64,000 nucleotides of DNA from an uncultured Pelagibacteraceae bacterium (lineage in GTDB: Bacteria > Pseudomonadota > Alphaproteobacteria > Pelagibacterales > Pelagibacteraceae): assembly GCA_902593845.1 (NCBI GenBank), contig CACJJV010000005.1, forward strand, positions 1 through 64,000. Reading direction: 5' to 3'. Shown here in pieces: positions 1 through 64,000 of this stretch; the first letter of the stretch is position 1; the number at the start of each line of letters is the position of its first letter. The notes under the pieces are model-generated. The model saw only the letters and a program-made list of their open reading frames with translations, did no database searches and had not been told where the DNA came from. A program made the translations under genes and the position numbers.

Positions 1-662
1 TTAGAAGAAAAGTTTTAGAACTTGAAAAAGAAGGAGTTATAACACGTAATAAAAAAAAAATCATTATTGATAGGAAAGCATTTCCATTTGTCAAACCTGA
101 TAACCAAATTAAATTTTCATCAAAATATATTCACTTAGTTTCACAAGCTTTAAATAAAGATAAAGTTTATTCAAAAAAACTTGATCAAAAAACTATTGAA
201 AATATAATAAAAAAAAAATTTTCATTATCATGGAGATGGTTTTACAGAATGCAGATACCTTTAATTATAGGATATCATAAATTTTTTCAAGATTTGACAA
301 CATTTCACATTTGGGGGACAGTTTGTATGAATCAGGTTTTAAATGTTTCAAGCCAATTAAATTCAGATAGTGAAAAATCTTCATTAGATTACTTTGCTAC
401 AAATAACATTCTCATAGAAAATCTTGGTACAAATGCTGGAATAAGTGCTATGTCAATTTCTGATATGACAAAAATTCCTCGAGCAACAATAATTAGAAAG
501 TGTAAATATTTAATAAAAGAAGATTTGATAAAGTTAAATGAAAAAAAACAATATGTACTAACTTCTATGAATTTTAGAAAAATTTTACCTTATCAAACAG
601 AAATTTTTAAATACAAAGCTAAATTTATTCGTAAAGTTTTAAATCTACTTGTAATATCTTAA
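1..662 (+). CDS. Winged-helix transcriptional regulator, 5' end outside window
   Basis: The frame is open from base 3 to the TAA at 660-662, so the gene starts upstream of the window and at least 219 residues are visible. An ATG at 249 lies inside this frame and is not the likely start. The first visible residues (RRKVLELEKEGVI) look like the recognition helix and wing of one winged helix-turn-helix. A second one lies near the C-terminus, where S-I-S-D-M-T-K-I-P-R-A-T-I-I-R-K-C-K-Y-L is followed by a wing ending in KKQYVLT. The middle is mostly helical with aromatic residues and has no recognisable ligand domain. A DNA-binding regulator with two wHTH units is inferred; the target is unknown. 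It precedes the transporter gene by 44 bases. Confidence 0.6.
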   Translation, partial: RRKVLELEKEGVITRNKKKIIIDRKAFPFVKPDNQIKFSSKYIHLVSQALNKDKVYSKKLDQKTIENIIKKKFSLSWRWFYRMQIPLIIGYHKFFQDLTTFHIWGTVCMNQVLNVSSQLNSDSEKSSLDYFATNNILIENLGTNAGISAMSISDMTKIPRATIIRKCKYLIKEDLIKLNEKKQYVLTSMNFRKILPYQTEIFKYKAKFIRKVLNLLVIS

Positions 663-706
663 AAATTATGCTCTAGTATTTTGTTGCGGAAGTACTTAGA
701 GGGGTC

Positions 707-1558
707 ATGGGTATAGTAACAACAATAGCGCCATTTGCGTTAGCATTAATTATGTTAGGGCTTGGTGCGTCATTAACAGTAAAAGATTTCACAAGAGTTT
801 TTCAGCATCCAAAAGAATTTTTTGTTGGTTTAATTTGTCAATTAGTTGTTCTTCCAATCATAAGTTATGTATTGATAATTATTTTAAAGACTCCCGTAGA
901 GTTAGCGTTAGGGGTAATGTTGATTGCAGCTGCGCCTGGTGGTGTAACTTCAAATGTACTAACTAAATTTGCAGATGGCGATGTTGCACTTTCTATTTCT
1001 CTTACTGCTTTTACTAGTTTAATAAGTATTGTTTCAGTTCCTTATATAGTTTTTTTATCAATTGATATATTTGACATTACTTATGTTGAAAAAGAAGTTT
1101 CAATGCTTGGTATATCATTGAAAATGTTTTTTGTAGTTACTGTGCCAGTAATAATTGGAATGATTATTAGAAAATTTTTTAGTGATTTTATAGAAAATAA
1201 TATGAAAATTATTGAGAAAATATCTATAGGATTATTTTCAATTGTTTTTATTGCTATCTATATTCAAGAATGGGATAGTATTATAATGTTCCTTTCTACA
1301 GCAGGAACTATTGCTTTAGTTCTAAATATTTCCATGATGATTATAGGTTTCTATGTTGCTAAATTTTTCGCATCAGGTGTTGCTCAACAAAGATGTATAT
1401 CTCTCGAATGCGGATTACAAAATGGGACATTAGCTGTTTTTGTAGGAACTCAATTGTTTGGTCAAAATATGACTTATATGGTTCCAACTGCAGCATATGC
1501 TTTGATAATGATGATGACCTCTGTTCTTTTTGTTTTTTTCTTAAGAAGAAAAACTTAA
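707..1558 (+). CDS. Bile acid:sodium symporter (BASS/SBF) family transporter
   Basis: This inner-membrane protein of 283 residues has about nine hydrophobic segments and matches the SBF/BASS family in length and in landmarks. These include an N-terminal LGLGASLTVKDF segment, a G-V-T-S-N-V-L-T-K-F-A-D-G-D motif in the crossover region, and a late segment beginning with the family-typical E-C-G-L-Q-N-G. The family couples sodium entry to uptake of organic anions such as bile acids, pantoate or 2-oxoacids. The substrate here cannot be read from sequence. The stop codon interlocks with that of the convergent dehydrogenase (4-base overlap). Its position beside the sulfonate region makes an organic acid or sulfonate substrate thinkable, but that is only inference. 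Confidence 0.8.
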   Translation: MGIVTTIAPFALALIMLGLGASLTVKDFTRVFQHPKEFFVGLICQLVVLPIISYVLIIILKTPVELALGVMLIAAAPGGVTSNVLTKFADGDVALSISLTAFTSLISIVSVPYIVFLSIDIFDITYVEKEVSMLGISLKMFFVVTVPVIIGMIIRKFFSDFIENNMKIIEKISIGLFSIVFIAIYIQEWDSIIMFLSTAGTIALVLNISMMIIGFYVAKFFASGVAQQRCISLECGLQNGTLAVFVGTQLFGQNMTYMVPTAAYALIMMMTSVLFVFFLRRKT

Positions 1559-3999
1559 TTATTTTTAAAATTAGTTTGTTTTAAGGGTTTGTTGATTAAT
1601 TCAATAGGATATTTTTTTTTCTCTATTTCAATAAATAAATCTTTTTTGTGAAGTTCATCATTTGAAATATCGTTATTGATATAACTAAATGTTAAATTTT
1701 TCCTAAAATTAAAAGAATAATTACCAGATGTTGATCTACCTATAATTTTATTTTCTAAATAAATAGGCTCATCATGGAGCAATAATGGCTCACCTGGTTT
1801 GCTATCTTTTAGAGTAAACATTGCAAATCTACTTTTAATTTTTTCCTTTTTGATTTTTTCTAAAGCTTTTTTGCCAATAAATTCATCCTCTTTTTTAGAG
1901 CTTATTGTGAAAGATAAACCTGCTTGATATTGATTTTCTTCTGGTGAAATGTCGTGTCCCCAATGTAGAAATCCACTTTCCATTCGCATAATATCCATGG
2001 CATGCATACCGCAATTCGATAGGTTAAAATCTTTTCCTTTATTAATCAATAATTCATAAATTTTTTTAGCATTTTCAGATTTAACATATAATTCGTAGCC
2101 TAATTCACCAACGTATGACAATCTTTGAGTCCAAATTTTAATTCCTTCAATAGTGATATATTTTGCCGTACTAAATCTAAAATTATCATTTTCAAAATTA
2201 TCTTTTGAAATTGATTTCATTAAAGCTCTACTTTTTGGTCCAAAAACTCCAAAAACACAATAATCATCAGTAACGTCTTTTAACTTAAGATCTTTTGCAA
2301 GGTGTTTGTTTATATGAAATTTATCTCTTTCTCGCGTAGCTGCAGAGCTAATTATTCTAAAATGATCTTTATTAATACAAACAACTGTTAGATCTGTTTC
2401 AATACCACCATCGGGATTTAACATATGTGTATAAACACATTTTCCAGCCTCATTTTTAATATTAGCAGTACAAATTTTTTGTAATTCCCTGTGAGCCTGA
2501 TTAGATTTTATCTCAAATTTTGAAAAAGGAGTTAAATCAAATAAACCAACATTCTTTATAGTGTTATTTGTTTCATATTCTGCTGAAGGGTACCAATTTT
2601 GGTAATTATAACTGTATTCATACTCTGTTTTTTCTCCATCTAAAGCAAACCACATTGGTCTTTCATATCCTCCTGAAACACCAAAACACGCTCCGAAACT
2701 TTTTAATTCATCATGATATGGAAGTGTTTTTATATTCCTGGAGGTTTTATGTTGTTTAAAAGGCCAATGCATTCCATATAAATCTCCTAACGATTCTGTA
2801 ATTCTTTTTTTAATAAAACCTAGCTCAGAGTGAAATTTTTGAAATCTTTTTATGTCATAACAGAAAATATCTTCATTAATATGTCCATTGATTAACCACT
2901 CAGCTGTAACTTTACCAACCCCTCCTCCACTTCCAATCCCAATACTATTTAAACCACAGCATACAAAGAAGTTTTTTACCTCCGGCACTTCTCCAAGCAA
3001 TGTATTTGTATCTGGAGTAAATGACTCGGGTCCAGAAAAAAATTTTCTAATTCCTGCTGTTTCTAAAACTGGAAATCTTTTTATTGCAGTGGCTAAATAA
3101 GGCTCAAAATGCTCAAAATTTTCTTGAAATTCTCCAAAGGAAAAATTCTCTGGAACTTTATTGGTTTTATCCCATGCTGGGATTGATTGAGATTCAAAAA
3201 TTCCAACTAATATTTTTCCAGCATCTTCTTTTATATAAGTTCTGTTATCAAAATCTCTTATCACTGGTAAAGTTTTAGAAAGATTTTCAATCGGTTCAGT
3301 AATAATATAGAAGTGTTCTGCTGGATAAAGAGGAATGCTTACTCCAGCTTTTTCTCCAATTTGGCGTGACCACATTCCTGATGCTAAAACTATATACTCA
3401 CAATCAATTTTTTGACCATTTACTTTTACACCAGAAATTTTTCCATCTTTATTTATGATCTCATCAACGGGAGTTTTTTCAAAAATCTTTGCCCCTTCCA
3501 TTCTTGCTGCTTTTGCTAACATATGTGTTACTCCAGATGGGTCTGCAGCTCCATCGCCTGGCATCAAAATCCCTCCTAAAACTTCCTCAGTATTTACAAT
3601 TGGATAATCTTTCTTAATTTGTTCTTTATCTAAAATTCTAACATCAACATCAAAAAGTTGTGCAGTTGTTGCTTGTCTTTGAAGCTCTTGCCATCTACCT
3701 TTATTCTCAGCAATTGAAAGTGCACCGTTTAATCTTAATCCTGCTGAATGATCAACTTTCTTTTCAAGTTCTTTATAAAGATCCAAAGTATATTTTCTAA
3801 TTTTGGTAATTGCTGCTGATGGACCTAATTGACTTACTAATCCAGCTGCATGCCAAGTCGTACCTGATGTTAACTGATCTCTTTCTAAAAGGATTGTATC
3901 TTTCCAACCAAATTTAGCTAAATGATAAGCAACTGAACAACCAACTACTCCACCTCCGATAACAACAACTTTGGTGCTACTTGGAAGTTTTTTTTCCAT
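1555..3999 (-). CDS. FAD-dependent dimethylglycine/sarcosine dehydrogenase-like protein with GcvT domain
   Basis: The 814 residues have the architecture of DMGDH and sarcosine dehydrogenase. An N-terminal DAO-type FAD domain carries GGGVVG at about residues 15-20. The T-T-W-H-A-A-G motif places His50 where this family attaches FAD covalently. A C-terminal aminomethyltransferase (GcvT) half spans about 430-800 and would move the one-carbon unit to tetrahydrofolate. The length is normal for the family. The gene is last in a tight leftward operon after the aminotransferase and alanine dehydrogenase (gap of 4 bases). The family oxidises N-methyl groups on small amines. Dimethylglycine or sarcosine is the default substrate, but the operon context raises N-methyltaurine as an alternative (inference). 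Confidence 0.85.
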   Translation of the reverse strand: MEKKLPSSTKVVVIGGGVVGCSVAYHLAKFGWKDTILLERDQLTSGTTWHAAGLVSQLGPSAAITKIRKYTLDLYKELEKKVDHSAGLRLNGALSIAENKGRWQELQRQATTAQLFDVDVRILDKEQIKKDYPIVNTEEVLGGILMPGDGAADPSGVTHMLAKAARMEGAKIFEKTPVDEIINKDGKISGVKVNGQKIDCEYIVLASGMWSRQIGEKAGVSIPLYPAEHFYIITEPIENLSKTLPVIRDFDNRTYIKEDAGKILVGIFESQSIPAWDKTNKVPENFSFGEFQENFEHFEPYLATAIKRFPVLETAGIRKFFSGPESFTPDTNTLLGEVPEVKNFFVCCGLNSIGIGSGGGVGKVTAEWLINGHINEDIFCYDIKRFQKFHSELGFIKKRITESLGDLYGMHWPFKQHKTSRNIKTLPYHDELKSFGACFGVSGGYERPMWFALDGEKTEYEYSYNYQNWYPSAEYETNNTIKNVGLFDLTPFSKFEIKSNQAHRELQKICTANIKNEAGKCVYTHMLNPDGGIETDLTVVCINKDHFRIISSAATRERDKFHINKHLAKDLKLKDVTDDYCVFGVFGPKSRALMKSISKDNFENDNFRFSTAKYITIEGIKIWTQRLSYVGELGYELYVKSENAKKIYELLINKGKDFNLSNCGMHAMDIMRMESGFLHWGHDISPEENQYQAGLSFTISSKKEDEFIGKKALEKIKKEKIKSRFAMFTLKDSKPGEPLLLHDEPIYLENKIIGRSTSGNYSFNFRKNLTFSYINNDISNDELHKKDLFIEIEKKKYPIELINKPLKQTNFKNN

Positions 4000-4003
4000 T
4001 TAA

Positions 4004-5122
4004 TTAATTTTTGATTGCATCTCCTGGGTTAACATATTCATGTCCAAATACATCTGCAACAGCTTTATAAGTCACATGACCCTTATGAACATTTAATCCT
4101 GCTAAAAAGTTTTTATCTTCACTAAGAGCTTTTTGATAACCTCTATTAGCTAATTTGACCAAATAAGGAAGTGTTGCTTTGTTTAATGCGATAGTTGATG
4201 TTCTAGGAACCCCTCCTGGCATGTTAGCTACACAATAATGAACAACATTATCAACTATAAAAGTTGGATCATTAAAGGTCGTCGGTTTACTTGTTTCTAC
4301 ACAGCCACCTTGATCAATTGCAACGTCAACAATAACTGAGCCTCTTTTCATTAATTTTAACATATCTTTAGTGACTAATTTAGGCGCCTCTGCTCCAGGA
4401 ATTAAAACTCCTCCTACTATTAAATCTGCTTCAGCTACTAACTTTTTTAAATCTATCTTATCACTTTGTTCTGGAATAATTTTATCACCAAACATTTCAA
4501 CTAATTGTTTTAACCTTGCCTCTGATTTGTCTACAACATGAACTTTTGCTTTCATGCCAGTTGCTATAGTTGCAGCATTTTCTCCTACAACACCTCCACC
4601 TAAAATTAAAACGTTAGCTGGTTCACCACCAGGAGCTCCACCCAATAATACTCCTCTACCTTTTTGGTTTTTTTCTAAACAATGTGCTCCAGCTTGAACT
4701 GACATACGTCCTGCTACAGCACTCATTGGTGCAAGTAAAGGAAGCCTTCCATTATCATCAGTAATGGTTTCATAAGCTATATTAATACTTTTTGATTTTA
4801 CCAAACCCTCTGTCAATTCTTTTGCAGCCGCCAGATGTAAATAAGTGTATACGATTTGATTTTCTTTAATCATTTCAACCTCAACTTTTTGAGGTTCTTT
4901 AACTTTAACAATTATTTCAGCATCATTAAAAATATCAGTGGCTTTTTCAATAATTTTAGCACCGGCATTTTTGTACTGATCATTGTCGAAACCTGCTTCA
5001 AAGCCTCCATTGTTTTCTACTAATACTTCATGTCCTTCAGAGACAAGAGTTTTTACACTATCTGGTGTTAAGCCTATTCTATTTTCTTGAGGTTTAATTT
5101 CTTTAGGTACGCCAATTCTCAT
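4004..5122 (-). CDS. ald: Alanine dehydrogenase
   Basis: This cytoplasmic enzyme of 372 residues deaminates L-alanine to pyruvate and ammonia with NAD. The N-terminus MRIGVPKEIKPQENRI is diagnostic of the family. The expected substrate residues sit in V-K-V-K-E-P-Q and Y-L-H-L-A-A, and the NAD fold shows G-G-G-V-V-G near residue 175. The length is full. It is the middle gene of a leftward operon, 9 bases after the class III aminotransferase. In bacteria that use taurine, Ald regenerates pyruvate for taurine:pyruvate aminotransferase and releases the amino group as ammonium. That role fits well here. Confidence 0.95.
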   Translation of the reverse strand: MRIGVPKEIKPQENRIGLTPDSVKTLVSEGHEVLVENNGGFEAGFDNDQYKNAGAKIIEKATDIFNDAEIIVKVKEPQKVEVEMIKENQIVYTYLHLAAAKELTEGLVKSKSINIAYETITDDNGRLPLLAPMSAVAGRMSVQAGAHCLEKNQKGRGVLLGGAPGGEPANVLILGGGVVGENAATIATGMKAKVHVVDKSEARLKQLVEMFGDKIIPEQSDKIDLKKLVAEADLIVGGVLIPGAEAPKLVTKDMLKLMKRGSVIVDVAIDQGGCVETSKPTTFNDPTFIVDNVVHYCVANMPGGVPRTSTIALNKATLPYLVKLANRGYQKALSEDKNFLAGLNVHKGHVTYKAVADVFGHEYVNPGDAIKN

Positions 5123-5131
5123 TAACGAAAT

Positions 5132-6478
5132 TTAATTCTTTTTACTTTTTGCGTAATTAGTTATTCCGGTTCTTAATTTTTCAATAATTTCATCAATATG
5201 TTTTTTTTCACAAATAAACATCGGTGCTATAATTAAACAATCACCTGTAGCTTTGAAATTTACTCCAGCATCATAACAATGTTTAAAAGTAGCTAAGCCT
5301 GCTTTACCAGGTCTACCATCAGTTTTAATATCTATACCGCCCATCATTCCATAGCCTCTAATGTTATCCACTACATCAATGTCTTTTAATGAAAATAGTC
5401 CTTCTTGGAAGTAAGGAGCTAGTTCTTTTGCTCTATTAAAAATATCTTCTTTTTCAAAAATATCTTGAACAGCTAATGCTGCTGCAACAGAAACTGGTAT
5501 TCCTGAATAAGTATAACCATGAAATAATTCTATCGCACCTTTTGGAGAATTATCCATAACCGCATCATAAATCTCTTCTTTACAAGCAACCACACCAAAT
5601 GGAACTATCCCATTAGTTGTTGCTTTAGCCATAGTCATTATGTCAGGTGTTACACCAAACTCTTGAGCTCCAAAAGCTGAACCAGTTCTTCCCCATCCAG
5701 TAATAACTTCATCAAAAATCAAAAGAATTTTATGTTTGTCACAAAGTTCTCTTAATCTTTGTAAATATCCAACTGGTGGAACTAAAGTTCCTGTTGAACC
5801 AGCAATTGGCTCAACAATGCAGGCTGCAATATTTTCTGAACCAAAGTTAGTACAAATTCTTTCTAGGTCATTAGCAATTTCAGCGCCTGTTTCAGGTTGG
5901 CCTGATATAAATTTATGTTCATCTAAATGTGTATGTCTCATATGAACAACACCTGGCATCAAAACACTTGCATAAGCTTTGACATTATTAATCATACCAC
6001 CTACTGATGTTGCTCCAATATTCATCCCATGATACGCACGTTCTCTTCCAACAAATCTAAATCTTTGTCCCTCGCCTCTTGCTTTATGGTAAGCAATACT
6101 AATTTTGATCGCTGTTTCAACTGCAGTAGATCCACAAATTGTATAAAAAATTTTATTTAAATTTCCTGGTGTATGTTTTGAAATTCTAGTTGCTAATTCA
6201 AAAGATCCACCAAATCCTTGTTGGAAGGGTTGACAATAATCTAAAGTTTGTAATTGATTTGTTATTGCTTCAATAATTTCTTTTCTACCATGTCCTAAAG
6301 GATTGCAGAATAATCCTGAGCTAGCATCAATTTGAGTTTTACCTTGGTGATTTTTTAAATATACACCTTTTGCCTCCACTATAAGTTTTGGATTTTCTTT
6401 AAAATCTTTATTAGATGTAAACGGCATCCAATGTTCATTTAAAGAATTAGGTACAGATGTTCTTTTTTCTGAGCTCAT
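5132..6478 (-). CDS. tpa: Class III aminotransferase, probable taurine--pyruvate aminotransferase
   Basis: The 448-residue PLP enzyme is of the omega-amino acid:pyruvate type. Motifs seen are L-I-F-D-E-V-I-T-G-W-G-R-T-G for cofactor contact and M-T-M-A-K-A-T-T-N-G with the Schiff-base lysine. The class III fold and length are complete. The substrate is assigned from context: it is divergent from a taurine ABC transporter and co-transcribed with alanine dehydrogenase, the known pairing for taurine conversion to sulfoacetaldehyde with alanine as co-product. Beta-alanine, hypotaurine or another omega-amino acid remain possible. It is the first gene of the leftward operon and would be read from the 176-base divergent region. 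Confidence 0.8.
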   Translation of the reverse strand: MSSEKRTSVPNSLNEHWMPFTSNKDFKENPKLIVEAKGVYLKNHQGKTQIDASSGLFCNPLGHGRKEIIEAITNQLQTLDYCQPFQQGFGGSFELATRISKHTPGNLNKIFYTICGSTAVETAIKISIAYHKARGEGQRFRFVGRERAYHGMNIGATSVGGMINNVKAYASVLMPGVVHMRHTHLDEHKFISGQPETGAEIANDLERICTNFGSENIAACIVEPIAGSTGTLVPPVGYLQRLRELCDKHKILLIFDEVITGWGRTGSAFGAQEFGVTPDIMTMAKATTNGIVPFGVVACKEEIYDAVMDNSPKGAIELFHGYTYSGIPVSVAAALAVQDIFEKEDIFNRAKELAPYFQEGLFSLKDIDVVDNIRGYGMMGGIDIKTDGRPGKAGLATFKHCYDAGVNFKATGDCLIIAPMFICEKKHIDEIIEKLRTGITNYAKSKKN

Positions 6479-6551
6479 ATTAAAATTTTATAATTGGTTA
6501 ATTAATGAATCCTTAGACTAATTAAGTCCAATAAACCACCAAAATAATTGT

Positions 6552-6568
6552 CACAACTTTAAGTTGTG
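6552..6568. promoter_or_regulatory. 17-bp perfect palindrome, candidate operator in the tpa/tauA divergent region
   Basis: CACAACTT-T-AAGTTGTG has two perfect 8-base arms around one base. It sits 74 bases upstream of the aminotransferase start and 87 bases upstream of the tauA start. It is the only strong inverted repeat in the 6479-6654 gap. Its position, between divergent operons of one pathway, is typical for a regulator that controls both. No regulator gene lies next to it in this window. Confidence 0.5.
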
Positions 6569-6588
6569 TAACTAGAATGAGCATTTTT

Positions 6589-6616
6589 TTGTTTTACATA
6601 TAGGTCAATTTAATCT
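6589..6616 (+). promoter_or_regulatory. Candidate sigma-70 promoter for tauA
   Basis: TTGTTT at 6589-6594 and TAATCT at 6611-6616 are separated by 16 bases. This would place the transcript start about 30 bases before the tauA ATG. The palindrome at 6552-6568 ends 20 bases upstream of the -35 box, a position more typical of an activator than of a repressor for this side. Promoter boxes are easily found by chance in such AT-rich DNA, so this is tentative. Confidence 0.3.
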
Positions 6617-6654
6617 TAAAATTGAAACATATAAATAAACAAGGAAGAGGAAAA

Positions 6655-7596
6655 ATGAAAAAAATAATTAGTTTTATTCTTGGATGTTTTGTAGCTCTTA
6701 ATCTTTCAATTTCAGTTGCTAATTCTGCAGCTAATGAAGTTAGAGTTGCATACTTCTTAGAGTGGCCAAGCCCAAATCTAGAGGATATGATGAAGAAAAA
6801 CTTCGCTAAAGCTCTAGGGGTTCCTGTTAAGTGGACAAACTTTACTAACGGTGGTGCAATGACTGATGCTATGTTAGCGGGTGATATTGATATCTCTTAC
6901 TCTCAAGGTTTAGTTCCATTCATTAATGCTGTTAAATCAAAAGCTCCTATCAAACTTGTAGATGTTGCTATGGAATACGGAATGGGTGGTACAACATGTG
7001 TAACATCTAATGCTTCAGGTATAACAAAAGCTAACGCTACAGAACTTGAAGGTAAAAAAGTTGCTGTTCCACTAGGTACAATGGCTGAATACGTTTTTGA
7101 TGAAAGTATGAAAGTTGTAGGTGCGGACAGAAAAAAAATGGATATCATTCAAATGGACCCTGAAGAAGGCGCTGCTGCTTTGGTAAGTGGTGATGTTGTA
7201 ATGGCATGTTTATTCGGTGGTAACTCAATTAAAGCTGCAACTGCAGTTGGATCTAGATTACTTACAGTTCAAGAGGCTAGAGACGCAGGTATCCTAGGTA
7301 TTGATATCACTTCAGTAACTACTAAGTTTATGAAGGAAAATCCAGGTATGCTAAGAACTTTTATTGAAGTAACTCATGAGGCTAATGCAAGATATAGAGC
7401 TGGTAAAAGCGATATGAATGCAATGTCAAAAGCTTCTGAAATGAAAGTTGCTGATATGAAAGAAACTTTAAGTGGCTTTAAATTTCTAACACCAGAGGAA
7501 ACTAAACAATCTATGGAAAGTGGAAATCTTGATGCATTCTTAAAAGGAATGGGAACACCAAGAGGAAACGTAGATACTAGTTTTTTACCTTTATAA
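6655..7596 (+). CDS. tauA: Taurine ABC transporter substrate-binding protein
   Basis: This periplasmic binding protein of 313 residues delivers taurine or a related sulfonate to the TauBC importer. A signal peptide (MKKIISFILGCFVALNLS, cleaved near A-N-S-A-A) is followed by the NMT1/TauA-type fold, including G-A-M-T-D-A-M-L-A-G-D-I-D-I and a C-terminal F-L-T-P-E-E segment. A TTG at 6622 is in frame, but the ATG at 6655 is chosen because A-G-G-A-A-G-A-G-G lies just upstream and the signal peptide begins there. A hairpin follows the gene, as is usual for highly expressed binding proteins. Taurine specificity follows from family resemblance and context, not from visible ligand residues. Confidence 0.9.
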   Translation: MKKIISFILGCFVALNLSISVANSAANEVRVAYFLEWPSPNLEDMMKKNFAKALGVPVKWTNFTNGGAMTDAMLAGDIDISYSQGLVPFINAVKSKAPIKLVDVAMEYGMGGTTCVTSNASGITKANATELEGKKVAVPLGTMAEYVFDESMKVVGADRKKMDIIQMDPEEGAAALVSGDVVMACLFGGNSIKAATAVGSRLLTVQEARDAGILGIDITSVTTKFMKENPGMLRTFIEVTHEANARYRAGKSDMNAMSKASEMKVADMKETLSGFKFLTPEETKQSMESGNLDAFLKGMGTPRGNVDTSFLPL

Positions 7597-7617
7597 TCTA
7601 AGGGTAATTTAAATTTT

Positions 7618-7657
7618 AATAGGCGCCAATTGTAATAAATTGGTGCCTATTTTTTTA
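7618..7657 (+). terminator. Hairpin with T-run after tauA (terminator or attenuator)
   Basis: A 14-bp stem (arms 7618-7631 and 7638-7651, one G-T pair) closes a 6-base loop and runs into T7. It lies between tauA and tauB on the same strand. It would let most transcripts stop after the binding protein and allow lower read-through to the ATPase and permease, or it would stabilise the tauA mRNA 3' end. Confidence 0.85.
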
Positions 7658-7684
7658 TTAAAAATTCAAATATAAAGTCTCTTT

Positions 7685-8482
7685 ATGAGTGATTTAATTT
7701 CACAAAATCTAAACATGATTTTTAAAACTCCTAAAGGAGAAACAGTTCACGCTTTAAAAGATTTAAATTTTACTCTCAAAAAAGGAGAGCTTCTTACTGT
7801 TCTTGGGCCGTCTGGTTGCGGAAAAACTACATTGCTTAACATTACTGCAGGATTTATTAGACCAACTTCAGGAAGTATTACTCTCAATAATAAAGAAATA
7901 GATGGACCAGGAGTTGAAAGGGGAATGGTTTTTCAACAAGGTGCTTTATTTGAATGGCTAACAGTTGCTGAGAATGTCAACTTTGGATTAAGAATGAAAA
8001 AAGAAGATCCAATTAAAACTCAAAAAAAAGTTGATGAATGGTTAGAGATTGTTGGATTAAAAGGTTTTGGAAACACTCCAACTTATCAATTATCTGGAGG
8101 AATGCAGCAGAGAGTTGCCCTTGCAAGATGTCTAATCAACAACCCAGATTTGATTTTAATGGATGAACCATTAGGAGCCCTTGATGCTCTTACAAGAGAA
8201 AAAATGCAGTCCCTAGTTTTAAAAATTTGGAAAGAAACTGGTAAAACTATTATTCTTATTACTCACTCAGTTGAAGAGGCCTTGCTTCTAGGTGAAAGAT
8301 TATATGTGATGGCTCCAAGACCAGGAAGAATACATAAAGAATATAATCTGCCATTCGCTTCAATGGGTTTAAAAGAAGATTTAAGAGAAATCAAAAAAAA
8401 TAAAGAGTTTTCACAAAAACGAGAAGAAATCCTTGAAATGATCTGGAACATGGAAGAGGAAATAATGGGGAAAGATAATTAA
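7685..8482 (+). CDS. tauB: Taurine ABC transporter ATP-binding protein
   Basis: A cytoplasmic ABC ATPase of 265 residues that powers the importer. Walker A is G-P-S-G-C-G-K-T-T, the signature is L-S-G-G-M-Q-Q-R-V-A-L-A-R, Walker B is L-I-L-M-D-E-P, and the H-loop is I-T-H-S. It resembles the nitrate/sulfonate/taurine class throughout, including M-A-P-R-P-G-R after the H-loop. The stop at 8480-8482 directly abuts the ATG of the permease, so the two are translationally coupled. Confidence 0.93.
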   Translation: MSDLISQNLNMIFKTPKGETVHALKDLNFTLKKGELLTVLGPSGCGKTTLLNITAGFIRPTSGSITLNNKEIDGPGVERGMVFQQGALFEWLTVAENVNFGLRMKKEDPIKTQKKVDEWLEIVGLKGFGNTPTYQLSGGMQQRVALARCLINNPDLILMDEPLGALDALTREKMQSLVLKIWKETGKTIILITHSVEEALLLGERLYVMAPRPGRIHKEYNLPFASMGLKEDLREIKKNKEFSQKREEILEMIWNMEEEIMGKDN

Positions 8483-10408
8483 ATGTTAACTCAAATATTA
8501 ACTTTTCTAATATTCTTTGCCGTAGTCGGCTGTATTCTTTACGGAAGAAGATTGATAAAGACTGAAAAAGTAGATGCTGTATTTGGAAATCCAGAGAGAG
8601 CATTAGGTGGTACTCACTGGGTAATTGTTGGAAGTAGTTTTTTACTTTTAATTTGGCTCTATTATTCTTGGGATATTGCTAAAGGATTTTATCCAAAATC
8701 TGCCAACGAGTTATGCCAAGTTGCGAAAGTTAATGACTCTTTGCTTGGATTAAAATATCAATTTCCAATTGAAGAAAGAGAGTTCAAAAGTACTTCACAA
8801 ATCAAAAAAGAGAATAAAAATTTAAAATTAATTCAAAATGAGATTCAAAATTCTGAGGAACTAAATAGCCAACAAAAAACGATACTAATTAGTTATATAA
8901 GTAAAACTAATCAACTAATCCCTTTACTTACAAATGAGGATTTGTTGGAGATTGAGACTCAACAAAAAATAGATGATATCACTGGAAAAATTAATCTATT
9001 AACTGAAAATTTCCAAAAACCTGATTATCCATTTGAAAGTGAGCAAGAACTCAATGAGCGACTTAAGGCAGTAGCAGAAGAAGGTGGTTGGGGTATAACT
9101 AAGGTAGATGCAGGCTCAGGTTCTATTGAAAATACATTAGAAGTGCCTTTAGTGCCTGCAACGTATAGAGGTTTAAAGTTTCACACTGCCGCTCAAGAAT
9201 TAAATTTAATAAGTGATGAATTTTTTAAGTTAAGAAATCATAATCCTCAATTCAAAAATAAGATTAAAGAGCTAAAAGAGGAAATCAAATCTTATAGAAA
9301 AAGTTTAAGTGATAGTGAGGAAGTGGCTTCAACATACGCAAAAAATATTGTTAAGATCGCTAGAAGAATAGAATTTGCAAGTATTTACCCTCCTAATGCA
9401 TTAGATAAGATGCAGACAGCAATTGTTAAATTTGATAATGCTCAAAAAAAAGAACAAGGTGGACTGAGATTAATTGATATTTTTTTATTTCCTGCAGGAA
9501 CTATTGTTGCCAGTGGTCCAAGTTGTTCAGAACAGGGATCAGGTAGGTGGTTGCCTAAACCATCTGATACCTTCAATAAATTTATATTAATGTCAAAACC
9601 CAGTGTAGGGTATAAAGATATTCCTTTATTGTGGATACAAATGGTTGATGTGAGCAAAATGATTGGCTTTATTTTGCCAGACTGGATTGCAGATATTTTA
9701 CCAGGTGAGTATCCTGTTCATAGTAAAGATGGAATAGTAAAACAAAACTTCAAAGGTGGAGTTTTAAAAATTGTAACTGGTGATTTTAATTTATTTAAAG
9801 TGCCTGTTCCTTATGGTCATATTTGGGATTCTTTTTTAAGAGTTTTTCTTGGTTTAGTTTTTGGCATATTAATTGGTGTCCCTCTTGGTCTATTTATGGG
9901 TTTAAATAGATTTGCAAAAGGTTTTTTTGATCCTTTGATTGAGCTTTATAGACCTGTTCCTCCTCTTGCATGGGCTCCTCTTATAATTTCGGTCTTAGGA
10001 ATTGATAATACTGGAAAAGTATTTTTACTATTTATGGTTTCTTTATCTATAATGATTATTTCTGCAAGAGCAGGTGCATCGGGAACACAATTATCAAAAA
10101 TTCATGCAGCTCACTCATTAGGAGCATCAAAAAGACAAATATTAAGACATGTTATTTTTCCAAACTCATTACCAGAGATACTTACTGGTATAAGAGTTGC
10201 AGTAGGTATGTGTTGGGGAACCTTGGTAGCTGCAGAATTTTTAGCTGGTACTACTGGTATTGGTTTTGTTGAAAATGTAGCCAAGAAATATTTTCAATAT
10301 GAGGTGATTTGGATAACAATTTTTATCATGGGAATGCTTGGATTATTATTTGATATAACACTTAGAAAAATAATTGATAAAACAATTCCATGGCGTGGAA
10401 AAGGTTAA
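8483..10408 (+). CDS. tauC: Taurine ABC transporter permease with large N-terminal extension
   Basis: The 641 residues contain a normal TauC-like permease at the C-terminal end, about residues 355-641. It has P-K-P-S-D-T-F at its start, the E-L-Y-R-P-V-P-P-L-A-W-A-P-L segment, and the EAA-type loop A-A-H-S-L-G-A-S-K-R-Q-I. Ahead of it are roughly 350 extra residues. Two membrane segments lie near 4-22 and 46-66, followed by a charged region with coiled-coil character around 100-190 and 225-310. Ordinary TauC proteins have about 275 residues. The whole reading frame is continuous, with no sign of a frameshift or internal start, so this looks like a real extended permease. Function of the extra part is unknown. 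Confidence 0.88.
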   Translation: MLTQILTFLIFFAVVGCILYGRRLIKTEKVDAVFGNPERALGGTHWVIVGSSFLLLIWLYYSWDIAKGFYPKSANELCQVAKVNDSLLGLKYQFPIEEREFKSTSQIKKENKNLKLIQNEIQNSEELNSQQKTILISYISKTNQLIPLLTNEDLLEIETQQKIDDITGKINLLTENFQKPDYPFESEQELNERLKAVAEEGGWGITKVDAGSGSIENTLEVPLVPATYRGLKFHTAAQELNLISDEFFKLRNHNPQFKNKIKELKEEIKSYRKSLSDSEEVASTYAKNIVKIARRIEFASIYPPNALDKMQTAIVKFDNAQKKEQGGLRLIDIFLFPAGTIVASGPSCSEQGSGRWLPKPSDTFNKFILMSKPSVGYKDIPLLWIQMVDVSKMIGFILPDWIADILPGEYPVHSKDGIVKQNFKGGVLKIVTGDFNLFKVPVPYGHIWDSFLRVFLGLVFGILIGVPLGLFMGLNRFAKGFFDPLIELYRPVPPLAWAPLIISVLGIDNTGKVFLLFMVSLSIMIISARAGASGTQLSKIHAAHSLGASKRQILRHVIFPNSLPEILTGIRVAVGMCWGTLVAAEFLAGTTGIGFVENVAKKYFQYEVIWITIFIMGMLGLLFDITLRKIIDKTIPWRGKG

Positions 10409-10409
10409 G

Positions 10410-11414
10410 TTGAAAGCTCCAATACTAAAAAAAGAAGTTATCAAAATATTTAAAAAATATGGTCTAAGTCAAGACCACGCTAAGATTTCTGCTAATGCTT
10501 TGATCAACGCAGAGCTAGTCGGTGCTTTTGGTCATGGTATTTCAAGATTAAAAATGTATTGTGATCGAATATCAAAAAAAGTAATTAATCCAAAACCCAA
10601 AATAAAGATTAAAAAGATATCACAATCAATTTCACATATTGATGCCGATAATAGTATAGGGTTTGTTGCAGCTGATATAGCTATTAAAAAGGCTATTTCA
10701 AATGCCAAAAAAACTGGAATAGGTTTAGTTGCTGTTAGAAACAGTGGCCATTATGGTCTCTCTGGTTATTACGCAGAACAAGCCGTAAAAAAAAATTTGG
10801 TTACCATGATATATACCAACGGTCCACCAGCTGTGGCTCCGCATGGTGCTTTTAAAAGCTTATTTGGCACTAATCCAGTTTGTTTCGGAACTCCTAGTGG
10901 CTCAAAAATACCTTTTATTTTTGACTCATCAATCTCCATGATCAATAGAGGAAAGATTAGATTTGCATCAAAAAATAATCAGAAACTACCATTGGGTGTT
11001 GCTTTAGATAAGTTTGGTAAACCAACAATCGATGCAAACAAAGCTCTTAAAGGTGTTCAGTTACCTATTGCAGGATTTAGAGGTTCAGGATTAGCATGGA
11101 TGGTTGATATATTGAGTGGTGTTTTAACTGGTGGTAATCATGCTGGCAGAGTTAAAGATCCTTTTGAAGATTTTACCGGACCACAAAATATAGGGCATTT
11201 ATTTATCACATTTAAAACAAATTTATTTGTAAAAGATTATAATCAAAGGATTAAAGATAATATCAAAAGAGTAAAACGACTACCTAAAGTTAAAGGAATA
11301 AAAGAAATAATGTATCCAGGGCAAAATAAATATAAAAGATATAAAATGAATTTAAAAAAAGAAATTAAAATGTCTAAAATTATTCAAAAAGAATTTGAAA
11401 TTTTAAAAAACTAA
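10410..11414 (+). CDS. Ldh_2-family 2-hydroxyacid dehydrogenase (malate/(R)-sulfolactate dehydrogenase-like)
   Basis: This is an NAD(P)-dependent oxidoreductase of the malate/L-sulfolactate/ureidoglycolate dehydrogenase family. Motifs include H-G-I-S-R-L near the start, R-N-S-G-H-Y-G-L-S-G-Y-Y and the conserved late segment G-F-R-G-S-G-L-A-W-M-V-D. The frame is open from 10374, but TTG at 10410 is the likely start because it follows the tauC stop by one base and has G-G-A-A-A-A-G-G upstream, giving 334 residues. Within this operon a ComC-like role (sulfopyruvate and (R)-sulfolactate interconversion) is attractive, but malate or lactate cannot be excluded from sequence alone. Confidence 0.75.
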   Translation: MKAPILKKEVIKIFKKYGLSQDHAKISANALINAELVGAFGHGISRLKMYCDRISKKVINPKPKIKIKKISQSISHIDADNSIGFVAADIAIKKAISNAKKTGIGLVAVRNSGHYGLSGYYAEQAVKKNLVTMIYTNGPPAVAPHGAFKSLFGTNPVCFGTPSGSKIPFIFDSSISMINRGKIRFASKNNQKLPLGVALDKFGKPTIDANKALKGVQLPIAGFRGSGLAWMVDILSGVLTGGNHAGRVKDPFEDFTGPQNIGHLFITFKTNLFVKDYNQRIKDNIKRVKRLPKVKGIKEIMYPGQNKYKRYKMNLKKEIKMSKIIQKEFEILKN

Positions 11415-11416
11415 TC

Positions 11417-12328
11417 ATGCTTTCAAATAAAGAAATTATTGTTCCAAATAATCTATTAAATGCTGCTCTAAAAAATAAAGGAGTGAAAGCTGGAATTGTT
11501 AATGCTGGGAAACCATTGCCAATGTTATCTGTTCAAGATGCGGTCAAAGAAAATTTAATTGATCCAATTTTTATAGGAGATGAAAAAGAAATTCTAAAGT
11601 GTGCAGCAGACTTAAAGTGGGATATTTCTAAATATGAAATTATTAATGAACCAGTTGAAAATAATACTGCAGGTATAGCTGCAAAACTAGCTAGTGAAGG
11701 AAAAATAAGAATTATAGTCAAAGGACATATACATACAGATATTTTAATGAAAGAGGTTCTAAAAAGAGAATATAACTTGTTGGGAAAAACAAGGTTAAGT
11801 CATATCTGGCATATGACGTTAGAAAAAGATGATAAACCTCTTATAATTACTGATGGTGCTTTAAATGTGTTACCAAATGTAAAAACCAAAATGCATATCT
11901 TAAAAAATGTAATTAATTTTTCTCATAGAATTGGAATTGAAAAACCAAAAATTGCAGTGTTGTCTGCCACAGAAGAAGTTTTAGATAGTGTTCCAAGTTC
12001 TAAAGAAGCTGAAGAAATTACAAATCTTGCAAAAAAAGAAAATTTAAATGCCGATGTATTTGGGCCTTTGGCTTTTGATAATAGTATATCAAAAAAATCT
12101 GCAGCTATTAAAGGTATTAAAAATGATGTTGCGGGAATTGCTGATGTTTTATTAGTGCCTAGTGTTGAGACAGGTAATGCATTGGTTAAGATGTTAATAT
12201 ATTTTAGTGGTGCATGTGCTGCAGGAGTAGTTGTAGGTGGTAAAGTACCTGTGGTAATTACTAGCCGCTCTGATGAAGCGCCTGCTAGACTAGCATCAAT
12301 AGCTGCAGCTGTTGTTGCACTAGATTAA
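11417..12328 (+). CDS. Phosphate acetyl/butyryltransferase family protein
   Basis: The 303 residues match the PTA/PTB fold, including V-K-G-H-I-H-T-D, I-I-T-D-G-A-L-N-V-L-P and the C-terminal S-R-S-D-E-A-P-A-R-L-A-S-I. The family exchanges CoA and phosphate on acyl groups. In sulfonate degraders, Pta converts acetyl phosphate, made by sulfoacetaldehyde acetyltransferase (Xsc), into acetyl-CoA, and the gene often sits with xsc. No xsc is present in this window, so an xsc elsewhere would be needed for that reading. The gene starts 2 bases after the upstream dehydrogenase. Confidence 0.8.
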   Translation: MLSNKEIIVPNNLLNAALKNKGVKAGIVNAGKPLPMLSVQDAVKENLIDPIFIGDEKEILKCAADLKWDISKYEIINEPVENNTAGIAAKLASEGKIRIIVKGHIHTDILMKEVLKREYNLLGKTRLSHIWHMTLEKDDKPLIITDGALNVLPNVKTKMHILKNVINFSHRIGIEKPKIAVLSATEEVLDSVPSSKEAEEITNLAKKENLNADVFGPLAFDNSISKKSAAIKGIKNDVAGIADVLLVPSVETGNALVKMLIYFSGACAAGVVVGGKVPVVITSRSDEAPARLASIAAAVVALD

Positions 12329-12391
12329 ATGTTTGATTGCAATAAAATTAAATTTATCTTAAATAATTCATCAATTATAAAAATGTATTAA
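12329..12391 (+). other. Possible 20-codon ORF bridging the acyltransferase gene and hpsN-like gene
   Basis: An ATG directly abuts the stop of the upstream gene. The 20-residue frame ends with a TAA that overlaps the ATG of the next gene by one base (TAATG). The gap is thus exactly filled by one tiny ORF. It could serve to keep ribosomes moving into the downstream gene. It has no clear Shine-Dalgarno and could be chance, since ATG and TAA are common here. Confidence 0.2.
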
Positions 12392-13677
12392 TGGCTATTA
12401 CTTATTTAAAAAAGTCTCCAAAAACTTCGTCCACTGACGATAATAAGACAACAGGGATAGTTCAAGATTTATTAAAAAATATCGAAAAAACAAAAGAACA
12501 AGGCTGCATCGATTTAACTAAAAAATTCGACAAGTATGATGGGGAAATCATAGTATCAAAAGACAAAATTGAGGAAATTAAAAAAACCTTAGATCAAAAA
12601 ACAAAAGATGATATTCAATTTTCATTTGAAAGGGTTAGAAAATTTGCTGAAGCACAACTTAAAAATTATGGACAAGATTTTGAAGTAGAACTTTCTGATG
12701 GTTTGTATGCAGGTCAAAAATTAGTGCCTGTAAATACAGCAGGTTGCTACATCCCAGGTGGAAGATACGCTCATATTGCATCTGCTGTAATGAGTGTAAC
12801 TACAGCAAAAGTTGCTGGAGTAAAAAATATTATTGCGTGTAGTCCTCCCAAAGAAGGTGTTGGTGCCCACCCTACTATTGTATACACAGCTGATCTTTGC
12901 GGTGCAGATGTTATTTTAAATTTAGGAGGAGTTCCTGCAATTGCAGCAATGACTAATGGATTATTCAAAAATCCCCCTGCAGATATAATTGTAGGACCAG
13001 GAAATCAATTTGTAGCTGAGGCTAAAAGAATTTTATATGGAAAAGTTGGTATTGATTTGTTTGCAGGACCAACTGAAATTGGAATTATAGCAGATGCTAA
13101 AGCTGATCCAGAAATTGTTGCGGTAGATTTAGTAGGACAAGCTGAGCATGGATATAACTCACCATGTTGGCTTTATACAACTAGTAAAGAATTAGCCGAA
13201 AAAGTAATGAAAAGAGTTCCAGAATTAATCGCAGAACTTCCAGAAGTTCCAAGAACAAGTGCTGAAGCAGCGTGGAGAGATTATGGTGAAGTAATACTTT
13301 GTGACACTGATGAAGAGATAGTTAAAATTAGTGACGAATATGCACCTGAACATTTAGAAGTCCAGACCGAAAATTTAGAATGGTTTCATGAAAGATTAAC
13401 AAATTATGGTTCTTTGTTTGTGGGTGAAGAAACAACTGTTGCATATGGCGACAAATGTTCTGGTACAAATCATATCTTACCAACTAAAGGTGCAGGAAGA
13501 TACACGGGTGGATTATTTGTTGGAAAATTTATTAAAACTTTAAGCTTTCAAAGAATGACAAAAGAGTCTACTAAATTAGTTGGTGCTGCTGCAGCTAGAA
13601 TTTCTAGATACGAGGGAATGGAAGCTCATGCAAGAACAGGAGATGTAAGACTTAGAAAATATGGTTTTTCTAATTAA
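12391..13677 (+). CDS. hpsN: Histidinol-dehydrogenase-family enzyme, probable sulfopropanediol dehydrogenase (HpsN-like)
   Basis: This 428-residue NAD-dependent dehydrogenase keeps the HisD fold and its metal and catalytic residues: Q-A-E-H, Y-A-P-E-H-L-E and M-E-A-H-A near the end. The segments R-Y-T-G-G-L-F-V-G-K-F and Y-G-D-K-C-S-G-T-N-H resemble the HpsN branch, which oxidises 2,3-dihydroxypropane-1-sulfonate to sulfolactate. The neighbourhood supports this: it ends a sulfonate uptake operon with a sulfolactate-type dehydrogenase, with no histidine gene nearby. The family-level call is firm. The substrate is inference, and a true histidinol dehydrogenase remains an alternative. Its stop interlocks with msrB. 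Confidence 0.7.
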   Translation: MAITYLKKSPKTSSTDDNKTTGIVQDLLKNIEKTKEQGCIDLTKKFDKYDGEIIVSKDKIEEIKKTLDQKTKDDIQFSFERVRKFAEAQLKNYGQDFEVELSDGLYAGQKLVPVNTAGCYIPGGRYAHIASAVMSVTTAKVAGVKNIIACSPPKEGVGAHPTIVYTADLCGADVILNLGGVPAIAAMTNGLFKNPPADIIVGPGNQFVAEAKRILYGKVGIDLFAGPTEIGIIADAKADPEIVAVDLVGQAEHGYNSPCWLYTTSKELAEKVMKRVPELIAELPEVPRTSAEAAWRDYGEVILCDTDEEIVKISDEYAPEHLEVQTENLEWFHERLTNYGSLFVGEETTVAYGDKCSGTNHILPTKGAGRYTGGLFVGKFIKTLSFQRMTKESTKLVGAAAARISRYEGMEAHARTGDVRLRKYGFSN

Positions 13678-14132
13678 TTCTCTGGTACAAAAATTAAACA
13701 CAATCCATTATTACAAAATCTTTTTCCAGTAGCAGTAGGTCCATCTAAAAAAACGTGGCCATGATGTGCACCACAATTTGCACAATGATATTCAATTCTT
13801 TTCATTCCAAAAGAATAATCAATCTTAGTTTTAAAAGCTCCTGGCAAAGCTTCAGAAAAAGAAGGCCAACCCGTTCCACTATCGAATTTTGCTTTTGATG
13901 AAAATAATTTTGCTCCACAATTTGCACAATGATAAAATCCATCTCTTTTTTCTTTTAGTAATTCACTGGTAAATGGTCTCTCAGTGCCCTCATTAAACAT
14001 TATATCTTTTTGGGTTTTAGTCAGATCAGGATTAATAATTTTTTTTGTAGCTGATTTTAAGAATTGATAAGGCAATGATACAAAAAGTATAGAGAGTCCA
14101 AATAATTTTAAAATTTTTCTTCTTAAAAGCAT
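13674..14132 (-). CDS. msrB: Peptide-methionine (R)-S-oxide reductase, exported form
   Basis: The 152 residues repair methionine-R-sulfoxide in proteins. Two C-A-N-C-G motifs supply the four zinc ligands, D-S-G-T-G-W-P-S-F is the substrate signature, and the catalytic cysteine is in R-F-C-N-N-G-L. The N-terminus M-L-L-R-R-K-I-L-K-L-F-G followed by a hydrophobic stretch is an export signal with a twin-arginine look, so the enzyme probably works in the periplasm. The usual serine or asparagine context after the catalytic cysteine is slightly altered (N-N-G-L-C-L), which adds a second nearby cysteine that could act as a resolving thiol. Confidence 0.92.
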   Translation of the reverse strand: MLLRRKILKLFGLSILFVSLPYQFLKSATKKIINPDLTKTQKDIMFNEGTERPFTSELLKEKRDGFYHCANCGAKLFSSKAKFDSGTGWPSFSEALPGAFKTKIDYSFGMKRIEYHCANCGAHHGHVFLDGPTATGKRFCNNGLCLIFVPEN

Positions 14133-14200
14133 ATTAGATAAGATTAGTTTGAAATTGAGATTTTAACATGTGCTATAGTTGTCAGTCAAAATGCTTTTAA

Positions 14201-14815
14201 TTAAAGAAAATATGCAGTTTCTTTAATTATATAAATTGTCAGCAAAGACATGAAGCTGATAATGAATCCATTAATATATTTCCACGTTTTATCACTTTGA
14301 GCATATCTTGAAAAATATACTGATGAGTAACCAAGTAAAAAGAAAAATATGAAAGATGCTACAGAAGCGCCAATACCAAAATAAATTTTTTCATCAAATA
14401 AAAAATTTTTTGAAAAATTTCCTAAAAAGAAAACTGTATCGGAATAAACATGTGCGTTTAGATAGGTGAAACCAAGTGTTTTTAATATAATCTTAGCACT
14501 AGTGGTATCTTTTTTTTCAATATTGAAATTAACACTAAGACTAAAAGATTTAATTTTTGAATATATGAAATAGATTAAAAAAATTATTAAACAGATGTTT
14601 AAAGTAAGCTCTATAAATATATTAAAATATTGATGGAAAAAGTGGAATAAAAGAATGCCTGAAAATATTAAAATTAAATCTGAAAATGAACAAATTAAAC
14701 AGACTAAAAAAACATACTGTTTTTTAAGCCCTTGCTCTATTACAAAGATATTTTGTGCACCAATCGCTAGGATTAAACTAAGCCCGGTAATAAAACCTAA
14801 TACCAGGTATTCCAT
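14201..14815 (-). CDS. LysE/ArgO-type amino acid exporter
   Basis: A membrane protein of 204 residues with about six hydrophobic segments. The N-terminal L-A-I-G-A-Q-N-I-F-V-I-E-Q-G-L motif is characteristic of LysE and ArgO, which export basic amino acids. The family match is clear and the length normal; lysine or arginine as substrate is inferred from the subgroup. The gene lies 11 bases downstream of the VOC-family gene on the same strand, so the two may share a transcript. Confidence 0.85.
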   Translation of the reverse strand: MEYLVLGFITGLSLILAIGAQNIFVIEQGLKKQYVFLVCLICSFSDLILIFSGILLFHFFHQYFNIFIELTLNICLIIFLIYFIYSKIKSFSLSVNFNIEKKDTTSAKIILKTLGFTYLNAHVYSDTVFFLGNFSKNFLFDEKIYFGIGASVASFIFFFLLGYSSVYFSRYAQSDKTWKYINGFIISFMSLLTIYIIKETAYFL

Positions 14816-14826
14816 CTAAACTAAAA

Positions 14827-15237
14827 TTATTCTGGATTAGCTGTTAAAGTTTTAATCTCTAGAATATTTTCGTTAGGGTCTTTTACAAAAAATGTTTCTT
14901 GCTCGTATTTTGTTCCTTTAAATCTTAGATAAGGTTCATCATAATACTTTGCACCTTTTTCTTTCAATCTATTTTTTAAAGTATCAAAATCTTTTCTTGA
15001 TAAATGAACTCCAAAATGTGGAACAGAAACGTTACCCATATCTACATCGTGTCTTTCGTTATCTAGTTTATGTTCACTTGCATGGAGAGTTAATTCATTT
15101 CCCCAAAAGTCAACATCAGCCCACTCTTGTGCTGAATTATCAAGTCGGCAGCCCAATGTTTCACTATAAAACTTTTTTGCTGTTTCTAGATCTCCGCATG
15201 GGATTGCTAGATGAAAACAATTAGTATTTTTGTACAT
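14827..15237 (-). CDS. VOC-superfamily (glyoxalase/bleomycin-resistance-like) protein
   Basis: The 136 residues form the paired beta-alpha-beta-beta-beta units of the vicinal oxygen chelate fold. The pattern F-H-L-A-I-P-C-G-D-L-E-T-A-K-K-F-Y near the N-terminus and F-F-V-K-D-P-N-E-N-I-L-E-I at the C-terminal end are typical, with His8 and the final Glu as likely metal ligands. The specific reaction is not known for this type. A good Shine-Dalgarno (AAGGAG) precedes the start. A promoter-like pair of boxes lies upstream at 15267-15295. Confidence 0.8.
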   Translation of the reverse strand: MYKNTNCFHLAIPCGDLETAKKFYSETLGCRLDNSAQEWADVDFWGNELTLHASEHKLDNERHDVDMGNVSVPHFGVHLSRKDFDTLKNRLKEKGAKYYDEPYLRFKGTKYEQETFFVKDPNENILEIKTLTANPE

Positions 15238-15266
15238 TATTTCTCCTTTAAATACTGTTTAGAAGC

Positions 15267-15295
15267 ACTATATAGACATTAATTATTTTTATCAA
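15267..15295 (-). promoter_or_regulatory. Candidate sigma-70 promoter for the VOC gene
   Basis: Read on the minus strand, TTGATA and TATAGT are separated by exactly 17 bases, and the -10 box lies about 30 bases before the start codon at 15237. The gap to cysE on the other strand is only 72 bases, so the cysE promoter must share this small region. Confidence 0.5.
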
Positions 15296-15309
15296 GCTGA
15301 CAAAATTAT

Positions 15310-15879
15310 ATGACTGATTTTTTACAATCTATAATAGACAGAGATCCTGCGGCAAAATCTAAGTTAAGTCTAATCTTAACTTACCCAGGGGTTAAGGCTA
15401 TTTTTTTTCATAAAATTGCAAATTTTTTTGCAATTGCAAAATTTAATTTAGTTGCAAGAATCATTTCTCAATTTTCAAGATTTTTAACAGGAATAGAAAT
15501 TCATCCAAAGGCAAAGATTGGAAAAAATTTATTTATTGATCACGGTATGGGAGTTGTGATCGGTGAGACATCTGAGATTGGAAATAATGTTACAATTTAT
15601 CATAATGTTACATTAGGTGGAATTGCTCCAAGTATAAACACTAATGATCAAAGAGATACTAAAAGACACCCGACTTTAGAAGATAATGTTGTTGTTGGAT
15701 CTGGTGCTCAAATTTTAGGACCAATAACAATTGGTAAAAATTCCTTAATCGGTGCAAATGCAGTGGTTACTAAAAATGTTCCAGAGAAATCAATAATGGT
15801 AGGAATTCCAGCTACAAGAGTTGGTGATGCTACAAAAGGATTTCAACCTTATGCTGTTACTGATAAAGATAAAGATTAA
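15310..15879 (+). CDS. cysE: Serine O-acetyltransferase
   Basis: This left-handed beta-helix acetyltransferase of 189 residues makes O-acetylserine from serine and acetyl-CoA. Hexapeptide repeats start at [11 protein letters not shown] and include [12 protein letters not shown] with the catalytic Asp-His pair. The family-typical Y-H-N-V-T-L-G-G and V-V-V-G-S-G-A motifs are present. It is a short form compared with the 273-residue enterobacterial enzyme: the N-terminal helical domain is reduced. The stop overlaps the cysK start by one base (TAATG), giving a two-gene cysteine synthesis unit. Confidence 0.95.
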
Positions 15880-16880
15880 TGTCACAAATAAAAAATAACT
15901 TTATCGAGTCGGTTGGCAATACACCTTTAATAAAATTAAAAGCAGCCTCAGAGATCACTGGATGTAATATTTATGGAAAAGCGGAGTATCTAAATCCAGG
16001 TGGATCCGTTAAAGATAGAGCTGCTCTTGCATTGATAAAAGATGCACAAGAAAAAAAGTTAATTTCAAAAGGTGGAATTGTTGTTGAAGGTACCGCAGGT
16101 AATACTGGGATTGGTTTATGTCTTTTAGGAAATTCCTTAGGTTATAAAACAATAATTGTAATGAATGATAACCAAACCCAAGAAAAAAAAGATACTTTAA
16201 AAAATATTGGTGCAGATCTTAGACTGGTGCCACCCAAGCCTTATAAGGATGATGGTAACTATGTAAAAGTTGCAGGTCGTCTTGCTGAAGAATTAAAAAG
16301 TGCAAATAATAATGGTGTAGTTTGGGCAAATCAATTTGATAACACTGCTAATGCAAAAGGACATTACGAAACGACTGGACCAGAAATTTGGGAACAAACT
16401 GATGGTAAAGTAGATGGCTTTGTCTGCGCATCAGGAACAGGAGGCACCATCGGTGGTGTAAGTAAATTTCTTAAAGAAAAAAATAAAGATATAAAAATTT
16501 ATTTGTCAGATCCAACAGGCTCTGCACTCTATAATCACATTATGAATGGTGAACTTAAAGCTGAGGGTGGATCAATAACCGAAGGTATTGGTTCAAGCAG
16601 AATAACTAAAAACTTTGCTGAAGCTAAAATTGATGGTGCTTTTTCAATCAGTGATCAAGAGTCTTTACCCGTGCTTTATGATTTAATACAGCATGAGGGG
16701 TTAAGTTTAGGAACTAGTTGTGGAGTAAATATTGCAGGTGCAATTAGATTAGGAAAAGAGCTAGGTCCAGGAAAAACAATTGTAACAATTCTTTGTGATA
16801 GATCAGATAAATACAACTCAAAGATGTTCAATAAATCTTTTTTAAAGGAAAAAAACCTCCCTATTCCAAGCTGGTTATAA
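15879..16880 (+). CDS. cysK: Cysteine synthase A (O-acetylserine sulfhydrylase)
   Basis: The 333-residue PLP enzyme joins sulfide to O-acetylserine. The cofactor lysine is in P-G-G-S-V-K-D-R-A-A-L, the substrate loop is E-G-T-A-G-N-T-G-I-G and the phosphate loop is G-T-G-G-T-I-G-G. It is slightly longer than E. coli CysK but similar to alphaproteobacterial forms. It is co-translated with cysE, its natural partner. SAR11 is known to depend on reduced sulfur sources, which fits use of sulfide from organosulfur breakdown; the source of the sulfide is not shown in this window. Confidence 0.93.
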   Translation: MSQIKNNFIESVGNTPLIKLKAASEITGCNIYGKAEYLNPGGSVKDRAALALIKDAQEKKLISKGGIVVEGTAGNTGIGLCLLGNSLGYKTIIVMNDNQTQEKKDTLKNIGADLRLVPPKPYKDDGNYVKVAGRLAEELKSANNNGVVWANQFDNTANAKGHYETTGPEIWEQTDGKVDGFVCASGTGGTIGGVSKFLKEKNKDIKIYLSDPTGSALYNHIMNGELKAEGGSITEGIGSSRITKNFAEAKIDGAFSISDQESLPVLYDLIQHEGLSLGTSCGVNIAGAIRLGKELGPGKTIVTILCDRSDKYNSKMFNKSFLKEKNLPIPSWL

Positions 16881-16948
16881 TAACGCATACCAGGCATGTA
16901 ACAAAACAGTTACATTTTTATACTAATATTATTTAACGTTGAGGGATT

Positions 16949-17320
16949 ATGAAAAAAATTATTATAATTTTATCTTTTTTCATTTTTACATCTGCTAATG
17001 CAGGAATGAGTGACAAAGATAAATCAAAAGCATGGGATTGTGTTGGTATTTATATGGCTAACTACTTTCTTCCATCAGGTGAAAAATTTGAGTACGGAAT
17101 GAAAGAAAAATCAATTTCAACTGTAAAAGTTTTAAAAACTTATGCTCTTGAAATAGGTATTCCAGAAAAAGATTGGGATGCTGGAGTAAACAAAGCAGTT
17201 GATAAACATTACGGTTCCAAATACGACAAAGCTAAAACTGACAAATGTCATACTTTTGTTGAAGCTTTGGTTCCTAATGGAGCTGAAAGAGTAAAAAAAG
17301 TAGTCCAAACTTTATATTAA
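16949..17320 (+). CDS. Small exported protein of unknown function
   Basis: I do not recognise this 123-residue protein. It has a clear signal peptide (MKKIIIILSFFIFTSANA, cut before G-M-S-D), then a helical, lysine-rich mature part with two cysteines, Cys31 in A-W-D-C-V and one in T-D-K-C-H-T. These could form a disulfide in the periplasm. It opens a run of eight small same-strand genes and is 68 bases after cysK, so it may have its own promoter. The G-A-G-G-G sequence before the ATG is a plausible ribosome site. Confidence 0.7.
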   Translation: MKKIIIILSFFIFTSANAGMSDKDKSKAWDCVGIYMANYFLPSGEKFEYGMKEKSISTVKVLKTYALEIGIPEKDWDAGVNKAVDKHYGSKYDKAKTDKCHTFVEALVPNGAERVKKVVQTLY

Positions 17321-17329
17321 GGAGAGAAA

Positions 17330-17617
17330 ATGAAAAACTATATGGTAACTCATACTTTCAAATCGAAAGAGATGAAAGCAAAATTTAGTGAAACAGTAGC
17401 TTCAATGAAAATGGAAGATATTGTTAAATCAATGACAAGTGATAAAGCGGCATGTCAAATGACTTGGAATACCCCAGGTGACACAATGCAAATGTTTTGC
17501 TGGTGGAAAGCTAACAGTGAAGCAGATATCAATAATCAATTAGGTCAAATGAATGATTTCTTCGAACCCCATAAATTTACTGAATGTACTGACCAGGTGA
17601 TGGACTATAACGCTTAA
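17330..17617 (+). CDS. Small cytoplasmic protein, ferredoxin-like fold suspected
   Basis: A 95-residue protein that I cannot assign to a named family. The order of strands and helices by eye (Y-M-V-T-H-T-F, a long helix, A-A-C-Q-M-T-W, M-F-C-W-W-K, another helix, H-K-F-T-E-C) suggests a small alpha/beta dimeric barrel. It contains three cysteines and several methionines. It has a strong AAGGAGAG ribosome site and sits 9 bases after the exported protein, so it is in the same operon. Confidence 0.65.
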   Translation: MKNYMVTHTFKSKEMKAKFSETVASMKMEDIVKSMTSDKAACQMTWNTPGDTMQMFCWWKANSEADINNQLGQMNDFFEPHKFTECTDQVMDYNA

Positions 17618-17628
17618 AAGGAAAATTT

Positions 17629-17943
17629 ATGAAAGCAATCTACACAAGAACTATCGGTGTTTATGATGATAAACTTGGTGAGGCCATGGAAATTTCTAAA
17701 GGATTAGCAAAAGTTAGAAAAAAACATTATCCAGATCATGAAGTTTACTTTTCATTTCAAATTGGTGGAAACCCAAGGACGGTAAGAGAAACACTTGTTG
17801 GCGAGCAGTTTACTGATAAAGCATTTGAAAATGATACAAATATGTCAGCTGATCCTGAATTCGTTGAACTTCAAAAAAAAATGAAGGGTGTTTTTAAAGA
17901 AGGTACAATTCAGGATGAAATGAGAATGGTTTTTAACGATTAG
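17629..17943 (+). CDS. Small protein of unknown function
   Basis: The 104 residues have no motif I recognise. The start M-K-A-I-Y-T-R-T-I-G-V and the later Y-F-S-F-Q-I-G-G-N-P-R-T-V-R-E-T read like the beta strands of an alpha/beta barrel of the NIPSNAP or ABM type, similar in size to its neighbours. It has no signal peptide. An AAGGAAAA ribosome site precedes it, and the spacing to both neighbours (11 and 8 bases) places it inside the operon. Confidence 0.6.
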   Translation: MKAIYTRTIGVYDDKLGEAMEISKGLAKVRKKHYPDHEVYFSFQIGGNPRTVRETLVGEQFTDKAFENDTNMSADPEFVELQKKMKGVFKEGTIQDEMRMVFND

Positions 17944-17951
17944 GAGACAAA

Positions 17952-18368
17952 ATGATAGAAAAATTTAATGGAATATTTTATTTAATAATTTACTTAGTTC
18001 ATTTTATTGGAGTTGGTGTTTATGCATTTCAAACTATTTTTGGCACTAAAAGCTTTATGGAAAGATTTGGTATTGATCCAAGTGGAGCAATAATGATTAG
18101 AATGGCAGGAGCATTTATGCTTGCTGTATTTTTAATGTCAATCTATGTAGGTTTTATTAGACCTGGGGGTTTGGAAAATACATGGGGATTCTTAAATTTA
18201 GTTTTTATAAATAATCTATGTATTTTTTTATGTAATTTTTATTCTATTAAAATAAATAAAACAGGTGTGAATGAAAAAACTACAAACGAGGGTGTTATTG
18301 CACCGTTCGTATTTACGATTATGAGTGCAATTTTATGCTACGGTTTAGCTGATAAAATTTACACTTAA
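17952..18368 (+). CDS. Four-helix membrane protein of unknown function
   Basis: The 138 residues show four hydrophobic segments, at about 8-27, 46-66, 76-94 and 113-135. The charged connection R-F-G-I-D-P-S-G-A between the first and second segment is the only motif-like stretch. It resembles small DUF-type inner-membrane proteins found beside DUF1330 and SnoaL-like genes, but I cannot name a family. Its stop overlaps the next start by one base (TAATG), showing translational coupling with the DUF1330 gene. Confidence 0.65.
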   Translation: MIEKFNGIFYLIIYLVHFIGVGVYAFQTIFGTKSFMERFGIDPSGAIMIRMAGAFMLAVFLMSIYVGFIRPGGLENTWGFLNLVFINNLCIFLCNFYSIKINKTGVNEKTTNEGVIAPFVFTIMSAILCYGLADKIYT

Positions 18369-18655
18369 TGTCTGGGTTTGCGATATTCAACATAGATGTA
18401 AAAAAACCTGAGGAATATAAAGAGTACGTAGAAAAAGTGAAACCGATTGCTGAAAAATTTGGTGGGGAATATATTGTTAGAGGTGGTGAAACAAAAGTAT
18501 TAGAAGGAACTTGGGCATATCCTAGAACAGTTGTTATTAAGTTTCCAAGTTATGAAAAAGCTTTAGAATGGTATAACTCTGATGAATACAAACCAATTAA
18601 ACAAATCCGTTTAGAAAACTCAATTGGTAACGGAATAATAATTAAAGGAGTATAA
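18368..18655 (+). CDS. DUF1330 family protein
   Basis: The 95 residues match DUF1330, a small ferredoxin-like dimeric barrel. Features are Y-K-E-Y-V-E-K-V-K-P-I-A-E-K-F-G-G, R-G-G-E-T-K-V-L-E-G-T-W, and the helix A-L-E-W-Y-N-S-D-E-Y that ends in a typical Pro-Ile. Biochemical function is unknown for the family. It is coupled to the membrane protein upstream and lies one base before the SnoaL-like gene, so the three are made together. Confidence 0.85.
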   Translation: MSGFAIFNIDVKKPEEYKEYVEKVKPIAEKFGGEYIVRGGETKVLEGTWAYPRTVVIKFPSYEKALEWYNSDEYKPIKQIRLENSIGNGIIIKGV

Positions 18656-18656
18656 A

Positions 18657-18977
18657 ATGTCGATATTAAAAAGATATACTGATGCAATAGATAAAAAAGA
18701 TGAGGCAACTATGAATGAACTTTTGCATGATGATTTTAAATTCACAATGCATAAATCTGGAAATTCTTTAGGAAAAGCTGATGTTATAAGATGGGCAATG
18801 AGTGGAGATATCAATCAAGATAAAACTAGGGTTGTATATGAAAATGATGAAGTGGGTGTACACCATTCTTTTGTTACATTTAATGACGGAAATGTTGAAG
18901 CTGTAATGGCGGTTTATAGATATAAAGACGGAAAAATTGTTAGTTTAGAAACCGGCGCTACTCCAATGTCTAAGTAA
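18657..18977 (+). CDS. SnoaL-like / NTF2-fold protein
   Basis: A 106-residue protein with the cone-shaped NTF2-like pattern. A first helix carries R-Y-T-D-A-I-D-K-K-D and is followed by L-L-H-D-D-F-K-F, where a small hydrophobic pocket forms, then four strands ending in V-M-A-V-Y-R-Y-K-D-G-K-I-V-S. Members bind or turn over small molecules, but the pocket residues do not identify a ligand. It is embedded in the same small-gene operon. Confidence 0.75.
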   Translation: MSILKRYTDAIDKKDEATMNELLHDDFKFTMHKSGNSLGKADVIRWAMSGDINQDKTRVVYENDEVGVHHSFVTFNDGNVEAVMAVYRYKDGKIVSLETGATPMSK

Positions 18978-19526
18978 GTGAAAAAAATTTCATTCACTTT
19001 TATTTTTTTCTTATTTTCATCGTCTTTATTGGCTGATGATAATAAAAAAGAAATTGATAAATTATTTATTCAATTAAAAAGTGCTTTAAATTTTGAAAAT
19101 TCAAAAAAAATAGAGGATAAAATTTGGGATCTTTGGACTACTCACCCAACTAAAAATAATTTAACAAAGTTATTAGCTGATGGGTCGACTGCAATGATGG
19201 ATAATAAACTTGATGCTGCATATGATAAATTTACTAAAGTAATTGAGCTTGATCCTAATTGGGCAGAGGCTTGGAATAAAAGAGCAACAGTATTATATTT
19301 AATGGGTAAATACGAGCTATCACAAGCTGATATTGACAAGGTACTTAAGATAGAAAAAAGACATTTCGGTGCACTAACAGGCCAAGGTTTAGTTCAAACA
19401 GCTTTAAAAAACTACCAAAAAGCTATTGATAGTTACATTGAAGCTCATAAAGTTCATCCGTTTATGAAGTCTCCTATGATTATGATGGAAAAGCTTCAAA
19501 TTGAATTGCAGAAACAAAGTATTTAA
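18978..19526 (+). CDS. Exported TPR-repeat protein
   Basis: The 182 residues begin with a signal peptide (K-K-I-S-F-T-F-I-F-F-L-F-S-S-S-L-L-A). About three tetratricopeptide units follow from residue 70 on; A-E-A-W-N-K-R-A-T-V-L-Y-L-M-G is a clear repeat. The start is a GTG that directly abuts the upstream stop. TPR proteins serve as scaffolds for other proteins. A periplasmic assembly role is likely, but the partner is unknown. Confidence 0.78.
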   Translation: MKKISFTFIFFLFSSSLLADDNKKEIDKLFIQLKSALNFENSKKIEDKIWDLWTTHPTKNNLTKLLADGSTAMMDNKLDAAYDKFTKVIELDPNWAEAWNKRATVLYLMGKYELSQADIDKVLKIEKRHFGALTGQGLVQTALKNYQKAIDSYIEAHKVHPFMKSPMIMMEKLQIELQKQSI

Positions 19527-19528
19527 AA

Positions 19529-19750
19529 ATGTTTCCAAAAAAATATTCTAACCTTTTATTTATATTAGTTATGGGATTTGGGATGAGTCTTTTAATGACA
19601 CTAATAATTACTTATATAAATACTGGAATGGATAATGAGTATGTCGAACGTTTTTTTAAAGCATGGTCAGTAAGTCTTCCAATTGCAATAATTGCAGCCC
19701 TTCTTGTAGGTCCCCCGATTAAAAAATTTGTAGATAAAATTACCAAATAA
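19529..19750 (+). CDS. DUF2798 family small membrane protein
   Basis: The 73 residues consist of two membrane helices joined by a short polar loop. F-I-L-V-M-G-F-G-M-S and W-S-V-S-L-P-I-A-I-I-A-A-L-L-V-G-P-P-I are typical of DUF2798. There is no known function. It follows the TPR gene by 2 bases and ends the small-gene run before the SMR pair. Confidence 0.8.
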   Translation: MFPKKYSNLLFILVMGFGMSLLMTLIITYINTGMDNEYVERFFKAWSVSLPIAIIAALLVGPPIKKFVDKITK

Positions 19751-19765
19751 GAATATCTTTTATTT

Positions 19766-20101
19766 GTGAGTAACGTTATAGCTTTTCTAATTCTTATACT
19801 TGCTGTCATATTAGGAACTGCAGCAAATAGTTTTGCAAAAAGTGCAAATGGTTTCACATTGTTAGTTCCTAGTTTAATTACTGCAATCACAATAATTGGT
19901 TGCATGTTTACTCTTTCAATAGTGATGAAAACTATACCTGTTGGTATTACCTACGCATCTTTTGCTGGTTTATGCATAGTAGCGACTTCAATTGTTGGAA
20001 TATATAAATTCAATCAAGTGCCTGATCTATTCACAATCATTGGTTTGATATTAATTATATCAGGAGTCTTAATTGTTAATCTGCTGGGTAAAACAGGATA
20101 A
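19766..20101 (+). CDS. SMR-family-like membrane protein 1 (lacks coupling Glu)
   Basis: The 111 residues show four transmembrane helices and clear resemblance to EmrE-type small multidrug resistance proteins. Shared features are N-G-F-T after helix 1, I-P-V-G-I-T-Y-A in helix 3 and the G-x6-G packing motif G-L-I-L-I-I-S-G in helix 4. When aligned on the N-G-F-T block, Glu14 of EmrE, the essential proton and substrate site, is glycine here. Trp63 is phenylalanine. It is therefore not a standard proton-driven drug exporter. The start is GTG at 19766. It is followed after 3 bases by a paralogue. Confidence 0.8.
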   Translation: MSNVIAFLILILAVILGTAANSFAKSANGFTLLVPSLITAITIIGCMFTLSIVMKTIPVGITYASFAGLCIVATSIVGIYKFNQVPDLFTIIGLILIISGVLIVNLLGKTG

Positions 20102-20104
20102 TTT

Positions 20105-20440
20105 ATGGCAAATTTATCTGGTTATATCTTTTTAGCTTTAGCGATCCTTCTTGGAATAACTTCAAATGGTTTTTTAAAATCAACTAATGGATTTACAATA
20201 ATTGGGCCAACTATTTTTTGTATAATATCTATAGTTGCTTGTATTTTTTGTTTATCTAAAGCTATGAATGTTATCCCAGTTGGTTTTACATACGCAACAT
20301 ATGGAGGTTTAACAATTACTGCAGTAACACTGTTTGGTGTTTTTAAATATCAGCAAATTCCAAACCTTTATGGGATTATTGGAATAAGTTTAATAATTAT
20401 TGGTGTAATTCTTTTAAATACTTTGGGTAAAACTAGCTAG
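20105..20440 (+). CDS. SMR-family-like membrane protein 2 (lacks coupling Glu)
   Basis: A 111-residue paralogue of the upstream protein with the same four-helix plan. The same N-G-F-T, I-P-V-G-F-T-Y-A and G-I-S-L-I-I-I-G landmarks are present. It also has glycine at the Glu14 position, and tyrosine at the Trp63 position. Two unequal SMR proteins in tandem often form a hetero-dimer, as in EbrAB or MdtIJ. The absence of the acidic residue in both is closer to ArnEF-type lipid-carrier flippases, so a flippase or facilitator role is possible. The stop overlaps that of hisN by 8 bases. Confidence 0.8.
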   Translation: MANLSGYIFLALAILLGITSNGFLKSTNGFTIIGPTIFCIISIVACIFCLSKAMNVIPVGFTYATYGGLTITAVTLFGVFKYQQIPNLYGIIGISLIIIGVILLNTLGKTS

Positions 20441-21236
20441 AAACTGGTTTTAAAATTTTAAGCATTTTTTTATGTAAATTATTATTAGCTGAACAAATAA
20501 TATTTCCAGCTTTCTTAGCATCATCATTTTTCCAAGTCGAGACAATTCCTTTTGCAGCCTCAATAATTGGTATTAAAGAATGAATATCCCAAATTTTATT
20601 TCCACATTGAATAACAACATCAAGTTTACCCTCGGCAAAATGAGAATAACTTAAAGCATCCGAACAGGGAAATTGCATTCTTTTTAAAATTTGAGGAATT
20701 TTTTTTTGTTTATTCAATGACAGGCTGCCGTGAAAAGCTGCAGACAATTTCATTTTAGAATAAGTTGCTTTTTGGTTAACAAGTATTTTCTTTTTCTTTC
20801 CATTTTCTGAAACATACGCAGAATTAAATGAGGTATTAAAATAAAACTTTTTAAGAATTGGAAAATTAGCAAGACCTACGACTGGGTTACCTTTATAATT
20901 TAAAGATATCAAATTACTCCAAGTTGGATTTCCTATCACAAATGATCGAGTTCCATCTATGGGATCTATAACCCATGAATAATCACTTTTAGTTTTTTTG
21001 TAGCCAAATTCTTCACCTATAATTTGGTGATTTGGAAACCTTTTTTTAATCTCATTTCTAATGAATCGCTCAAAAGCCTTGTCAGCAGTTGTTACAGGGT
21101 CATAACCGCTTCTAAGTTTATTCGATACTTTAAAGGGTTTATTTAATTTAGAGTAATAAAATCTAGTTAATTTCTTAGCTAAACTTTCAATGAACTTAGA
21201 ATAAAGTTTATAATCTGATGATTTTAAAATTTGCAC
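20433..21236 (-). CDS. hisN: Inositol-monophosphatase-family phosphatase, probable histidinol-phosphatase
   Basis: The 267 residues carry the metal-dependent phosphatase signatures of the IMPase family: G-E-E-F-G-Y, D-P-I-D-G-T-R-S-F and I-W-D-I-H-S-L-I-P-I-I-E-A-A-K-G. The R-S-F version of the DPIDGT motif and the overall similarity point to the HisN branch, which removes phosphate from histidinol phosphate. General inositol or 3'-phosphoadenosine phosphatases are alternatives. The gene stands alone on the minus strand between two plus-strand units. Confidence 0.85.
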   Translation of the reverse strand: MQILKSSDYKLYSKFIESLAKKLTRFYYSKLNKPFKVSNKLRSGYDPVTTADKAFERFIRNEIKKRFPNHQIIGEEFGYKKTKSDYSWVIDPIDGTRSFVIGNPTWSNLISLNYKGNPVVGLANFPILKKFYFNTSFNSAYVSENGKKKKILVNQKATYSKMKLSAAFHGSLSLNKQKKIPQILKRMQFPCSDALSYSHFAEGKLDVVIQCGNKIWDIHSLIPIIEAAKGIVSTWKNDDAKKAGNIICSANNNLHKKMLKILKPVSS

Positions 21237-21301
21237 AACGCTCTAATACTATTTTATTACTATTGATTAAAGCAAAATTTTAAATAATGATTTAAAAATA
21301 C

Positions 21302-22402
21302 ATGAAATTAGAGTTAAAAGATAACAAAGTATTTTTTGAAAATAAGGGTCATAAAAAAGAGATCCACCCATTTTGGCTTAGAGAAAGAGTTAAAGGAGAA
21401 AACTTTGTTGATAAGTCTACTCAACAAAGATTATTTGACCCAACTCAATTACCAGAAAACATTCAAATCAAAGATTTAAGCTTAAATAGTAATTTTTTAG
21501 AAATTAAATTCAATGACGGGGCTTCAACAAAAATTGCTATAGTTGATATTTTTAAAGAATTTTCAAATATTAATGATGTGAAACAAATTGAAAAAATAAA
21601 ATGGGACTCTTCATTTAGAGATCAAAGTACTTTCAAATTCAAAGAAAATTTATTTGAAACAGATGAAATGTACAAAGCCTTGATTAATTTTTATCAATAT
21701 GGCTTTGTAATTTTTAAAAATGTTCCAACAAAAAATAATTTTATTATAAACTTTGCAAATTCTATAGGAAGTGTGAGACGTACAAACTTTGGTGAATTCT
21801 TTAATGTAAAATCAAAACCAAATCCAAATGACTTAGCTTACACCTCTTTGCCTTTGGCTCCTCATACTGATAATCCATATAGGAATCCTGTGCCATGTAT
21901 TCAAATGCTTCATTGTATAGAAAATGAAGTTACAGGAGGTTTATCAACTCTAGTTGATGGATATACTGTTTCTGAGAAACTTAAAAAAGATTGTCCAGAA
22001 TATTATAAAATTTTAACTGAAGTAAAAATACGTTTTCAATTTATTGATGAAAGTGTGATTTTAGAGGATTGGGCTGAAATGATTCAGTTAGATGAAAACA
22101 GTAATTTCAAACAAGTACGTTTTAGTCCAAGATTAGATTTTGTCCCTTTAATTGACAAAGAAAAATTAGATTTATTTTATTCTGCAAGAAAAAAAATATC
22201 TGAACTCTATAATTCAGAAAATTTTAAAATAGAATTTAAACTTCTTCCAGGGGATCTGTTAATGATGGATAACTATAGGTTATTGCATGGCAGAACCACT
22301 TATGATGCTAATGAGGGAAATCGTTTTCTTCAGGGATGTTATATTGATTATGATAGTACTGAGGGCAGGCTTAAACATTTAAAAAGAAAATTTAATTATT
22401 AG
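21302..22402 (+). CDS. Gamma-butyrobetaine hydroxylase-like Fe(II)/2-oxoglutarate dioxygenase
   Basis: The 366 residues have a two-domain layout. A small N-terminal domain (res 1-90, DUF971-like, with H-P-F-W-L-R-E-R) is followed by a TauD-type jelly roll. Iron ligands are in A-P-H-T-D-N-P-Y and L-L-H-G-R-T-T-Y-D; the Arg of H-G-R likely holds 2-oxoglutarate. Gamma-butyrobetaine and trimethyllysine hydroxylases share exactly this plan. Related enzymes act on other quaternary amines. A substrate of the betaine or carnitine type is inferred. A thioesterase that may work on betainyl-CoA lies about 4 kb downstream. Confidence 0.82.
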   Translation: MKLELKDNKVFFENKGHKKEIHPFWLRERVKGENFVDKSTQQRLFDPTQLPENIQIKDLSLNSNFLEIKFNDGASTKIAIVDIFKEFSNINDVKQIEKIKWDSSFRDQSTFKFKENLFETDEMYKALINFYQYGFVIFKNVPTKNNFIINFANSIGSVRRTNFGEFFNVKSKPNPNDLAYTSLPLAPHTDNPYRNPVPCIQMLHCIENEVTGGLSTLVDGYTVSEKLKKDCPEYYKILTEVKIRFQFIDESVILEDWAEMIQLDENSNFKQVRFSPRLDFVPLIDKEKLDLFYSARKKISELYNSENFKIEFKLLPGDLLMMDNYRLLHGRTTYDANEGNRFLQGCYIDYDSTEGRLKHLKRKFNY

Positions 22403-22980
22403 GATAAATTTTCTATCTGTTTTTCAGCCTCTTTTATTGATTTTTCATAATCAAGGGACATTTGATCAGCACTTACTACCTCTACCTTTTCTATGCCAAA
22501 AAAATTTAAAATAAACTTCAACCAAGGAGTTAGAAAATCCTCATTGCTATTTAGCTTTGTCCCACCCGAAGTAATTACTAAATAAGCTTTCTTATTTTTT
22601 AGTAACCCTTCCCTTCTTCCATTGGGTTTAAATCTAAAAGTTTCCCCTACTCTTGCTGCAAGATCCGACCAGGCTTTTAAAGTTGCTGGAGGTCCATAAT
22701 TATAAATTGGAGCAGAAATGATTATGATATCACTCTCTTTTAATTCTTTTACAAGTGTATCTGAAAGTTTGAACATTTTTTTATGTGTCTCTGTTTGATC
22801 TTTTGGATCTATTTTCATCCCTGACTCTGTTAAATTAGACACAAAAACCATTTCATCATTTAGATCTCTATAAATAACTTCATCATCAGGTTTTTTTATT
22901 TTATCTAAAAGCTTTTTTGCTAAAGCTCTTGAAGTTGAACCATCTTTTCTAGCGCTAGAATCTATTTGATAAATTTTCAT
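22399..22980 (-). CDS. azoR: FMN-dependent NADH-azoreductase / quinone reductase
   Basis: This flavodoxin-like protein of 193 residues starts with M-K-I-Y-Q-I-D-S-S-A-R-K-D-G-S, which is the FMN phosphate loop. The motif P-I-Y-N-Y-G-P-P-A-T-L-K-A-W-S-D is characteristic of AzoR. The enzyme reduces quinones and azo compounds with NAD(P)H as a detoxifying step. It is the last gene of a leftward group with ccdA (8-base gap). Confidence 0.88.
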   Translation of the reverse strand: MKIYQIDSSARKDGSTSRALAKKLLDKIKKPDDEVIYRDLNDEMVFVSNLTESGMKIDPKDQTETHKKMFKLSDTLVKELKESDIIIISAPIYNYGPPATLKAWSDLAARVGETFRFKPNGRREGLLKNKKAYLVITSGGTKLNSNEDFLTPWLKFILNFFGIEKVEVVSADQMSLDYEKSIKEAEKQIENLS

Positions 22981-22988
22981 AATTTAAT

Positions 22989-23696
22989 TTACCCAAAATT
23001 TTGTAAGAATGGAAAAATATTTAATAAATAATATCCCAAGGCTTGCAATTGATTAGTTAATATCAAAATACCAGTAATTAGTAGAATTATTCCACCTATT
23101 TTTGATACTAAATTAATATTCTTTCTAAAATTTTTTGAAAAGATCAGGAACCTTTGTATTAAATAACCTGATAAAATAAATGGAATAGCTAATCCAATAG
23201 AATAAAAAGATAACAATAATATTCCTTGGCTTAAACTTTCCTCAGTTGCAGCCAAAACTAAAATAGATCCTAAAATAGGTCCAATACATGGTGTCCAACC
23301 AAATGCAAATGCCATTCCTATTAATATTGGGCTGAATACACTTTTGTTAATATTTGTTTGAATTCTCTTTTCATAATTTAAAAATTTTAAATTTATTATT
23401 CCAATTATATGAAGCGATAAGATTATTATAACTAGTCCTGCTGCTATTCTTAATTCATAAGAATTCTCCAGAAAAATTTGTCCTAGAAAAGTTGAGGCTG
23501 CTCCAAAGGTTATAAAGACTAAAGAAAAGCCAAATGTAAATAGAATAATTGGAAATAAATTGATGTTCTTTTTATCAACAAGTTCATTTATAGAACTTCC
23601 AGAAATATAAGAAATATAACCAGGTATAAGTGGTAAAACGCATGGTGATAAAAAACTTATCAATCCAGCTCCAAATGCAATAATTAATTCAATCAT
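22989..23696 (-). CDS. ccdA: Cytochrome c biogenesis protein CcdA
   Basis: The 235-residue inner-membrane protein has six hydrophobic helices. It carries the two cysteines that shuttle electrons from thioredoxin to the periplasm, one in S-F-L-S-P-C-V-L-P-L-I-P-G-Y and one in W-T-P-C-I-G-P-I-L. This is the short CcdA form rather than full DsbD. It would feed reductant to haem ligation or to periplasmic repair systems. The start overlaps the FAH-family stop by one base. Confidence 0.93.
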   Translation of the reverse strand: MIELIIAFGAGLISFLSPCVLPLIPGYISYISGSSINELVDKKNINLFPIILFTFGFSLVFITFGAASTFLGQIFLENSYELRIAAGLVIIILSLHIIGIINLKFLNYEKRIQTNINKSVFSPILIGMAFAFGWTPCIGPILGSILVLAATEESLSQGILLLSFYSIGLAIPFILSGYLIQRFLIFSKNFRKNINLVSKIGGIILLITGILILTNQLQALGYYLLNIFPFLQNFG

Positions 23697-24544
23697 TATT
23701 TTTCTTCTACAACTTTCAATTTTTGTTCGCCAAGATTATCTACTCTTAAAATCATTTCATCACCGTTTTTTAAATAATCTGGTGGATTCATTCCCATCCC
23801 CACTCCTGCAGGTGTGCCTGTTGTGATAATATCACCTGGCATTAAAGTTATAAATTGACTGATATGTGAAATTAAAAAATTAAAATTAAATATCATTAAA
23901 CTGGTATTTCCAGTTTGTCTTCTTTTTCCATTAAGATCTAAAGATAAATTTAAATTAAATAAATCGTCAATTTCATCCTTTGTTATCAAATACGGACCCA
24001 ATGGACCAAAGGTGTCTCCAGATTTTCCTTTTACCCATTGACCACCTCTATCTTTTTGCCATTCTCTCTCACTTATATCATTACAAATACAATAACCTAA
24101 TACATGTTTCTGAGCTTCATCCTCTTTAACATATTTAGCTTTACTTCCAATAACCATTGCAATTTCTACTTCGTGATCTAAAGACTTTGAATTTTTCGGT
24201 ATTACAATATTATCATTTGGTCCGACAATACAATTTGGAGATTTATTAAAAACAATTGGTTCTTTTGGAGCATCAGAATTTGTTTCCTCAGCATGTGCCT
24301 TATAATTTAATCCTATTGCGATAAAATTTGCTGGTTTTATCACACAAGGTCCAATTCTCTTGGTGCTTTCAATTAATGGAAGAGAATTTAAATCTAGCTT
24401 TTTTATTTTATCTAAATTTTCAAAATTCAAATTTTCTGGTGTAAAATCTTTTAAAATATTTGATAAATTTCGAAAATTGTTTTGATTGTCAATAATTGCA
24501 GGTATTTCCTTGCCATGCTCACCAACCCTTAAAAGTTTCATCAA
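23696..24544 (-). CDS. Fumarylacetoacetate hydrolase family protein
   Basis: The 282 residues match the FAH fold. F-I-A-I-G-L-N-Y-K-A-H-A-E-E-T begins the catalytic domain, D-H-E-V-E-I-A-M-V-I-G and D-I-S-E-R-E-W-Q carry acidic metal ligands, and I-I-T-T-G-T-P-A-G-V-G-M-G is the final signature. Members cleave or decarboxylate 2-oxoacids and oxaloacetate, or hydrate 2-oxopentenoate. The substrate cannot be read here. It lies directly downstream of an aldehyde dehydrogenase with no gap, suggesting one short catabolic unit. Confidence 0.88.
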   Translation of the reverse strand: MMKLLRVGEHGKEIPAIIDNQNNFRNLSNILKDFTPENLNFENLDKIKKLDLNSLPLIESTKRIGPCVIKPANFIAIGLNYKAHAEETNSDAPKEPIVFNKSPNCIVGPNDNIVIPKNSKSLDHEVEIAMVIGSKAKYVKEDEAQKHVLGYCICNDISEREWQKDRGGQWVKGKSGDTFGPLGPYLITKDEIDDLFNLNLSLDLNGKRRQTGNTSLMIFNFNFLISHISQFITLMPGDIITTGTPAGVGMGMNPPDYLKNGDEMILRVDNLGEQKLKVVEEK

Positions 24545-25987
24545 TTAACCTTTAATACCAAGATGAGTATATTTAATGTTTAGATAATCTTTTATTGCCA
24601 TTGACCCACCTTCACGTCCATAACCACTTTGTTTAATTCCCCCAAAAGGTGCTTCTGCAATAGCTACCATAGGTGTGTTAACAGCGACTGAACCTGTTTC
24701 TAATTGTTCTGACGCAAGATGTGCTGTCTCCATTGAGTTGGTGCATACATAACTACACAAACCAAGCTCATGATTATTAGCTCTTTTAATTACATCATCA
24801 AAAGATTTGAATGATAACATTGGAACCAACGGCCCAAAAGGCTCTTGTTTCATTATCGTAAAATCATCTTTTACGTCATCAAATATTGTGGGTTCATAAT
24901 AAAAACCTTTATTAAACCCAGAGGGTCTTTTTCCACCTAGTAAAACTTTTGCACCTTCATCTTTAGTTTTTTCAACTAATTCCTCTATTTCGTTTAGCCT
25001 CTTTTTTGTGGTTAATGGACCTAATTGAGTTGAAGGATCCATACCGTCACCTATTTTCAATTTTTTTGTTTTCTCGATAAATAAATTTACAAATTCGTCC
25101 TTTTTTCTCTCGTGAATATAAAATCTGTTAGGCGATATACAAACTTGACCATTGTTTCTAAATTTAGCAGCAATTGCCATATCAGCTGCCTTTTTAATAT
25201 CAGCATCATCAAACACAATAAAAGGTGAATGACCTGACAACTCCATTGTTACTCTTTGAACTTTATCTGCGGCTTGTTTTAATATTAGCTTTCCAACTCT
25301 CGATGATCCAGTTATAGAAATTTTTTTGACTATATCTGAAGCTATCAATTGTTGAGCGATACTTGGTGGATCACCTGATAAAAGATTCACTACGCCTGGT
25401 GGGACACCACATTCTCTACATATATCAACCATCTCCATTACAATTCCTGGAGTTATTACATCGGGTTTAACTATAACAGAACACCCAGCCGCTAATGCAG
25501 TTGAAATTTTTCTAGCAGATAATACTGCAGGAAAATTCCAAGGTGTTAATGCTGCAACAACACCAACTGGTTGATAGTAAACATGTACTCTTGTATCCTC
25601 AAATCTACTTTCAACAGTTTGTCCATAAATTCTTTTTGTTTCTTCGGCATTCCATTCAAAAATATCTGCAGCACCTCCTACTTCACCTTTAGCTTCTGCG
25701 AAAGGTTTTCCAACTTCTAATGTCATCCATTTAGCAAGCACATCTTGTTTCTCTCTCATTTTGTCTGCTATTCTTCTGATGATGTAAGATCTTTGCCAAG
25801 GAGCAGTTTTTTTCCAGACTTCTAATCCTTTTGCAGCAGACTTTAATGCTCTATCAACATCCTCAGGCGTAGCTTTAGAGGCTTTTCCCAAAACTTCTTC
25901 ATTTGCTGGATTAATTACTTCGTAAGTTCCTCCATCTGATGATTTTTGCCATTTACCATCGATAAATTGTCCAAATTTTTCGTACAT
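24545..25987 (-). CDS. NAD(P)-dependent aldehyde dehydrogenase
   Basis: The 480-residue enzyme has all ALDH landmarks. P-W-N-F-P-A is the cofactor region, M-E-L-S-G-H-S-P contains the general base Glu, and N-N-G-Q-V-C-I-S contains the catalytic Cys. The S-G-H in place of the usual G-G-K after the Glu matches some semialdehyde dehydrogenases. The overall look is like succinate-semialdehyde or similar small aldehyde dehydrogenases. It is first in the leftward group ald-FAH-ccdA-azoR. The physiological aldehyde is unknown. Confidence 0.88.
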   Translation of the reverse strand: MYEKFGQFIDGKWQKSSDGGTYEVINPANEEVLGKASKATPEDVDRALKSAAKGLEVWKKTAPWQRSYIIRRIADKMREKQDVLAKWMTLEVGKPFAEAKGEVGGAADIFEWNAEETKRIYGQTVESRFEDTRVHVYYQPVGVVAALTPWNFPAVLSARKISTALAAGCSVIVKPDVITPGIVMEMVDICRECGVPPGVVNLLSGDPPSIAQQLIASDIVKKISITGSSRVGKLILKQAADKVQRVTMELSGHSPFIVFDDADIKKAADMAIAAKFRNNGQVCISPNRFYIHERKKDEFVNLFIEKTKKLKIGDGMDPSTQLGPLTTKKRLNEIEELVEKTKDEGAKVLLGGKRPSGFNKGFYYEPTIFDDVKDDFTIMKQEPFGPLVPMLSFKSFDDVIKRANNHELGLCSYVCTNSMETAHLASEQLETGSVAVNTPMVAIAEAPFGGIKQSGYGREGGSMAIKDYLNIKYTHLGIKG

Positions 25988-26089
25988 AAATTCAATTTAG
26001 CATTACTATAAGTTGTGTCTACTATGTAATTTTTACACATTAATTATCTCTGATTAGATGATACTCTTATTTTAAAAAAGGAGTTCAAG

Positions 26090-26407
26090 ATGAAAGCATA
26101 TATAATGGGTAATTACACTGAAAAAGCTTTTCAGGGTTTTTTAAAAGATCCAACAAGTGATAGAAAAGCTGTTGTAGAACAATTAACAAAAGCTATGGGT
26201 GGAACAATGCATAGCATGGATATCGTTAGAGGTTCTTATGATTTTGTAGTTGTTACTGACGTTCCAAGTTTTGATGATTTTGCAGCAATTAAATTGGTTG
26301 TTGAAGCATCTGGAGCTGTAAGAAATTTGACAATGCTTGAAGCAATTGATTTTACAAAAGCTACAACAAAAGCTAGTAAAATTGGTTACAAAGCCCCAGG
26401 TCAATAA
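26090..26407 (+). CDS. GYD domain protein
   Basis: A 105-residue protein with the GYD signature: an N-terminal strand Y-I-M-G-N-Y-T, a helix, then R-G-S-Y-D-F-V-V-V-T-D-V-P, the variant of the GxYD motif that names the family. The fold is a small ferredoxin-like barrel. Function is unknown. It has a strong AAGGAG ribosome site, its own 102-base leader region, and a clear terminator behind it, so it is a single-gene transcript. Confidence 0.85.
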   Translation: MKAYIMGNYTEKAFQGFLKDPTSDRKAVVEQLTKAMGGTMHSMDIVRGSYDFVVVTDVPSFDDFAAIKLVVEASGAVRNLTMLEAIDFTKATTKASKIGYKAPGQ

Positions 26408-26415
26408 TCTTTTAG

Positions 26416-26457
26416 TATAACTTCCGGCTGCGGACTGGAAGTTATATTAATTTTTTT
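26416..26457 (+). terminator. Rho-independent terminator after GYD gene
   Basis: A perfect 10-bp stem (arms 26416-26425 and 26437-26446) encloses an 11-base loop and is followed by T-T-A-A-T7. It also covers the last codons of the convergent thioesterase gene. It is the only convergent junction in the window with a recognisable intrinsic terminator. Confidence 0.85.
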
Positions 26458-26918
26458 AATTTGGAAGAAAATTTAAGATTTTCGTTATTAAATTTTGAAG
26501 AATGTTTTTGGATGTAATCATCCATAATTTTTACTTTTTCATCTTCAAATTCAGAAACTTTTCTACTATTTAGATCAACATATAAAGCGAGAACTTCTAT
26601 AGTTGATGCGAGAAACTTTTTTTCTTTATGAACCATTTCCATTTTATATTGCAGTCTTTTTTTGTCGTGATCAAAATAAACTAAATTAACGTCAACCTCA
26701 TCATCAACTTTGAGCTCTTGATTGTAGGTAATATTTGACTCTACTATCATAGTGCTTTTACCAGTTGTTTTTGCTGAGTGCTCTCCCATTTTAAATATAT
26801 TATTTAAAGTGTCTGCTCCATATTTATCAAAGATCAAAAGATAATATGATACGTTCATATGATTGTTATAATCTATCCAATCTTTAATGATTTTTTGAGA
26901 ACTTAAGTAAACAGACAT
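26442..26918 (-). CDS. 4HBT-type acyl-CoA thioesterase
   Basis: The hotdog-fold enzyme of 158 residues has the catalytic-site pattern D-Y-N-N-H-M-N-V-S-Y-Y near residue 16, as in 4-hydroxybenzoyl-CoA thioesterases. The same pattern is seen in the betainyl-CoA thioesterase of carnitine catabolism. With a gamma-butyrobetaine hydroxylase-like gene in the same region, a betainyl-CoA substrate is possible, but this is inference. The gene's end is embedded in the terminator of the opposite gene. Confidence 0.8.
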   Translation of the reverse strand: MSVYLSSQKIIKDWIDYNNHMNVSYYLLIFDKYGADTLNNIFKMGEHSAKTTGKSTMIVESNITYNQELKVDDEVDVNLVYFDHDKKRLQYKMEMVHKEKKFLASTIEVLALYVDLNSRKVSEFEDEKVKIMDDYIQKHSSKFNNENLKFSSKLKKLI

Positions 26919-26935
26919 AAAAAATTAATGAATAA

Positions 26936-27289
26936 TTAATTTTTCTTTGGGTCGTTATCCACAACCAGACAAATCTCAGATTTTGTCAAAAATCTTTTTC
27001 CAGTACCATTATCTAATGAAAACATTCCACCAATACCATTAACGGCATCTATTGTTAAATCAGTATGTTTCCATTTTTCATATTGGTCATCGTTCATATA
27101 AAAAGGCACTCCACCAATTTCTCCAAGCTTAACGTCGCTAGAACCAACCATGTACTCATTTCTAGGATAACACATTGGTGCACTTCCGTCACAACATCCA
27201 CCAGACTGGTGAAATAATAGCTCTTCACCATGTTGGGCTTTAAGCTCTTCAATCAATTTTAGTGCTGAACTTGTTGCTTTTACTTTCAT
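26936..27289 (-). CDS. DUF779 family protein, aldehyde dehydrogenase partner
   Basis: DUF779 proteins have about 115-120 residues and are usually encoded next to ExaC-type acetaldehyde dehydrogenases, as here. The signature F-H-Q-S-G-G-C-C-D-G-S-A-P-M is present, and the two adjacent cysteines suggest metal binding. The frame is open to an ATG at 27322, but the start at 27289 (M-K-V-K-A-T-S-S) fits the family length (117 residues). The upstream 33 bases form a terminator hairpin rather than protein code. No Shine-Dalgarno is evident before 27289. Confidence 0.82.
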   Translation of the reverse strand: MKVKATSSALKLIEELKAQHGEELLFHQSGGCCDGSAPMCYPRNEYMVGSSDVKLGEIGGVPFYMNDDQYEKWKHTDLTIDAVNGIGGMFSLDNGTGKRFLTKSEICLVVDNDPKKN

Positions 27290-27322
27290 AAAAAATATGG
27301 CCCATGATTCCTCACGGGCCAT
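27289..27322 (-). terminator. Hairpin with T-run between the Lys-rich ALDH gene and the DUF779 gene
   Basis: On the minus strand an 11-bp stem (arms 27322-27312 and 27307-27297, one wobble pair) with a 4-base loop runs into T6 at 27295-27290, right at the DUF779 ATG. It would terminate or attenuate ALDH transcripts. The downstream gene would then be read only by escape or from an unseen promoter. Confidence 0.8.
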
Positions 27323-27339
27323 TATATATTAGATTGTTT

Positions 27340-29079
27340 TTAAAAGAAGCCTAATTTCTTCTCACTGTAAGACACGTGAAGATTCTTCACTTGTCTGTAG
27401 TGGTTAAGCATCATTTTATGTGTTTCTCTTCCGATACCAGATTGTTTGTATCCGCCGAATGCAGCATGTGCAGGATAAGCGTGGTAACAGTTAGTCCATA
27501 CTCTACCAGCTTGTATTTCTCTGCCCATTCTGTAAGCGATATTTCCATTTCTAGTCCAAACACCAGCACCTAAACCATAAAGAGTGTCATTAGCAATTTG
27601 TAATGCTTCTGCCTCATCTTTAAATTTAGTTACTGATACAACTGGTCCAAAAATTTCTTCTTGGAAGATACGCATTGAGTTATTACCCTCAAAAATAGTT
27701 GGTTCAATGTAGTTTCCTTTTTCTAAACCACTATTGATTTTTGCAACATTTCCACCACATAGAACTTTGGCACCTTCTTTCTTACCTAAATCTAGATAAG
27801 ATTTGATTTTTTCCATCTGTTCTAATGATGCTTGTGCTCCAATCATTGTTTCCATTTTCAAAGGATTGTCTTGTTTTACAGCTTTTGTTCTAGCAATAGC
27901 CTTCTCCATGAACTTATCATAGATAGACTCTTGAACTAGTACTCTGCTTGGACAAGTACAAACTTCACCTTGGTTTAATGTGAACATTGCAAAACCTTCT
28001 AAGCATTTATCTAAGAAGTCATCATCTTTTGACATGACGTCTTCAAAGAAAATATTAGGAGATTTTCCACCCAGCTCTAACGTAATTGGTATTAAGTTTT
28101 GAGATGCATATTGCATAATCAATCTACCAGTTGTTGTTTCACCAGTGAAAGCAATCTTTTTGATTCTTTTTGATGATGCTAGTGGTTTTCCAGCTTCTAA
28201 ACCAAAGCCACTTACTACGTTAACTACTCCTGGAGGTAATAAATCTCCAATTAGTTCCATAAGTAACATGATTGATGCTGGTGTTTGCTCAGCTGGTTTT
28301 AGCACTACACAGTTTCCTGCTGCTAAAGCTGGAGCAAGTTTCCAAGTTGCCATTAGTAATGGAAAGTTCCATGGTATAATTTGTCCAACTACACCTAGTG
28401 GTTCTGGAATGTGATAAGAATATTCACTGTTACTAATTTCAGCAACTGAACCTTCCTCTGCTCTGATTACTCCAGCAAAATATCTCCAATGATCTATCAC
28501 TAGTGGTAAATCAGCAGCCATACATTCTCTAATTGGCTTACCATTATCTAAACATTCAGCTGTTGCTAATACATTAAGATTTTTCTCAATGACATCTGCA
28601 ATTTTAAGAAGAATGTTTGATCTTTCCGTAATTGAAGTTTTGCCCCAAGTTGGGAAAGCTGCGTGAGCTGCATCTAATGCTGCATCTACGTCTTTTTCAT
28701 TTGACCGTGCAACTGAACAGATTACTTCATTTGAAATCGGAGATGTATTGTCAAAATACTTTCCAGATTTTGGTTCTACAAACTTACCGTTAATGTAGTT
28801 CCCGTATTTTGCTTTGAACGGGAATTTTACTTTCAAATGAGAAGTATCTAATACAGATGACACTTTCATAGCTTCTGCACTCATTTTTTTTACTCCTCTT
28901 GTTTTTTTTGTTGCTTTAAGCTTATTATTTTTTCTAGATTTTTTAGAACGCTTCTTAGTCGCAGACTTTTTTGTCCTAATTCTTTTTTTCGTTCTTATTT
29001 TTTTTCTAGAAGATTTAACCAATTTAGATTTTTTTTTATTGGTTTTTGGCTTAGCTTTTTTTTTTCTTTTAGTAGCCAT
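27340..29079 (-). CDS. ExaC/AldA-like aldehyde dehydrogenase with Lys/Arg-rich N-terminal tail
   Basis: The catalytic part is a complete NAD-dependent ALDH with [14 protein letters not shown] and the cysteine region G-E-V-C-T-C-P-S. It is close to the acetaldehyde dehydrogenases that pair with DUF779. The open frame adds 65 residues that are over half Lys and Arg (K-R-K-K-K-A-K-P-K and similar), like a histone H1 tail. An internal ATG at 28884 has a good Shine-Dalgarno (GAGGAG, 8 bases away) and gives a normal 514-residue ALDH. The long ATG at 29079 has no obvious one. Either the tail is real, or two forms are made, or the tail is unused. The tail's codon mix (Lys, Arg, Thr, Ser, Ala, Pro) is protein-like. 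Confidence 0.85.
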
Positions 29080-29215
29080 AACTAATTAAACTCGTAATAT
29101 TAGTCCATGTCTATTTCTTTAAATCTTATTTACTACCTGCGATTGAAAGAATACAATATCTAGTGGTTAAATTTTAAGTGATTAATATTTTTTTTTCTAT
29201 AAGTAGACCTTACAT

Positions 29216-30124
29216 ATGGATCAAAATTTCTTTGATAAAGTTAGAATTTTAGATGGTGGTATGGGCCAGGAATTACTTGCTAGGGGTATGGAGCCTAATG
29301 GTACATTATGGAGTGCTAACGCTTTACTTCAAGAAAAATACCACCAGCTTTTATTGGATACTCATCTAGATTTTATTAAAGCAGGTGCTGAAGTAATTGT
29401 CACTACAACTTTTACAACAAGAAAATCCCGTTTAAGGGATAATAATGTTTTTGATAAATATGAATATCTCAATAAAAAAGCTGGAGAAATTGCTCAAAAA
29501 GCAAAAGAAAGTTATCCTAATGTTTTAGTAGCTGGTGGTTTGCCTCCACAAAACTTAACTTATGAAGCAGATAACAGTGCTGATGATGAGATGAGAGAAA
29601 ATTTTAATAGTCAAGCAAAACTATTAAATCCTTATATTGATTTTTTTTATTTTGACGTCCTAAGCAGTATTAGGGAATTTAAAATTGCTATAGAAAGTAT
29701 AAAAGAATTTAACAAACCTTATTTAGTAGGTGCACATATTTCTGAAGGCAATCATTTACCAAGTGGTGAAAAAATTAAAAAAATTATAAATGATATAGAA
29801 CATAATAAATTAATGGGAATTATATTATCTTGTGTTTCACCTGAAAATTTTGAACTCAATCTTAAAGAAATAAAAAATTTGGGAATTCCATTTGGATTTA
29901 AATTGAATGCTTTTATAAAAACAAATTCAAAACCTAATTATAACGATGCATATAAAAAACATAAAACTGGAAATCCAAATGAATTCCTTGGGGTAAGAAA
30001 AGATTTAACTCCAGAAAAAATGCTAGAATTTGCAAAAAAATTCAAAGATGCAGGAGCTACAATTATTGGTGGTTGTTGTGAAACTACACCTTTACATATT
30101 AAAGCTTTTTCTAAACTTAAATAG
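29216..30124 (+). CDS. Homocysteine S-methyltransferase family protein
   Basis: This zinc methyltransferase of 302 residues carries I-L-D-G-G-M-G-Q-E-L near the N-terminus. The three thiolate zinc ligands are in L-S-C-V-S-P-E-N and G-G-C-C-E-T-T-P. The family moves a methyl group from S-methylmethionine, betaine or similar donors to homocysteine, forming methionine. The donor cannot be decided from sequence; MmuM-like is the nearest general description. I saw no SAM riboswitch in the 136 bases upstream. The stop overlaps the convergent EamA gene by 8 bases. Confidence 0.82.
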   Translation: MDQNFFDKVRILDGGMGQELLARGMEPNGTLWSANALLQEKYHQLLLDTHLDFIKAGAEVIVTTTFTTRKSRLRDNNVFDKYEYLNKKAGEIAQKAKESYPNVLVAGGLPPQNLTYEADNSADDEMRENFNSQAKLLNPYIDFFYFDVLSSIREFKIAIESIKEFNKPYLVGAHISEGNHLPSGEKIKKIINDIEHNKLMGIILSCVSPENFELNLKEIKNLGIPFGFKLNAFIKTNSKPNYNDAYKKHKTGNPNEFLGVRKDLTPEKMLEFAKKFKDAGATIIGGCCETTPLHIKAFSKLK

Positions 30125-31004
30125 TTTTTTTGTAATCAGCTTTTCTTACAAAATAAATTCCAACTGAAACAGCGATTAAAGAAATTAATACTTTTGTGGT
30201 AATTAATTCTTTTAGAAATATATAACTTAAAATTGTTCCAAAAATTGGAATTAGATATGACACTTGTGATTGAAAAATTAAACCATTATTAACTAAAATT
30301 CTAAATCGTAACAACCAAGCAATACCTGTTGAAACAAGACCTAAATAAATAACGGAAATTGTCGAGTCTAATCTTGGTGTTAAATTCCAAGGCTGTTCTA
30401 TAAAACTGACGAGTGGCATCAAAATAATTGTAGCCCAAATTAATATAGATCCCGTTACGTTTTCATTTTTTTTCTTACTAATTTTTAAAGTTAGTACACC
30501 ACCAATTACATAACAAGTTGAGCCTAAAAGAATTAATAGAGCGGATAGAAAATTATTTTCATCGATCAATAAATTATCTGAAAATAAATACAGTATTCCT
30601 GAAAACCCTATTAAAATTCCAAATGTTTTAATAAAATTAAACTTTTCATTTGTCGTATAAAAATGACCTAGAACAGTTGAGCTTAAAGGTGTTGTTGACA
30701 TTAAAATTGCTGCTAAGTTACTTTGAACTGATTGAACTCCATAAGCAATCAAATAAAAAGGTGCTACTAAGTTTATAAATCCAATCATAGCAAACCAATG
30801 CCAATCTTTTGAGAATGCTTCTATTTTTATATTTTTATAATAACAAAGTAATAAAACTGGAATAGCTCCAAAAAAAACTCTTAAAAATGCGATGGTAACT
30901 GGACCATATGAGTATGTTGCAATTTTAATATTGAAAAAGGCAGAAGCCCAAATTAATGCAAGCAAAATTAATAAAAGGTAATCAGTAATTTTAGCTTGTC
31001 TCAT
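30117..31004 (-). CDS. EamA/DMT-family transporter
   Basis: The 295-residue membrane protein has ten hydrophobic helices in two repeated EamA halves. The first begins L-L-I-L-L-A-L-I-W-A-S-A-F-F-N-I-K, and the second ends with I-F-G-T-I-L-S-Y-I-F-L-K-E. Such proteins export amino acids or other metabolites. The substrate is unknown. The start overlaps the YbaK stop by 4 bases (ATGA), so translation is coupled. Confidence 0.85.
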   Translation of the reverse strand: MRQAKITDYLLLILLALIWASAFFNIKIATYSYGPVTIAFLRVFFGAIPVLLLCYYKNIKIEAFSKDWHWFAMIGFINLVAPFYLIAYGVQSVQSNLAAILMSTTPLSSTVLGHFYTTNEKFNFIKTFGILIGFSGILYLFSDNLLIDENNFLSALLILLGSTCYVIGGVLTLKISKKKNENVTGSILIWATIILMPLVSFIEQPWNLTPRLDSTISVIYLGLVSTGIAWLLRFRILVNNGLIFQSQVSYLIPIFGTILSYIFLKELITTKVLISLIAVSVGIYFVRKADYKKTI

Positions 31005-31480
31005 TCAGTAATCTCTTCAGTAATTCCATTTGTAATATTTTTTAAATTTGTAAAATCTATTTTAAATACACAGTTTGGATGACCAGCAGCAGCAAACAAC
31101 AAATTAAATCTACTTAAAGATTTATCTATTAGAATTTCAATCTTTTTTAAATGACCAACGGGTGAAACTCCTCCGATTGTATAACCTGTAATATTTTTTA
31201 CATCTTCAGCTGAAGCCATAGATGCATCCTTTATTTTAAGTGCCTTCTTAATCCTATTTAATGAAGCCCTTTTATCACCTGCAACTAAGCATAAAGTGTA
31301 ACTATTCTCAGTTTTAAAGAGTAAACTTTTTACAATTGCTCCTACCTCACAACCTAAAGATGAAGCTGCCTCAAGGGCAGTCTTAGCAGAGGTTTCTAAA
31401 ACAATTATATTTTGAGATTCATCAAAATCTTTGAGGATTTTTTCAACTCTTTGGACTGGCTCTTTTTTTAATAAACTCAT
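31001..31480 (-). CDS. YbaK/EbsC-type aminoacyl-tRNA deacylase
   Basis: The 159 residues match the YbaK/ProX editing domain. E-V-G-A-I-V-K-S-L-L-F carries the conserved lysine, followed by L-V-A-G-D-K-R, and G-Y-T-I-G-G-V-S-P-V-G-H is the substrate loop. These domains hydrolyse mischarged tRNAs such as Cys-tRNA(Pro) or Ala-tRNA(Pro). It is first in a two-gene unit with the EamA transporter. Its promoter must lie in the 141 bases shared with glnA. Confidence 0.87.
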   Translation of the reverse strand: MSLLKKEPVQRVEKILKDFDESQNIIVLETSAKTALEAASSLGCEVGAIVKSLLFKTENSYTLCLVAGDKRASLNRIKKALKIKDASMASAEDVKNITGYTIGGVSPVGHLKKIEILIDKSLSRFNLLFAAAGHPNCVFKIDFTNLKNITNGITEEITE

Positions 31481-31621
31481 TATTCAACTTTTAATTGTTA
31501 GTCAATTTGCAAATTACCTATTAAACTTATGTAAAAAATGCATAGGTGATATCAATTAAAAGAGCATTATCTATCAGTCTTTTTTTGTTATTACAACGTC
31601 CAGAATTATAAAGGAGAGATT

Positions 31622-33028
31622 ATGAGTTCAAGTGATGTATTAAAAACTATTAAAGATAAAGATATTGAATACGTAGATCTAAGATTTACCGATCCTAGAG
31701 GTAAACTTCAACATGTAACCATGGATGCCAAAATGGTGGATGAAGATATGTTGAATGAAGGGATTTTTTTTGACGGTTCCTCTATAGCAGGCTGGAAAGC
31801 TATTAATGAATCTGACATGATCCTTAAGCCAGATAATTCTAGAGCGATCGTAGATCCATTCACATCTCATAATACATTAAATCTTTTTTGCGATGTTTTA
31901 GATGCAATTAAAAAGGATCCTTATGAAAGAGATCCTAGAGGAACAGCTAAAAAAGCTGAGGCTTACTTAAAAAGTTCAGGAATTGGAGATAAAGCATTTT
32001 TTGGTCCTGAAGCTGAATTTTTTGTTTTTGATGACGTAAAATTCAAAAATGACATGAATGAAACCGGATTTAAAATAGATAGTAAGGAAGGTCCTTACAA
32101 TTCAGGAAGAGAATATGAAAACGGTAACATGGGTCATAGACCAGGAATTAAAGGTGGTTATTTCCCTGTTCCGCCTGTTGATAGTGAACAAGATATGAGA
32201 AGTGAATATCTAAAAGCTATGAAGGAAATGGGAATTAAAGTTGAAAAACACCACCATGAAGTTGCACCTAGTCAACACGAACTTGGAATGTATTTTGGAA
32301 CTCTTGTGGATCAAGCGGATAACTTACAGCTTTATAAATATGCTGTTCACATGGTTTCTAACTCGTTTGGTAAGACAGCTACTTTTATGCCCAAACCAGT
32401 TAAAGGTGACAATGGTTCAGGTATGCACGTTCACCAATCGATTTGGAAAGGTGATACTGCATTATTTTCTGGTGATAAATATGCAGGCTTATCTGATACA
32501 GCTTTACACTATATAGGTGGAATTTTAAAACATGCAAAAGCAATTAATGCTTTTTCAAACGCTACGACGAATAGTTACAAAAGATTAATTCCAGGATTTG
32601 AGGCTCCAGTTTTATTAGCTTATTCGGCTAGAAATAGATCAGCATCTTGTAGAATTCCTATTACTCTAAGTAAAAAAGCAGCTAGATGTGAAATTAGATT
32701 TGGTGATGCTGCTGGTAATCCATATTTAACTTTCTCTGCAATGTTAATGGCTGGCTTAGATGGAATTAAGAATAAAATTGATCCAGGTAAATCATTTGAT
32801 AAAGATCTTTATGCTTTATCGGAAGATGAAGTTAAAAAAATTCCAACTGTTTGTGGATCTTTAAGAGAAGCAATGGAAAGTCTTGATAAAGATAGAGATT
32901 TCTTAAAACAAGGTAATGTATTTACTGATGATCAAATAGATGCTTATATTGCATTAAAGTTTGAAGAAATACACAATTTTGAACACACACCTCATCCGAT
33001 AGAGTTTGAGATGTATTACAGTTGTTAA
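31622..33028 (+). CDS. glnA: Glutamine synthetase type I
   Basis: The 468-residue enzyme makes glutamine from glutamate, ammonia and ATP. Typical motifs are F-F-D-G-S-S-I-A-G-W near the start, G-P-E-A-E-F-F-V-F, and N-G-S-G-M-H-V-H-Q-S. The adenylylation-site tyrosine is present in D-K-D-L-Y-A-L-S-E-D-E, so control by GlnE is possible. It has an AAGGAGAG ribosome site 5 bases from the ATG. It stands alone as a transcript, with no P-II gene adjacent in this window. The 141-base upstream gap has no hairpin I would call a riboswitch. Confidence 0.96.
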   Translation: MSSSDVLKTIKDKDIEYVDLRFTDPRGKLQHVTMDAKMVDEDMLNEGIFFDGSSIAGWKAINESDMILKPDNSRAIVDPFTSHNTLNLFCDVLDAIKKDPYERDPRGTAKKAEAYLKSSGIGDKAFFGPEAEFFVFDDVKFKNDMNETGFKIDSKEGPYNSGREYENGNMGHRPGIKGGYFPVPPVDSEQDMRSEYLKAMKEMGIKVEKHHHEVAPSQHELGMYFGTLVDQADNLQLYKYAVHMVSNSFGKTATFMPKPVKGDNGSGMHVHQSIWKGDTALFSGDKYAGLSDTALHYIGGILKHAKAINAFSNATTNSYKRLIPGFEAPVLLAYSARNRSASCRIPITLSKKAARCEIRFGDAAGNPYLTFSAMLMAGLDGIKNKIDPGKSFDKDLYALSEDEVKKIPTVCGSLREAMESLDKDRDFLKQGNVFTDDQIDAYIALKFEEIHNFEHTPHPIEFEMYYSC

Positions 33029-33031
33029 TTT

Positions 33032-33202
33032 TTATTGTCTGGTTTTAGCAATTTTGTTTTTGCCAGAACCTTTTTTAACAATGTAATCAAGTGTTCCATT
33101 TGCTCCAGTATCAACAGATTTTATAAGAGATCTTAAAAAAGTTTTTCTCTTTTCTTTTCTGTCCTCGCTGTTTTGCAAATTTCTGATTTCAAAGACATTC
33201 AT
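33032..33202 (-). CDS. Small basic protein of 56 residues, downstream of suf operon
   Basis: This frame is too short for usual cut-offs, but it fills the only gap between glnA and sufA. It runs from an ATG at 33202 (M-N-V-F-E-I-R-N-L-Q) to a TAA at 33032, three bases from the convergent glnA stop. The composition is protein-like: a helix R-K-E-K-R-K-T-F-L-R-S-L-I-K-S, then D-T-G-A-N-G-T-L-D-Y-I, then a basic tail. Codon use resembles its neighbours. It has no membrane segment and few aromatic residues. No family is recognised. It may be the last gene of the suf transcript. Confidence 0.6.
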   Translation of the reverse strand: MNVFEIRNLQNSEDRKEKRKTFLRSLIKSVDTGANGTLDYIVKKGSGKNKIAKTRQ

Positions 33203-33258
33203 AGGTAGATATTATCAATCTATGCGTTTATTGCAACTCTGATATGTTCAAAATGGGA

Positions 33259-33591
33259 TTATACTTTAAAAGACTCTCCGCAGCCACAACGCTCGGTTTC
33301 ATTGGGATTATTGAAGACAAATGATGATGAAAAATCCTCCTTCTTATAATCCATCTCAGTGCCTAGAAGATACATAACTGCCGCCGAATCAATGTAAACT
33401 TTTACTCCTTTATCCTCGATCAACTCATCATTAGGATTTACCTCTTTTGAATATTCCATAACGTATGACATGCCTGCACAACCACCTGATTTTACAGAAA
33501 CTCTCACACCTATCGCATTTTTTTCAGCGTTAGACATTATTTCTTTAATTCTTAAAGCTGCATTATCACTTAATTTAATAATAGGGCTCAT
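33259..33591 (-). CDS. sufA: A-type Fe-S carrier protein (SufA/IscA/ErpA family)
   Basis: The 110 residues carry the three cysteines of the HesB fold: one in K-S-G-G-C-A-G-M and two in E-R-C-G-C-G-E-S-F at the C-terminus. The protein carries Fe-S clusters from the SufBCD scaffold to apo-targets. It ends the core suf order. The start overlaps the sufT-like stop by one base. Separation of SufA from ErpA by sequence alone is not safe; the name follows from operon position. Confidence 0.92.
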   Translation of the reverse strand: MSPIIKLSDNAALRIKEIMSNAEKNAIGVRVSVKSGGCAGMSYVMEYSKEVNPNDELIEDKGVKVYIDSAAVMYLLGTEMDYKKEDFSSSFVFNNPNETERCGCGESFKV

Positions 33592-33887
33592 TATAAGTTT
33601 AACTCCAATTTAGCTGCATCTGACATCATATCTTTATTCCAAGGAGGGTCCCAAACCAATTCAAGATTTACATCATCTATTCCCTCTACTTGCATTGCAC
33701 CCTCTTTTACCTCTTTTGGTAAACTTTCTGCAACAGGACAATTCGGTGTAGTTAATGTCATCTTAATTTCAGCCTTACGACCATTTACCTGTATATCATA
33801 AATTAAACCAAGTTCATAAATGTTCACTGGTAATTCAGGATCATAAATTTTTCTGATTTCCTCAATTATTTTGTTTTTTATATCCAT
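33591..33887 (-). CDS. sufT: SufT-like MIP18/DUF59 Fe-S assembly factor
   Basis: A 98-residue DUF59 protein with D-P-E-L-P-V-N-I-Y-E-L-G-L-I-Y and the conserved cysteine in T-T-P-N-C-P-V. Stand-alone DUF59 proteins in suf operons help Fe-S maturation under high demand. It lies between the SufU-like and SufA genes with spacings of 2 and -1 bases, so it is clearly part of the operon. Confidence 0.9.
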   Translation of the reverse strand: MDIKNKIIEEIRKIYDPELPVNIYELGLIYDIQVNGRKAEIKMTLTTPNCPVAESLPKEVKEGAMQVEGIDDVNLELVWDPPWNKDMMSDAAKLELNL

Positions 33888-33889
33888 AA

Positions 33890-34354
33890 TTAATTTTCTG
33901 TAGTTATTTCTTTCCCATCATTTTCCATTGCAGACACCAAAGTGTGCCATGATAAGGTAGCACATTTAACTCTCATTGGATATTGTTTAACACCTGATAA
34001 ACACATCAATTTCGTTTTATCGTCCTCTTTTAAAATATTATTTTTAAGTTCAGGATTTTCTTTAATCATTCCTAAAAAATCCTCAATTATTTCTTTAGCT
34101 TCATTATCACTTTTGCCTTTAATCAAATCAGTCATTATTGAAGCTGATGCCATTGATATTGCACATCCACTTCCTTCAAAAGAAATATCCTCTACTTTTC
34201 TTTGGTCATTTAATTTAAGATAGACATGTACATTATCCCCACATAATGGATTATTGCCTTTTGCATCCTTATTAAAATTTTCTGTTTTACCCAAATTTCG
34301 AGGGTTCTTTCCATGCTCTAAAATTATTTCTTGATATAATTCTTTTAAGTTCAT
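33890..34354 (-). CDS. sufU: SufU/NifU-N-like Fe-S protein
   Basis: The 154 residues show the IscU/SufU fold. Cysteines lie in N-P-L-C-G-D, G-S-G-C-A-I-S-M-A-S-A-S, and K-L-M-C and R-V-K-C-A-T near the end. SufU is a sulfur acceptor that activates SufS. It overlaps sufS by 4 bases, matching a functional pair. This takes the place of SufE, for which no gene is visible here. Confidence 0.9.
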   Translation of the reverse strand: MNLKELYQEIILEHGKNPRNLGKTENFNKDAKGNNPLCGDNVHVYLKLNDQRKVEDISFEGSGCAISMASASIMTDLIKGKSDNEAKEIIEDFLGMIKENPELKNNILKEDDKTKLMCLSGVKQYPMRVKCATLSWHTLVSAMENDGKEITTEN

Positions 34355-35571
34355 TTTAAATCGAAAATTTTTTTACAATTATTAATACCTTCATTTAACT
34401 TATCTAAATCATCTTTAGTGTTATAAACTCCTAAAGATGCTCGTGCGCTTGCGGGTATACCTAGTTTGTCATGAAGTATTTGACAACAATGATGACCCGC
34501 TCTAATAGCAACTCCAGTTTCATCCAGAATGGTTGCAATATCATGTGGATGAACCCCTTCTACAGTAAAAGATAGAACTCCGCCTCTCTCTTTTGGATTT
34601 CCAATTAGCTTCACAGAATTATTTTTTTTTAAAATTTCTTGACCATATTCAATTAATTCTTTTTCATGTTTTATTATATTTTCAATTCCAATACTTTCTA
34701 AAAATTTTATTGATTGATCAAACGCGATAACTTGAGCTGTAGCCATTGTTCCAGCTTCATATTTATTTGGAAGTTCACCATAAGAAATTCTATCTTTTTT
34801 AACTTCATTTATCATTCCTCCACCTCCTTGATATGGTGGAAGTTGCTCTAACCATTTCTTTTTTCCATACAAAACCCCAAGTCCCGTCGGGCCATACATT
34901 TTATGACATGATATTGCATAAAAATCACAATCCAGGTCTTGCATATCTAATTTTAAATGTGGTCCTCCCTGGCATCCATCTACTACAACAATTATGCCCT
35001 TTGAATGTGCTAATTGGGTTATCTCTTTGATTGGTAAAACTGCACCAGTAACATTGGATAAATGAGTTATTGCTATTACTTTAGTTTTATCTGTAATTTC
35101 TTTTTCTATATTTTCAATCGGAATATCTCCATCTTCATTTATCTCTACAAACTTTATTTTTATATTTTTGGATTTTCTTAAAAAATGCCATGGAACATAA
35201 TTTGAGTGATGTTCTAGCTCTGTAATCAAAATTTCGTCATTTGGCTCCAAGATCGCTTGACCTAAAGTATTAGCAACCAAATTTAAAGCTTCTGTAGCAC
35301 CTTTGGTAAATACAATTTCATTTTTATCTTTCGCATTTATATATTTTTGGACAGAAGTTCTTGTATTTTCATACAAATTAGTAGCTGCAACAGCTAAATA
35401 ATGTATGCTTCTTCCTACATTTGAAAATTGTTTAGAATAAAAATCATTTATTCTATCTAGAACTACCTTAGGTTTTTGAGATGAATTAGCGCTATCTAGG
35501 TAAACTAAATCGTTATTCTGAATTTTTTCATCAAAAATCGGAAACTCTTTTCTAATGTTATTTATATTCAT
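34351..35571 (-). CDS. sufS: Cysteine desulfurase SufS
   Basis: The 406-residue PLP enzyme takes sulfur from cysteine for cluster assembly. The cofactor lysine is in S-C-H-K-M-Y-G-P-T-G-L-G and the active-site cysteine is in R-A-G-H-H-C-C-Q. It has the class V aminotransferase fold and the group II loop, so it is SufS rather than IscS. It is coupled by 4-base overlaps to sufD upstream and sufU downstream. Confidence 0.95.
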   Translation of the reverse strand: MNINNIRKEFPIFDEKIQNNDLVYLDSANSSQKPKVVLDRINDFYSKQFSNVGRSIHYLAVAATNLYENTRTSVQKYINAKDKNEIVFTKGATEALNLVANTLGQAILEPNDEILITELEHHSNYVPWHFLRKSKNIKIKFVEINEDGDIPIENIEKEITDKTKVIAITHLSNVTGAVLPIKEITQLAHSKGIIVVVDGCQGGPHLKLDMQDLDCDFYAISCHKMYGPTGLGVLYGKKKWLEQLPPYQGGGGMINEVKKDRISYGELPNKYEAGTMATAQVIAFDQSIKFLESIGIENIIKHEKELIEYGQEILKKNNSVKLIGNPKERGGVLSFTVEGVHPHDIATILDETGVAIRAGHHCCQILHDKLGIPASARASLGVYNTKDDLDKLNEGINNCKKIFDLK

Positions 35572-36815
35572 TGTTTTAATCCAATAATATTTGTAATTAA
35601 GTTTTTTATTTCTACGTCAGTAATCTTTTCAACAACATCCATTAAAAACCCATTAATCAAAAGTTCTTTTGACTGTTGATAATTCAAACCACGAGACATT
35701 AAGTAAAAAATTGAATTTTCATCTAAGCTACCAGATGCTGATCCGTGAGAACATTTTACATCATCAGCATAAATTTCTAATTCTGGTTTTGCATTAAACT
35801 CTGATGTCTCATCGAGTAGTATTGCTTTACTCAATTGATATCCATCGGTTTTTTGAGCTTTTGAATTTACAAATATTCTTCCTTGATATGCAGATTTTGA
35901 ATTTTTTCCAAGAACACTTTTAATAAGCTGATAACTTTTTGTGTTTTCCACTAAATGATTTATTGTAGTTCTAATTTCGTGTTGTTGATTTTCCTTTAAG
36001 GAAAAAATACCATTAATAAATGCTGATGAATACTCGCCATTTAAATTACAATTAATCTCATTTTTAAAATAATCTGAACCAGCAGATAATATGAATGTTT
36101 CTGAGACACTGTTATTGTCCTGTTCAATATTGTTAAAAGAGTATTTTAAATTATTATTAATAAATTTATCAATTTTATAGTTTTTAAGGATTGAATTTTT
36201 TTTTAAATTGAAGTTGTAAAAAATATTAATAAAGTTTTTCGTTGTGTTATTAGCAAAATAATCAATAAGCTTTAAACAACTATTTTCTCCTAACTCAAAA
36301 TCTAATCTCAAATTGATATTAGTTGACTTTATTTTATCATTTGTTGAATGATAAATTATCAAAGGTTTTTTTAGAGAATAGTCTTTTTTAATCAAAATTT
36401 TAAAAACTTTATCAGTAAATGCACTATTCAAATCAATTAATGAATTTTCATAATCAAATGATATTTCTTTTTTAGTTTCATCAATTATTTCAATTTTATT
36501 TTGGTCTTCGAAGTTAAAATCAATTTTTTCGATCCTTCCATTTATAAAAATAATTTTATTATGCTCCAAACCATCAACAAAAATTGACGGATCGATTTTA
36601 TTAGATTGTGAATAATCATTGAAATAACTTAAATCACTAATATTCTTTTTAATGATCTGGCTAATATCTAAAAATTTCCAATCTTCTTGCTTTCTATTTG
36701 GAAAACCCTTTTTTATAAAATTATTTAAAAAATTTTTTTTAAAATTGATTTCTTCATTAGAAAATTTTGAAGTTTTTACTAATTTATCAAAGTCTGATTG
36801 TAATTGCTCGTTCAT
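35568..36815 (-). CDS. sufD: Fe-S scaffold component SufD
   Basis: The 415 residues are a divergent SufD with the C-terminal right-handed helix shared with SufB, including D-D-V-K-C-S-H-G-S-A-S-G, which holds the conserved Cys and His. The N-terminal half is strongly enriched in Asn, Lys and Ile and poorly conserved. SufD joins SufB and SufC in the SufBC2D scaffold. It sits between sufC and sufS in the standard order. Confidence 0.93.
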   Translation of the reverse strand: MNEQLQSDFDKLVKTSKFSNEEINFKKNFLNNFIKKGFPNRKQEDWKFLDISQIIKKNISDLSYFNDYSQSNKIDPSIFVDGLEHNKIIFINGRIEKIDFNFEDQNKIEIIDETKKEISFDYENSLIDLNSAFTDKVFKILIKKDYSLKKPLIIYHSTNDKIKSTNINLRLDFELGENSCLKLIDYFANNTTKNFINIFYNFNLKKNSILKNYKIDKFINNNLKYSFNNIEQDNNSVSETFILSAGSDYFKNEINCNLNGEYSSAFINGIFSLKENQQHEIRTTINHLVENTKSYQLIKSVLGKNSKSAYQGRIFVNSKAQKTDGYQLSKAILLDETSEFNAKPELEIYADDVKCSHGSASGSLDENSIFYLMSRGLNYQQSKELLINGFLMDVVEKITDVEIKNLITNIIGLKQ

Positions 36816-37550
36816 TTAATTAAAACTTTCGTATCCTTTTTTTTCTAATTCGATTGCTAATTCTGGACCACCAGATCTTATTATCTTTCCGTTCATTAAA
36901 ACGTGAACAAAATTAGGTTTGATGTAATCTAATAATCTTTGATAATGTGTTATTATTAAAAAAGAATTATCCTTATTTCTTAAAGTATTAACTCCATCTG
37001 CTACTATTTTAAGCGCATCTATGTCTAGGCCTGAGTCTGTCTCATCTAAAATAGATAATTTTGGGGCTAACATAGACATTTGCAGAATTTCATTTTTCTT
37101 TTTTTCTCCACCTGAAAATCCAACATTTAATTGTCTATTTAGTTTTTCCTCGTCAAATTTTAATTCTTTAGCTTTCTCTTTAACGAGTTTTAAAAATTCA
37201 ATTGCATCTAATTCTTTTTCGCCTCTTGCTTTTCTAATTGCATTTAAAGATGTTTTTAAAAAAATATTTGTATTAACACCTGGAATTTCTAATGGGTATT
37301 GGAAAGCCAAAAATATTCCTTTGTGCGCTCTTTCTTCGGTTTCAAGATCAAATAAATTTTTATTTTCAAATAGGATATCACCTGATATCTCATACCCTTT
37401 TTTTCCTGACAGAATGTTAGATAATGTACTTTTTCCTGATCCGTTTGGACCCATAATTGCGTGAACTTCGCCAGGATTTATATTCAACGAAAAACCCTTT
37501 AAAATTGATTTTTTTTCAACATTTGCGTTTAAATTACTTATTTTAAGCAT
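36816..37550 (-). CDS. sufC: Fe-S scaffold ATPase SufC
   Basis: An ABC-type ATPase of 244 residues without membrane partner. Walker A is G-P-N-G-S-G-K-S-T, the signature is F-S-G-G-E-K-K-K-N-E, and Walker B is L-S-I-L-D-E-T-D-S-G-L-D. The L-D-E-T-D-S-G-L-D version is specific to SufC. It energises cluster building on SufB/SufD. It touches both neighbours with overlap or zero gap. Confidence 0.96.
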   Translation of the reverse strand: MLKISNLNANVEKKSILKGFSLNINPGEVHAIMGPNGSGKSTLSNILSGKKGYEISGDILFENKNLFDLETEERAHKGIFLAFQYPLEIPGVNTNIFLKTSLNAIRKARGEKELDAIEFLKLVKEKAKELKFDEEKLNRQLNVGFSGGEKKKNEILQMSMLAPKLSILDETDSGLDIDALKIVADGVNTLRNKDNSFLIITHYQRLLDYIKPNFVHVLMNGKIIRSGGPELAIELEKKGYESFN

Positions 37551-38992
37551 TAACCAACACTCCCCTCTAAGCTAATACCTACAAGTTTCTGGGCCTCAAC
37601 TGCAAACTCCATTGGTAATTGTTGTAATACTTCCTTACAAAAGCCATTAACAATTAATCCCACAGCCTCCTCAGGATTAAGTCCTCTTTGTTGACAATAA
37701 TGTAATTGTTCTTCACTTATTTTTGATGTCGTAGCTTCATGTGCAATATTTGAGTCAAAATTTTTATTTTTTATATACGGGACTGTATGTGCACCACATT
37801 TATTTCCCATTAATAATGAGTCACATTGTGTATAGTTACTAGAGTTTTTAGCTTTTGAATTAATATCTACTAAACCTCTATAAGTCATATCAGAAAATCC
37901 AGCACTTATACCTTTTGAAATAATTTTACTTTTAGTATTTTTTCCTAAATGAATCATCTTTGTTCCAGTGTCTGCTTTTTGATGATTGTTGGTAATTGCT
38001 ATTGAATAAAATTCACCAATTGAATTATCACCTTTTAATATACAGCTTGGATATTTCCAAGTTATAGCAGAACCTGTTTCAACTTGCGTCCAAGAAATCT
38101 TGGAATTTTTTCCCTTACATAATCCTCTTTTAGTCACAAAATTATAAATTCCACCTTTGCCATTTTCATCCCCTGGATACCAATTTTGTACGGTTGAATA
38201 TTTTATTTCTGCATCGTCTAAAGCAATCAATTCAACATTTGCTGCGTGTAATTGATTTTCATCTCTCATGGGAGCGGTGCATCCCTCAAGGTAACTCACG
38301 TAACTTCCTTTATCAGCAATAATTAACGTTCTTTCGAACTGTCCTGTCTCTGATGCATTAATTCTGAAATAAGTTGATAGTTCCATAGGACACTTAACAC
38401 CCTTGGGAATATAGACGAATGATCCATCTGTAAAAACAGCAGAGTTCAGTGTGGCAAAGAAATGATCAGTTACTGGTATAACTGTACCTAAATATTTTTT
38501 TACAAGATCAGGGTGTTTCTGAATTGCCTCTGACATTGAACAAAAAATTATTCCATGTTTAGTCAGCTCACCTTTAAAAGTAGTAGCAACTGAAACAGAG
38601 TCGAATACGGCATCTACAGCAATTCCGTTTAATCTTGCTTGCTCTTGTAATGGAATTCCAAGTTTTTTATATGTCTCTAAAAGTTTAGGATCAAGCTCAT
38701 CTAAACTTTTTGGCTTATCCTTCATACTTTTTGGTGCTGAATAGTAATATAAATCTTGATAATCAATTTTTGGATATTTTGGTTTTTGCCAGTCAGGTTC
38801 TTTTAAAAGTTTTAATCGCTCATAAGCCTTTAATCTAAAATCTAACATCCATTTTGGTTCTTTTTTAATATTAGAAATAAACTTGATTACATCCTCATTT
38901 AAGCCTTTTGGGGCTTTAATATTTTCAATATCAGTTGTAAAACCGTATTTATAATCTTTTAATTTTTCTATATCTTTTTCTCTAGTATCCAT
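37550..38992 (-). CDS. sufB: Fe-S scaffold SufB
   Basis: The 480 residues are full-length SufB, the cluster-binding subunit of the SufBCD complex. It includes [15 protein letters not shown] and Y-L-E-G-C-T-A-P, with the conserved cysteine, and the late C-G-A-H-T-V-P segment. It follows iscR by 2 bases and is the first structural gene of the operon. Confidence 0.96.
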
Positions 38993-38994
38993 TT

Positions 38995-39420
38995 TTAAAT
39001 TCTTCTCTCGATGTTATCTTGAATAAGATCTTCTAAACTCTTTTTTTCAAAAAAATCATTAATATGATTTTCAAGTTCATCCCATAAATTATGAGTTAAA
39101 CATTTTGTAGATTTACCGTTACAGCCCTTTTTAGACTCTTTTTTACATTGAACAGTTTTAACTTTTTCATCAACAGCATCAAAAATATTTGTAAGTTTGA
39201 TCTCTTTAGCTTTTTTATTTAAAACGTAGCCACCTTGATTTCCTCTTACACTTTGAACAATCTCTTTTTTTCTAAGTTTAGAAAAAATTTGCTCTAAGTA
39301 ATCAAGCGAAATACCTTGTCTAAGCGAGATGTCTCTTAGAGATACTGGGTTAATATTGTTAAACCTTGCCAGATCCACTAAAGCCATTACCGCATATCTG
39401 CCTTTAGATGTTAATTTCAT
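38995..39420 (-). CDS. iscR: Rrf2-family regulator IscR
   Basis: The 141 residues have an N-terminal winged helix ([13 protein letters not shown]), a dimer helix and the three cluster-binding cysteines Cys92, Cys100 and Cys107 followed by His110. The spacing is wider than in E. coli IscR (92/98/104) but of the same type. It likely binds a [2Fe-2S] cluster and represses this operon when clusters are plentiful. The operator just upstream of its own start (39449-39473) supports autoregulation. Confidence 0.94.
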
Positions 39421-39441
39421 AAAACCTTTATTTTACTGGGG

Positions 39442-39473
39442 TATATATAAACCTGACTAAAATAGTCAAGTAT
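39442..39473 (-). promoter_or_regulatory. IscR type 1 operator overlapping the suf promoter
   Basis: Bases 39449-39473 match the 25-base IscR type 1 consensus at 24 of 25 positions, including the GACT...AGTC half-sites at 39455-39458 and 39464-39467. On the minus strand TTGACT (39469-39464) and TATATA (39447-39442) are spaced by 16 bases and form a good sigma-70 promoter. The operator covers the -35 box and spacer, a layout for repression. The start codon of iscR lies 21 bases after the -10 box. Confidence 0.9.
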
Positions 39474-39555
39474 CTAACAGAAAAAAATACTAACATTTTG
39501 TCACGTACATGTGTTAAACGTAATTTTTTTTTGAGAATAATTATCAATATCAATT

Positions 39556-40212
39556 ATGGATAATAAAATTTTAGAAATATTCATACCTGGTCCTGCCGGG
39601 AGACTCGAAGCAAAATATTTTAAAAGTAAAAAAAGTACTTCACCTATCGCTTTGGTATTACAACCTCATCCTCAATATGGAGGAACAATGAATAATAAAG
39701 TTGTTGTAGAAACTTTTCATGCTTTTATGGAAAATGACTTTTCTGTATGTCGAGTAAACTTTAGAGGTGTTGGTAAAAGTGACGGAGAATTTGACAATGG
39801 ACAAGGAGAATTAGCAGATGCTGCAGCTGCACTAGATTGGTTAGAAAGAGAAAATTTTGATAATTCACAATGTTGGGTTTCAGGATTTTCTTTCGGTTCT
39901 CTTATCGCGATGCAGTTGTTAATGCGTAGACCTGAGATAAATAGATTTATTGCGATTTCACCACAACCAAATGTTTATGATTTTTCTTTTTTATCACCTT
40001 GTCCATCATCTGGCTTAATGGTTTATGGAAAAAAAGATGAATTAGTCCCTTTTGAATTTATTAAAGATTTAGATAATAAACTTAGCGCACAAAAAGGAAT
40101 AAAAGTAGAATTCCAAACTGTATCTGAAGCAAATCATTTTTTTACAAAAAATGAAACTCAATTAAATAAATGTTTGAATAATTATATTAAAAAAGAAACT
40201 TCTATTTATTAA
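39556..40212 (+). CDS. Alpha/beta hydrolase
   Basis: The 218 residues show the alpha/beta hydrolase core. L-Q-P-H-P-Q-Y-G-G-T-M forms the oxyanion region, the nucleophile is in G-F-S-F-G-S, and the acid is in G-K-K-D-E-L-V-P. The catalytic His is in E-A-N-H-F-F. It resembles the small alphaproteobacterial esterase group with the strand V-C-R-V-N-F-R-G-V-G-K-S-D-G. Substrate unknown. It is transcribed away from iscR across a 135-base region. Its stop interlocks with anmK. Confidence 0.85.
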   Translation: MDNKILEIFIPGPAGRLEAKYFKSKKSTSPIALVLQPHPQYGGTMNNKVVVETFHAFMENDFSVCRVNFRGVGKSDGEFDNGQGELADAAAALDWLERENFDNSQCWVSGFSFGSLIAMQLLMRRPEINRFIAISPQPNVYDFSFLSPCPSSGLMVYGKKDELVPFEFIKDLDNKLSAQKGIKVEFQTVSEANHFFTKNETQLNKCLNNYIKKETSIY

Positions 40213-41354
40213 AAATTTTGTAAAATATCACCACCTGAAATAGCCTTTTTACATCTTGTTGTGCTTGGAAACGAGATTGGTAATTTTAAATATGATCTGA
40301 TAGCTAGATATGCAAAAGCTTGTGACTCGATAAAATTCCCATGAAAATTATAATCATCTATATCTTTTATAATTATATTTTTGTTTACCAAGTAATTTTC
40401 AATCGATTGCATCAAAGATTTATTTTTTCTTCCACCTCCACAAATTATATATTGGTGAGGATTAATATTATTTTGTTTATTAATTTTCCTCAAACCATCA
40501 GCAATTAAATATGCAGTAAATTTGGTTAAAGTTGCACACCCGTCCTCAAATGACAAACCTTTTACAAATGATGTATCAAAATCTTTTACATCCAATGATG
40601 TTTCGTAAGACTTAAACTCAAAGTTATCTATTGCTTGATTTAAAATTAGATCGTCAACTTTTCCAATATTTGCATAATTTCCATCTTTATCAAATTTTAG
40701 ATCTTTATTATTTCTTACCCAGTCATCTATTAAACAGTTTCCTGGCCCTACATCATAAGCAAAAAAGTTTATAGAGTTATTGAGATCCTCCTTGATTTGA
40801 GTAATATTTGTAATACCTCCAATATTAATTATGTTAATTGGCAATTTTACATTAAAATTTTTTTGGATAATTCTTGAAATCAAACTATGAAATATTGGTG
40901 TAAGTGGAGCACCCTGGCCTCCGTGATTCAAATCATTTTGCCTAAAATTATTGATAACAATTTTTTTAAATAAACTTGATAAAAGTTTTCCATCTCCTAA
41001 TTGCTTTGAAATTTGAATTTTTGGGTCATGAAATACTGTTTGACCGTGGAAACCTATTAAATCAATATCTTCATTAATATCCCCAATTACCTGATTTATT
41101 AAATGACTGTTGAATAATGTAAATTTTTTTTCTACATCATTAATCTCTATAGAATGAGTTTTTAAATCTTGAAAATTGCTTATTTTATCTCTTAAACTAA
41201 TTAATTGCTTGTAAAGCCTATGATCAAACTCTTTATAAGTATCATAAATAGAGGAAAATTGATCATTACCATCAGATTTTATAACAGATAAATCCACTCC
41301 ATCCATTGATGTACCGCTCATCAAACCTATTGAGGTAAATATCTTTTTTTTCAT
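40209..41354 (-). CDS. anmK: Anhydro-N-acetylmuramic acid kinase
   Basis: The 381-residue sugar kinase recycles cell-wall fragments by opening and phosphorylating anhydro-MurNAc. It carries I-G-L-M-S-G-T-S-M-D-G-V-D at the N-terminus, G-F-H-G-Q-T-V-F-H and C-G-G-G-R-K-N near the C-terminus, all typical. The length is as expected. It is divergent from tyrS, which is its common neighbour in alphaproteobacteria. Confidence 0.93.
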   Translation of the reverse strand: MKKKIFTSIGLMSGTSMDGVDLSVIKSDGNDQFSSIYDTYKEFDHRLYKQLISLRDKISNFQDLKTHSIEINDVEKKFTLFNSHLINQVIGDINEDIDLIGFHGQTVFHDPKIQISKQLGDGKLLSSLFKKIVINNFRQNDLNHGGQGAPLTPIFHSLISRIIQKNFNVKLPINIINIGGITNITQIKEDLNNSINFFAYDVGPGNCLIDDWVRNNKDLKFDKDGNYANIGKVDDLILNQAIDNFEFKSYETSLDVKDFDTSFVKGLSFEDGCATLTKFTAYLIADGLRKINKQNNINPHQYIICGGGRKNKSLMQSIENYLVNKNIIIKDIDDYNFHGNFIESQAFAYLAIRSYLKLPISFPSTTRCKKAISGGDILQNF

Positions 41355-41401
41355 TATTATTTTTTTTTAACAAAATTTGTATATTGTAGAATTATACGCT
41401 T

Positions 41402-42631
41402 ATGAATAAATTTTTAAAAGAATTTAAAGACAGAGGATACTTTTATCAATGTACTGATGAGAATGAATTATCTTGTTTATTAGAGAAAAAAAAGATTAAA
41501 GCTTACATTGGTTTTGATTGTACAGCTGAAAGTTTACATGTTGGTAGTCTCCTACAAATTATGTGTTTACGAATGCTCCAAAAACATGGACACCAACCAA
41601 TTGTATTGTTAGGTGGAGGAACCACAAGAATTGGAGACCCATCTGGTAAAGATAAAACACGAAAAATTTTAAGTGAAGATGAAATTGAAAAAAATTCTAA
41701 AAATATTGAAAGAATTTTAAAAAAATTTTTAGATACAAATGATAAAAATGTAAAACCAATATTTGTTAATAACTATAAGTGGCTCAAAGATTTAAATTAT
41801 ATTTCTTTTTTGAGAGATATTGGAAAACATTTTACAATAAATAAAATGTTAACATTTGAAAGTGTAAAAACAAGGTTGGATAGAGAACAATCTCTGAGTT
41901 ACATGGAATTTAATTATATGATTTTACAAGCTTACGATTTTTTAGAACTTAATAAAAAAGAAAATTGTGCATTGCAAATCGGTGGATCTGATCAATGGGG
42001 TAATATAGTTAATGGTGTAGATTTAATTAAAAGACATTCTAATCAACAAACATATGGTTTAACTACTCCTTTAATCACGTTAGCGACAGGTACTAAAATG
42101 GGAAAAACTGAAAATGGAGCGATATGGTTGGATGAAAAATTTTTGTCACCATACGATTATTGGCAATTTTGGAGAAATATAGATGATAGAGATGTGTCTA
42201 AATTCATGAAATTTTTCACAGATTTAAGTATTGATGAAATAGAGATAATTAAAGAAAAAAATATTAATGAACAAAAAATTGTTTTAGCAAATCAAACCAC
42301 TTCTATGCTTCATGGTGAACAAGAAGCGAAAAAAAGTGAAGAAACTGCAAAAAAAACTTTTTCAGAAAATTCAATAGGTTCTGCATTACCTTCTGTTTCA
42401 ATTAAAAAAGATCAATTGAATGACAAGTTAAGTATTGTTGATTTAATAATTCTTTCCAAGTTAGAAAAATCTAAAAGTGAGATAAGAAGATTGATTAAAG
42501 GTAGTGGTGTTAGAATTAATAATCAAATTATCAATGATGAGAAACTAATTATAAGTGAAAAATTATTTGAAGATAATACAATTAAACTCTCCTTGGGTAA
42601 GAAAAGACATATCAAAGTTGAAATAAACTAA
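41402..42631 (+). CDS. tyrS: Tyrosyl-tRNA synthetase
   Basis: The class I enzyme of 409 residues has the HIGH-type motif H-V-G-S at about residue 49 and the KMSKS-type loop as K-M-G-K-T-E. The tyrosine pocket shows Y-I-G-F-D-C-T-A and the Q-I-G-G-S-D-Q-W-G-N segment. The last 65 residues are an S4 RNA-binding domain with S-K-S-E-I-R-R-L-I-K-G-S-G-V. The enzyme is complete and unremarkable. Confidence 0.96.
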   Translation: MNKFLKEFKDRGYFYQCTDENELSCLLEKKKIKAYIGFDCTAESLHVGSLLQIMCLRMLQKHGHQPIVLLGGGTTRIGDPSGKDKTRKILSEDEIEKNSKNIERILKKFLDTNDKNVKPIFVNNYKWLKDLNYISFLRDIGKHFTINKMLTFESVKTRLDREQSLSYMEFNYMILQAYDFLELNKKENCALQIGGSDQWGNIVNGVDLIKRHSNQQTYGLTTPLITLATGTKMGKTENGAIWLDEKFLSPYDYWQFWRNIDDRDVSKFMKFFTDLSIDEIEIIKEKNINEQKIVLANQTTSMLHGEQEAKKSEETAKKTFSENSIGSALPSVSIKKDQLNDKLSIVDLIILSKLEKSKSEIRRLIKGSGVRINNQIINDEKLIISEKLFEDNTIKLSLGKKRHIKVEIN

Positions 42632-44826
42632 TTTTTTTTTATTTTTTCAAGAGTTCTTGTAATGAATCTTGGTGTAAGAGTTTTCACAGGGTTCACAGTT
42701 GTTTTTAATTTATTTGGAGGACCTTTTATCTTAAAACTCACACCAAATACACCTTCTCCAACTTTTTTTCCCACTAAAATATCTCCAAGAAGAGGAATTG
42801 AGGATATAGTTCTATTAATTGTCGTTGCTGGAACCATAGTTCCTCTAAGACTAACCAAGTCATCACTTTCGATATATCCTTCCATCAATAAAGAAATAGC
42901 GGGACCGATTGCATATAACTCCTCTATTCTCATAAGATCATTCTTATTGGAAAATTTCATTTCAAAATCTGTAAATCTTATTCCCTCACCAGTTAATAAG
43001 TCAGCGATACCTTGAAGAGATGCTAATGTTAATAATTTTGCTAAAGCTGGCACTTCTTGTACTTTAAAATTATCTATTATTAATTTTGAATTAGAAACAT
43101 TGTTTTGTTTGATAGAATAAAAATCTAAATTACCTTCCTCAAAACCCTTTATAAATTTGTACCTTTTTACAAAAGGCTTAGCTAAATCAGAATAAAGAGT
43201 TGTAATTTTCTCATTTGAAGATGATCTGATAGTTAAATTAATCCTCTGATTATCAGAAAAATCTCCAGCTAAATTTGCATCAATTACTTCACTATTATTG
43301 AATGTTAAATATCCACCTAAATTTTCTATTGGATGTTTTTTATCAAGGAATGCTTCTTCTATCTTTATATTTAATTTAAAATTTTTAGAAAAAATTTTTT
43401 TGCTCTCAAGATTTTTATTATTTTTCAATAAATCATCTATAATTTTAGTGGCATTAAAACTCTTAGAAACTAATAAATAATTTTTATCTTTTTTTTTAAT
43501 AGATAACTCATTTTTTAATGAGTCATTATCTAAATAATCCAAATTTACCTTGCTTATAGATTTAATTTTATATTTATTTGATAAAAATAAATTTTTAAAT
43601 TCAAATTTATTATTTTTTTCTTTTATTGAGATATCTTTTAAATTGATTTCATTAGATAAAAGATTTTTAACTCCGAGAATAACAATTTTTAATTTATCAT
43701 CTTGATCTTTTTTATAATTCAAAAAATTAAGATGAAATGGATTTTTTTTGATTTCTAATGAAGTGTCGAATTTTAGGTTTCTTTTTGATTTCGAAAAATT
43801 ATAATCAATATTATCTTCTTCTTTTTGGATTAAAATATTTCCATTGCCAATAATACTTAGTAGATCTTTTTTATATTCAATTTGTATTTTGTGATCTGAT
43901 AACTCAATTATCTCATTTAATTCCGGAAAAAACTCTTTTAAATTTTTTGAGCTTACAATTTTAGAACTTTTTAAATTCATTAAGGAATTTATCTTTAAAT
44001 CATCTATCTTGTATTTATTATTTATTTTAAAAGAAAAAGTATTTTCTAAATCGAACTCCGCAGACTCAAATTTTATATTGTAAAGGTCGCTATTAAATAA
44101 TTGATTTATTTTTTTTTCATCTAAAACTAAATTTTTATTCTTATTTTTGCCTGATATTAGTAATTCATTTTTTTGTTTAATTAAAATTAACTCAGGAAAC
44201 CTGAAATCATTATCATCATATGATAAATTAATTTCTTTAAATTCAAATTCATTGTTTTGAATAGTAAAAATAAAATTTATTTTTGATAAATCTATTTTTT
44301 TAAAAGGTTTTACTTCGCCATCTTTTACGAATCCTTTTATAATAAAATCGTCTTTGATATTCCCTCTTTGATCAAATTTAAGATTTATATCTGCTATCAA
44401 ATATCCCTTTTTAACCAACTTTTCTAATACGAATATTTGCGGATTATCTTCAATTGATCTTACAAATGAAATTAAGTTTTTTATTTCTATAGTCCTAGTA
44501 TTGATATCTAACTCAGATAAAGAAAATTTTTTATTTATGAATGTTTTTATATCAATATTAGATTTAACACTTTCTAGTTTAATTAATTTGTTTTTATTTT
44601 TAAGATTTGCTCCAATTGTTTTTAAAACTAATTTGAATTTAAAAGGGTCTAAAATGATACTAATTTTATCTAACTCTAATTCTAATTGATTGTTAATTTT
44701 TTTAACTTCTTTAATTATTTGATCATTAAAAGCTTTCGTTTTTATGCCAATAGTACTTAAGTAAGTAATAAAACCAAAGATTAGTAATAATGTGAATATT
44801 AAAAATCTAAAAATTATTTTTTTCAT
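42628..44826 (-). CDS. AsmA-like / YhdP-type large envelope protein
   Basis: A 732-residue protein with one N-terminal membrane anchor (residues 7-27) and a long, beta-rich, Asn/Lys/Ile-rich region. Only the C-terminal part is well conserved; G-I-A-D-L-L-T-G-E-G-I-R-F, G-P-A-I-S-L-L-M-E-G-Y-I and S-S-I-P-L-L-G-D-I-L-V-G match the AsmA_2/DUF3971 pattern. Such proteins are thought to bridge inner and outer membrane for phospholipid transfer. Other family members are over 1,000 residues, so this is a shortened form. It follows prfB with a 4-base overlap. Confidence 0.8.
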   Translation of the reverse strand: MKKIIFRFLIFTLLLIFGFITYLSTIGIKTKAFNDQIIKEVKKINNQLELELDKISIILDPFKFKLVLKTIGANLKNKNKLIKLESVKSNIDIKTFINKKFSLSELDINTRTIEIKNLISFVRSIEDNPQIFVLEKLVKKGYLIADINLKFDQRGNIKDDFIIKGFVKDGEVKPFKKIDLSKINFIFTIQNNEFEFKEINLSYDDNDFRFPELILIKQKNELLISGKNKNKNLVLDEKKINQLFNSDLYNIKFESAEFDLENTFSFKINNKYKIDDLKINSLMNLKSSKIVSSKNLKEFFPELNEIIELSDHKIQIEYKKDLLSIIGNGNILIQKEEDNIDYNFSKSKRNLKFDTSLEIKKNPFHLNFLNYKKDQDDKLKIVILGVKNLLSNEINLKDISIKEKNNKFEFKNLFLSNKYKIKSISKVNLDYLDNDSLKNELSIKKKDKNYLLVSKSFNATKIIDDLLKNNKNLESKKIFSKNFKLNIKIEEAFLDKKHPIENLGGYLTFNNSEVIDANLAGDFSDNQRINLTIRSSSNEKITTLYSDLAKPFVKRYKFIKGFEEGNLDFYSIKQNNVSNSKLIIDNFKVQEVPALAKLLTLASLQGIADLLTGEGIRFTDFEMKFSNKNDLMRIEELYAIGPAISLLMEGYIESDDLVSLRGTMVPATTINRTISSIPLLGDILVGKKVGEGVFGVSFKIKGPPNKLKTTVNPVKTLTPRFITRTLEKIKKN

Positions 44827-45918
44827 TTAATTTGGTACAAAGATTTCTCTAAAAAAGCGTCAATATCGCCATCTAAAACTTTATCTGGGCTTGTGCTTTC
44901 GAAGTTTGTCCTATTGTCCTTAACTAATCTGTAAGGTTGAAGTACATATGATCTAATTTGATGACCCCACCCTATTTCAGATTTAGAAGCTTCATTGCTT
45001 TGATTTTCTTTATCTTTTTTTTTCATTTCAAAATCGTAAAGTCTTGCTCTGAGCATATTCATACAAGTTTCTTTATTTTTATGTTGAGACCTCTCGTTTT
45101 GACATTGTACGACTATTTTTGATGGGATATGAGTTATTCTAACAGCACTATCAGTTGTATTAACGTGTTGTCCGCCAGCGCCACTTGAACGATAAGTGTC
45201 AACTCTTAAGTCCTTATCTAGTATTTCTATATTCAAGTTTTCATCAACTACCGGATAAACCCAAATACTTGCAAAGCTTGTGTGTCTTCTTGCTCCAGAA
45301 TCAAAAGGAGATATTCTTACAAGTCGGTGAATTCCAGATTCTTTTTTTAGCCACCCAAATACATAATCTCCCTCAATTTTAATAGTTGAAGATTTAATTC
45401 CTGCTTCTTCACCTTTGTGTTCACTTATTAAATTATACTTGTAATTCTTACCATCTGACCACTTCATATACATTCTTCTTAACATATTAGCCCAATCTTG
45501 ACTTTCTGTACCACCGGCACCAGCATGAATTTCCACATAACAATCAAATGAGTCTGCCTCCTTAGATAAAAAACATTTTATTTCATTCTTCTTAATTTTT
45601 GAGCTCAATTCTCTAATATTTTCTATAACTTCTTTTTTCACATTAAGATTATTCTCATCTGTGGCTAAGGTATAAAGGTCATCTAAATCTTTAAGTTGAG
45701 TAGTTGAGTCTTTGAATGAATTTACTAAATCTTCAAAAAGTTTTTTTTCTTTAATGGTTTTTTGAGAATCTGACTTATCTTGCCAAAAATTGGCACCAAG
45801 CATTTTTTTTTCTAGATCATCCAGTTTTGAGTAAATCTTATTTTTTTCAAAGATACTCCTTAACTCTGTGGTTAATTTTTTCAATTTCTTTTTTAAGATC
45901 TAAATATTTATCGTCCAT
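44823..45918 (-). CDS. prfB: Peptide chain release factor 2, made by programmed +1 frameshift
   Basis: The gene needs a frameshift. A first frame of 23 codons starts with ATG at 45918 and ends at an in-frame TGA (45849-45847) preceded by CTT. Skipping one base leads into the long frame at 45848, giving 364 residues in all. The long frame shows the release motif S-G-A-G-G-Q-H-V-N and the S-P-F-D-type stop recognition segment. The ATG of the long frame at 45884 is not a true start, as the first 23 codons supply the expected N-terminal helix. RF2 reads UGA and UAA. The start shares bases with the mrcA stop (TAATG). Confidence 0.95.
45847..45863 (-). promoter_or_regulatory. prfB recoding site (Shine-Dalgarno-like element plus CTT TGA)
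   Basis: On the minus strand AAGGAG (45861-45856) is followed by TAT and then CTT-TGA, ending at 45847. This is the same arrangement as the classical bacterial RF2 autoregulatory site, including the 3-base spacing between the Shine-Dalgarno-like sequence and the slippery codon. When RF2 is scarce, slow decoding of UGA lets the ribosome slip forward by one base. Confidence 0.95.
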
Positions 45919-48257
45919 TAATAAAACTTTAATATATTATTTGTATCGATTCTATTATTATCAGAATACAATACTTTTCCATTTAAAACATTTTTACTTT
46001 TATAAGCTTCAATAATTGTATTTTTTGAATTAAATTTAGCCTTTTCTCCAGTTAACGGATCAACTACCATTAGTGTCATTTTTTCAGGTACCTTAAATGG
46101 CCTCGCTTCAGATTTTTTAACTGATTTTTCAATAAATTCTCTAAAAATTGGTAATGCTGCTTTTGATCCAGTTTCAAATTTACCTAATGGTTTAGGATTA
46201 TCCATTCCAACATATACTCCAATTACTAAATTTGACGTAAAGCCAATAAACCATGCATCAGTGTTTTCATTAGTGGTTCCAGTTTTTCCAGCCAAGTTTA
46301 GTTGTAAATCTCTTAATTTTTTACCAGTTCCTCTTTTTATAACTCCCTCTAATAAAGTTGTAACTTGATAAGCCGTTTGCTTGGACATTACTTGATCATA
46401 ATTATCTTCAATTTTAGGATAGTCTTTTCCAGTAAATGAAATTTTATCACAATTCATACACTTTCTATTTTCATTATTAATTATTGTATTACCTTCGCTA
46501 TCTTGAATTCTATCTATTATGATAGGGCTTATTAATTTTCCGCCATTTACAAACGATGAATATGCTGAAGTCAAACTTAAAAGAGTTGTTTCAGCTGATC
46601 CTAAGGAAATTGATAGTAGTTCTTCAGGGTCATCATATATTTTTAATTTTTTAGAGAATTCGGCTACTTTATCTACACCTAAGTTTTGTGCAATTCTTAC
46701 AGTCATTAAGTTTCTTGATTTTTCAAGCCCGACTCTAAGTGTAGAGGGTCCATAAAACTTTTTACCATAATTTTCTGGTTTCCATTTTTTTAAATCAACC
46801 CCTTGGTCTAAAACTAAAGGTGCATCAAGTACTAATGATGATGGAGTATATTTATTTTCTAGTGCTAATGCGTATACAAATGGTTTAAAAGCTGAGCCAG
46901 GTTGTCGTAGTGCTTGTGTAGCTCTATTGAATTCACTTGATTTGAAACTAAATCCTCCGCTCAAAGCTAAAACACGTCCAGTGAAGGGATCCATTACAAC
47001 AATACCACCATTTATTTTTGGAAGTTGTTTTAAACTATAAGAGGTATCTTTAACTTTCTTGACATAAATTAAATCACCGATTTTGAATAAATCTTCAAAC
47101 TCTTTTTTAGTCCATGAGATTTCATTGTAATTTATGTAACCACTTAATTTATTGATTGTTTCGATTTTTGTTTGGAATTGACCTATTTCTTTAACAATTG
47201 CTATTTCCCAATTGATAGAATTCTCTAATTTATATTTCTTATCTAAATTCTGATGCCAATTATCATCATTATTCAGATTAATAATTGGACCACGCCATCC
47301 TTTTCTTTGATCATAAGCAATTAGACCATTTCTTAATGATTCGGTTGCAATTTTTTGAAGGTTTAAATTTATTGGTGTATTTATATTATATCCTTGTTTA
47401 TAAACTTTCTCATAAGTAAGTTTATCTATTATATTTTTTCTAACATCTTCAATGTAATATTGTGCATCCTCTAAATAAATTTTTTTCTTTTTTTTCAAGT
47501 TTATATTTTGATTTTTATATTCCATATATTTCTCAGAAGTTAAAAATCCATTTTGATTCAAATTTTTTAGAACTAGATCTCTTCTAAATTTTGCTAAATC
47601 AATGTTGTTATAAGGATTATATTTACTGGGTGCTTTTGGTAAAGCTGCTAACAATGCTGCCTCGGCATAATTTAGTTCTTTAATTGACTTATCAAAATAT
47701 TCCAAACTCGCAGCAGCAACACCATATGCTCCACTACCTAAATATATTTGGTTAAGATACAATTCTAAAATTCTCTCCTTATTTAAAGCTCTTTCTATTC
47801 TAAACGCTAAAATTGCCTCTTTAATTTTTCTGTTTATGCTAACTTCATTGGTTAATAAAAAGTTTTTTGCAACCTGTTGAGTTATTGTAGAGGCACCCTC
47901 AAGTCTTTTTGAGGTCATGATATTAGTGATGTTATTAAATGTTGCTCTAAGAACCCCTTTTGCATCAACGCCAGGATGAGTAAAAAAGTTTTTATCTTCA
48001 GCAGACAAAAAGGCATTAATAACATTTGAGGGAATCGTACTATAAGGAACAAAAATCCTTTTTTCTTTCGAAAAATCAGCAACTAAATCCCCATCTCCAG
48101 AGTACATCTTACTTGATACAGGCGGCTTATAATTTTTAAGAAATTTATAATCAGGGATATTATTAGAAAAAGTCCATAAAATGCTAAATATAGCAATCAC
48201 AGTTAGTAAGGAAATGCTTAATAATATAACTAAAATATTTTTGAACAACTTTGTCAT
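45918..48257 (-). CDS. mrcA: Penicillin-binding protein 1A (bifunctional)
   Basis: The 779 residues combine an N-terminal anchor (about 8-30), a glycosyltransferase domain and a transpeptidase domain. The first has E-D-K-N-F-F-T-H-P-G and S-T-I-T-Q-Q-V-A-K-N. The second has the active serine in G-S-A-F-K-P and the triad motif G-K-T-G-T-T near residue 660. It builds and cross-links peptidoglycan. A PCB_OB-like insertion separates the two domains. It is upstream of prfB, a conserved alphaproteobacterial pairing, and its stop overlaps the prfB start. Confidence 0.94.
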   Translation of the reverse strand: MTKLFKNILVILLSISLLTVIAIFSILWTFSNNIPDYKFLKNYKPPVSSKMYSGDGDLVADFSKEKRIFVPYSTIPSNVINAFLSAEDKNFFTHPGVDAKGVLRATFNNITNIMTSKRLEGASTITQQVAKNFLLTNEVSINRKIKEAILAFRIERALNKERILELYLNQIYLGSGAYGVAAASLEYFDKSIKELNYAEAALLAALPKAPSKYNPYNNIDLAKFRRDLVLKNLNQNGFLTSEKYMEYKNQNINLKKKKKIYLEDAQYYIEDVRKNIIDKLTYEKVYKQGYNINTPINLNLQKIATESLRNGLIAYDQRKGWRGPIINLNNDDNWHQNLDKKYKLENSINWEIAIVKEIGQFQTKIETINKLSGYINYNEISWTKKEFEDLFKIGDLIYVKKVKDTSYSLKQLPKINGGIVVMDPFTGRVLALSGGFSFKSSEFNRATQALRQPGSAFKPFVYALALENKYTPSSLVLDAPLVLDQGVDLKKWKPENYGKKFYGPSTLRVGLEKSRNLMTVRIAQNLGVDKVAEFSKKLKIYDDPEELLSISLGSAETTLLSLTSAYSSFVNGGKLISPIIIDRIQDSEGNTIINNENRKCMNCDKISFTGKDYPKIEDNYDQVMSKQTAYQVTTLLEGVIKRGTGKKLRDLQLNLAGKTGTTNENTDAWFIGFTSNLVIGVYVGMDNPKPLGKFETGSKAALPIFREFIEKSVKKSEARPFKVPEKMTLMVVDPLTGEKAKFNSKNTIIEAYKSKNVLNGKVLYSDNNRIDTNNILKFY

Positions 48258-48359
48258 TTTGATTTCATTATATATAGGAATTTGTTAAAGATAAGGCATT
48301 ATTGTTAAACAAAATTTTTAAAAAAATTAGTACTAAATGAAACACTTAAAATTAAAACT

Positions 48360-50132
48360 ATGGAAAAAAATTTATATATCGATGCTTCGCATCCTAATGA
48401 AACAAGAGTTGTTCTTAAATCAAAAGATAATATTGAAGACTACGAATATGAAGGTTCAAAAAATAACCTCATAAAAAACAATATATATCTAGGCAAAGTC
48501 AGTAGAATTGAACCATCCTTACAAGCGGCATTTGTTGATTTCGGAAGAGAGCGTCATGGTTTCTTATCTTTTAATGATATTCAATCAGACTACTACCAAA
48601 TACCACAAAGCGATCTTGAAAAAATTAAGCAAGAGGAAGAGAAATTAAGAGAGGAATTATCAAAAAAGGTTGAAGAAAAAGATGAAGAAAATTTAGCAGA
48701 AGGTAAGCTAGAAGTTGATGATCCCATAGAAATAGAAAAAAAAGAAAATGAGGGAAAAGAAAAAAATTTTGATGATAAAGAAAAAAAAATCGAAAGTAGA
48801 AATAAATTTAAAAGATATAAAATTCAAGAAGTAATTAAACCAAACCAAGTCATTCTTGTTCAGGTTATTAAAGATGAGAGAGGTCAAAAAGGTGCAGCAC
48901 TTAGTACCTTCATTTCTATCGCTGGTAAATACATTGTTTTGATGCCAAACACACCCAAAGGGGGTGGTATATCAAGAAAAATTTTCAATCCAGCAGACAG
49001 AAAAAAAATAAGATCAATCTTAAATGAAATCGAAATACCCAAAGAAATGGGATTGATTGTGAGAACTGCTGGAAGTAATAAAACTAAAAATGAAATTAAT
49101 CATGATTTAGAAACTCTTATCAAATCTTGGAACCAAATTAAAGATAATGCAATCAACGCTATTGCTCCATCACTAATTCATCAGGAAAGTGAGATAATAA
49201 ATAGAACTCTAAGAGACATGTATGATGAAAATACTAAAAGTATAGTAATAGAGGGCAACGAGGGATATAAAAAAGCACAAAATTTTATGAAAATGCTTAT
49301 GCCTTCTCAAGTTAAAAAAATTAAAAAGTATAGAGGAAAAACTCCATTATTCTTTGAAGAAGGTATTGAACAAAAATTAAATCAAATATTTGACACTGAA
49401 ATAAAATTAAGTTCAGGAGGATATTTAGTAATAAACCCGACAGAAGCTTTAGTTTCAATTGATATCAACTCAGGAAGTTCAATTAAACAAAAAAATGTTG
49501 AAAGTACTGCATTAGATACAAATTTAGAGGCAGCAGAAGAGATCGCAAGACAAATTAAAATTAGAGACCTGTCAGGACTAATTATTATTGACTTTATAGA
49601 TATGTTGAGTTTCGGTAATAGAAAAATGGTCGAAAGAAGACTTAAAGAGAAATGTAGATCTGATAGAGCAAGAATTCAAATTGGAAGAATTAGTAACTTT
49701 GGATTACTAGAAATGTCAAGACAAAGACTAAGAGAAAGTGCTGTAAAATGGAAAGTTGCTTTAACAGATGAGTCTTTTGCTCAAAAAATATTAAAATTAG
49801 TTGAATTGAAAGCTGTTCTAAATAAAGCTAAATTTGTAGAGTTAAGAGTATGTGATAAAATTTCAGCATTTTTAAAAGAAAACTTTATTGAAGATTTAAC
49901 TTATTTCGAAAAGAAAAATAAAATGAAAATAGATATTATTTCAGACAACAACTTGATTATCCCTGAATATATTATTGATATTAAAAATAAATCAAAAAAA
50001 ACAATTGAGCTAATAGAATATTTTGAGAAACTTAAAAATCTTGATGATTTAAACAAAGATAAAAAAATAATAGATATGAAGAAAAGAAAAAAAACTTATA
50101 GAAAAAGAAAATTTTATAAAAAAACTAAATAA
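48360..50132 (+). CDS. rne: Ribonuclease E/G family endoribonuclease, compact form
   Basis: The 590 residues start with an S1 RNA-binding domain (G-K-V-S-R-I-E-P-S-L-Q-A-A-F-V-D-F-G). A Glu/Lys-rich insertion of about 75 residues (81-155) interrupts it, as in other alphaproteobacteria. The catalytic DNase I-like domain has D-I-N-S-G-S near 368-373 and I-I-I-D-F-I-D-M near 410. After M-S-R-Q-R-L near residue 455, the C-P-x-C Zn-link expected in RNase E is absent. The C-terminal degradosome scaffold is also absent; only a short basic tail remains. It processes rRNA and decays mRNA. Confidence 0.92.
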   Translation: MEKNLYIDASHPNETRVVLKSKDNIEDYEYEGSKNNLIKNNIYLGKVSRIEPSLQAAFVDFGRERHGFLSFNDIQSDYYQIPQSDLEKIKQEEEKLREELSKKVEEKDEENLAEGKLEVDDPIEIEKKENEGKEKNFDDKEKKIESRNKFKRYKIQEVIKPNQVILVQVIKDERGQKGAALSTFISIAGKYIVLMPNTPKGGGISRKIFNPADRKKIRSILNEIEIPKEMGLIVRTAGSNKTKNEINHDLETLIKSWNQIKDNAINAIAPSLIHQESEIINRTLRDMYDENTKSIVIEGNEGYKKAQNFMKMLMPSQVKKIKKYRGKTPLFFEEGIEQKLNQIFDTEIKLSSGGYLVINPTEALVSIDINSGSSIKQKNVESTALDTNLEAAEEIARQIKIRDLSGLIIIDFIDMLSFGNRKMVERRLKEKCRSDRARIQIGRISNFGLLEMSRQRLRESAVKWKVALTDESFAQKILKLVELKAVLNKAKFVELRVCDKISAFLKENFIEDLTYFEKKNKMKIDIISDNNLIIPEYIIDIKNKSKKTIELIEYFEKLKNLDDLNKDKKIIDMKKRKKTYRKRKFYKKTK

Positions 50133-50898
50133 CCCCTTTTTTTGGGGATGATGCACTACCCATTATTTTTTTTTCGATCCTTCCAGATAAAAAAGATTGC
50201 CTTCCAGCAATTACTGCATTTCTAAAAGCTTTTGCCATTTCAAATGGTTTTTTTGCTTTTGCAATAGCGGTATTAACCAATACACCATCGCAACCTAATT
50301 CCATTGCAATTGTTGCGTCAGATGCTTGCCCTAAACCAGCATCAATAATCAATGGTAAATTTGTTTGATTTCTTATAATCTGAATATTAATTTTATTTAA
50401 AATTCCCAAACCAGATCCTATTGGTGCTGCAAGCGGCATTATAGCTGCGGCTCCAGCATTCTCTAATCTTTTTGCCATTAAAGGATCATCGTTACAATAA
50501 ACCATAACTTTAAAGCCTTCTTTTGATAAAATTTCTGTAGATTTAAGTGTTTCAATCATCTCAGGAAACAAATTCTGTTTATCACCTAAAACCTCAAGCT
50601 TTACCAATTTCCATCCTCCGATTTCTCTTGCAAGCCTAAGTGTTCTTAACGCCTCATCTGAATTAAAACAGCCAGCAGTATTTGGTAAATAAGTTATTTT
50701 TTTTGGATCTATGTAGTCCATTAATAAAGGTTTCTTTTTATTAATAATATTTACTCTTCTGACTGCAACGGTGACAATATCAGCACCAGATATTTTTATT
50801 GCCTTGGCGCATTCAGTCATACTTTTATATTTACCGGTGCCTACGATCAATCTTGAGTTAAATTTTTTCTTTGAAATAATAAAATTATCTTTTTTCAA
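50125..50898 (-). CDS. thiG: Thiazole synthase
   Basis: The 257-residue TIM barrel forms the thiazole ring of thiamine from deoxyxylulose phosphate, dehydroglycine and ThiS thiocarboxylate. It shows S-R-L-I-V-G-T-G-K-Y, the lysine of V-K-L-E-V-L-G-D, and late D-A-G-L-G-Q-A-S-D-A. It is downstream of thiS with a 2-base gap. SAR11 isolates are known to lack thiC and to need an external pyrimidine but keep thiazole synthesis, which fits. The stop overlaps rne by 8 bases. Confidence 0.94.
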   Translation of the reverse strand: MKKDNFIISKKKFNSRLIVGTGKYKSMTECAKAIKISGADIVTVAVRRVNIINKKKPLLMDYIDPKKITYLPNTAGCFNSDEALRTLRLAREIGGWKLVKLEVLGDKQNLFPEMIETLKSTEILSKEGFKVMVYCNDDPLMAKRLENAGAAAIMPLAAPIGSGLGILNKINIQIIRNQTNLPLIIDAGLGQASDATIAMELGCDGVLVNTAIAKAKKPFEMAKAFRNAVIAGRQSFLSGRIEKKIMGSASSPKKGVI

Positions 50899-50900
50899 AA

Positions 50901-51113
50901 CTAGCCGCCTCCAATAAAGTGAACAATTTCAACTGTATCATTTACTTTTAAATTGATTTTATTTAGATTTTTTTTATCCACTATTTCTCTATTTAATTCA
51001 ATGGCAACTTTTTTTAAAGGGACTTTTAAATTTTTAATTAAGTCAGATAATTTAGTCTTATCATCAATTTTATTTATTTTGCCGTTTATTTTTATTTTTA
51101 TTTTTTTTTTCAT
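50901..51113 (-). CDS. thiS: Sulfur carrier protein ThiS
   Basis: A ubiquitin-like protein of 70 residues that ends in F-I-G-G-G, giving the C-terminal Gly-Gly needed for thiocarboxylation. The segment V-A-I-E-L-N-R-E-I-V is typical of ThiS. It has a Lys-rich N-terminus. Only 16 bases separate its start from the divergent aroQ start, so there is no room for a TPP riboswitch in the leader; its promoter must lie within aroQ. Confidence 0.92.
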   Translation of the reverse strand: MKKKIKIKINGKINKIDDKTKLSDLIKNLKVPLKKVAIELNREIVDKKNLNKINLKVNDTVEIVHFIGGG

Positions 51114-51129
51114 CGTATATAAATGTTAA

Positions 51130-51576
51130 ATGAATAATAAGATAATTATAATTAATGGCCCAAATCTTAATCTATTAGGTGAAAGAGAACAATCACAATA
51201 TGGGTCTATCACATTTGAAAAATTAAAAGAAATTTGTTTAAATAAGTCAAAAGAGTTAGGATTAGATGCGGATTTTTCTCAATCAAATATTGAGGGTGAA
51301 ATAGTTAGCTTGATACAAAACTCAAGAAAAAATTTCGATGGAATGATAATTAATGCTGCAGCATTTACTCACACATCAGTTGCAATAAGAGACGCTTTAA
51401 GTATTTTTAAAAGGCCAATCATTGAGCTCCATATTTCAAATATATATAAACGTGAGGAGTTTAGACAAAAATCTTTAATAAGTGATGTAGTTACAGGAGG
51501 TATTTTTGGTTTAGGTTCTGACGGTTATATTTTAGCCATAATTTCGATGCAGAAACTCTTACAAAATGAAAATTAA
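51130..51576 (+). CDS. aroQ: 3-dehydroquinate dehydratase type II
   Basis: The 148-residue shikimate pathway enzyme has the type II signatures I-I-N-G-P-N-L-N-L-L-G-E-R and I-I-N-A-A-A-F-T-H-T-S. The tyrosine in the mobile lid is in R-E-Q-S-Q-Y-G, and E-L-H-I-S-N holds the catalytic histidine. It begins the conserved alphaproteobacterial unit aroQ-accB-accC and overlaps accB by 11 bases. Confidence 0.95.
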   Translation: MNNKIIIINGPNLNLLGEREQSQYGSITFEKLKEICLNKSKELGLDADFSQSNIEGEIVSLIQNSRKNFDGMIINAAAFTHTSVAIRDALSIFKRPIIELHISNIYKREEFRQKSLISDVVTGGIFGLGSDGYILAIISMQKLLQNEN

Positions 51577-51997
51577 CAAAAAAATTATCAAAGAACTTAG
51601 TGACTATTTAGACGAATTTAATCTTACTGAGTTAGAATATACTGAGAAGGATACTAAGATTAAAGTTTCAAAAAATAATATCTCGGTAAATAATCAAAAT
51701 ATTCCAAGTACAAAAAATGAAATAAAGAATTCAGATAATAATTTATCAGAGAAAAGTAAAACGGGAATTGAAGTTAAATCACCAATTATAGGAACAGCAT
51801 ATCATGCGCCCGAACCTGGTGCAAAAAAATTTGTTGAGGTTGGGAAAAAAATTAAAAAAGGTGATACTGTAATGATCGTAGAGGCCATGAAAACTATGAA
51901 CCATGTGCCATCAACTGCAGATGGGATTGTAAAAGAAATTTGTGTTGAGGATGGTCAACCTGTGGAATTTGGTCAAAATCTATTAATTCTTGATTGA
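51566..51997 (+). CDS. accB: Biotin carboxyl carrier protein of acetyl-CoA carboxylase
   Basis: The 143 residues have a short N-terminal helical part, a linker rich in Asn, Lys and Ser (about 45-70), and the biotinyl domain with the lysine in V-E-A-M-K-T-M-N. It carries CO2 between biotin carboxylase and the transferase subunits in fatty acid synthesis. The stop overlaps the accC ATG by one base (TGATG). Confidence 0.95.
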   Translation: MKINKKIIKELSDYLDEFNLTELEYTEKDTKIKVSKNNISVNNQNIPSTKNEIKNSDNNLSEKSKTGIEVKSPIIGTAYHAPEPGAKKFVEVGKKIKKGDTVMIVEAMKTMNHVPSTADGIVKEICVEDGQPVEFGQNLLILD

Positions 51998-53334
51998 TGT
52001 TTAAAAAAATTTTGATAGCTAATCGTGGAGAGATTGCGGTTAGAATTATTAGAGCCTGCAAAGAATGGGGAATTTCAACTGTGGCCGTTCATTCTGATGT
52101 GGATAAAGAAAGTATGCATGTAAGAATGGCAGATGAGAGTGTTTGTGTGGGTTCTCACCAACCGGCAAATAGTTATTTAAATATTCCAGCCCTATTATCT
52201 GCAATAGAAATCACTAATGCTGAAGCTGTACATCCTGGTTATGGTTTTCTCTCAGAAAATGCAAATTTTGCAAAAGTTCTTGAGGAGAATAATATTAAAT
52301 TCATAGGGGCATCCTCAAAACTTATAGAAATGATGGGAGATAAAATACAGGCAAAAAAGATTGCAAAAGAAAATGGTTTACCAGTAATTGAGGGGTCCGA
52401 GGGTGGAGTTAGAGACGTTAAAGAGGCTAAAGAATTGTGTAAAAAAATTGGTTTTCCAGTTTTAATCAAAGCATCAGGCGGTGGCGGTGGAAAAGGTATG
52501 AAAATTGTTCATAAAGAAAATGAATTTGAAACGTTGTTTTCTACTGCAAAATCTGAGGCTCAAAAATATTTTGGAAATGATGAAGTATATATAGAAAAAT
52601 TTTTTCAAAATCCGAGACACATTGAAGTTCAAATCTTAGCTGGAAAAAATAGAACTGTTCATCTTCATGAAAGAGATTGTTCTGTTCAAAGAAGACACCA
52701 AAAACTAATTGAGGAAACACCAAGCCCTGTTTTAACTGATGAGATAAGAACAGATCTTTTTGAAAAAACTGTAAATATGGTATCGAAAATTGGCTATATG
52801 GGTGCTGGAACCGTTGAATTTATTTATGAGGATGGCAAATTTTATTTTCTTGAAATGAATACAAGAGTTCAAGTTGAACATCCTGTTACTGAAATGGTAA
52901 CCGGTATAGATATCATTAAAGAACAAATTTGGATTGCGTTTTCTGGAGAAACAGCGTTAAAACAAAGTGATATAAATCCAAGAGGGCATGCTATAGAATG
53001 CAGAATTAACGCTGAAGATGCTAGTAAAAATTTTCAACCATCACCTGGATTAATTGGTATGTGTCATCAACCATCGGGCTTCAGAACCAGAGTTGATGGT
53101 GCAATATATCAGGGTTATAAAGTAACTCCTTATTATGATAGTATGATTTGTAAGCTAATCTGCCATGGTAGAAATAGATTAGAGGCCATTCAAAGGATGA
53201 ATAGATCTTTAGATGAGTTTGTTATAGAGGGAATCACCACAACAATCCCATTGCATAAAAAATTACTAAATCATAAGAAATTTATCGACTCTGATTTCAA
53301 TGTTAGTTGGTTAGATAATGATAAAATACTTTAG
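51997..53334 (+). CDS. accC: Biotin carboxylase subunit of acetyl-CoA carboxylase
   Basis: The 445-residue ATP-grasp enzyme carboxylates biotin on AccB. Motifs are K-I-L-I-A-N-R-G-E-I-A-V-R at the N-terminus, G-G-G-G-K-G-M in the ATP lid, and F-L-E-M-N-T-R-V-Q-V-E-H-P in the active site. The ATG at 51997 is preferred over an in-frame TTG at 51994 because it forms the coupled TGATG with accB and gives the normal M-F-K-K-I-L start. Length is standard. Confidence 0.96.
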   Translation: MFKKILIANRGEIAVRIIRACKEWGISTVAVHSDVDKESMHVRMADESVCVGSHQPANSYLNIPALLSAIEITNAEAVHPGYGFLSENANFAKVLEENNIKFIGASSKLIEMMGDKIQAKKIAKENGLPVIEGSEGGVRDVKEAKELCKKIGFPVLIKASGGGGGKGMKIVHKENEFETLFSTAKSEAQKYFGNDEVYIEKFFQNPRHIEVQILAGKNRTVHLHERDCSVQRRHQKLIEETPSPVLTDEIRTDLFEKTVNMVSKIGYMGAGTVEFIYEDGKFYFLEMNTRVQVEHPVTEMVTGIDIIKEQIWIAFSGETALKQSDINPRGHAIECRINAEDASKNFQPSPGLIGMCHQPSGFRTRVDGAIYQGYKVTPYYDSMICKLICHGRNRLEAIQRMNRSLDEFVIEGITTTIPLHKKLLNHKKFIDSDFNVSWLDNDKIL

Positions 53335-53735
53335 TAACAGCTAATAAGCCAAATATCGTAAACAGGATGATCAAAAGGTGCAATAGAGGGGCTTGAGGAG
53401 AACATCCAACCATTAAAAACAAAAACGTTATTTCTATCTTTTTTTGTTAAATCTCTTACCTGGATATATGCCTTAACCTCAGGATTATCATCAAATTTAG
53501 AGTCAGTACATTTAATACTTTTTATAGCTAAATCTTTATAAATATATTCCTCATTATTGACTAATTTTATCAACTCATTTTTGGAACTAATCTTGTCTAA
53601 TATTTTTATGTCAGTTTTATTTCCATCAAGATTAATTTCAGCACTAGTTTTAAGTGTTATAAATATAGAAAATAAATATATAAATAAAAATAAATGTAGT
53701 TTATTTCCAACTTTTATATTTTTTTTCAGTTGCAT
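53331..53735 (-). CDS. DUF2155 family exported protein
   Basis: The 134 residues have an N-terminal hydrophobic segment (about 13-32) and end with the DUF2155 core: K-A-Y-I-Q-V-R-D-L, F-N-G-W-M-F-S-S-S-P and P-V-Y-D-I-W-L-I-S-C. It probably works in the periplasm; its function is unknown. In alphaproteobacteria the gene regularly follows the NDUFA12-like gene and accBC, as here. It overlaps the NDUFA12-like gene by 35 bases in another frame. Confidence 0.87.
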   Translation of the reverse strand: MQLKKNIKVGNKLHLFLFIYLFSIFITLKTSAEINLDGNKTDIKILDKISSKNELIKLVNNEEYIYKDLAIKSIKCTDSKFDDNPEVKAYIQVRDLTKKDRNNVFVFNGWMFSSSPSIAPFDHPVYDIWLISCY

Positions 53736-54060
53736 TTTTATTGTTTTTATTTGGATAGTAAGCTGAGTCAGTACCAGTTAAATTAGCTTGGTGAGGTTTT
53801 TGCCAATTGTGTTTCTCTAATTTATGAATATTTTCAATTTTATTTGGCATGAAATGAATCCAAGAATACCATTCAACTGGAATTTTTGATGCATCAATTT
53901 CATTTGCATAAATTACCCACCTTTTTCCTTTTTTGCTTTGATAATATTTATTCCCAAATTCATCTGATCCAATCAATTTACCAAATAATATAGTTTTGAT
54001 CCTAGTACCAAATGTATCTCGATTCCACCAAGTGAAAATTTTTTTTAAGAATGTCAACAT
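53701..54060 (-). CDS. NDUFA12-family NADH:ubiquinone oxidoreductase accessory subunit
   Basis: The 119 residues match the small complex I accessory subunit NDUFA12/B17.2. Features are W-W-N-R-D-T-F-G-T-R, V-G-like I-G-S-D-E-F-G-N-K-Y-Y-Q, R-W-V-I-Y and P-V-E-W-Y-S-W-I-H, followed by H-Q-A-N-L-T-G-T. In alphaproteobacteria it joins complex I at the inner membrane. It is the likely start of a two-gene unit with the DUF2155 gene. Confidence 0.92.
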   Translation of the reverse strand: MLTFLKKIFTWWNRDTFGTRIKTILFGKLIGSDEFGNKYYQSKKGKRWVIYANEIDASKIPVEWYSWIHFMPNKIENIHKLEKHNWQKPHQANLTGTDSAYYPNKNNKNATEKKYKSWK

Positions 54061-54173
54061 GTAAAAATTAATAATTTCAATTTTAAATTGTATAATTTAA
54101 ATTAGACTAAAATGTGTAAATGTATATAAGTAAAAAGATTCAAATTTCAAATTTAATTTAAGGATTATTAAAA

Positions 54174-54998
54174 ATGGCAAAATATCTTGTAGAAACTTAT
54201 TATACGTGCACTTTTAAGGTTAATCATTATCTGGATGACATCAATGAAACTGAGCTAAAGAATCTCGAAAAAAGAGATGATGGGAAATTTGAGGTTCTGG
54301 ATGTAAAATTAGATAATCGAAAGACAAAAAGTCTTGATCCTAATAGTAAAAAAAATGATCAAAATAAAAAAATTGACTTAATTCAAACTCAAAGCGAAAA
54401 CAAAACTACTAATGTTGAAAAAATAGTTTCTCAATCTTTTGTAAAATCTGAAAATTCTGGAAAAAGATTTGGTATGCCAGATAGAAGAAAAGGTTATATT
54501 CAAAAAGCAACTATTGGTGACCATAAAGTTTATTTGCATACTGGTGAGTATGAGGATGGTAAAATCGGAGAAATCTTTATTGATACAAGTAAAGAGGGAG
54601 AGCTAGTTAAAGCTCTAATGAATAATTTTGCTATCGCTGTTTCGCTTGGACTTCAATATGGAGTTCCACTGGACGAATTTGTGAGTGCATTTATAGGGAC
54701 TAAATTTGAGCCCTCTGGAAAGGTAAACGGTAATGATAGAATCTTAAGCGCCTCTTCAATTTTAGATTATATATTTAGGGAACTAGCGATCTCTTATCTT
54801 AACAGAGAAGATTTAGCACATACTCCATCCATAGGTAATTTAGATGTTTCATCTACAGATGAAAAAAGTTCTGATGAACAAAATCAATTACTGAAAATAG
54901 TAAAAGATATAACAAGTAAAGGATTTGTTAGAAACAATTACAAAAAAAATTTGGTGGATTTATCTGATGTTAAAATTAGTCTTAAAGGTAAAAAATAA
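54174..54998 (+). CDS. Stand-alone C-terminal domain homologue of B12-dependent ribonucleotide reductase (NrdJ)
   Basis: From about residue 100 to 215 the 274-residue protein matches the far C-terminal part of class II Nrd[34 protein letters not shown], and [16 protein letters not shown]. The reductase barrel with its radical site is missing entirely. An N-terminal part ([11 protein letters not shown]) and a Lys/Asn/Asp-rich linker of about 50 residues replace it. It is not truncated at random, since it has its own ribosome site and start. It may be a TSCPD-like nucleotide-binding or regulatory protein. Its real job is unknown. Confidence 0.85.
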
Positions 54999-56783
54999 TT
55001 ATTTTTTACTTTTTAGAGATAAATTTAACTCTTTAAGTTGGTTTTCACTTACACTAGAAGGTGCATTCATCATCAAATCCTGTGCATTTTGATTCATTGG
55101 AAACATTGTAACTTCTCGAATATTTTTTTCGTTTGCTAGTAACATAATTATTCTATCAATTCCTGGGGCAATACCTCCGTGAGGTGGAGCACCAAAACTT
55201 AAGGCGTTTATCATTCCACTAAATTTTTGATCAACTTCAGATCTAGAGTAACCTGCAACATCAAATAATTTATACATTAGATCTGGTATATGATTTCTAA
55301 TCGCACCCGAAGATAATTCTATTCCATTACATACAATGTCATATTGATATGCGAGTATTTCTAATGGTTTGTCAAAATTAATTTTGTTGATATCTCCTTG
55401 TGGCATAGAAAAAGGATTATGACTAAATTTAATTTTGTTTGTTTGATTATCTATTTCATACATTGGATAATCTACGATCCAGCAAAATGCAAAAACATTT
55501 TCATCGATTAAACCCAAATCTTTTCCGATTTTATCTCTAGCTAATGCAGTTATCTTTTCTACTTCTTCCAATTTCCCACAAGCAAAAAAAATACTGTCAC
55601 CCACCTTTGCCCCTGTTTTAACCATAATTTCATTTAGAGAGTCTTTTGAAAAAAATTTACCTACTGGACCTTTTGCTGAAATTTCTTTTTCTTTTTCAAT
55701 GGTAAAATACGCAAGTCCCGAAGCGCCATGTTCTTTAGCCCATTTATCAATATTATCAAAAAAACTACGAGGTCTGTCTTTTGTGTTTTTTGTGACAATA
55801 CATCTTACTTTAGATCCAAATTTGACTAATTTTTTAAATATTTCAAATGAAACATCTTCTCTAAAAAAAATTTCAGTGACATCATTGATAATAAGTGGAT
55901 TTCTTAAGTCAGGTTTATCAGTTCCGTATTTAATCATCGAGTCTCTAAATGAAATTCTTGGAAACTGATTGTATAATAATTTTTTATTTGAAAATTTTTT
56001 AAATGTATTAACAAATAACTTTTCTACTACATTAAAAACATCCTCCTGCTCAACAAAAGACATTTCTAGATCTAATTGGTAAAATTCTCCAGGGCTTCTG
56101 TCTGCTCTTGCATCTTCATCTCTAAAACAAGGTGCGATCTGAAAATACTTATCAAAACCAGAAACCATTACTAATTGTTTAAATTGTTGAGGTGCTTGGG
56201 GAAGTGCATAAAATTTTCCAGGATTTAATCTACTTGGTACTAAAAAATCTCTTGCTCCTTCAGGACTTGAAGATGTTAAAATTGGTGTTTGAAATTCCAA
56301 GAATCCCAACTTACTCATCTCATTTCTAATAAATGAAATTACTTTTGATCTAAGTATAATATTTTCATGAATCTTTTTTCTTCTTAAATCTAAAAAACGA
56401 TACTTAAGTCTTATTTCTTCTGCATATTCACGATCAGTAAAAACAGGCAATGGAAGTTCCTTACATTCGCCAAGGACTTGGAAATTTTTAATTACAACTT
56501 CGATTTCCCCTGTTTCAATGTCTTTATTGATTGAGTCCTTTGATCTTTCAACTACTTCTCCATCTATTCTAATTACGGTTTCTAATTGTATTTTTTCTAA
56601 CTTTTTAAAATTAGAATTTTCTTTATCAATAATACATTGAGTTATTCCGTAGTTATCTCTCAAATCTATGAATAAAAGATTTCCGTGGTCTCTCTTTTTA
56701 TTTATCCAGCCAGAAAGTGTTACTTCATCTCCAACTTTTTCTTTTCTTAGTTCATTACATTTATGAGTTCTAAATTTGTTCAA
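54999..56783 (-). CDS. aspS: Aspartyl-tRNA synthetase
   Basis: The class IIb enzyme of 594 residues has an N-terminal OB-fold, a bacterial GAD insert and a catalytic core. The core contains A-L-P-Q-A-P-Q-Q-F-K-Q, F-R-D-E-D-A-R-A-D-R-S-P-G-E-F and the motif 3 segment G-I-A-P-G-I-D-R-I. The A-P-Q-Q-F-K-Q variant is common in alphaproteobacteria, whose AspRS often also charges tRNA(Asn). That dual role is possible here but was not shown. Its stop directly adjoins the convergent NrdJ-like gene. Confidence 0.96.
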   Translation of the reverse strand: MNKFRTHKCNELRKEKVGDEVTLSGWINKKRDHGNLLFIDLRDNYGITQCIIDKENSNFKKLEKIQLETVIRIDGEVVERSKDSINKDIETGEIEVVIKNFQVLGECKELPLPVFTDREYAEEIRLKYRFLDLRRKKIHENIILRSKVISFIRNEMSKLGFLEFQTPILTSSSPEGARDFLVPSRLNPGKFYALPQAPQQFKQLVMVSGFDKYFQIAPCFRDEDARADRSPGEFYQLDLEMSFVEQEDVFNVVEKLFVNTFKKFSNKKLLYNQFPRISFRDSMIKYGTDKPDLRNPLIINDVTEIFFREDVSFEIFKKLVKFGSKVRCIVTKNTKDRPRSFFDNIDKWAKEHGASGLAYFTIEKEKEISAKGPVGKFFSKDSLNEIMVKTGAKVGDSIFFACGKLEEVEKITALARDKIGKDLGLIDENVFAFCWIVDYPMYEIDNQTNKIKFSHNPFSMPQGDINKINFDKPLEILAYQYDIVCNGIELSSGAIRNHIPDLMYKLFDVAGYSRSEVDQKFSGMINALSFGAPPHGGIAPGIDRIIMLLANEKNIREVTMFPMNQNAQDLMMNAPSSVSENQLKELNLSLKSKK

Positions 56784-57446
56784 TTATTCTCCTAAGACTT
56801 CTTTTATAATTTTAAAATTAATTGATCTTTTTTTTTTTAAACTTAGTTGATCAATTTTATATATGAAATCATATATTTTACTATACGATCTCTCAATTCT
56901 TTTAATAATAAACTCAATAAATTTATCATCTAAAGAGATCTGTCGATCAGATAAATTTTTTAATATAATTGCAAATATTAGCTCATCATCAGGTTTTTCG
57001 ATATTTAATAAAATAAAATTTTTTGTTCTTGACTTTAAGTCTTTTAAGTCAAAAGTAAAATTTACTATTGGTTTTAAAGATGTAACAATAATAAATTTAT
57101 TATCTTGCTCAACTAAATTAAAAAGACTGTAAAGTATTTTTTCATCTGTATCTGAAGATAAATTTTCTATTACTATGTTCTCATAAATCTTTATTTTTTT
57201 TAAATCTTCATTTCGTAAAGATTTACCTTCAAGCTTGATACCCTTGTTTTTTTGTAAAAAAATATTTATTAAATGAGTTTTTCCTGAAAGCTTTTCCCCT
57301 ATTACATTAACAAAATTTTTCTCCCATTTTGGCCACATGTTTAAAAAATCAAAAACATGTTTATTACTTTTAGAAAGATAAAAATTATCACTTTTAAAAT
57401 TCTTATCATAATCAAATTCAATTATTGTTTGATCTAGTTCTCTCAT
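56784..57446 (-). CDS. hdaA: DnaA-related regulator of initiation, HdaA
   Basis: The 220 residues resemble a DnaA AAA+ domain without the DNA-binding domain. The P-loop is G-E-K-L-S-G-K-T-H-L, and a sensor-like D-L-K-S-R region follows. HdaA works with the sliding clamp to inactivate DnaA-ATP after replication starts. The N-terminal sequence (M-R-E-L-D-Q-T-I-I-E-F) could hold the clamp-binding motif, although it is degenerate. It is between the DUF2066 gene (4-base overlap) and aspS. Confidence 0.87.
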   Translation of the reverse strand: MRELDQTIIEFDYDKNFKSDNFYLSKSNKHVFDFLNMWPKWEKNFVNVIGEKLSGKTHLINIFLQKNKGIKLEGKSLRNEDLKKIKIYENIVIENLSSDTDEKILYSLFNLVEQDNKFIIVTSLKPIVNFTFDLKDLKSRTKNFILLNIEKPDDELIFAIILKNLSDRQISLDDKFIEFIIKRIERSYSKIYDFIYKIDQLSLKKKRSINFKIIKEVLGE

Positions 57447-58504
57447 TCAATCATCCAAACTTTTTTTTGTGTATTTAAATTATATTTCTTATTTTTCATT
57501 ATATTAATGAAATTTTGGATTGTTCCATTAAATAAGATTTCATAAAATACGAATTCTTTGTTTAATTTTTGTATATAGTAGTCACTTACCAGATCTATTT
57601 CATTTAAAAATAATTCAAAATCATTTGATTTTTTTAAATCATCATTTTTAATCTTAATTGTAATAGGAACTTTAATTGAAGTATTTATTTCATTTAATTT
57701 TTTCCAAGTATCCTCAAATATATTTTTTAAACTTTCGATTAAAAAATTAAGATCTGTTTCGTTGTCTATATTTATATTCTTAAAAGAATTATTTTTTATA
57801 ATCTCATTTTTGTCGTTATAAATTTTTGTTAAGATTCTTACTTCATTATCACCTCTAAAAATCAGTGAAATGATAGAATTCTTTAAGAAATATTTTTTTG
57901 TAATCTCATTAAAGTCATAATTTTCTATATATTCTAATTTTTCTTTAATAAGATTAAGGTCCTCAAGATCCTCTGAAGGAAGTAAATAATCAATTAATTG
58001 ATATCTTTTATTTGTCCTATTCCAGTTATCATAAATAGGGTTGTTTGAAAAAATTGAAAGACTATTTCCATTCTCATTTATAATTATTGGAATAAATAAA
58101 AATTTTTCTTTAAAGATTTGTGATGGAAAAATATTTTTTTTTTCTAAATATTTAAAAATTTTTTTTTTATTAAATGACACACCTAAATTTAGATGGTATT
58201 TCTGGTCTATAAATTTTTCCTCTTTAATAGAAAATGTTTCAATCATACTTTTGATTTCATTAAGTTTAATAGTATCAATTTTTTTAAAATCTGAAGATTT
58301 TATTAAAGAATAAATTAATTCAAAAAAAGCATTTTTAAATCCTAAATCAATTACTCTATTTTTATCAAAATTTATTTCGAATGGCTGAGAAATTTCAATA
58401 TCATTGATTTCAAAAGATTTTGCCCTAACAGGCTCTGTGGAAAAAAAAAATATTATTAAAGCTAGAGTAGAAAAAAAAATATATAAAGATTTGATATAAT
58501 ACAT
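57443..58504 (-). CDS. DUF2066-like exported protein
   Basis: The 353 residues begin with a hydrophobic signal (I-F-F-S-T-L-A-L-I-I-F-F-F-S-T, then A-K-S-F). What follows has the pattern of DUF2066 proteins, which lie between purM and hdaA in many alphaproteobacteria. That includes A-F-F-E-L-I near residue 60 and a mid segment F-L-F-I-P-I-I-I-N. The sequence is highly AT-driven (Lys, Asn, Ile) and conservation is low, so the family call leans on position. Probably periplasmic; function unknown. Confidence 0.72.
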   Translation of the reverse strand: MYYIKSLYIFFSTLALIIFFFSTEPVRAKSFEINDIEISQPFEINFDKNRVIDLGFKNAFFELIYSLIKSSDFKKIDTIKLNEIKSMIETFSIKEEKFIDQKYHLNLGVSFNKKKIFKYLEKKNIFPSQIFKEKFLFIPIIINENGNSLSIFSNNPIYDNWNRTNKRYQLIDYLLPSEDLEDLNLIKEKLEYIENYDFNEITKKYFLKNSIISLIFRGDNEVRILTKIYNDKNEIIKNNSFKNINIDNETDLNFLIESLKNIFEDTWKKLNEINTSIKVPITIKIKNDDLKKSNDFELFLNEIDLVSDYYIQKLNKEFVFYEILFNGTIQNFINIMKNKKYNLNTQKKVWMIE

Positions 58505-58527
58505 ACTTAAATTTAAAACCTATATTA

Positions 58528-59556
58528 ATGAATAAAAATCTCTTTACCTATAAAAAAAGTGGGGTCAATATAGATGCTGCAGATAAATTTGTAAGTTTCA
58601 TATCCAATATTTCATCAAAGAAAAGAGGCAATAAAAAGAATTCTAATATCGGTGGCTTTGGTTCTATTTACGACTTACCCAAAGATATTAAAAATCCAAA
58701 AATAGTGGCTTGTACCGATGGTGTAGGGACAAAAATTGAATTTGCAAACCTATTAAATAAATATGACACTATAGGAATAGATCTGGTTGCTATGAGTGTC
58801 AATGATTTGATTGTTCAAGGAGCAAAACCTTTATTTTTTTTAGACTACATTTCAATTAATAAAATTGATTTAAAAAAAATGAAATCAATAATTCGTGGGA
58901 TAGTTAAAGGGTGTAATATTTCACAATGTAGTTTGGTTGGTGGTGAGACTGCTGAAATGCCAGATACTTATGAGAAAGGTAAATTTGATATAGCTGGTTT
59001 TGCAGTAGGGATTACAGATAAAAAAAGTGTTCTAAATAAAAATAAAATAAAAAAAGGGGATTTGATTTTAGCTGTTCCGTCTAGTGGCTTACATTCTAAT
59101 GGTTTCTCGTTAGTTAGGCATCTATTGAAACTAAAAAAAATAAATATTAAAAAAGATCCATTTCTCAAAAAAGAACTAATAAGACCAACTAGAATTTATG
59201 TAAAAGAAATTTTAAAACTTGTAAAAAAAGATTTATTAAATGGTTGTGCTAATATAACTGGTGGTGGATTAGCAGATAATATAAGAAGAGTAATACCTAA
59301 TAACCTATGTGCAGAAATAAATTTAAAAAAAATTAAAACTCTTAAAATTTTTAGTTGGCTTAAGAGTAATAAGATAAGTGACAAAGAGATGCTTAAGACT
59401 TTTAATTGTGGAGTAGGTTTTTGTTTAATAGTAAATCCAAAAAACTTGGTTAGAGTAAAAAAATATTTTGTAAAAGAATTTCAACCTTATGTGATAGGAA
59501 AAATTGCTATTGGAAAAAATAGAGTAAAACTTAATGAAAAAATTGACTGGTCTTAA
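58528..59556 (+). CDS. purM: Phosphoribosylformylglycinamidine cyclo-ligase (AIR synthetase)
   Basis: The 342-residue purine enzyme closes the imidazole ring using ATP. It has Y-K-K-S-G-V-N-I-D-A-A near the start, C-T-D-G-V-G-T-K, L-V-G-G-E-T-A-E-M-P and the C-terminal N-C-G-V-G-F motif. It is divergent from the DUF2066 gene across only 23 bases. It overlaps purN by 23 bases in another frame, giving tight coupling of two consecutive pathway steps in one transcript. Confidence 0.95.
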   Translation: MNKNLFTYKKSGVNIDAADKFVSFISNISSKKRGNKKNSNIGGFGSIYDLPKDIKNPKIVACTDGVGTKIEFANLLNKYDTIGIDLVAMSVNDLIVQGAKPLFFLDYISINKIDLKKMKSIIRGIVKGCNISQCSLVGGETAEMPDTYEKGKFDIAGFAVGITDKKSVLNKNKIKKGDLILAVPSSGLHSNGFSLVRHLLKLKKINIKKDPFLKKELIRPTRIYVKEILKLVKKDLLNGCANITGGGLADNIRRVIPNNLCAEINLKKIKTLKIFSWLKSNKISDKEMLKTFNCGVGFCLIVNPKNLVRVKKYFVKEFQPYVIGKIAIGKNRVKLNEKIDWS

Positions 59557-60109
59557 AAAGATAAAAACCGCAATTTTTATCTCAGGACGAGGTAGTAATT
59601 TAAAAAATTTGCTTAAATTCTCAAAAACTAAATATTCTCCAATTATAATTGATTTAGTAGTTTCAAATAAAAAAGCTTTTGGATTAAAATATGCAGATCA
59701 ATACAAAGTTAAAAAAAAAATAATTAGTTTCAAGAGGAATAAAATTGCCGAAAAAAAAATTTTAATTATTCTTAATAAAAGAAATATAAAATTTATTTGT
59801 CTTGCTGGATTTATGAGGATTTTATCAAAAAATTTTATAAAAAAATTTAAAGGTAAAATTGTTAATATTCACCCATCTTACCTACCTAAATATAAAGGAT
59901 TAAATACTAGTGTAAGATCTTTATGGAATAATGAAAAATACTCTGGTTGTTCGGTTCATTACGTTTCGGAAAAACTAGACTCTGGAAAAATTATTCTTCA
60001 AAAAAAAGTCAAAATTACAAAAAATGAGACTGAAATTTCATTAGATAGAAAGATCCTTAAAGAGGAACATAAACTTTATCCAAAAGCTATATTAAAGATA
60101 TTTAACTAG
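59534..60109 (+). CDS. purN: Phosphoribosylglycinamide formyltransferase
   Basis: The 191 residues show the formyltransferase fold: A-I-F-I-S-G-R-G-S-N-L-K-N for the phosphate site, L-A-G-F-M-R-I-L and N-I-H-P-S-Y-L-P-K-Y-K-G with the catalytic His. The ATG at 59534 lies inside purM; it gives 10 residues before the conserved core, which is common for the family. The protein is strongly Lys/Ile-rich. The stop interlocks with ndk. Confidence 0.94.
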   Translation: MKKLTGLKKIKTAIFISGRGSNLKNLLKFSKTKYSPIIIDLVVSNKKAFGLKYADQYKVKKKIISFKRNKIAEKKILIILNKRNIKFICLAGFMRILSKNFIKKFKGKIVNIHPSYLPKYKGLNTSVRSLWNNEKYSGCSVHYVSEKLDSGKIILQKKVKITKNETEISLDRKILKEEHKLYPKAILKIFN

Positions 60110-60516
60110 TCTTTAAAAAAAAATTCAATTTCTATTTTTGCATTTTCTACACTGTCTGAACCATGAACCGAATTTTTATCAATCGAGATTCCATATTTTT
60201 TTCTTATAGTGCCATCCTCTGCTTCCTTTGGATTTGTAGCACCCATAAGTTCTCTGTTACCTTTTACTGCATTCTCTTTTTTAAGAACCATAACAACTAT
60301 CGGGCCTGATGAAAGATAATCGCATAAATCATTATAAAATGGCTTAGTTTCATGTACTTTATAAAATTTTTCAGCTTCAACCTTTTCAATTTGAATTTTT
60401 TTTTCTTTAAGAATTTGAAAACCATTATTTTTGAACATTTCTTTGATTTCGCCCTCGAGATTTCTCTCTACAGCATCTGGTTTAATAATAGATAAGGTTT
60501 GTTCAATATTACTCAT
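60106..60516 (-). CDS. ndk: Nucleoside diphosphate kinase
   Basis: The 136-residue enzyme balances nucleoside triphosphates. L-S-I-I-K-P-D-A-V opens the fold, and the phosphorylated histidine is in N-S-V-H-G-S-D-S. Length and motifs are standard. It overlaps the upstream pepA by 8 bases and is co-transcribed with it. Confidence 0.96.
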   Translation of the reverse strand: MSNIEQTLSIIKPDAVERNLEGEIKEMFKNNGFQILKEKKIQIEKVEAEKFYKVHETKPFYNDLCDYLSSGPIVVMVLKKENAVKGNRELMGATNPKEAEDGTIRKKYGISIDKNSVHGSDSVENAKIEIEFFFKD

Positions 60517-61963
60517 AATGATCCTCTATAAGTTTGTTTAATAATCTAACTCCATAACCTGTTGCACCACCTGAATTTAAAGCTCCACCATATTTTGAAA
60601 ATGCCATACCAGCTATATCTAAGTGTGCCCAAGGAGTTTTATTTAAAATAAATCTTTGTAGAAATTGCGCTGCAGTAGTGGAACCAGCTCCACCAACGTA
60701 ATTAATATTTTGCATATCTGCATTTTTTGAGTCTATCAATTTATCGTAATTTTTATTTAAAGGCATCCTCCAGACTTTTTCTTCAACATGCTCACCCGAC
60801 TCGATCAATTGTTGAGATAATTTATCATCATTAGAAAATAAACCTGCATATTCAGAGCCTAACGAGACAATAATTGCTCCAGTCAAAGTTGCTAGATCTA
60901 CAATAAACTTTGGTTTAAACTTTTCCTCAGTAAAGGTAAGTGCATCTGCAAGTACCAATCTTCCTTCCGCATCGGTATTTAAGATCTCAACTGTTTTGCC
61001 ACTATAAGACTTAACAATATCACCAGGTCTTTGCGCATTACCTCCAGGCATATTCTCAACTAGTCCAACCACTCCCACTGCATTAATTTTTGCTTTTCTC
61101 AAAGCTAAGCTTTTCATCAATCCAACTACTACTGCAGAGCCTGCCATGTCATAAGTCATGTCTTCCATAAACTTAGCTGGCTTTAATGATATACCGCCAG
61201 TATCAAAACAAACACCTTTGCCAACAAAAGCTAAAGGTTTAGATTTATCTCTTTTTCCATTCCATTCCATTGTTACAAGATAAGAACCTCTAATACTTCC
61301 TTGACCAACACCCAACAAGGTATTCATACCTAATTTTTTTAACTCCTTATCATTATAAATTCTAATTTTTAGACCAAATTTACTTAAAGTCTTTATTCGT
61401 TTAGCGTATTCATCTGGATGTAAAATATTTCCAGGTTCTGACACTAAATCTCTAGTATAAAAAGTCCCTTTTTCTATGGAGCTAAATTTTAATTGGTCTT
61501 TATTATTAGGAATATTCTTGCCTACTGTATTAATAAAAATATCACCTTTATCTTTTTTTGTTTTATATTTTTCAAATTTATAGGATTTTAGTTTTATTCC
61601 ATGTAAAAAATATCCAAGAATATTTTTTAATCCATTTGGAATAGTGTCTGAATTTACGATATATTGTGTTTCTTTCAATTCACTTAAAATAACGTAGCAC
61701 TTGGCGCCTAAATTTTCTGCATCAGAGTCAGTAAGATTTTTTTTAAGTGAAACTAAAATTATTTTTTTTTTTGAGCTAATGTCAAAAGTTACAATTTTTT
61801 TTTTAGTATCTTTTTTTTTAAGGATATCTGAGATGTATGAATACTCTGAATTAGAGATGTGTTTTTTTAAACCAGTAATATTGAATTTTTCGTCAGCAAA
61901 TAATATTAAATTTGCATTATACTTACTAAAAACCAGTTTTTTAAAATTAACTTTAATATTCAT
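60509..61963 (-). CDS. pepA: Leucyl aminopeptidase (M17 family)
   Basis: The dizinc peptidase shows G-K-G-V-C-F-D-T-G-G-I-S-L-K-P and the family signature N-T-D-A-E-G-R-L-V-L-A-D. The frame opens at 61978, but the ATG at 61963 (M-N-I-K-V-N-F) is the likely start, giving 484 residues, as the first five upstream codons add nothing conserved. It removes N-terminal residues from peptides. In alphaproteobacteria it often lies opposite lptF-lptG, as here. Confidence 0.94.
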   Translation of the reverse strand: MNIKVNFKKLVFSKYNANLILFADEKFNITGLKKHISNSEYSYISDILKKKDTKKKIVTFDISSKKKIILVSLKKNLTDSDAENLGAKCYVILSELKETQYIVNSDTIPNGLKNILGYFLHGIKLKSYKFEKYKTKKDKGDIFINTVGKNIPNNKDQLKFSSIEKGTFYTRDLVSEPGNILHPDEYAKRIKTLSKFGLKIRIYNDKELKKLGMNTLLGVGQGSIRGSYLVTMEWNGKRDKSKPLAFVGKGVCFDTGGISLKPAKFMEDMTYDMAGSAVVVGLMKSLALRKAKINAVGVVGLVENMPGGNAQRPGDIVKSYSGKTVEILNTDAEGRLVLADALTFTEEKFKPKFIVDLATLTGAIIVSLGSEYAGLFSNDDKLSQQLIESGEHVEEKVWRMPLNKNYDKLIDSKNADMQNINYVGGAGSTTAAQFLQRFILNKTPWAHLDIAGMAFSKYGGALNSGGATGYGVRLLNKLIEDHYE

Positions 61964-62023
61964 AAAAATTAAATACAATCAGTACGAGATAATGCTATAT
62001 ATGAGTAAAACAATTATATTTCA

Positions 62024-63148
62024 ATGGAAAAAATACTTTTTAGAAAACTAATTTTAGACATATCTTTAAGAGCTTTGATTATTACATTTACTATAGGTTT
62101 AATTGTTTGGATAATTCAGGCTGCAAATTACCTAGATTTTGTTATTGATGATGGGCATAATTTCACGATCTATTTTTATTATAACTTATATAGTTTTCCA
62201 AAAATAATTCATAGAATACTACCTTTTGTTTTTGGTATTTCTGTTTTTTTTGAATTGATAAAGTATGAAAAAAATAATGAATTACTAATTTTTTGGACCA
62301 ATGGTATTACCAAAAAAAGATTTATTTCTAACTTAATTAATTTCTCCTTAATTGTTATGTTTTTACAAATATTAATTGGAAGTATCGTATCTCCATCGAG
62401 TCAATTAAAAGCTAGAGAATTTTTAAAAAATTCAAATATGGATTTTTTACCTAATTTGATTAAACAAGGGAAATTCATAGATACTGTATCAGGATTAACT
62501 ATCTTTATAAATGAAAAAACAGATAATAATTATTTTAAAAACATATATATTCAAGAAGGGAATATCTTAGATTTAACATCTGATAATAATCAAATAATTT
62601 TTGCGAAGGAGGGGTTTTTAGACAGTAATGATAAAAAAGTTTTTAAATTGTTAGAGGGAAAAATAATAAGTACTAACAATAATAAGTTAATGAGTTTTGA
62701 ATTTGACAAAATTGATTATAATTTATCAAAGTTCGACTCCAGAACTATTAAAATTGCAAAAATGCAAGAGCTGCCTTCAAGAAAGATTATTGAGTGTTCT
62801 ATAAGTTTAATGAAAAATACAACTTATAGAGAAAAAATGTTTCTTTGTGATTTCGAAAGTTTGAAAAATATCAATCAAGAAATATATAAAAGATTCATTA
62901 AACCAATGTATTTTCCACTTTTAACATTAGTATGTTGTTTTTTATTAACTTTTTCAAGAATAGATAATAATTTTTCAATGAGAACCATCAAGGTATTTTT
63001 ATATGTTTTTTTAATTTTAGTTTTGTCAGAAATCTTAATGAGATATATAGAGAGTTCAAAATTATTAATTATACTTGTTATGTTTCTTCCAATTATTATA
63101 TATTTTTCAATCTATAATTTTTTAATTTCAAAAATAAATCATGGTTAA
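62024..63148 (+). CDS. lptF: Lipopolysaccharide export permease LptF
   Basis: The 374 residues fit the YjgP/YjgQ family. A first group of three membrane helices ends near residue 120, a periplasmic beta-jellyroll domain spans about 130-270, and three helices follow. The motif L-I-F-W-T-N-G-I in the coupling loop is typical. LptF and LptG form the transmembrane part of the LptB2FG extractor. The gene overlaps lptG by 8 bases. Confidence 0.9.
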   Translation: MEKILFRKLILDISLRALIITFTIGLIVWIIQAANYLDFVIDDGHNFTIYFYYNLYSFPKIIHRILPFVFGISVFFELIKYEKNNELLIFWTNGITKKRFISNLINFSLIVMFLQILIGSIVSPSSQLKAREFLKNSNMDFLPNLIKQGKFIDTVSGLTIFINEKTDNNYFKNIYIQEGNILDLTSDNNQIIFAKEGFLDSNDKKVFKLLEGKIISTNNNKLMSFEFDKIDYNLSKFDSRTIKIAKMQELPSRKIIECSISLMKNTTYREKMFLCDFESLKNINQEIYKRFIKPMYFPLLTLVCCFLLTFSRIDNNFSMRTIKVFLYVFLILVLSEILMRYIESSKLLIILVMFLPIIIYFSIYNFLISKINHG

Positions 63149-64000
63149 AACATTAGATAAATATTTTATAAATTTATTTTTTAAGAAATTATTGATACTT
63201 ACATTAATCTTTTTTGCATTATCATTTGTATTAACAATTTTTGAGGAAATTACATTTTTAAGTGATTCTAAATCTGCTTTTTATTTACCATTTATGTTAG
63301 CAATTTTTGATGCTCCTACTACTCTTCTCGAAATTTTCCCTTTTATGATTTTAATTGCTGCACAACTTTTTTTTATTGATCTGATTAAAAAAAAAGAAAA
63401 TGAATTAATTAAAATAAATAATCTTGATAATTTTTATTTGATTAAACTTTTAGCATTATGCTCTTTTTTTTTCGGGATAATAATAATTTTAGTCTATTAT
63501 CCAATTTCCTCTAAATTAAAATTCATTTATTCCGATATTAAAAATGTTTATTCAGAGGATGGTAAATATCTTAAACATTTGAATGATAATGGTATTTGGA
63601 TTAAAGACGAAATTGAAAATGAAATTTATATCATTAATGGTGCAGAAAAAAATGATCCATTTCTTGAGGATGTTTTTATATCGAAATTTGATAAAAATTT
63701 TAACTTAATAGAAAACATTTATACAAAAAAGATAGATATAACTAATGATGAGTGGGTAATTAAAAATCCGACTATATTTAAAGATAATAGTCAGATAAAG
63801 TCAGAGAAAACTAAAATATTAAAAACCCATTTCAATATTGTTAAAATAAATAGTGCTTTTAGAAATCTCAATTCATTTAATTTATTTCAATTAATTGATA
63901 TAAAAAAAGAAAACATGCTTTTAGGATATTCTTCTCAAGATATTGATTTACACTTTCTAAAAATAATATCGCTTCCGATTTATTTCAGTATTTTGGTCAT
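63141..64000 (+). CDS. lptG: Lipopolysaccharide export permease LptG, 3' end outside window
   Basis: The frame starts with ATG at 63141 (M-V-K-T-L-D-K-Y-F-I) inside the lptF end and stays open to the window edge, giving 286 codons of an expected 360 or so. Three N-terminal helices, the P-T-T-L-L-E-I-F-P-F segment and a periplasmic domain with W-I-K-D-E and I-Y-I-I-N-G are visible. The last helices are cut off. Its position directly behind lptF and its family pattern fit LptG. Confidence 0.87.
   Translation, partial: MVKTLDKYFINLFFKKLLILTLIFFALSFVLTIFEEITFLSDSKSAFYLPFMLAIFDAPTTLLEIFPFMILIAAQLFFIDLIKKKENELIKINNLDNFYLIKLLALCSFFFGIIIILVYYPISSKLKFIYSDIKNVYSEDGKYLKHLNDNGIWIKDEIENEIYIINGAEKNDPFLEDVFISKFDKNFNLIENIYTKKIDITNDEWVIKNPTIFKDNSQIKSEKTKILKTHFNIVKINSAFRNLNSFNLFQLIDIKKENMLLGYSSQDIDLHFLKIISLPIYFSILV

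Follow-up and report, generated by a model that had tools for sequence, protein, structure and literature searches.

Cells of the SAR11 clade, the most abundant marine heterotrophs and dominant in the surface ocean, require external sources of reduced sulfur and of glycine. The bacterial N-methyltaurine dehydrogenase that is known converts its substrate to methylamine and sulfoacetaldehyde, with no demethylation. Uptake of taurine by SAR11 strain HTCC1062 has been reported (PMC3090418), and N-mono-, di- and trimethyltaurine are reported from the seaweed Galaxaura rugosa (PMC10538540). For C3-sulfonates, the SAR11 HpsN of strain HTCC1002 has been assayed and oxidizes R-DHPS; the SAR11 enzyme CuHpsN prefers R-DHPS over histidinol only 2.2-fold, and hpsO, hpsP and hpsN of SAR11 do not form one operon (PMC11131964).

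The window analyzed here, a stretch of 64,000 nucleotides from an uncultured Pelagibacteraceae bacterium, carries a divergent sulfonate cluster, and the nine genes named in a preliminary description are open reading frames at the coordinates and on the strands given there, with broad gene names consistent with their Pfam and NCBIfam matches. The minus strand holds a class-III omega-aminotransferase (5132 to 6478), the alanine dehydrogenase Ald (4004 to 5122; TIGR00518, 483 bits, cut-off 392) and a putative FAD/folate N-demethylase resembling dimethylglycine dehydrogenase (DMGDH) and orthologous to SAR11_1221 (1555 to 3999; Pfam DAO, FAO_M, GCV_T and GCV_T_C), with gaps of 9 bases before and 4 bases after ald. 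On the plus strand are a TauA-like periplasmic binding protein (6622 to 7596), a TauB-like ATPase (7685 to 8482), a TauC-like permease of 641 aa (8483 to 10408) with a long N-terminal extension and a permease domain confined to residues 465-628, an Ldh_2-family dehydrogenase, possibly a sulfolactate dehydrogenase (10374 to 11414; Pfam Ldh_2, 347 bits), whose frame overlaps tauC and whose start codon is uncertain, a phosphate acyltransferase, Pta/Ptb (11417 to 12328; PF01515, 116 bits; NF006045, 286 bits, cut-off 282), and HpsN, an R-DHPS 3-dehydrogenase (12391 to 13677). An Rfam search of the whole window returned no matches, and a tRNA search found none.

Two further plus-strand frames are absent from the gene list of the preliminary description. 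These are a BASS-family sodium symporter (707 to 1558; Pfam SBF, 128 bits), convergent with the DMGDH-like gene, and, adjoining it, a short frame (249 to 662) that we read as HTH-like. In the best 80 of at least 327 SAR11 loci the symporter gene is matched in 74, and the short frame is matched beside it in most. In L226, L227 and L234 the tau cluster encloses the symporter gene, and in these loci the DMGDH-like gene is either 12.8 kb off or elsewhere.

The proposal of a sulfonate island is borne out by a genuine HpsN and by Xsc, which was to be sought elsewhere in the genome and is indeed encoded there (TIGR03457, 967 bits, cut-off 676), on another contig together with SuyAB-like and AprAB genes. 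Taurine models are the best matches for TauB (taurine ATP-binding subunit, 272 bits, cut-off 357) and TauC (179 bits, cut-off 342) and the second best for TauA, a member of the SsuA/TauA family (85 bits, cut-off 304), and all three stay below cut-off. The TauA-like protein matches the taurine-binding protein of PDB entry 6ssy (E 3.2e-12) and is 88% identical to its counterpart in G018, a genome that we take to be HTCC1062. By context the aminotransferase is a probable taurine:pyruvate aminotransferase; it passes the AptA omega-aminotransferase model, of beta-alanine type (NF052567, 566 bits, cut-off 500), and not a Tpa model. No Tpa reference was found near xsc in seven annotated plasmid xsc clusters or in an Azospirillum cluster; in the seven, a nuclear-transport-factor-2-like protein and an FAD oxidoreductase precede xsc, a pair that we take to be the taurine dehydrogenase TauXY. 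The TauA-like gene, the omega-aminotransferase and Ald stand together in all 22 SAR11 tauA loci read, and Xsc is present in 30 of 31 tauA genomes in a survey of 60. Most of the island is ordinary for SAR11.

On the C3-sulfonate side, HpsN was named correctly: the protein scores 533 bits against the solved HpsN 8v35 and 252 against the best histidinol dehydrogenase, carries the GRYAH motif, and is 94% identical to the gene product at the same place in G018. In further support, the genome has a second Histidinol_dh gene elsewhere, which scores higher (492 bits against 441 for HpsN). HpsN does, however, exceed the cut-off of the general hisD model as well (429, cut-off 244). The ComC label given to the Ldh_2 protein did not survive; we rejected ComC as the sulfolactate enzyme on a score of 231 bits to the NF040650 L-sulfolactate dehydrogenase model, whose cut-off is 500. 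Xsc is adjoined by a frame of 94 aa and a UxaA-type frame of 389 aa, which from size and order we take to be SuyA-like and SuyB-like. Because this pair could split R-sulfolactate into pyruvate and sulfite, ComDE need not be invoked.

The DMGDH-like protein has the DAO-FAO_M-GCV_T-GCV_T_C architecture of dimethylglycine dehydrogenase. The preliminary description would count against a methyltaurine role any grouping with enzymes of dimethylglycine (DMG) or sarcosine, combined with activity on these alone and genes unresponsive to sulfonates. On grouping, which makes up half of that objection, the protein lies outside the DMG-type group but does fall in a sarcosine-dehydrogenase-like branch, so that this half holds for sarcosine. 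The tree, whose rows include neither PDB entries nor verified sarcosine dehydrogenases, splits 31 rows from 62 with support 100, and the window enzyme is among the 62. A DMG dehydrogenase was rejected on this branch and on a score to mitochondrial DMGDH (461 bits) far below those of other SAR11 paralogs, of DMG type (610, 646 and 676). All 93 rows of the alignment retain FAD-His50 and His229. Members of the window enzyme's branch pair in tandem with DMG-type enzymes in 7 of 45 non-SAR11 loci (L175, L180, L181, L183, L186, L205 and L215), with an MttB-family methyltransferase gene adjacent in three of the four tandem loci whose frames were listed; the window enzyme is therefore called sarcosine-dehydrogenase-like, which makes sarcosine the inherited guess for its substrate. 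In a residue survey, an Arg at residues 55-60, in the FAD-His loop, is present in 41 of 42 branch relatives and in none of 20 members of the window enzyme's clade; DMG-type enzymes are also without it (0/31). As a mark of sarcosine dehydrogenases this Arg is a feature derived here rather than taken from print, and denotes sequence position only. No DAO-GcvT fusion named sarcosine dehydrogenase is among the PDB matches listed for the family.

As suggested, the DMGDH-like gene is indeed tied to the taurine genes, both in linkage and in co-occurrence. Ald adjoins the gene in 75 of the best 80 of at least 327 SAR11 loci; four of the other five start within 1.8 kb of a contig end on that side, and L064 has a 10 kb flank with no Ald. 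Where a genome holds both the DMGDH-like gene and tauA (n = 24), the two are adjacent in 17, across four genera and 53-96% identity; in the remaining seven, one pair is 12.8 kb apart, three pairs are widely separated on a single contig and three are split between contigs. Across 60 genomes, the DMGDH-like gene is tied to tauA (24/25 with the gene, 7/35 without) and xsc (24/25 and 8/35) more tightly than to long-form BHMT (11/25 and 3/35) or DMG-type paralogs (18/25 and 12/35). Part of this co-occurrence reflects shared ancestry: when only genus g4 is counted, it stands at 4/4 against 6/14 (P 0.09). Among 187 genomes of genus g1, tauA is missing from 14 of the 169 that have the DMGDH-like gene and present in 9 of the 18 that do not. 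The stretch read in G056 (L154) holds TauB, TauC, Ald and the demethylase and no TauA or aminotransferase, and in SAR11 family f2 ten genomes have a homolog (~1e-208; not placed in the tree), none of them matching tauA.

Outside SAR11, in a draw of 386 alphaproteobacteria, the only close relatives (58-60%) are in two genomes of family f127, both of which carry Xsc. No TauA match was found in the 45 non-SAR11 loci (L172-L216, both f127 loci included), some of whose flanks end at contig ends. In the rhizobial loci L175 and L238 a member of the same branch stands directly before an omega-aminotransferase that is 45-46% identical. A 38% homolog downstream of xsc in Sinorhizobium meliloti was not counted, as it lies behind its own regulator.

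We read the locus as the sulfonate cluster of SAR11 joined by an additional N-demethylase, and propose, with a probability of roughly 0.4, that this enzyme acts on methylated taurine. Gene content, gene order, family, orthology and co-occurrence are established by the sequences themselves; the substrates of the aminotransferase and of the demethylase are inferred. Taurine would enter through TauABC, the aminotransferase would use its amino group to convert pyruvate to alanine, and from alanine Ald would regenerate pyruvate and release ammonia. Sulfoacetaldehyde would pass to Xsc, and Pta would convert the resulting acetyl phosphate to acetyl-CoA. HpsN would oxidize R-DHPS to R-sulfolactate for cleavage by the SuyAB-like pair, and sulfite might be oxidized by AprAB, encoded beside that pair. 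The DMGDH-like enzyme would oxidize a methylated taurine, N-methyltaurine foremost, at its N-methyl group, hand the methylene unit to tetrahydrofolate, and leave taurine for the aminotransferase of its own operon. Conversion of N-methyltaurine to taurine and methylene-folate is our best single reading of this enzyme, though a tentative one. Among 30 papers that mention N-methyltaurine, no title or abstract opening listed dealt with its bacterial breakdown, and no biochemical assay of the DMGDH-like enzyme was found in the literature. Counted in favor of the methyltaurine reading were the linkage to ald and tauA, the co-occurrence with tauA and xsc, Xsc in the two f127 genomes, the DMG type of the other SAR11 paralogs, the loss of the Arg, the omega-aminotransferase next to the rhizobial branch members, and the occurrence of methylated taurines in a seaweed. 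Counted against it were the sarcosine-dehydrogenase-like branch, the distance between gene and tauA in HTCC1062, the lack of TauA matches in the non-SAR11 loci and in family f2, the part of the co-occurrence due to ancestry, the exceptions in g1 and G056, the absence of the Arg from DMG-type enzymes too, the AptA-type model of the aminotransferase and the methylamine release of the known N-methyltaurine route.

The enzyme could also, though this is rather unlikely, be a sarcosine dehydrogenase of the usual kind, producing glycine and methylene-tetrahydrofolate at a taurine locus that is merely handy. The tandem pairing with DMG-type enzymes in other taxa favors this, and the MttB-family neighbors fit a report that later betaine demethylation genes are often near mtgBCD (PMC12478193); SAR11_1221 itself is named a sarcosine dehydrogenase in published accounts (PMC2217521; PMC3160333). 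However, the near-invariant Arg of the branch is lost, 14 of 25 tau-type genomes are without long-form BHMT, and no DMG-type paralog was seen in the four tau-type genomes of g4, all of these being drafts in which absence is not proof. The genome also holds two other GCV_T frames, of 1005 and 1008 aa, as candidates for sarcosine oxidation, which by length we take to be SoxA-like.

An unlikely alternative substrate is another N-methyl amino acid with a product that would fit the operon: N-methyl-beta-alanine, if an AptA-type aminotransferase takes the next step, or N-methylalanine, if Ald does, whose gene the demethylase gene adjoins. The AptA match agrees with this, as do a 49% identical relative of the aminotransferase that adjoins a dihydropyrimidinase in L237, a setting of pyrimidine conversion to beta-alanine, and the Rhizobium branch member in L175 beside an AptA-like aminotransferase and an ABC transporter of unstated substrate; the constant company of TauA-like genes with the aminotransferase and Ald in the loci read, and the near-constant company of Xsc with tauA, argue against it. 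It is very improbable that the gene is an unrelated housekeeping one-carbon enzyme hitchhiking in a variable region with no metabolic tie to sulfonates. Such a gene would move independently, as 7 of 24 genomes suggest, and the HTCC1062 gene appears in a published listing of a hypervariable region (PMC2217521), but the linkage holds across four genera at identities as low as 53%, and all seven genomes in which the genes are not adjacent still carry tauA.

Returning to methylated taurines, it is tempting to speculate that SAR11 may have recruited a sarcosine-dehydrogenase-like enzyme for their oxidative N-demethylation. If so, an algal osmolyte of the sulfonate class would supply, through one small operon, acetyl-CoA, sulfite and ammonia as well as one-carbon units for folate, joining sulfonate and one-carbon metabolism in SAR11. 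Methylated taurines would be a new class of algal compounds in the SAR11 diet, and SAR11_1221 would be misnamed. The DMGDH-like gene is open to direct expression and testing.

Compared with described systems, the locus has the same genes in the same order as SAR11 taurine dissimilation in HTCC1062 (TauABC, Tpa, Ald, Xsc, AprAB). In G018, one block (L223) holds HpsN, Pta, Ldh_2, TauCBA, the aminotransferase and Ald, and another (L224) the Xsc, SuyAB-like, TauE-like and AprAB genes. The demethylase of HTCC1062, however, lies about 384 kb from tauA, whereas that of the window is part of the aminotransferase-Ald operon. HpsN shares its family and GRYAH motif with the Cupriavidus enzyme (8v35, 8wwe) and SAR11 CuHpsN, and its gene place with SAR11, but is joined here to a taurine-type transporter. 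With sarcosine dehydrogenases of the DAO-GcvT fusion type the demethylase has in common its architecture, tree branch, FAD-binding His and His229; unlike them it has taurine-gene partners and, as in each of the 20 clade members surveyed, no Arg in the FAD-His loop. Mitochondrial DMGDH (4p9s, 5l46) and Arthrobacter DMG oxidase (1pj5) share its family and its oxidation with folate trapping, but the DMG-type enzymes of SAR11 are the other paralogs. The N-methyltaurine dehydrogenase of Alcaligenes and Paracoccus acts on the substrate proposed here but releases methylamine, whereas the window enzyme would follow a distinct, folate-linked route, passing the one-carbon unit to folate and leaving taurine.

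Reading frames in the genome that holds the window (G000; 1.06 Mb, 24 contigs, 88% complete; the window is C5:1-64000) match exactly the gene places and strands of the preliminary description. The minus strand carries the DMGDH-like FAD/folate demethylase (1555-3999), Ald and a class-III aminotransferase, which are very probably one transcript because the intergenic gaps are 4 and 9 bases; the plus strand carries TauA-, TauB- and TauC-like proteins, an Ldh_2 enzyme, a Pta/Ptb enzyme and HpsN. To these we add a short HTH-like frame (249-662) and a BASS symporter (707-1558), a candidate sulfonate symporter. The relatives of the demethylase (best 80 of at least 327) are all from SAR11, and 74 of these 80 loci have a match to the BASS gene. 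It lies inside the tau cluster in L226, L227 and L234, with the demethylase 12.8 kb off or elsewhere, and adjoins the demethylase in L133, with the tau genes of that genome elsewhere. In most loci the BASS gene and its HTH-like neighbour are on the demethylase side; in others they occupy the Ldh_2-Pta gap.

Ald and the aminotransferase pass their models (483 against a cut-off of 392; AptA, 566 against 500). Taurine models do match the proteins first described as TauABC, yet with scores below the cut-offs, and the ComC-like label of the Ldh_2 protein did not hold, as it failed the L-sulfolactate dehydrogenase cut-off (231/500). HpsN is firm: it scores 533 bits with solved HpsN but 252 with the best-matching HisD, and has the GRYAH motif described as HpsN-specific (PMC11382572). 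The general hisD model accepts it too (429/244), but a second Histidinol_dh gene in the genome scores higher (492 against 441 bits). The HpsN in the same gene place in G018 (HTCC1062, by our inference, and presumably nearly the same strain as HTCC1002) is 94% identical to that of the window. HTCC1002 HpsN is reported to oxidise R-DHPS and to favor it over histidinol by a factor of only 2.2 in catalytic efficiency (PMC11131964). HpsN was seen only in clusters of genus g1 and is absent from two stretches of genus g4 that reach beyond pta (L232, L233). The TauC-like permease (8483-10408) has 641 aa, with its permease domain confined to residues 465-628 and about 440 residues before it; gene spacing in L223 and L231 fits an equal length there. 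Two g4 genomes that lack the demethylase have about 2.6 kb of different DNA between tauA and the aminotransferase (L231:4613-7266, L232:9967-12620).

The search for xsc elsewhere in the genome succeeded: Xsc is on contig C9 (TIGR03457, 967/676), beside 94-aa SuyA-like and 389-aa SuyB-like frames, YeiH-like and TauE-like frames, AprA (988/642) and AprB (188/136). The SuyA-, SuyB- and TauE-like names are presumptive, taken from size and gene order; the NCBIfam match of the SuyB-like frame is only a distant galactarate-dehydratase relative, and the TauE-like frame had no NCBIfam match at 1e-40. HTCC1062 has the same two gene blocks (L223, L224). Because SuyAB-like frames adjoin Xsc, R-sulfolactate could be routed through SuyAB without ComDE. 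SAR11 Tpa, Xsc and AprAB peptides have already been found in Antarctic metaproteomes, ATP sulfurylase is missing in most SAR11, and sulfate excretion on taurine is described as not demonstrated for cultured SAR11 (PMC10356861); HTCC1062 takes up taurine (PMC3090418). That the island serves ordinary SAR11 sulfonate metabolism is well supported.

The island's accessory demethylase is genuine and conserved, though optional. In 60 Pelagibacteraceae genomes at least 85% complete, we called the tau-linked type at 50% identity or more, DMG-type paralogs (nearer mitochondrial DMGDH) at E 1e-100 or better, Xsc over its cut-off and long-form BHMT at about 350 aa, leaving a 431-aa fragment in G048 out of the tau-type count. 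Tau-type was present in 25, tauA in 31, Xsc in 32, long-form BHMT in 14 and DMG-type in 30. With tau-type, 24/25 genomes had tauA against 7/35 without (P 1.6e-9, ignoring shared ancestry); the corresponding counts were 24/25 and 8/35 for Xsc, 11/25 and 3/35 for long-form BHMT, and 18/25 and 12/35 for DMG-type. Within genus g4 alone, tauA was found in 4/4 against 6/14 (P 0.09), and tau-type and DMG-type never occurred together (0/4 against 5/14, P 0.28). A weaker set, 187 g1 genomes of a 248-genome draw in which missing contigs would drop linked genes jointly, had tauA in 155/169 with tau-type and 9/18 without; ten genomes of another SAR11 family, f2, in that draw carried a demethylase homolog at about 1e-208, and tauA was matched in none of them.

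Among the 24 genomes with both genes, the demethylase and tauA are adjacent in 17, 12.8 kb apart in one, far apart on one contig in G012, G018 and G030, and on different contigs in G040, G054 and G058; the distance in HTCC1062 is about 384 kb. The one tau-type genome lacking tauA, G056, carries TauB, TauC, Ald and the demethylase on stretch L154. Adjacency extends across four genera (L131, L157, L163, L165, L166 and others), and the linkage looks ancestral in the family, since the sequence tree nests L129, which is unlinked, with L147, which is linked. Outside SAR11, a draw of 386 alphaproteobacterial genomes gave placed clade members in just two genomes, both of family f127 (58-60% identity), both with Xsc and with the demethylase not tau-linked; Xsc is over its cut-off in 37/40 f127 genomes. 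TauA was matched in 0/45 loci of other taxa.

The demethylase has DAO, FAO_M, GCV_T and GCV_T_C domains. Among solved proteins it matches mitochondrial DMGDH best (461 bits), followed by Arthrobacter DMG oxidase (375), but three further paralog types of SAR11 reach 610, 646 and 676 against mitochondrial DMGDH. In a 93-row tree, built by a quick method and displayed with midpoint rooting, the 20 tau-linked rows grouped as one clade (support 100, stem 0.87) within a 62-row branch, separate from the 31 rows holding the other SAR11 paralogs; the program warned of long branches meeting, and deeper joins are less sure. Seven of 45 non-SAR11 loci (L175, L180, L181, L183, L186, L205, L215) hold a tandem pair with one member per branch. 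Frames were listed for L181 (poorly, being G+C-rich), L186, L205 and L215, and an MttB-family methyltransferase adjoins the pair in the last three; later betaine demethylation genes are often near mtgBCD (PMC12478193). The tandem pairs and MttB neighbours fit demethylation of DMG and then sarcosine, which argues that the window's branch is sarcosine-dehydrogenase-like. The demethylase had been proposed to act on N-methyltaurine and feed folate; phylogeny kept it apart from the DMG-type rows but inside this sarcosine-dehydrogenase-like branch. The placing agrees with the published name of the HTCC1062 ortholog: the surrounding frames in L129, named by eye, match the list for SAR11_1215 to SAR11_1221 (sulfotransferase, pilin, globin, phosphatase, pilin, unknown, sarcosine dehydrogenase; PMC2217521), and SAR11_1221 and SAR11_1253 are named sarcosine and DMG dehydrogenase, respectively (PMC3160333). 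One SAR11 DMG-type clade directly adjoins the long-form BHMT gene (L136, L138, L140, L151) and is for that reason the better candidate, where it occurs, for the betaine-pathway DMG dehydrogenase. An unusual folate-domain fusion, also in G000, is the 842-aa frame at L014:6964-9492, with a C-terminal GCV_T and, by eye, no DAO in its N-terminal half.

FAD-binding His50 and His229 (window numbering) are kept in 93/93 rows, and His229 aligns with His225 of Arthrobacter DMG oxidase, which we take to have a catalytic role. Just past the FAD histidine, an Arg within residues 55-60 is found in 41/42 branch relatives, 0/20 tau-type and 0/31 DMG-type rows. All 20 tau-type members have Gly59 and Arg68, the latter position being Ala in 36/42 relatives; our split criterion singled out 14 positions, of which ten are outside the FAD domain. 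We infer a change on the substrate side of the pocket. The missing Arg alone cannot identify the substrate, because DMG-type enzymes lack this residue too.

We favor methylated taurine as the substrate, with a probability of about 0.4, a reading consistent with the company the gene keeps. Sarcosine, in keeping with the branch and the published name, is somewhat unlikely as the substrate of an enzyme lacking the arginine of its branch relatives. Another N-methyl amino acid is less likely again. That the demethylase has no tie to sulfonates is improbable: the genomes in which it lies apart from tauA would be in line with it, and adjacency kept across four genera speaks against it. N-mono-, di- and trimethyltaurine occur in the seaweed Galaxaura rugosa (PMC10538540), and we did not find a methyltaurine-demethylase role proposed in the portions of text available on N-methyltaurine, dimethyltaurine, SAR11 locus tags and SAR11 taurine, xsc or DHPS.

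In a Cereibacter sphaeroides plasmid, a trimethylamine-methyltransferase-family gene (L245:13139-14692) comes after the phosphate acyltransferase gene in the xsc cluster, and could act on trimethyltaurine. Rhizobium and Sinorhizobium plasmids (L175, L238) encode both demethylase types and then directly an omega-aminotransferase 45-46% identical to that of the window; the three genes are consecutive in Sinorhizobium fredii NGR234 (L238:4077-10320, DMG-type before sarcosine-type), and L175 has the same arrangement plus ABC transporter and ETF genes. A demethylase followed by an omega-aminotransferase would make sense if the product were an omega-amino acid (for instance taurine or beta-alanine) rather than glycine.
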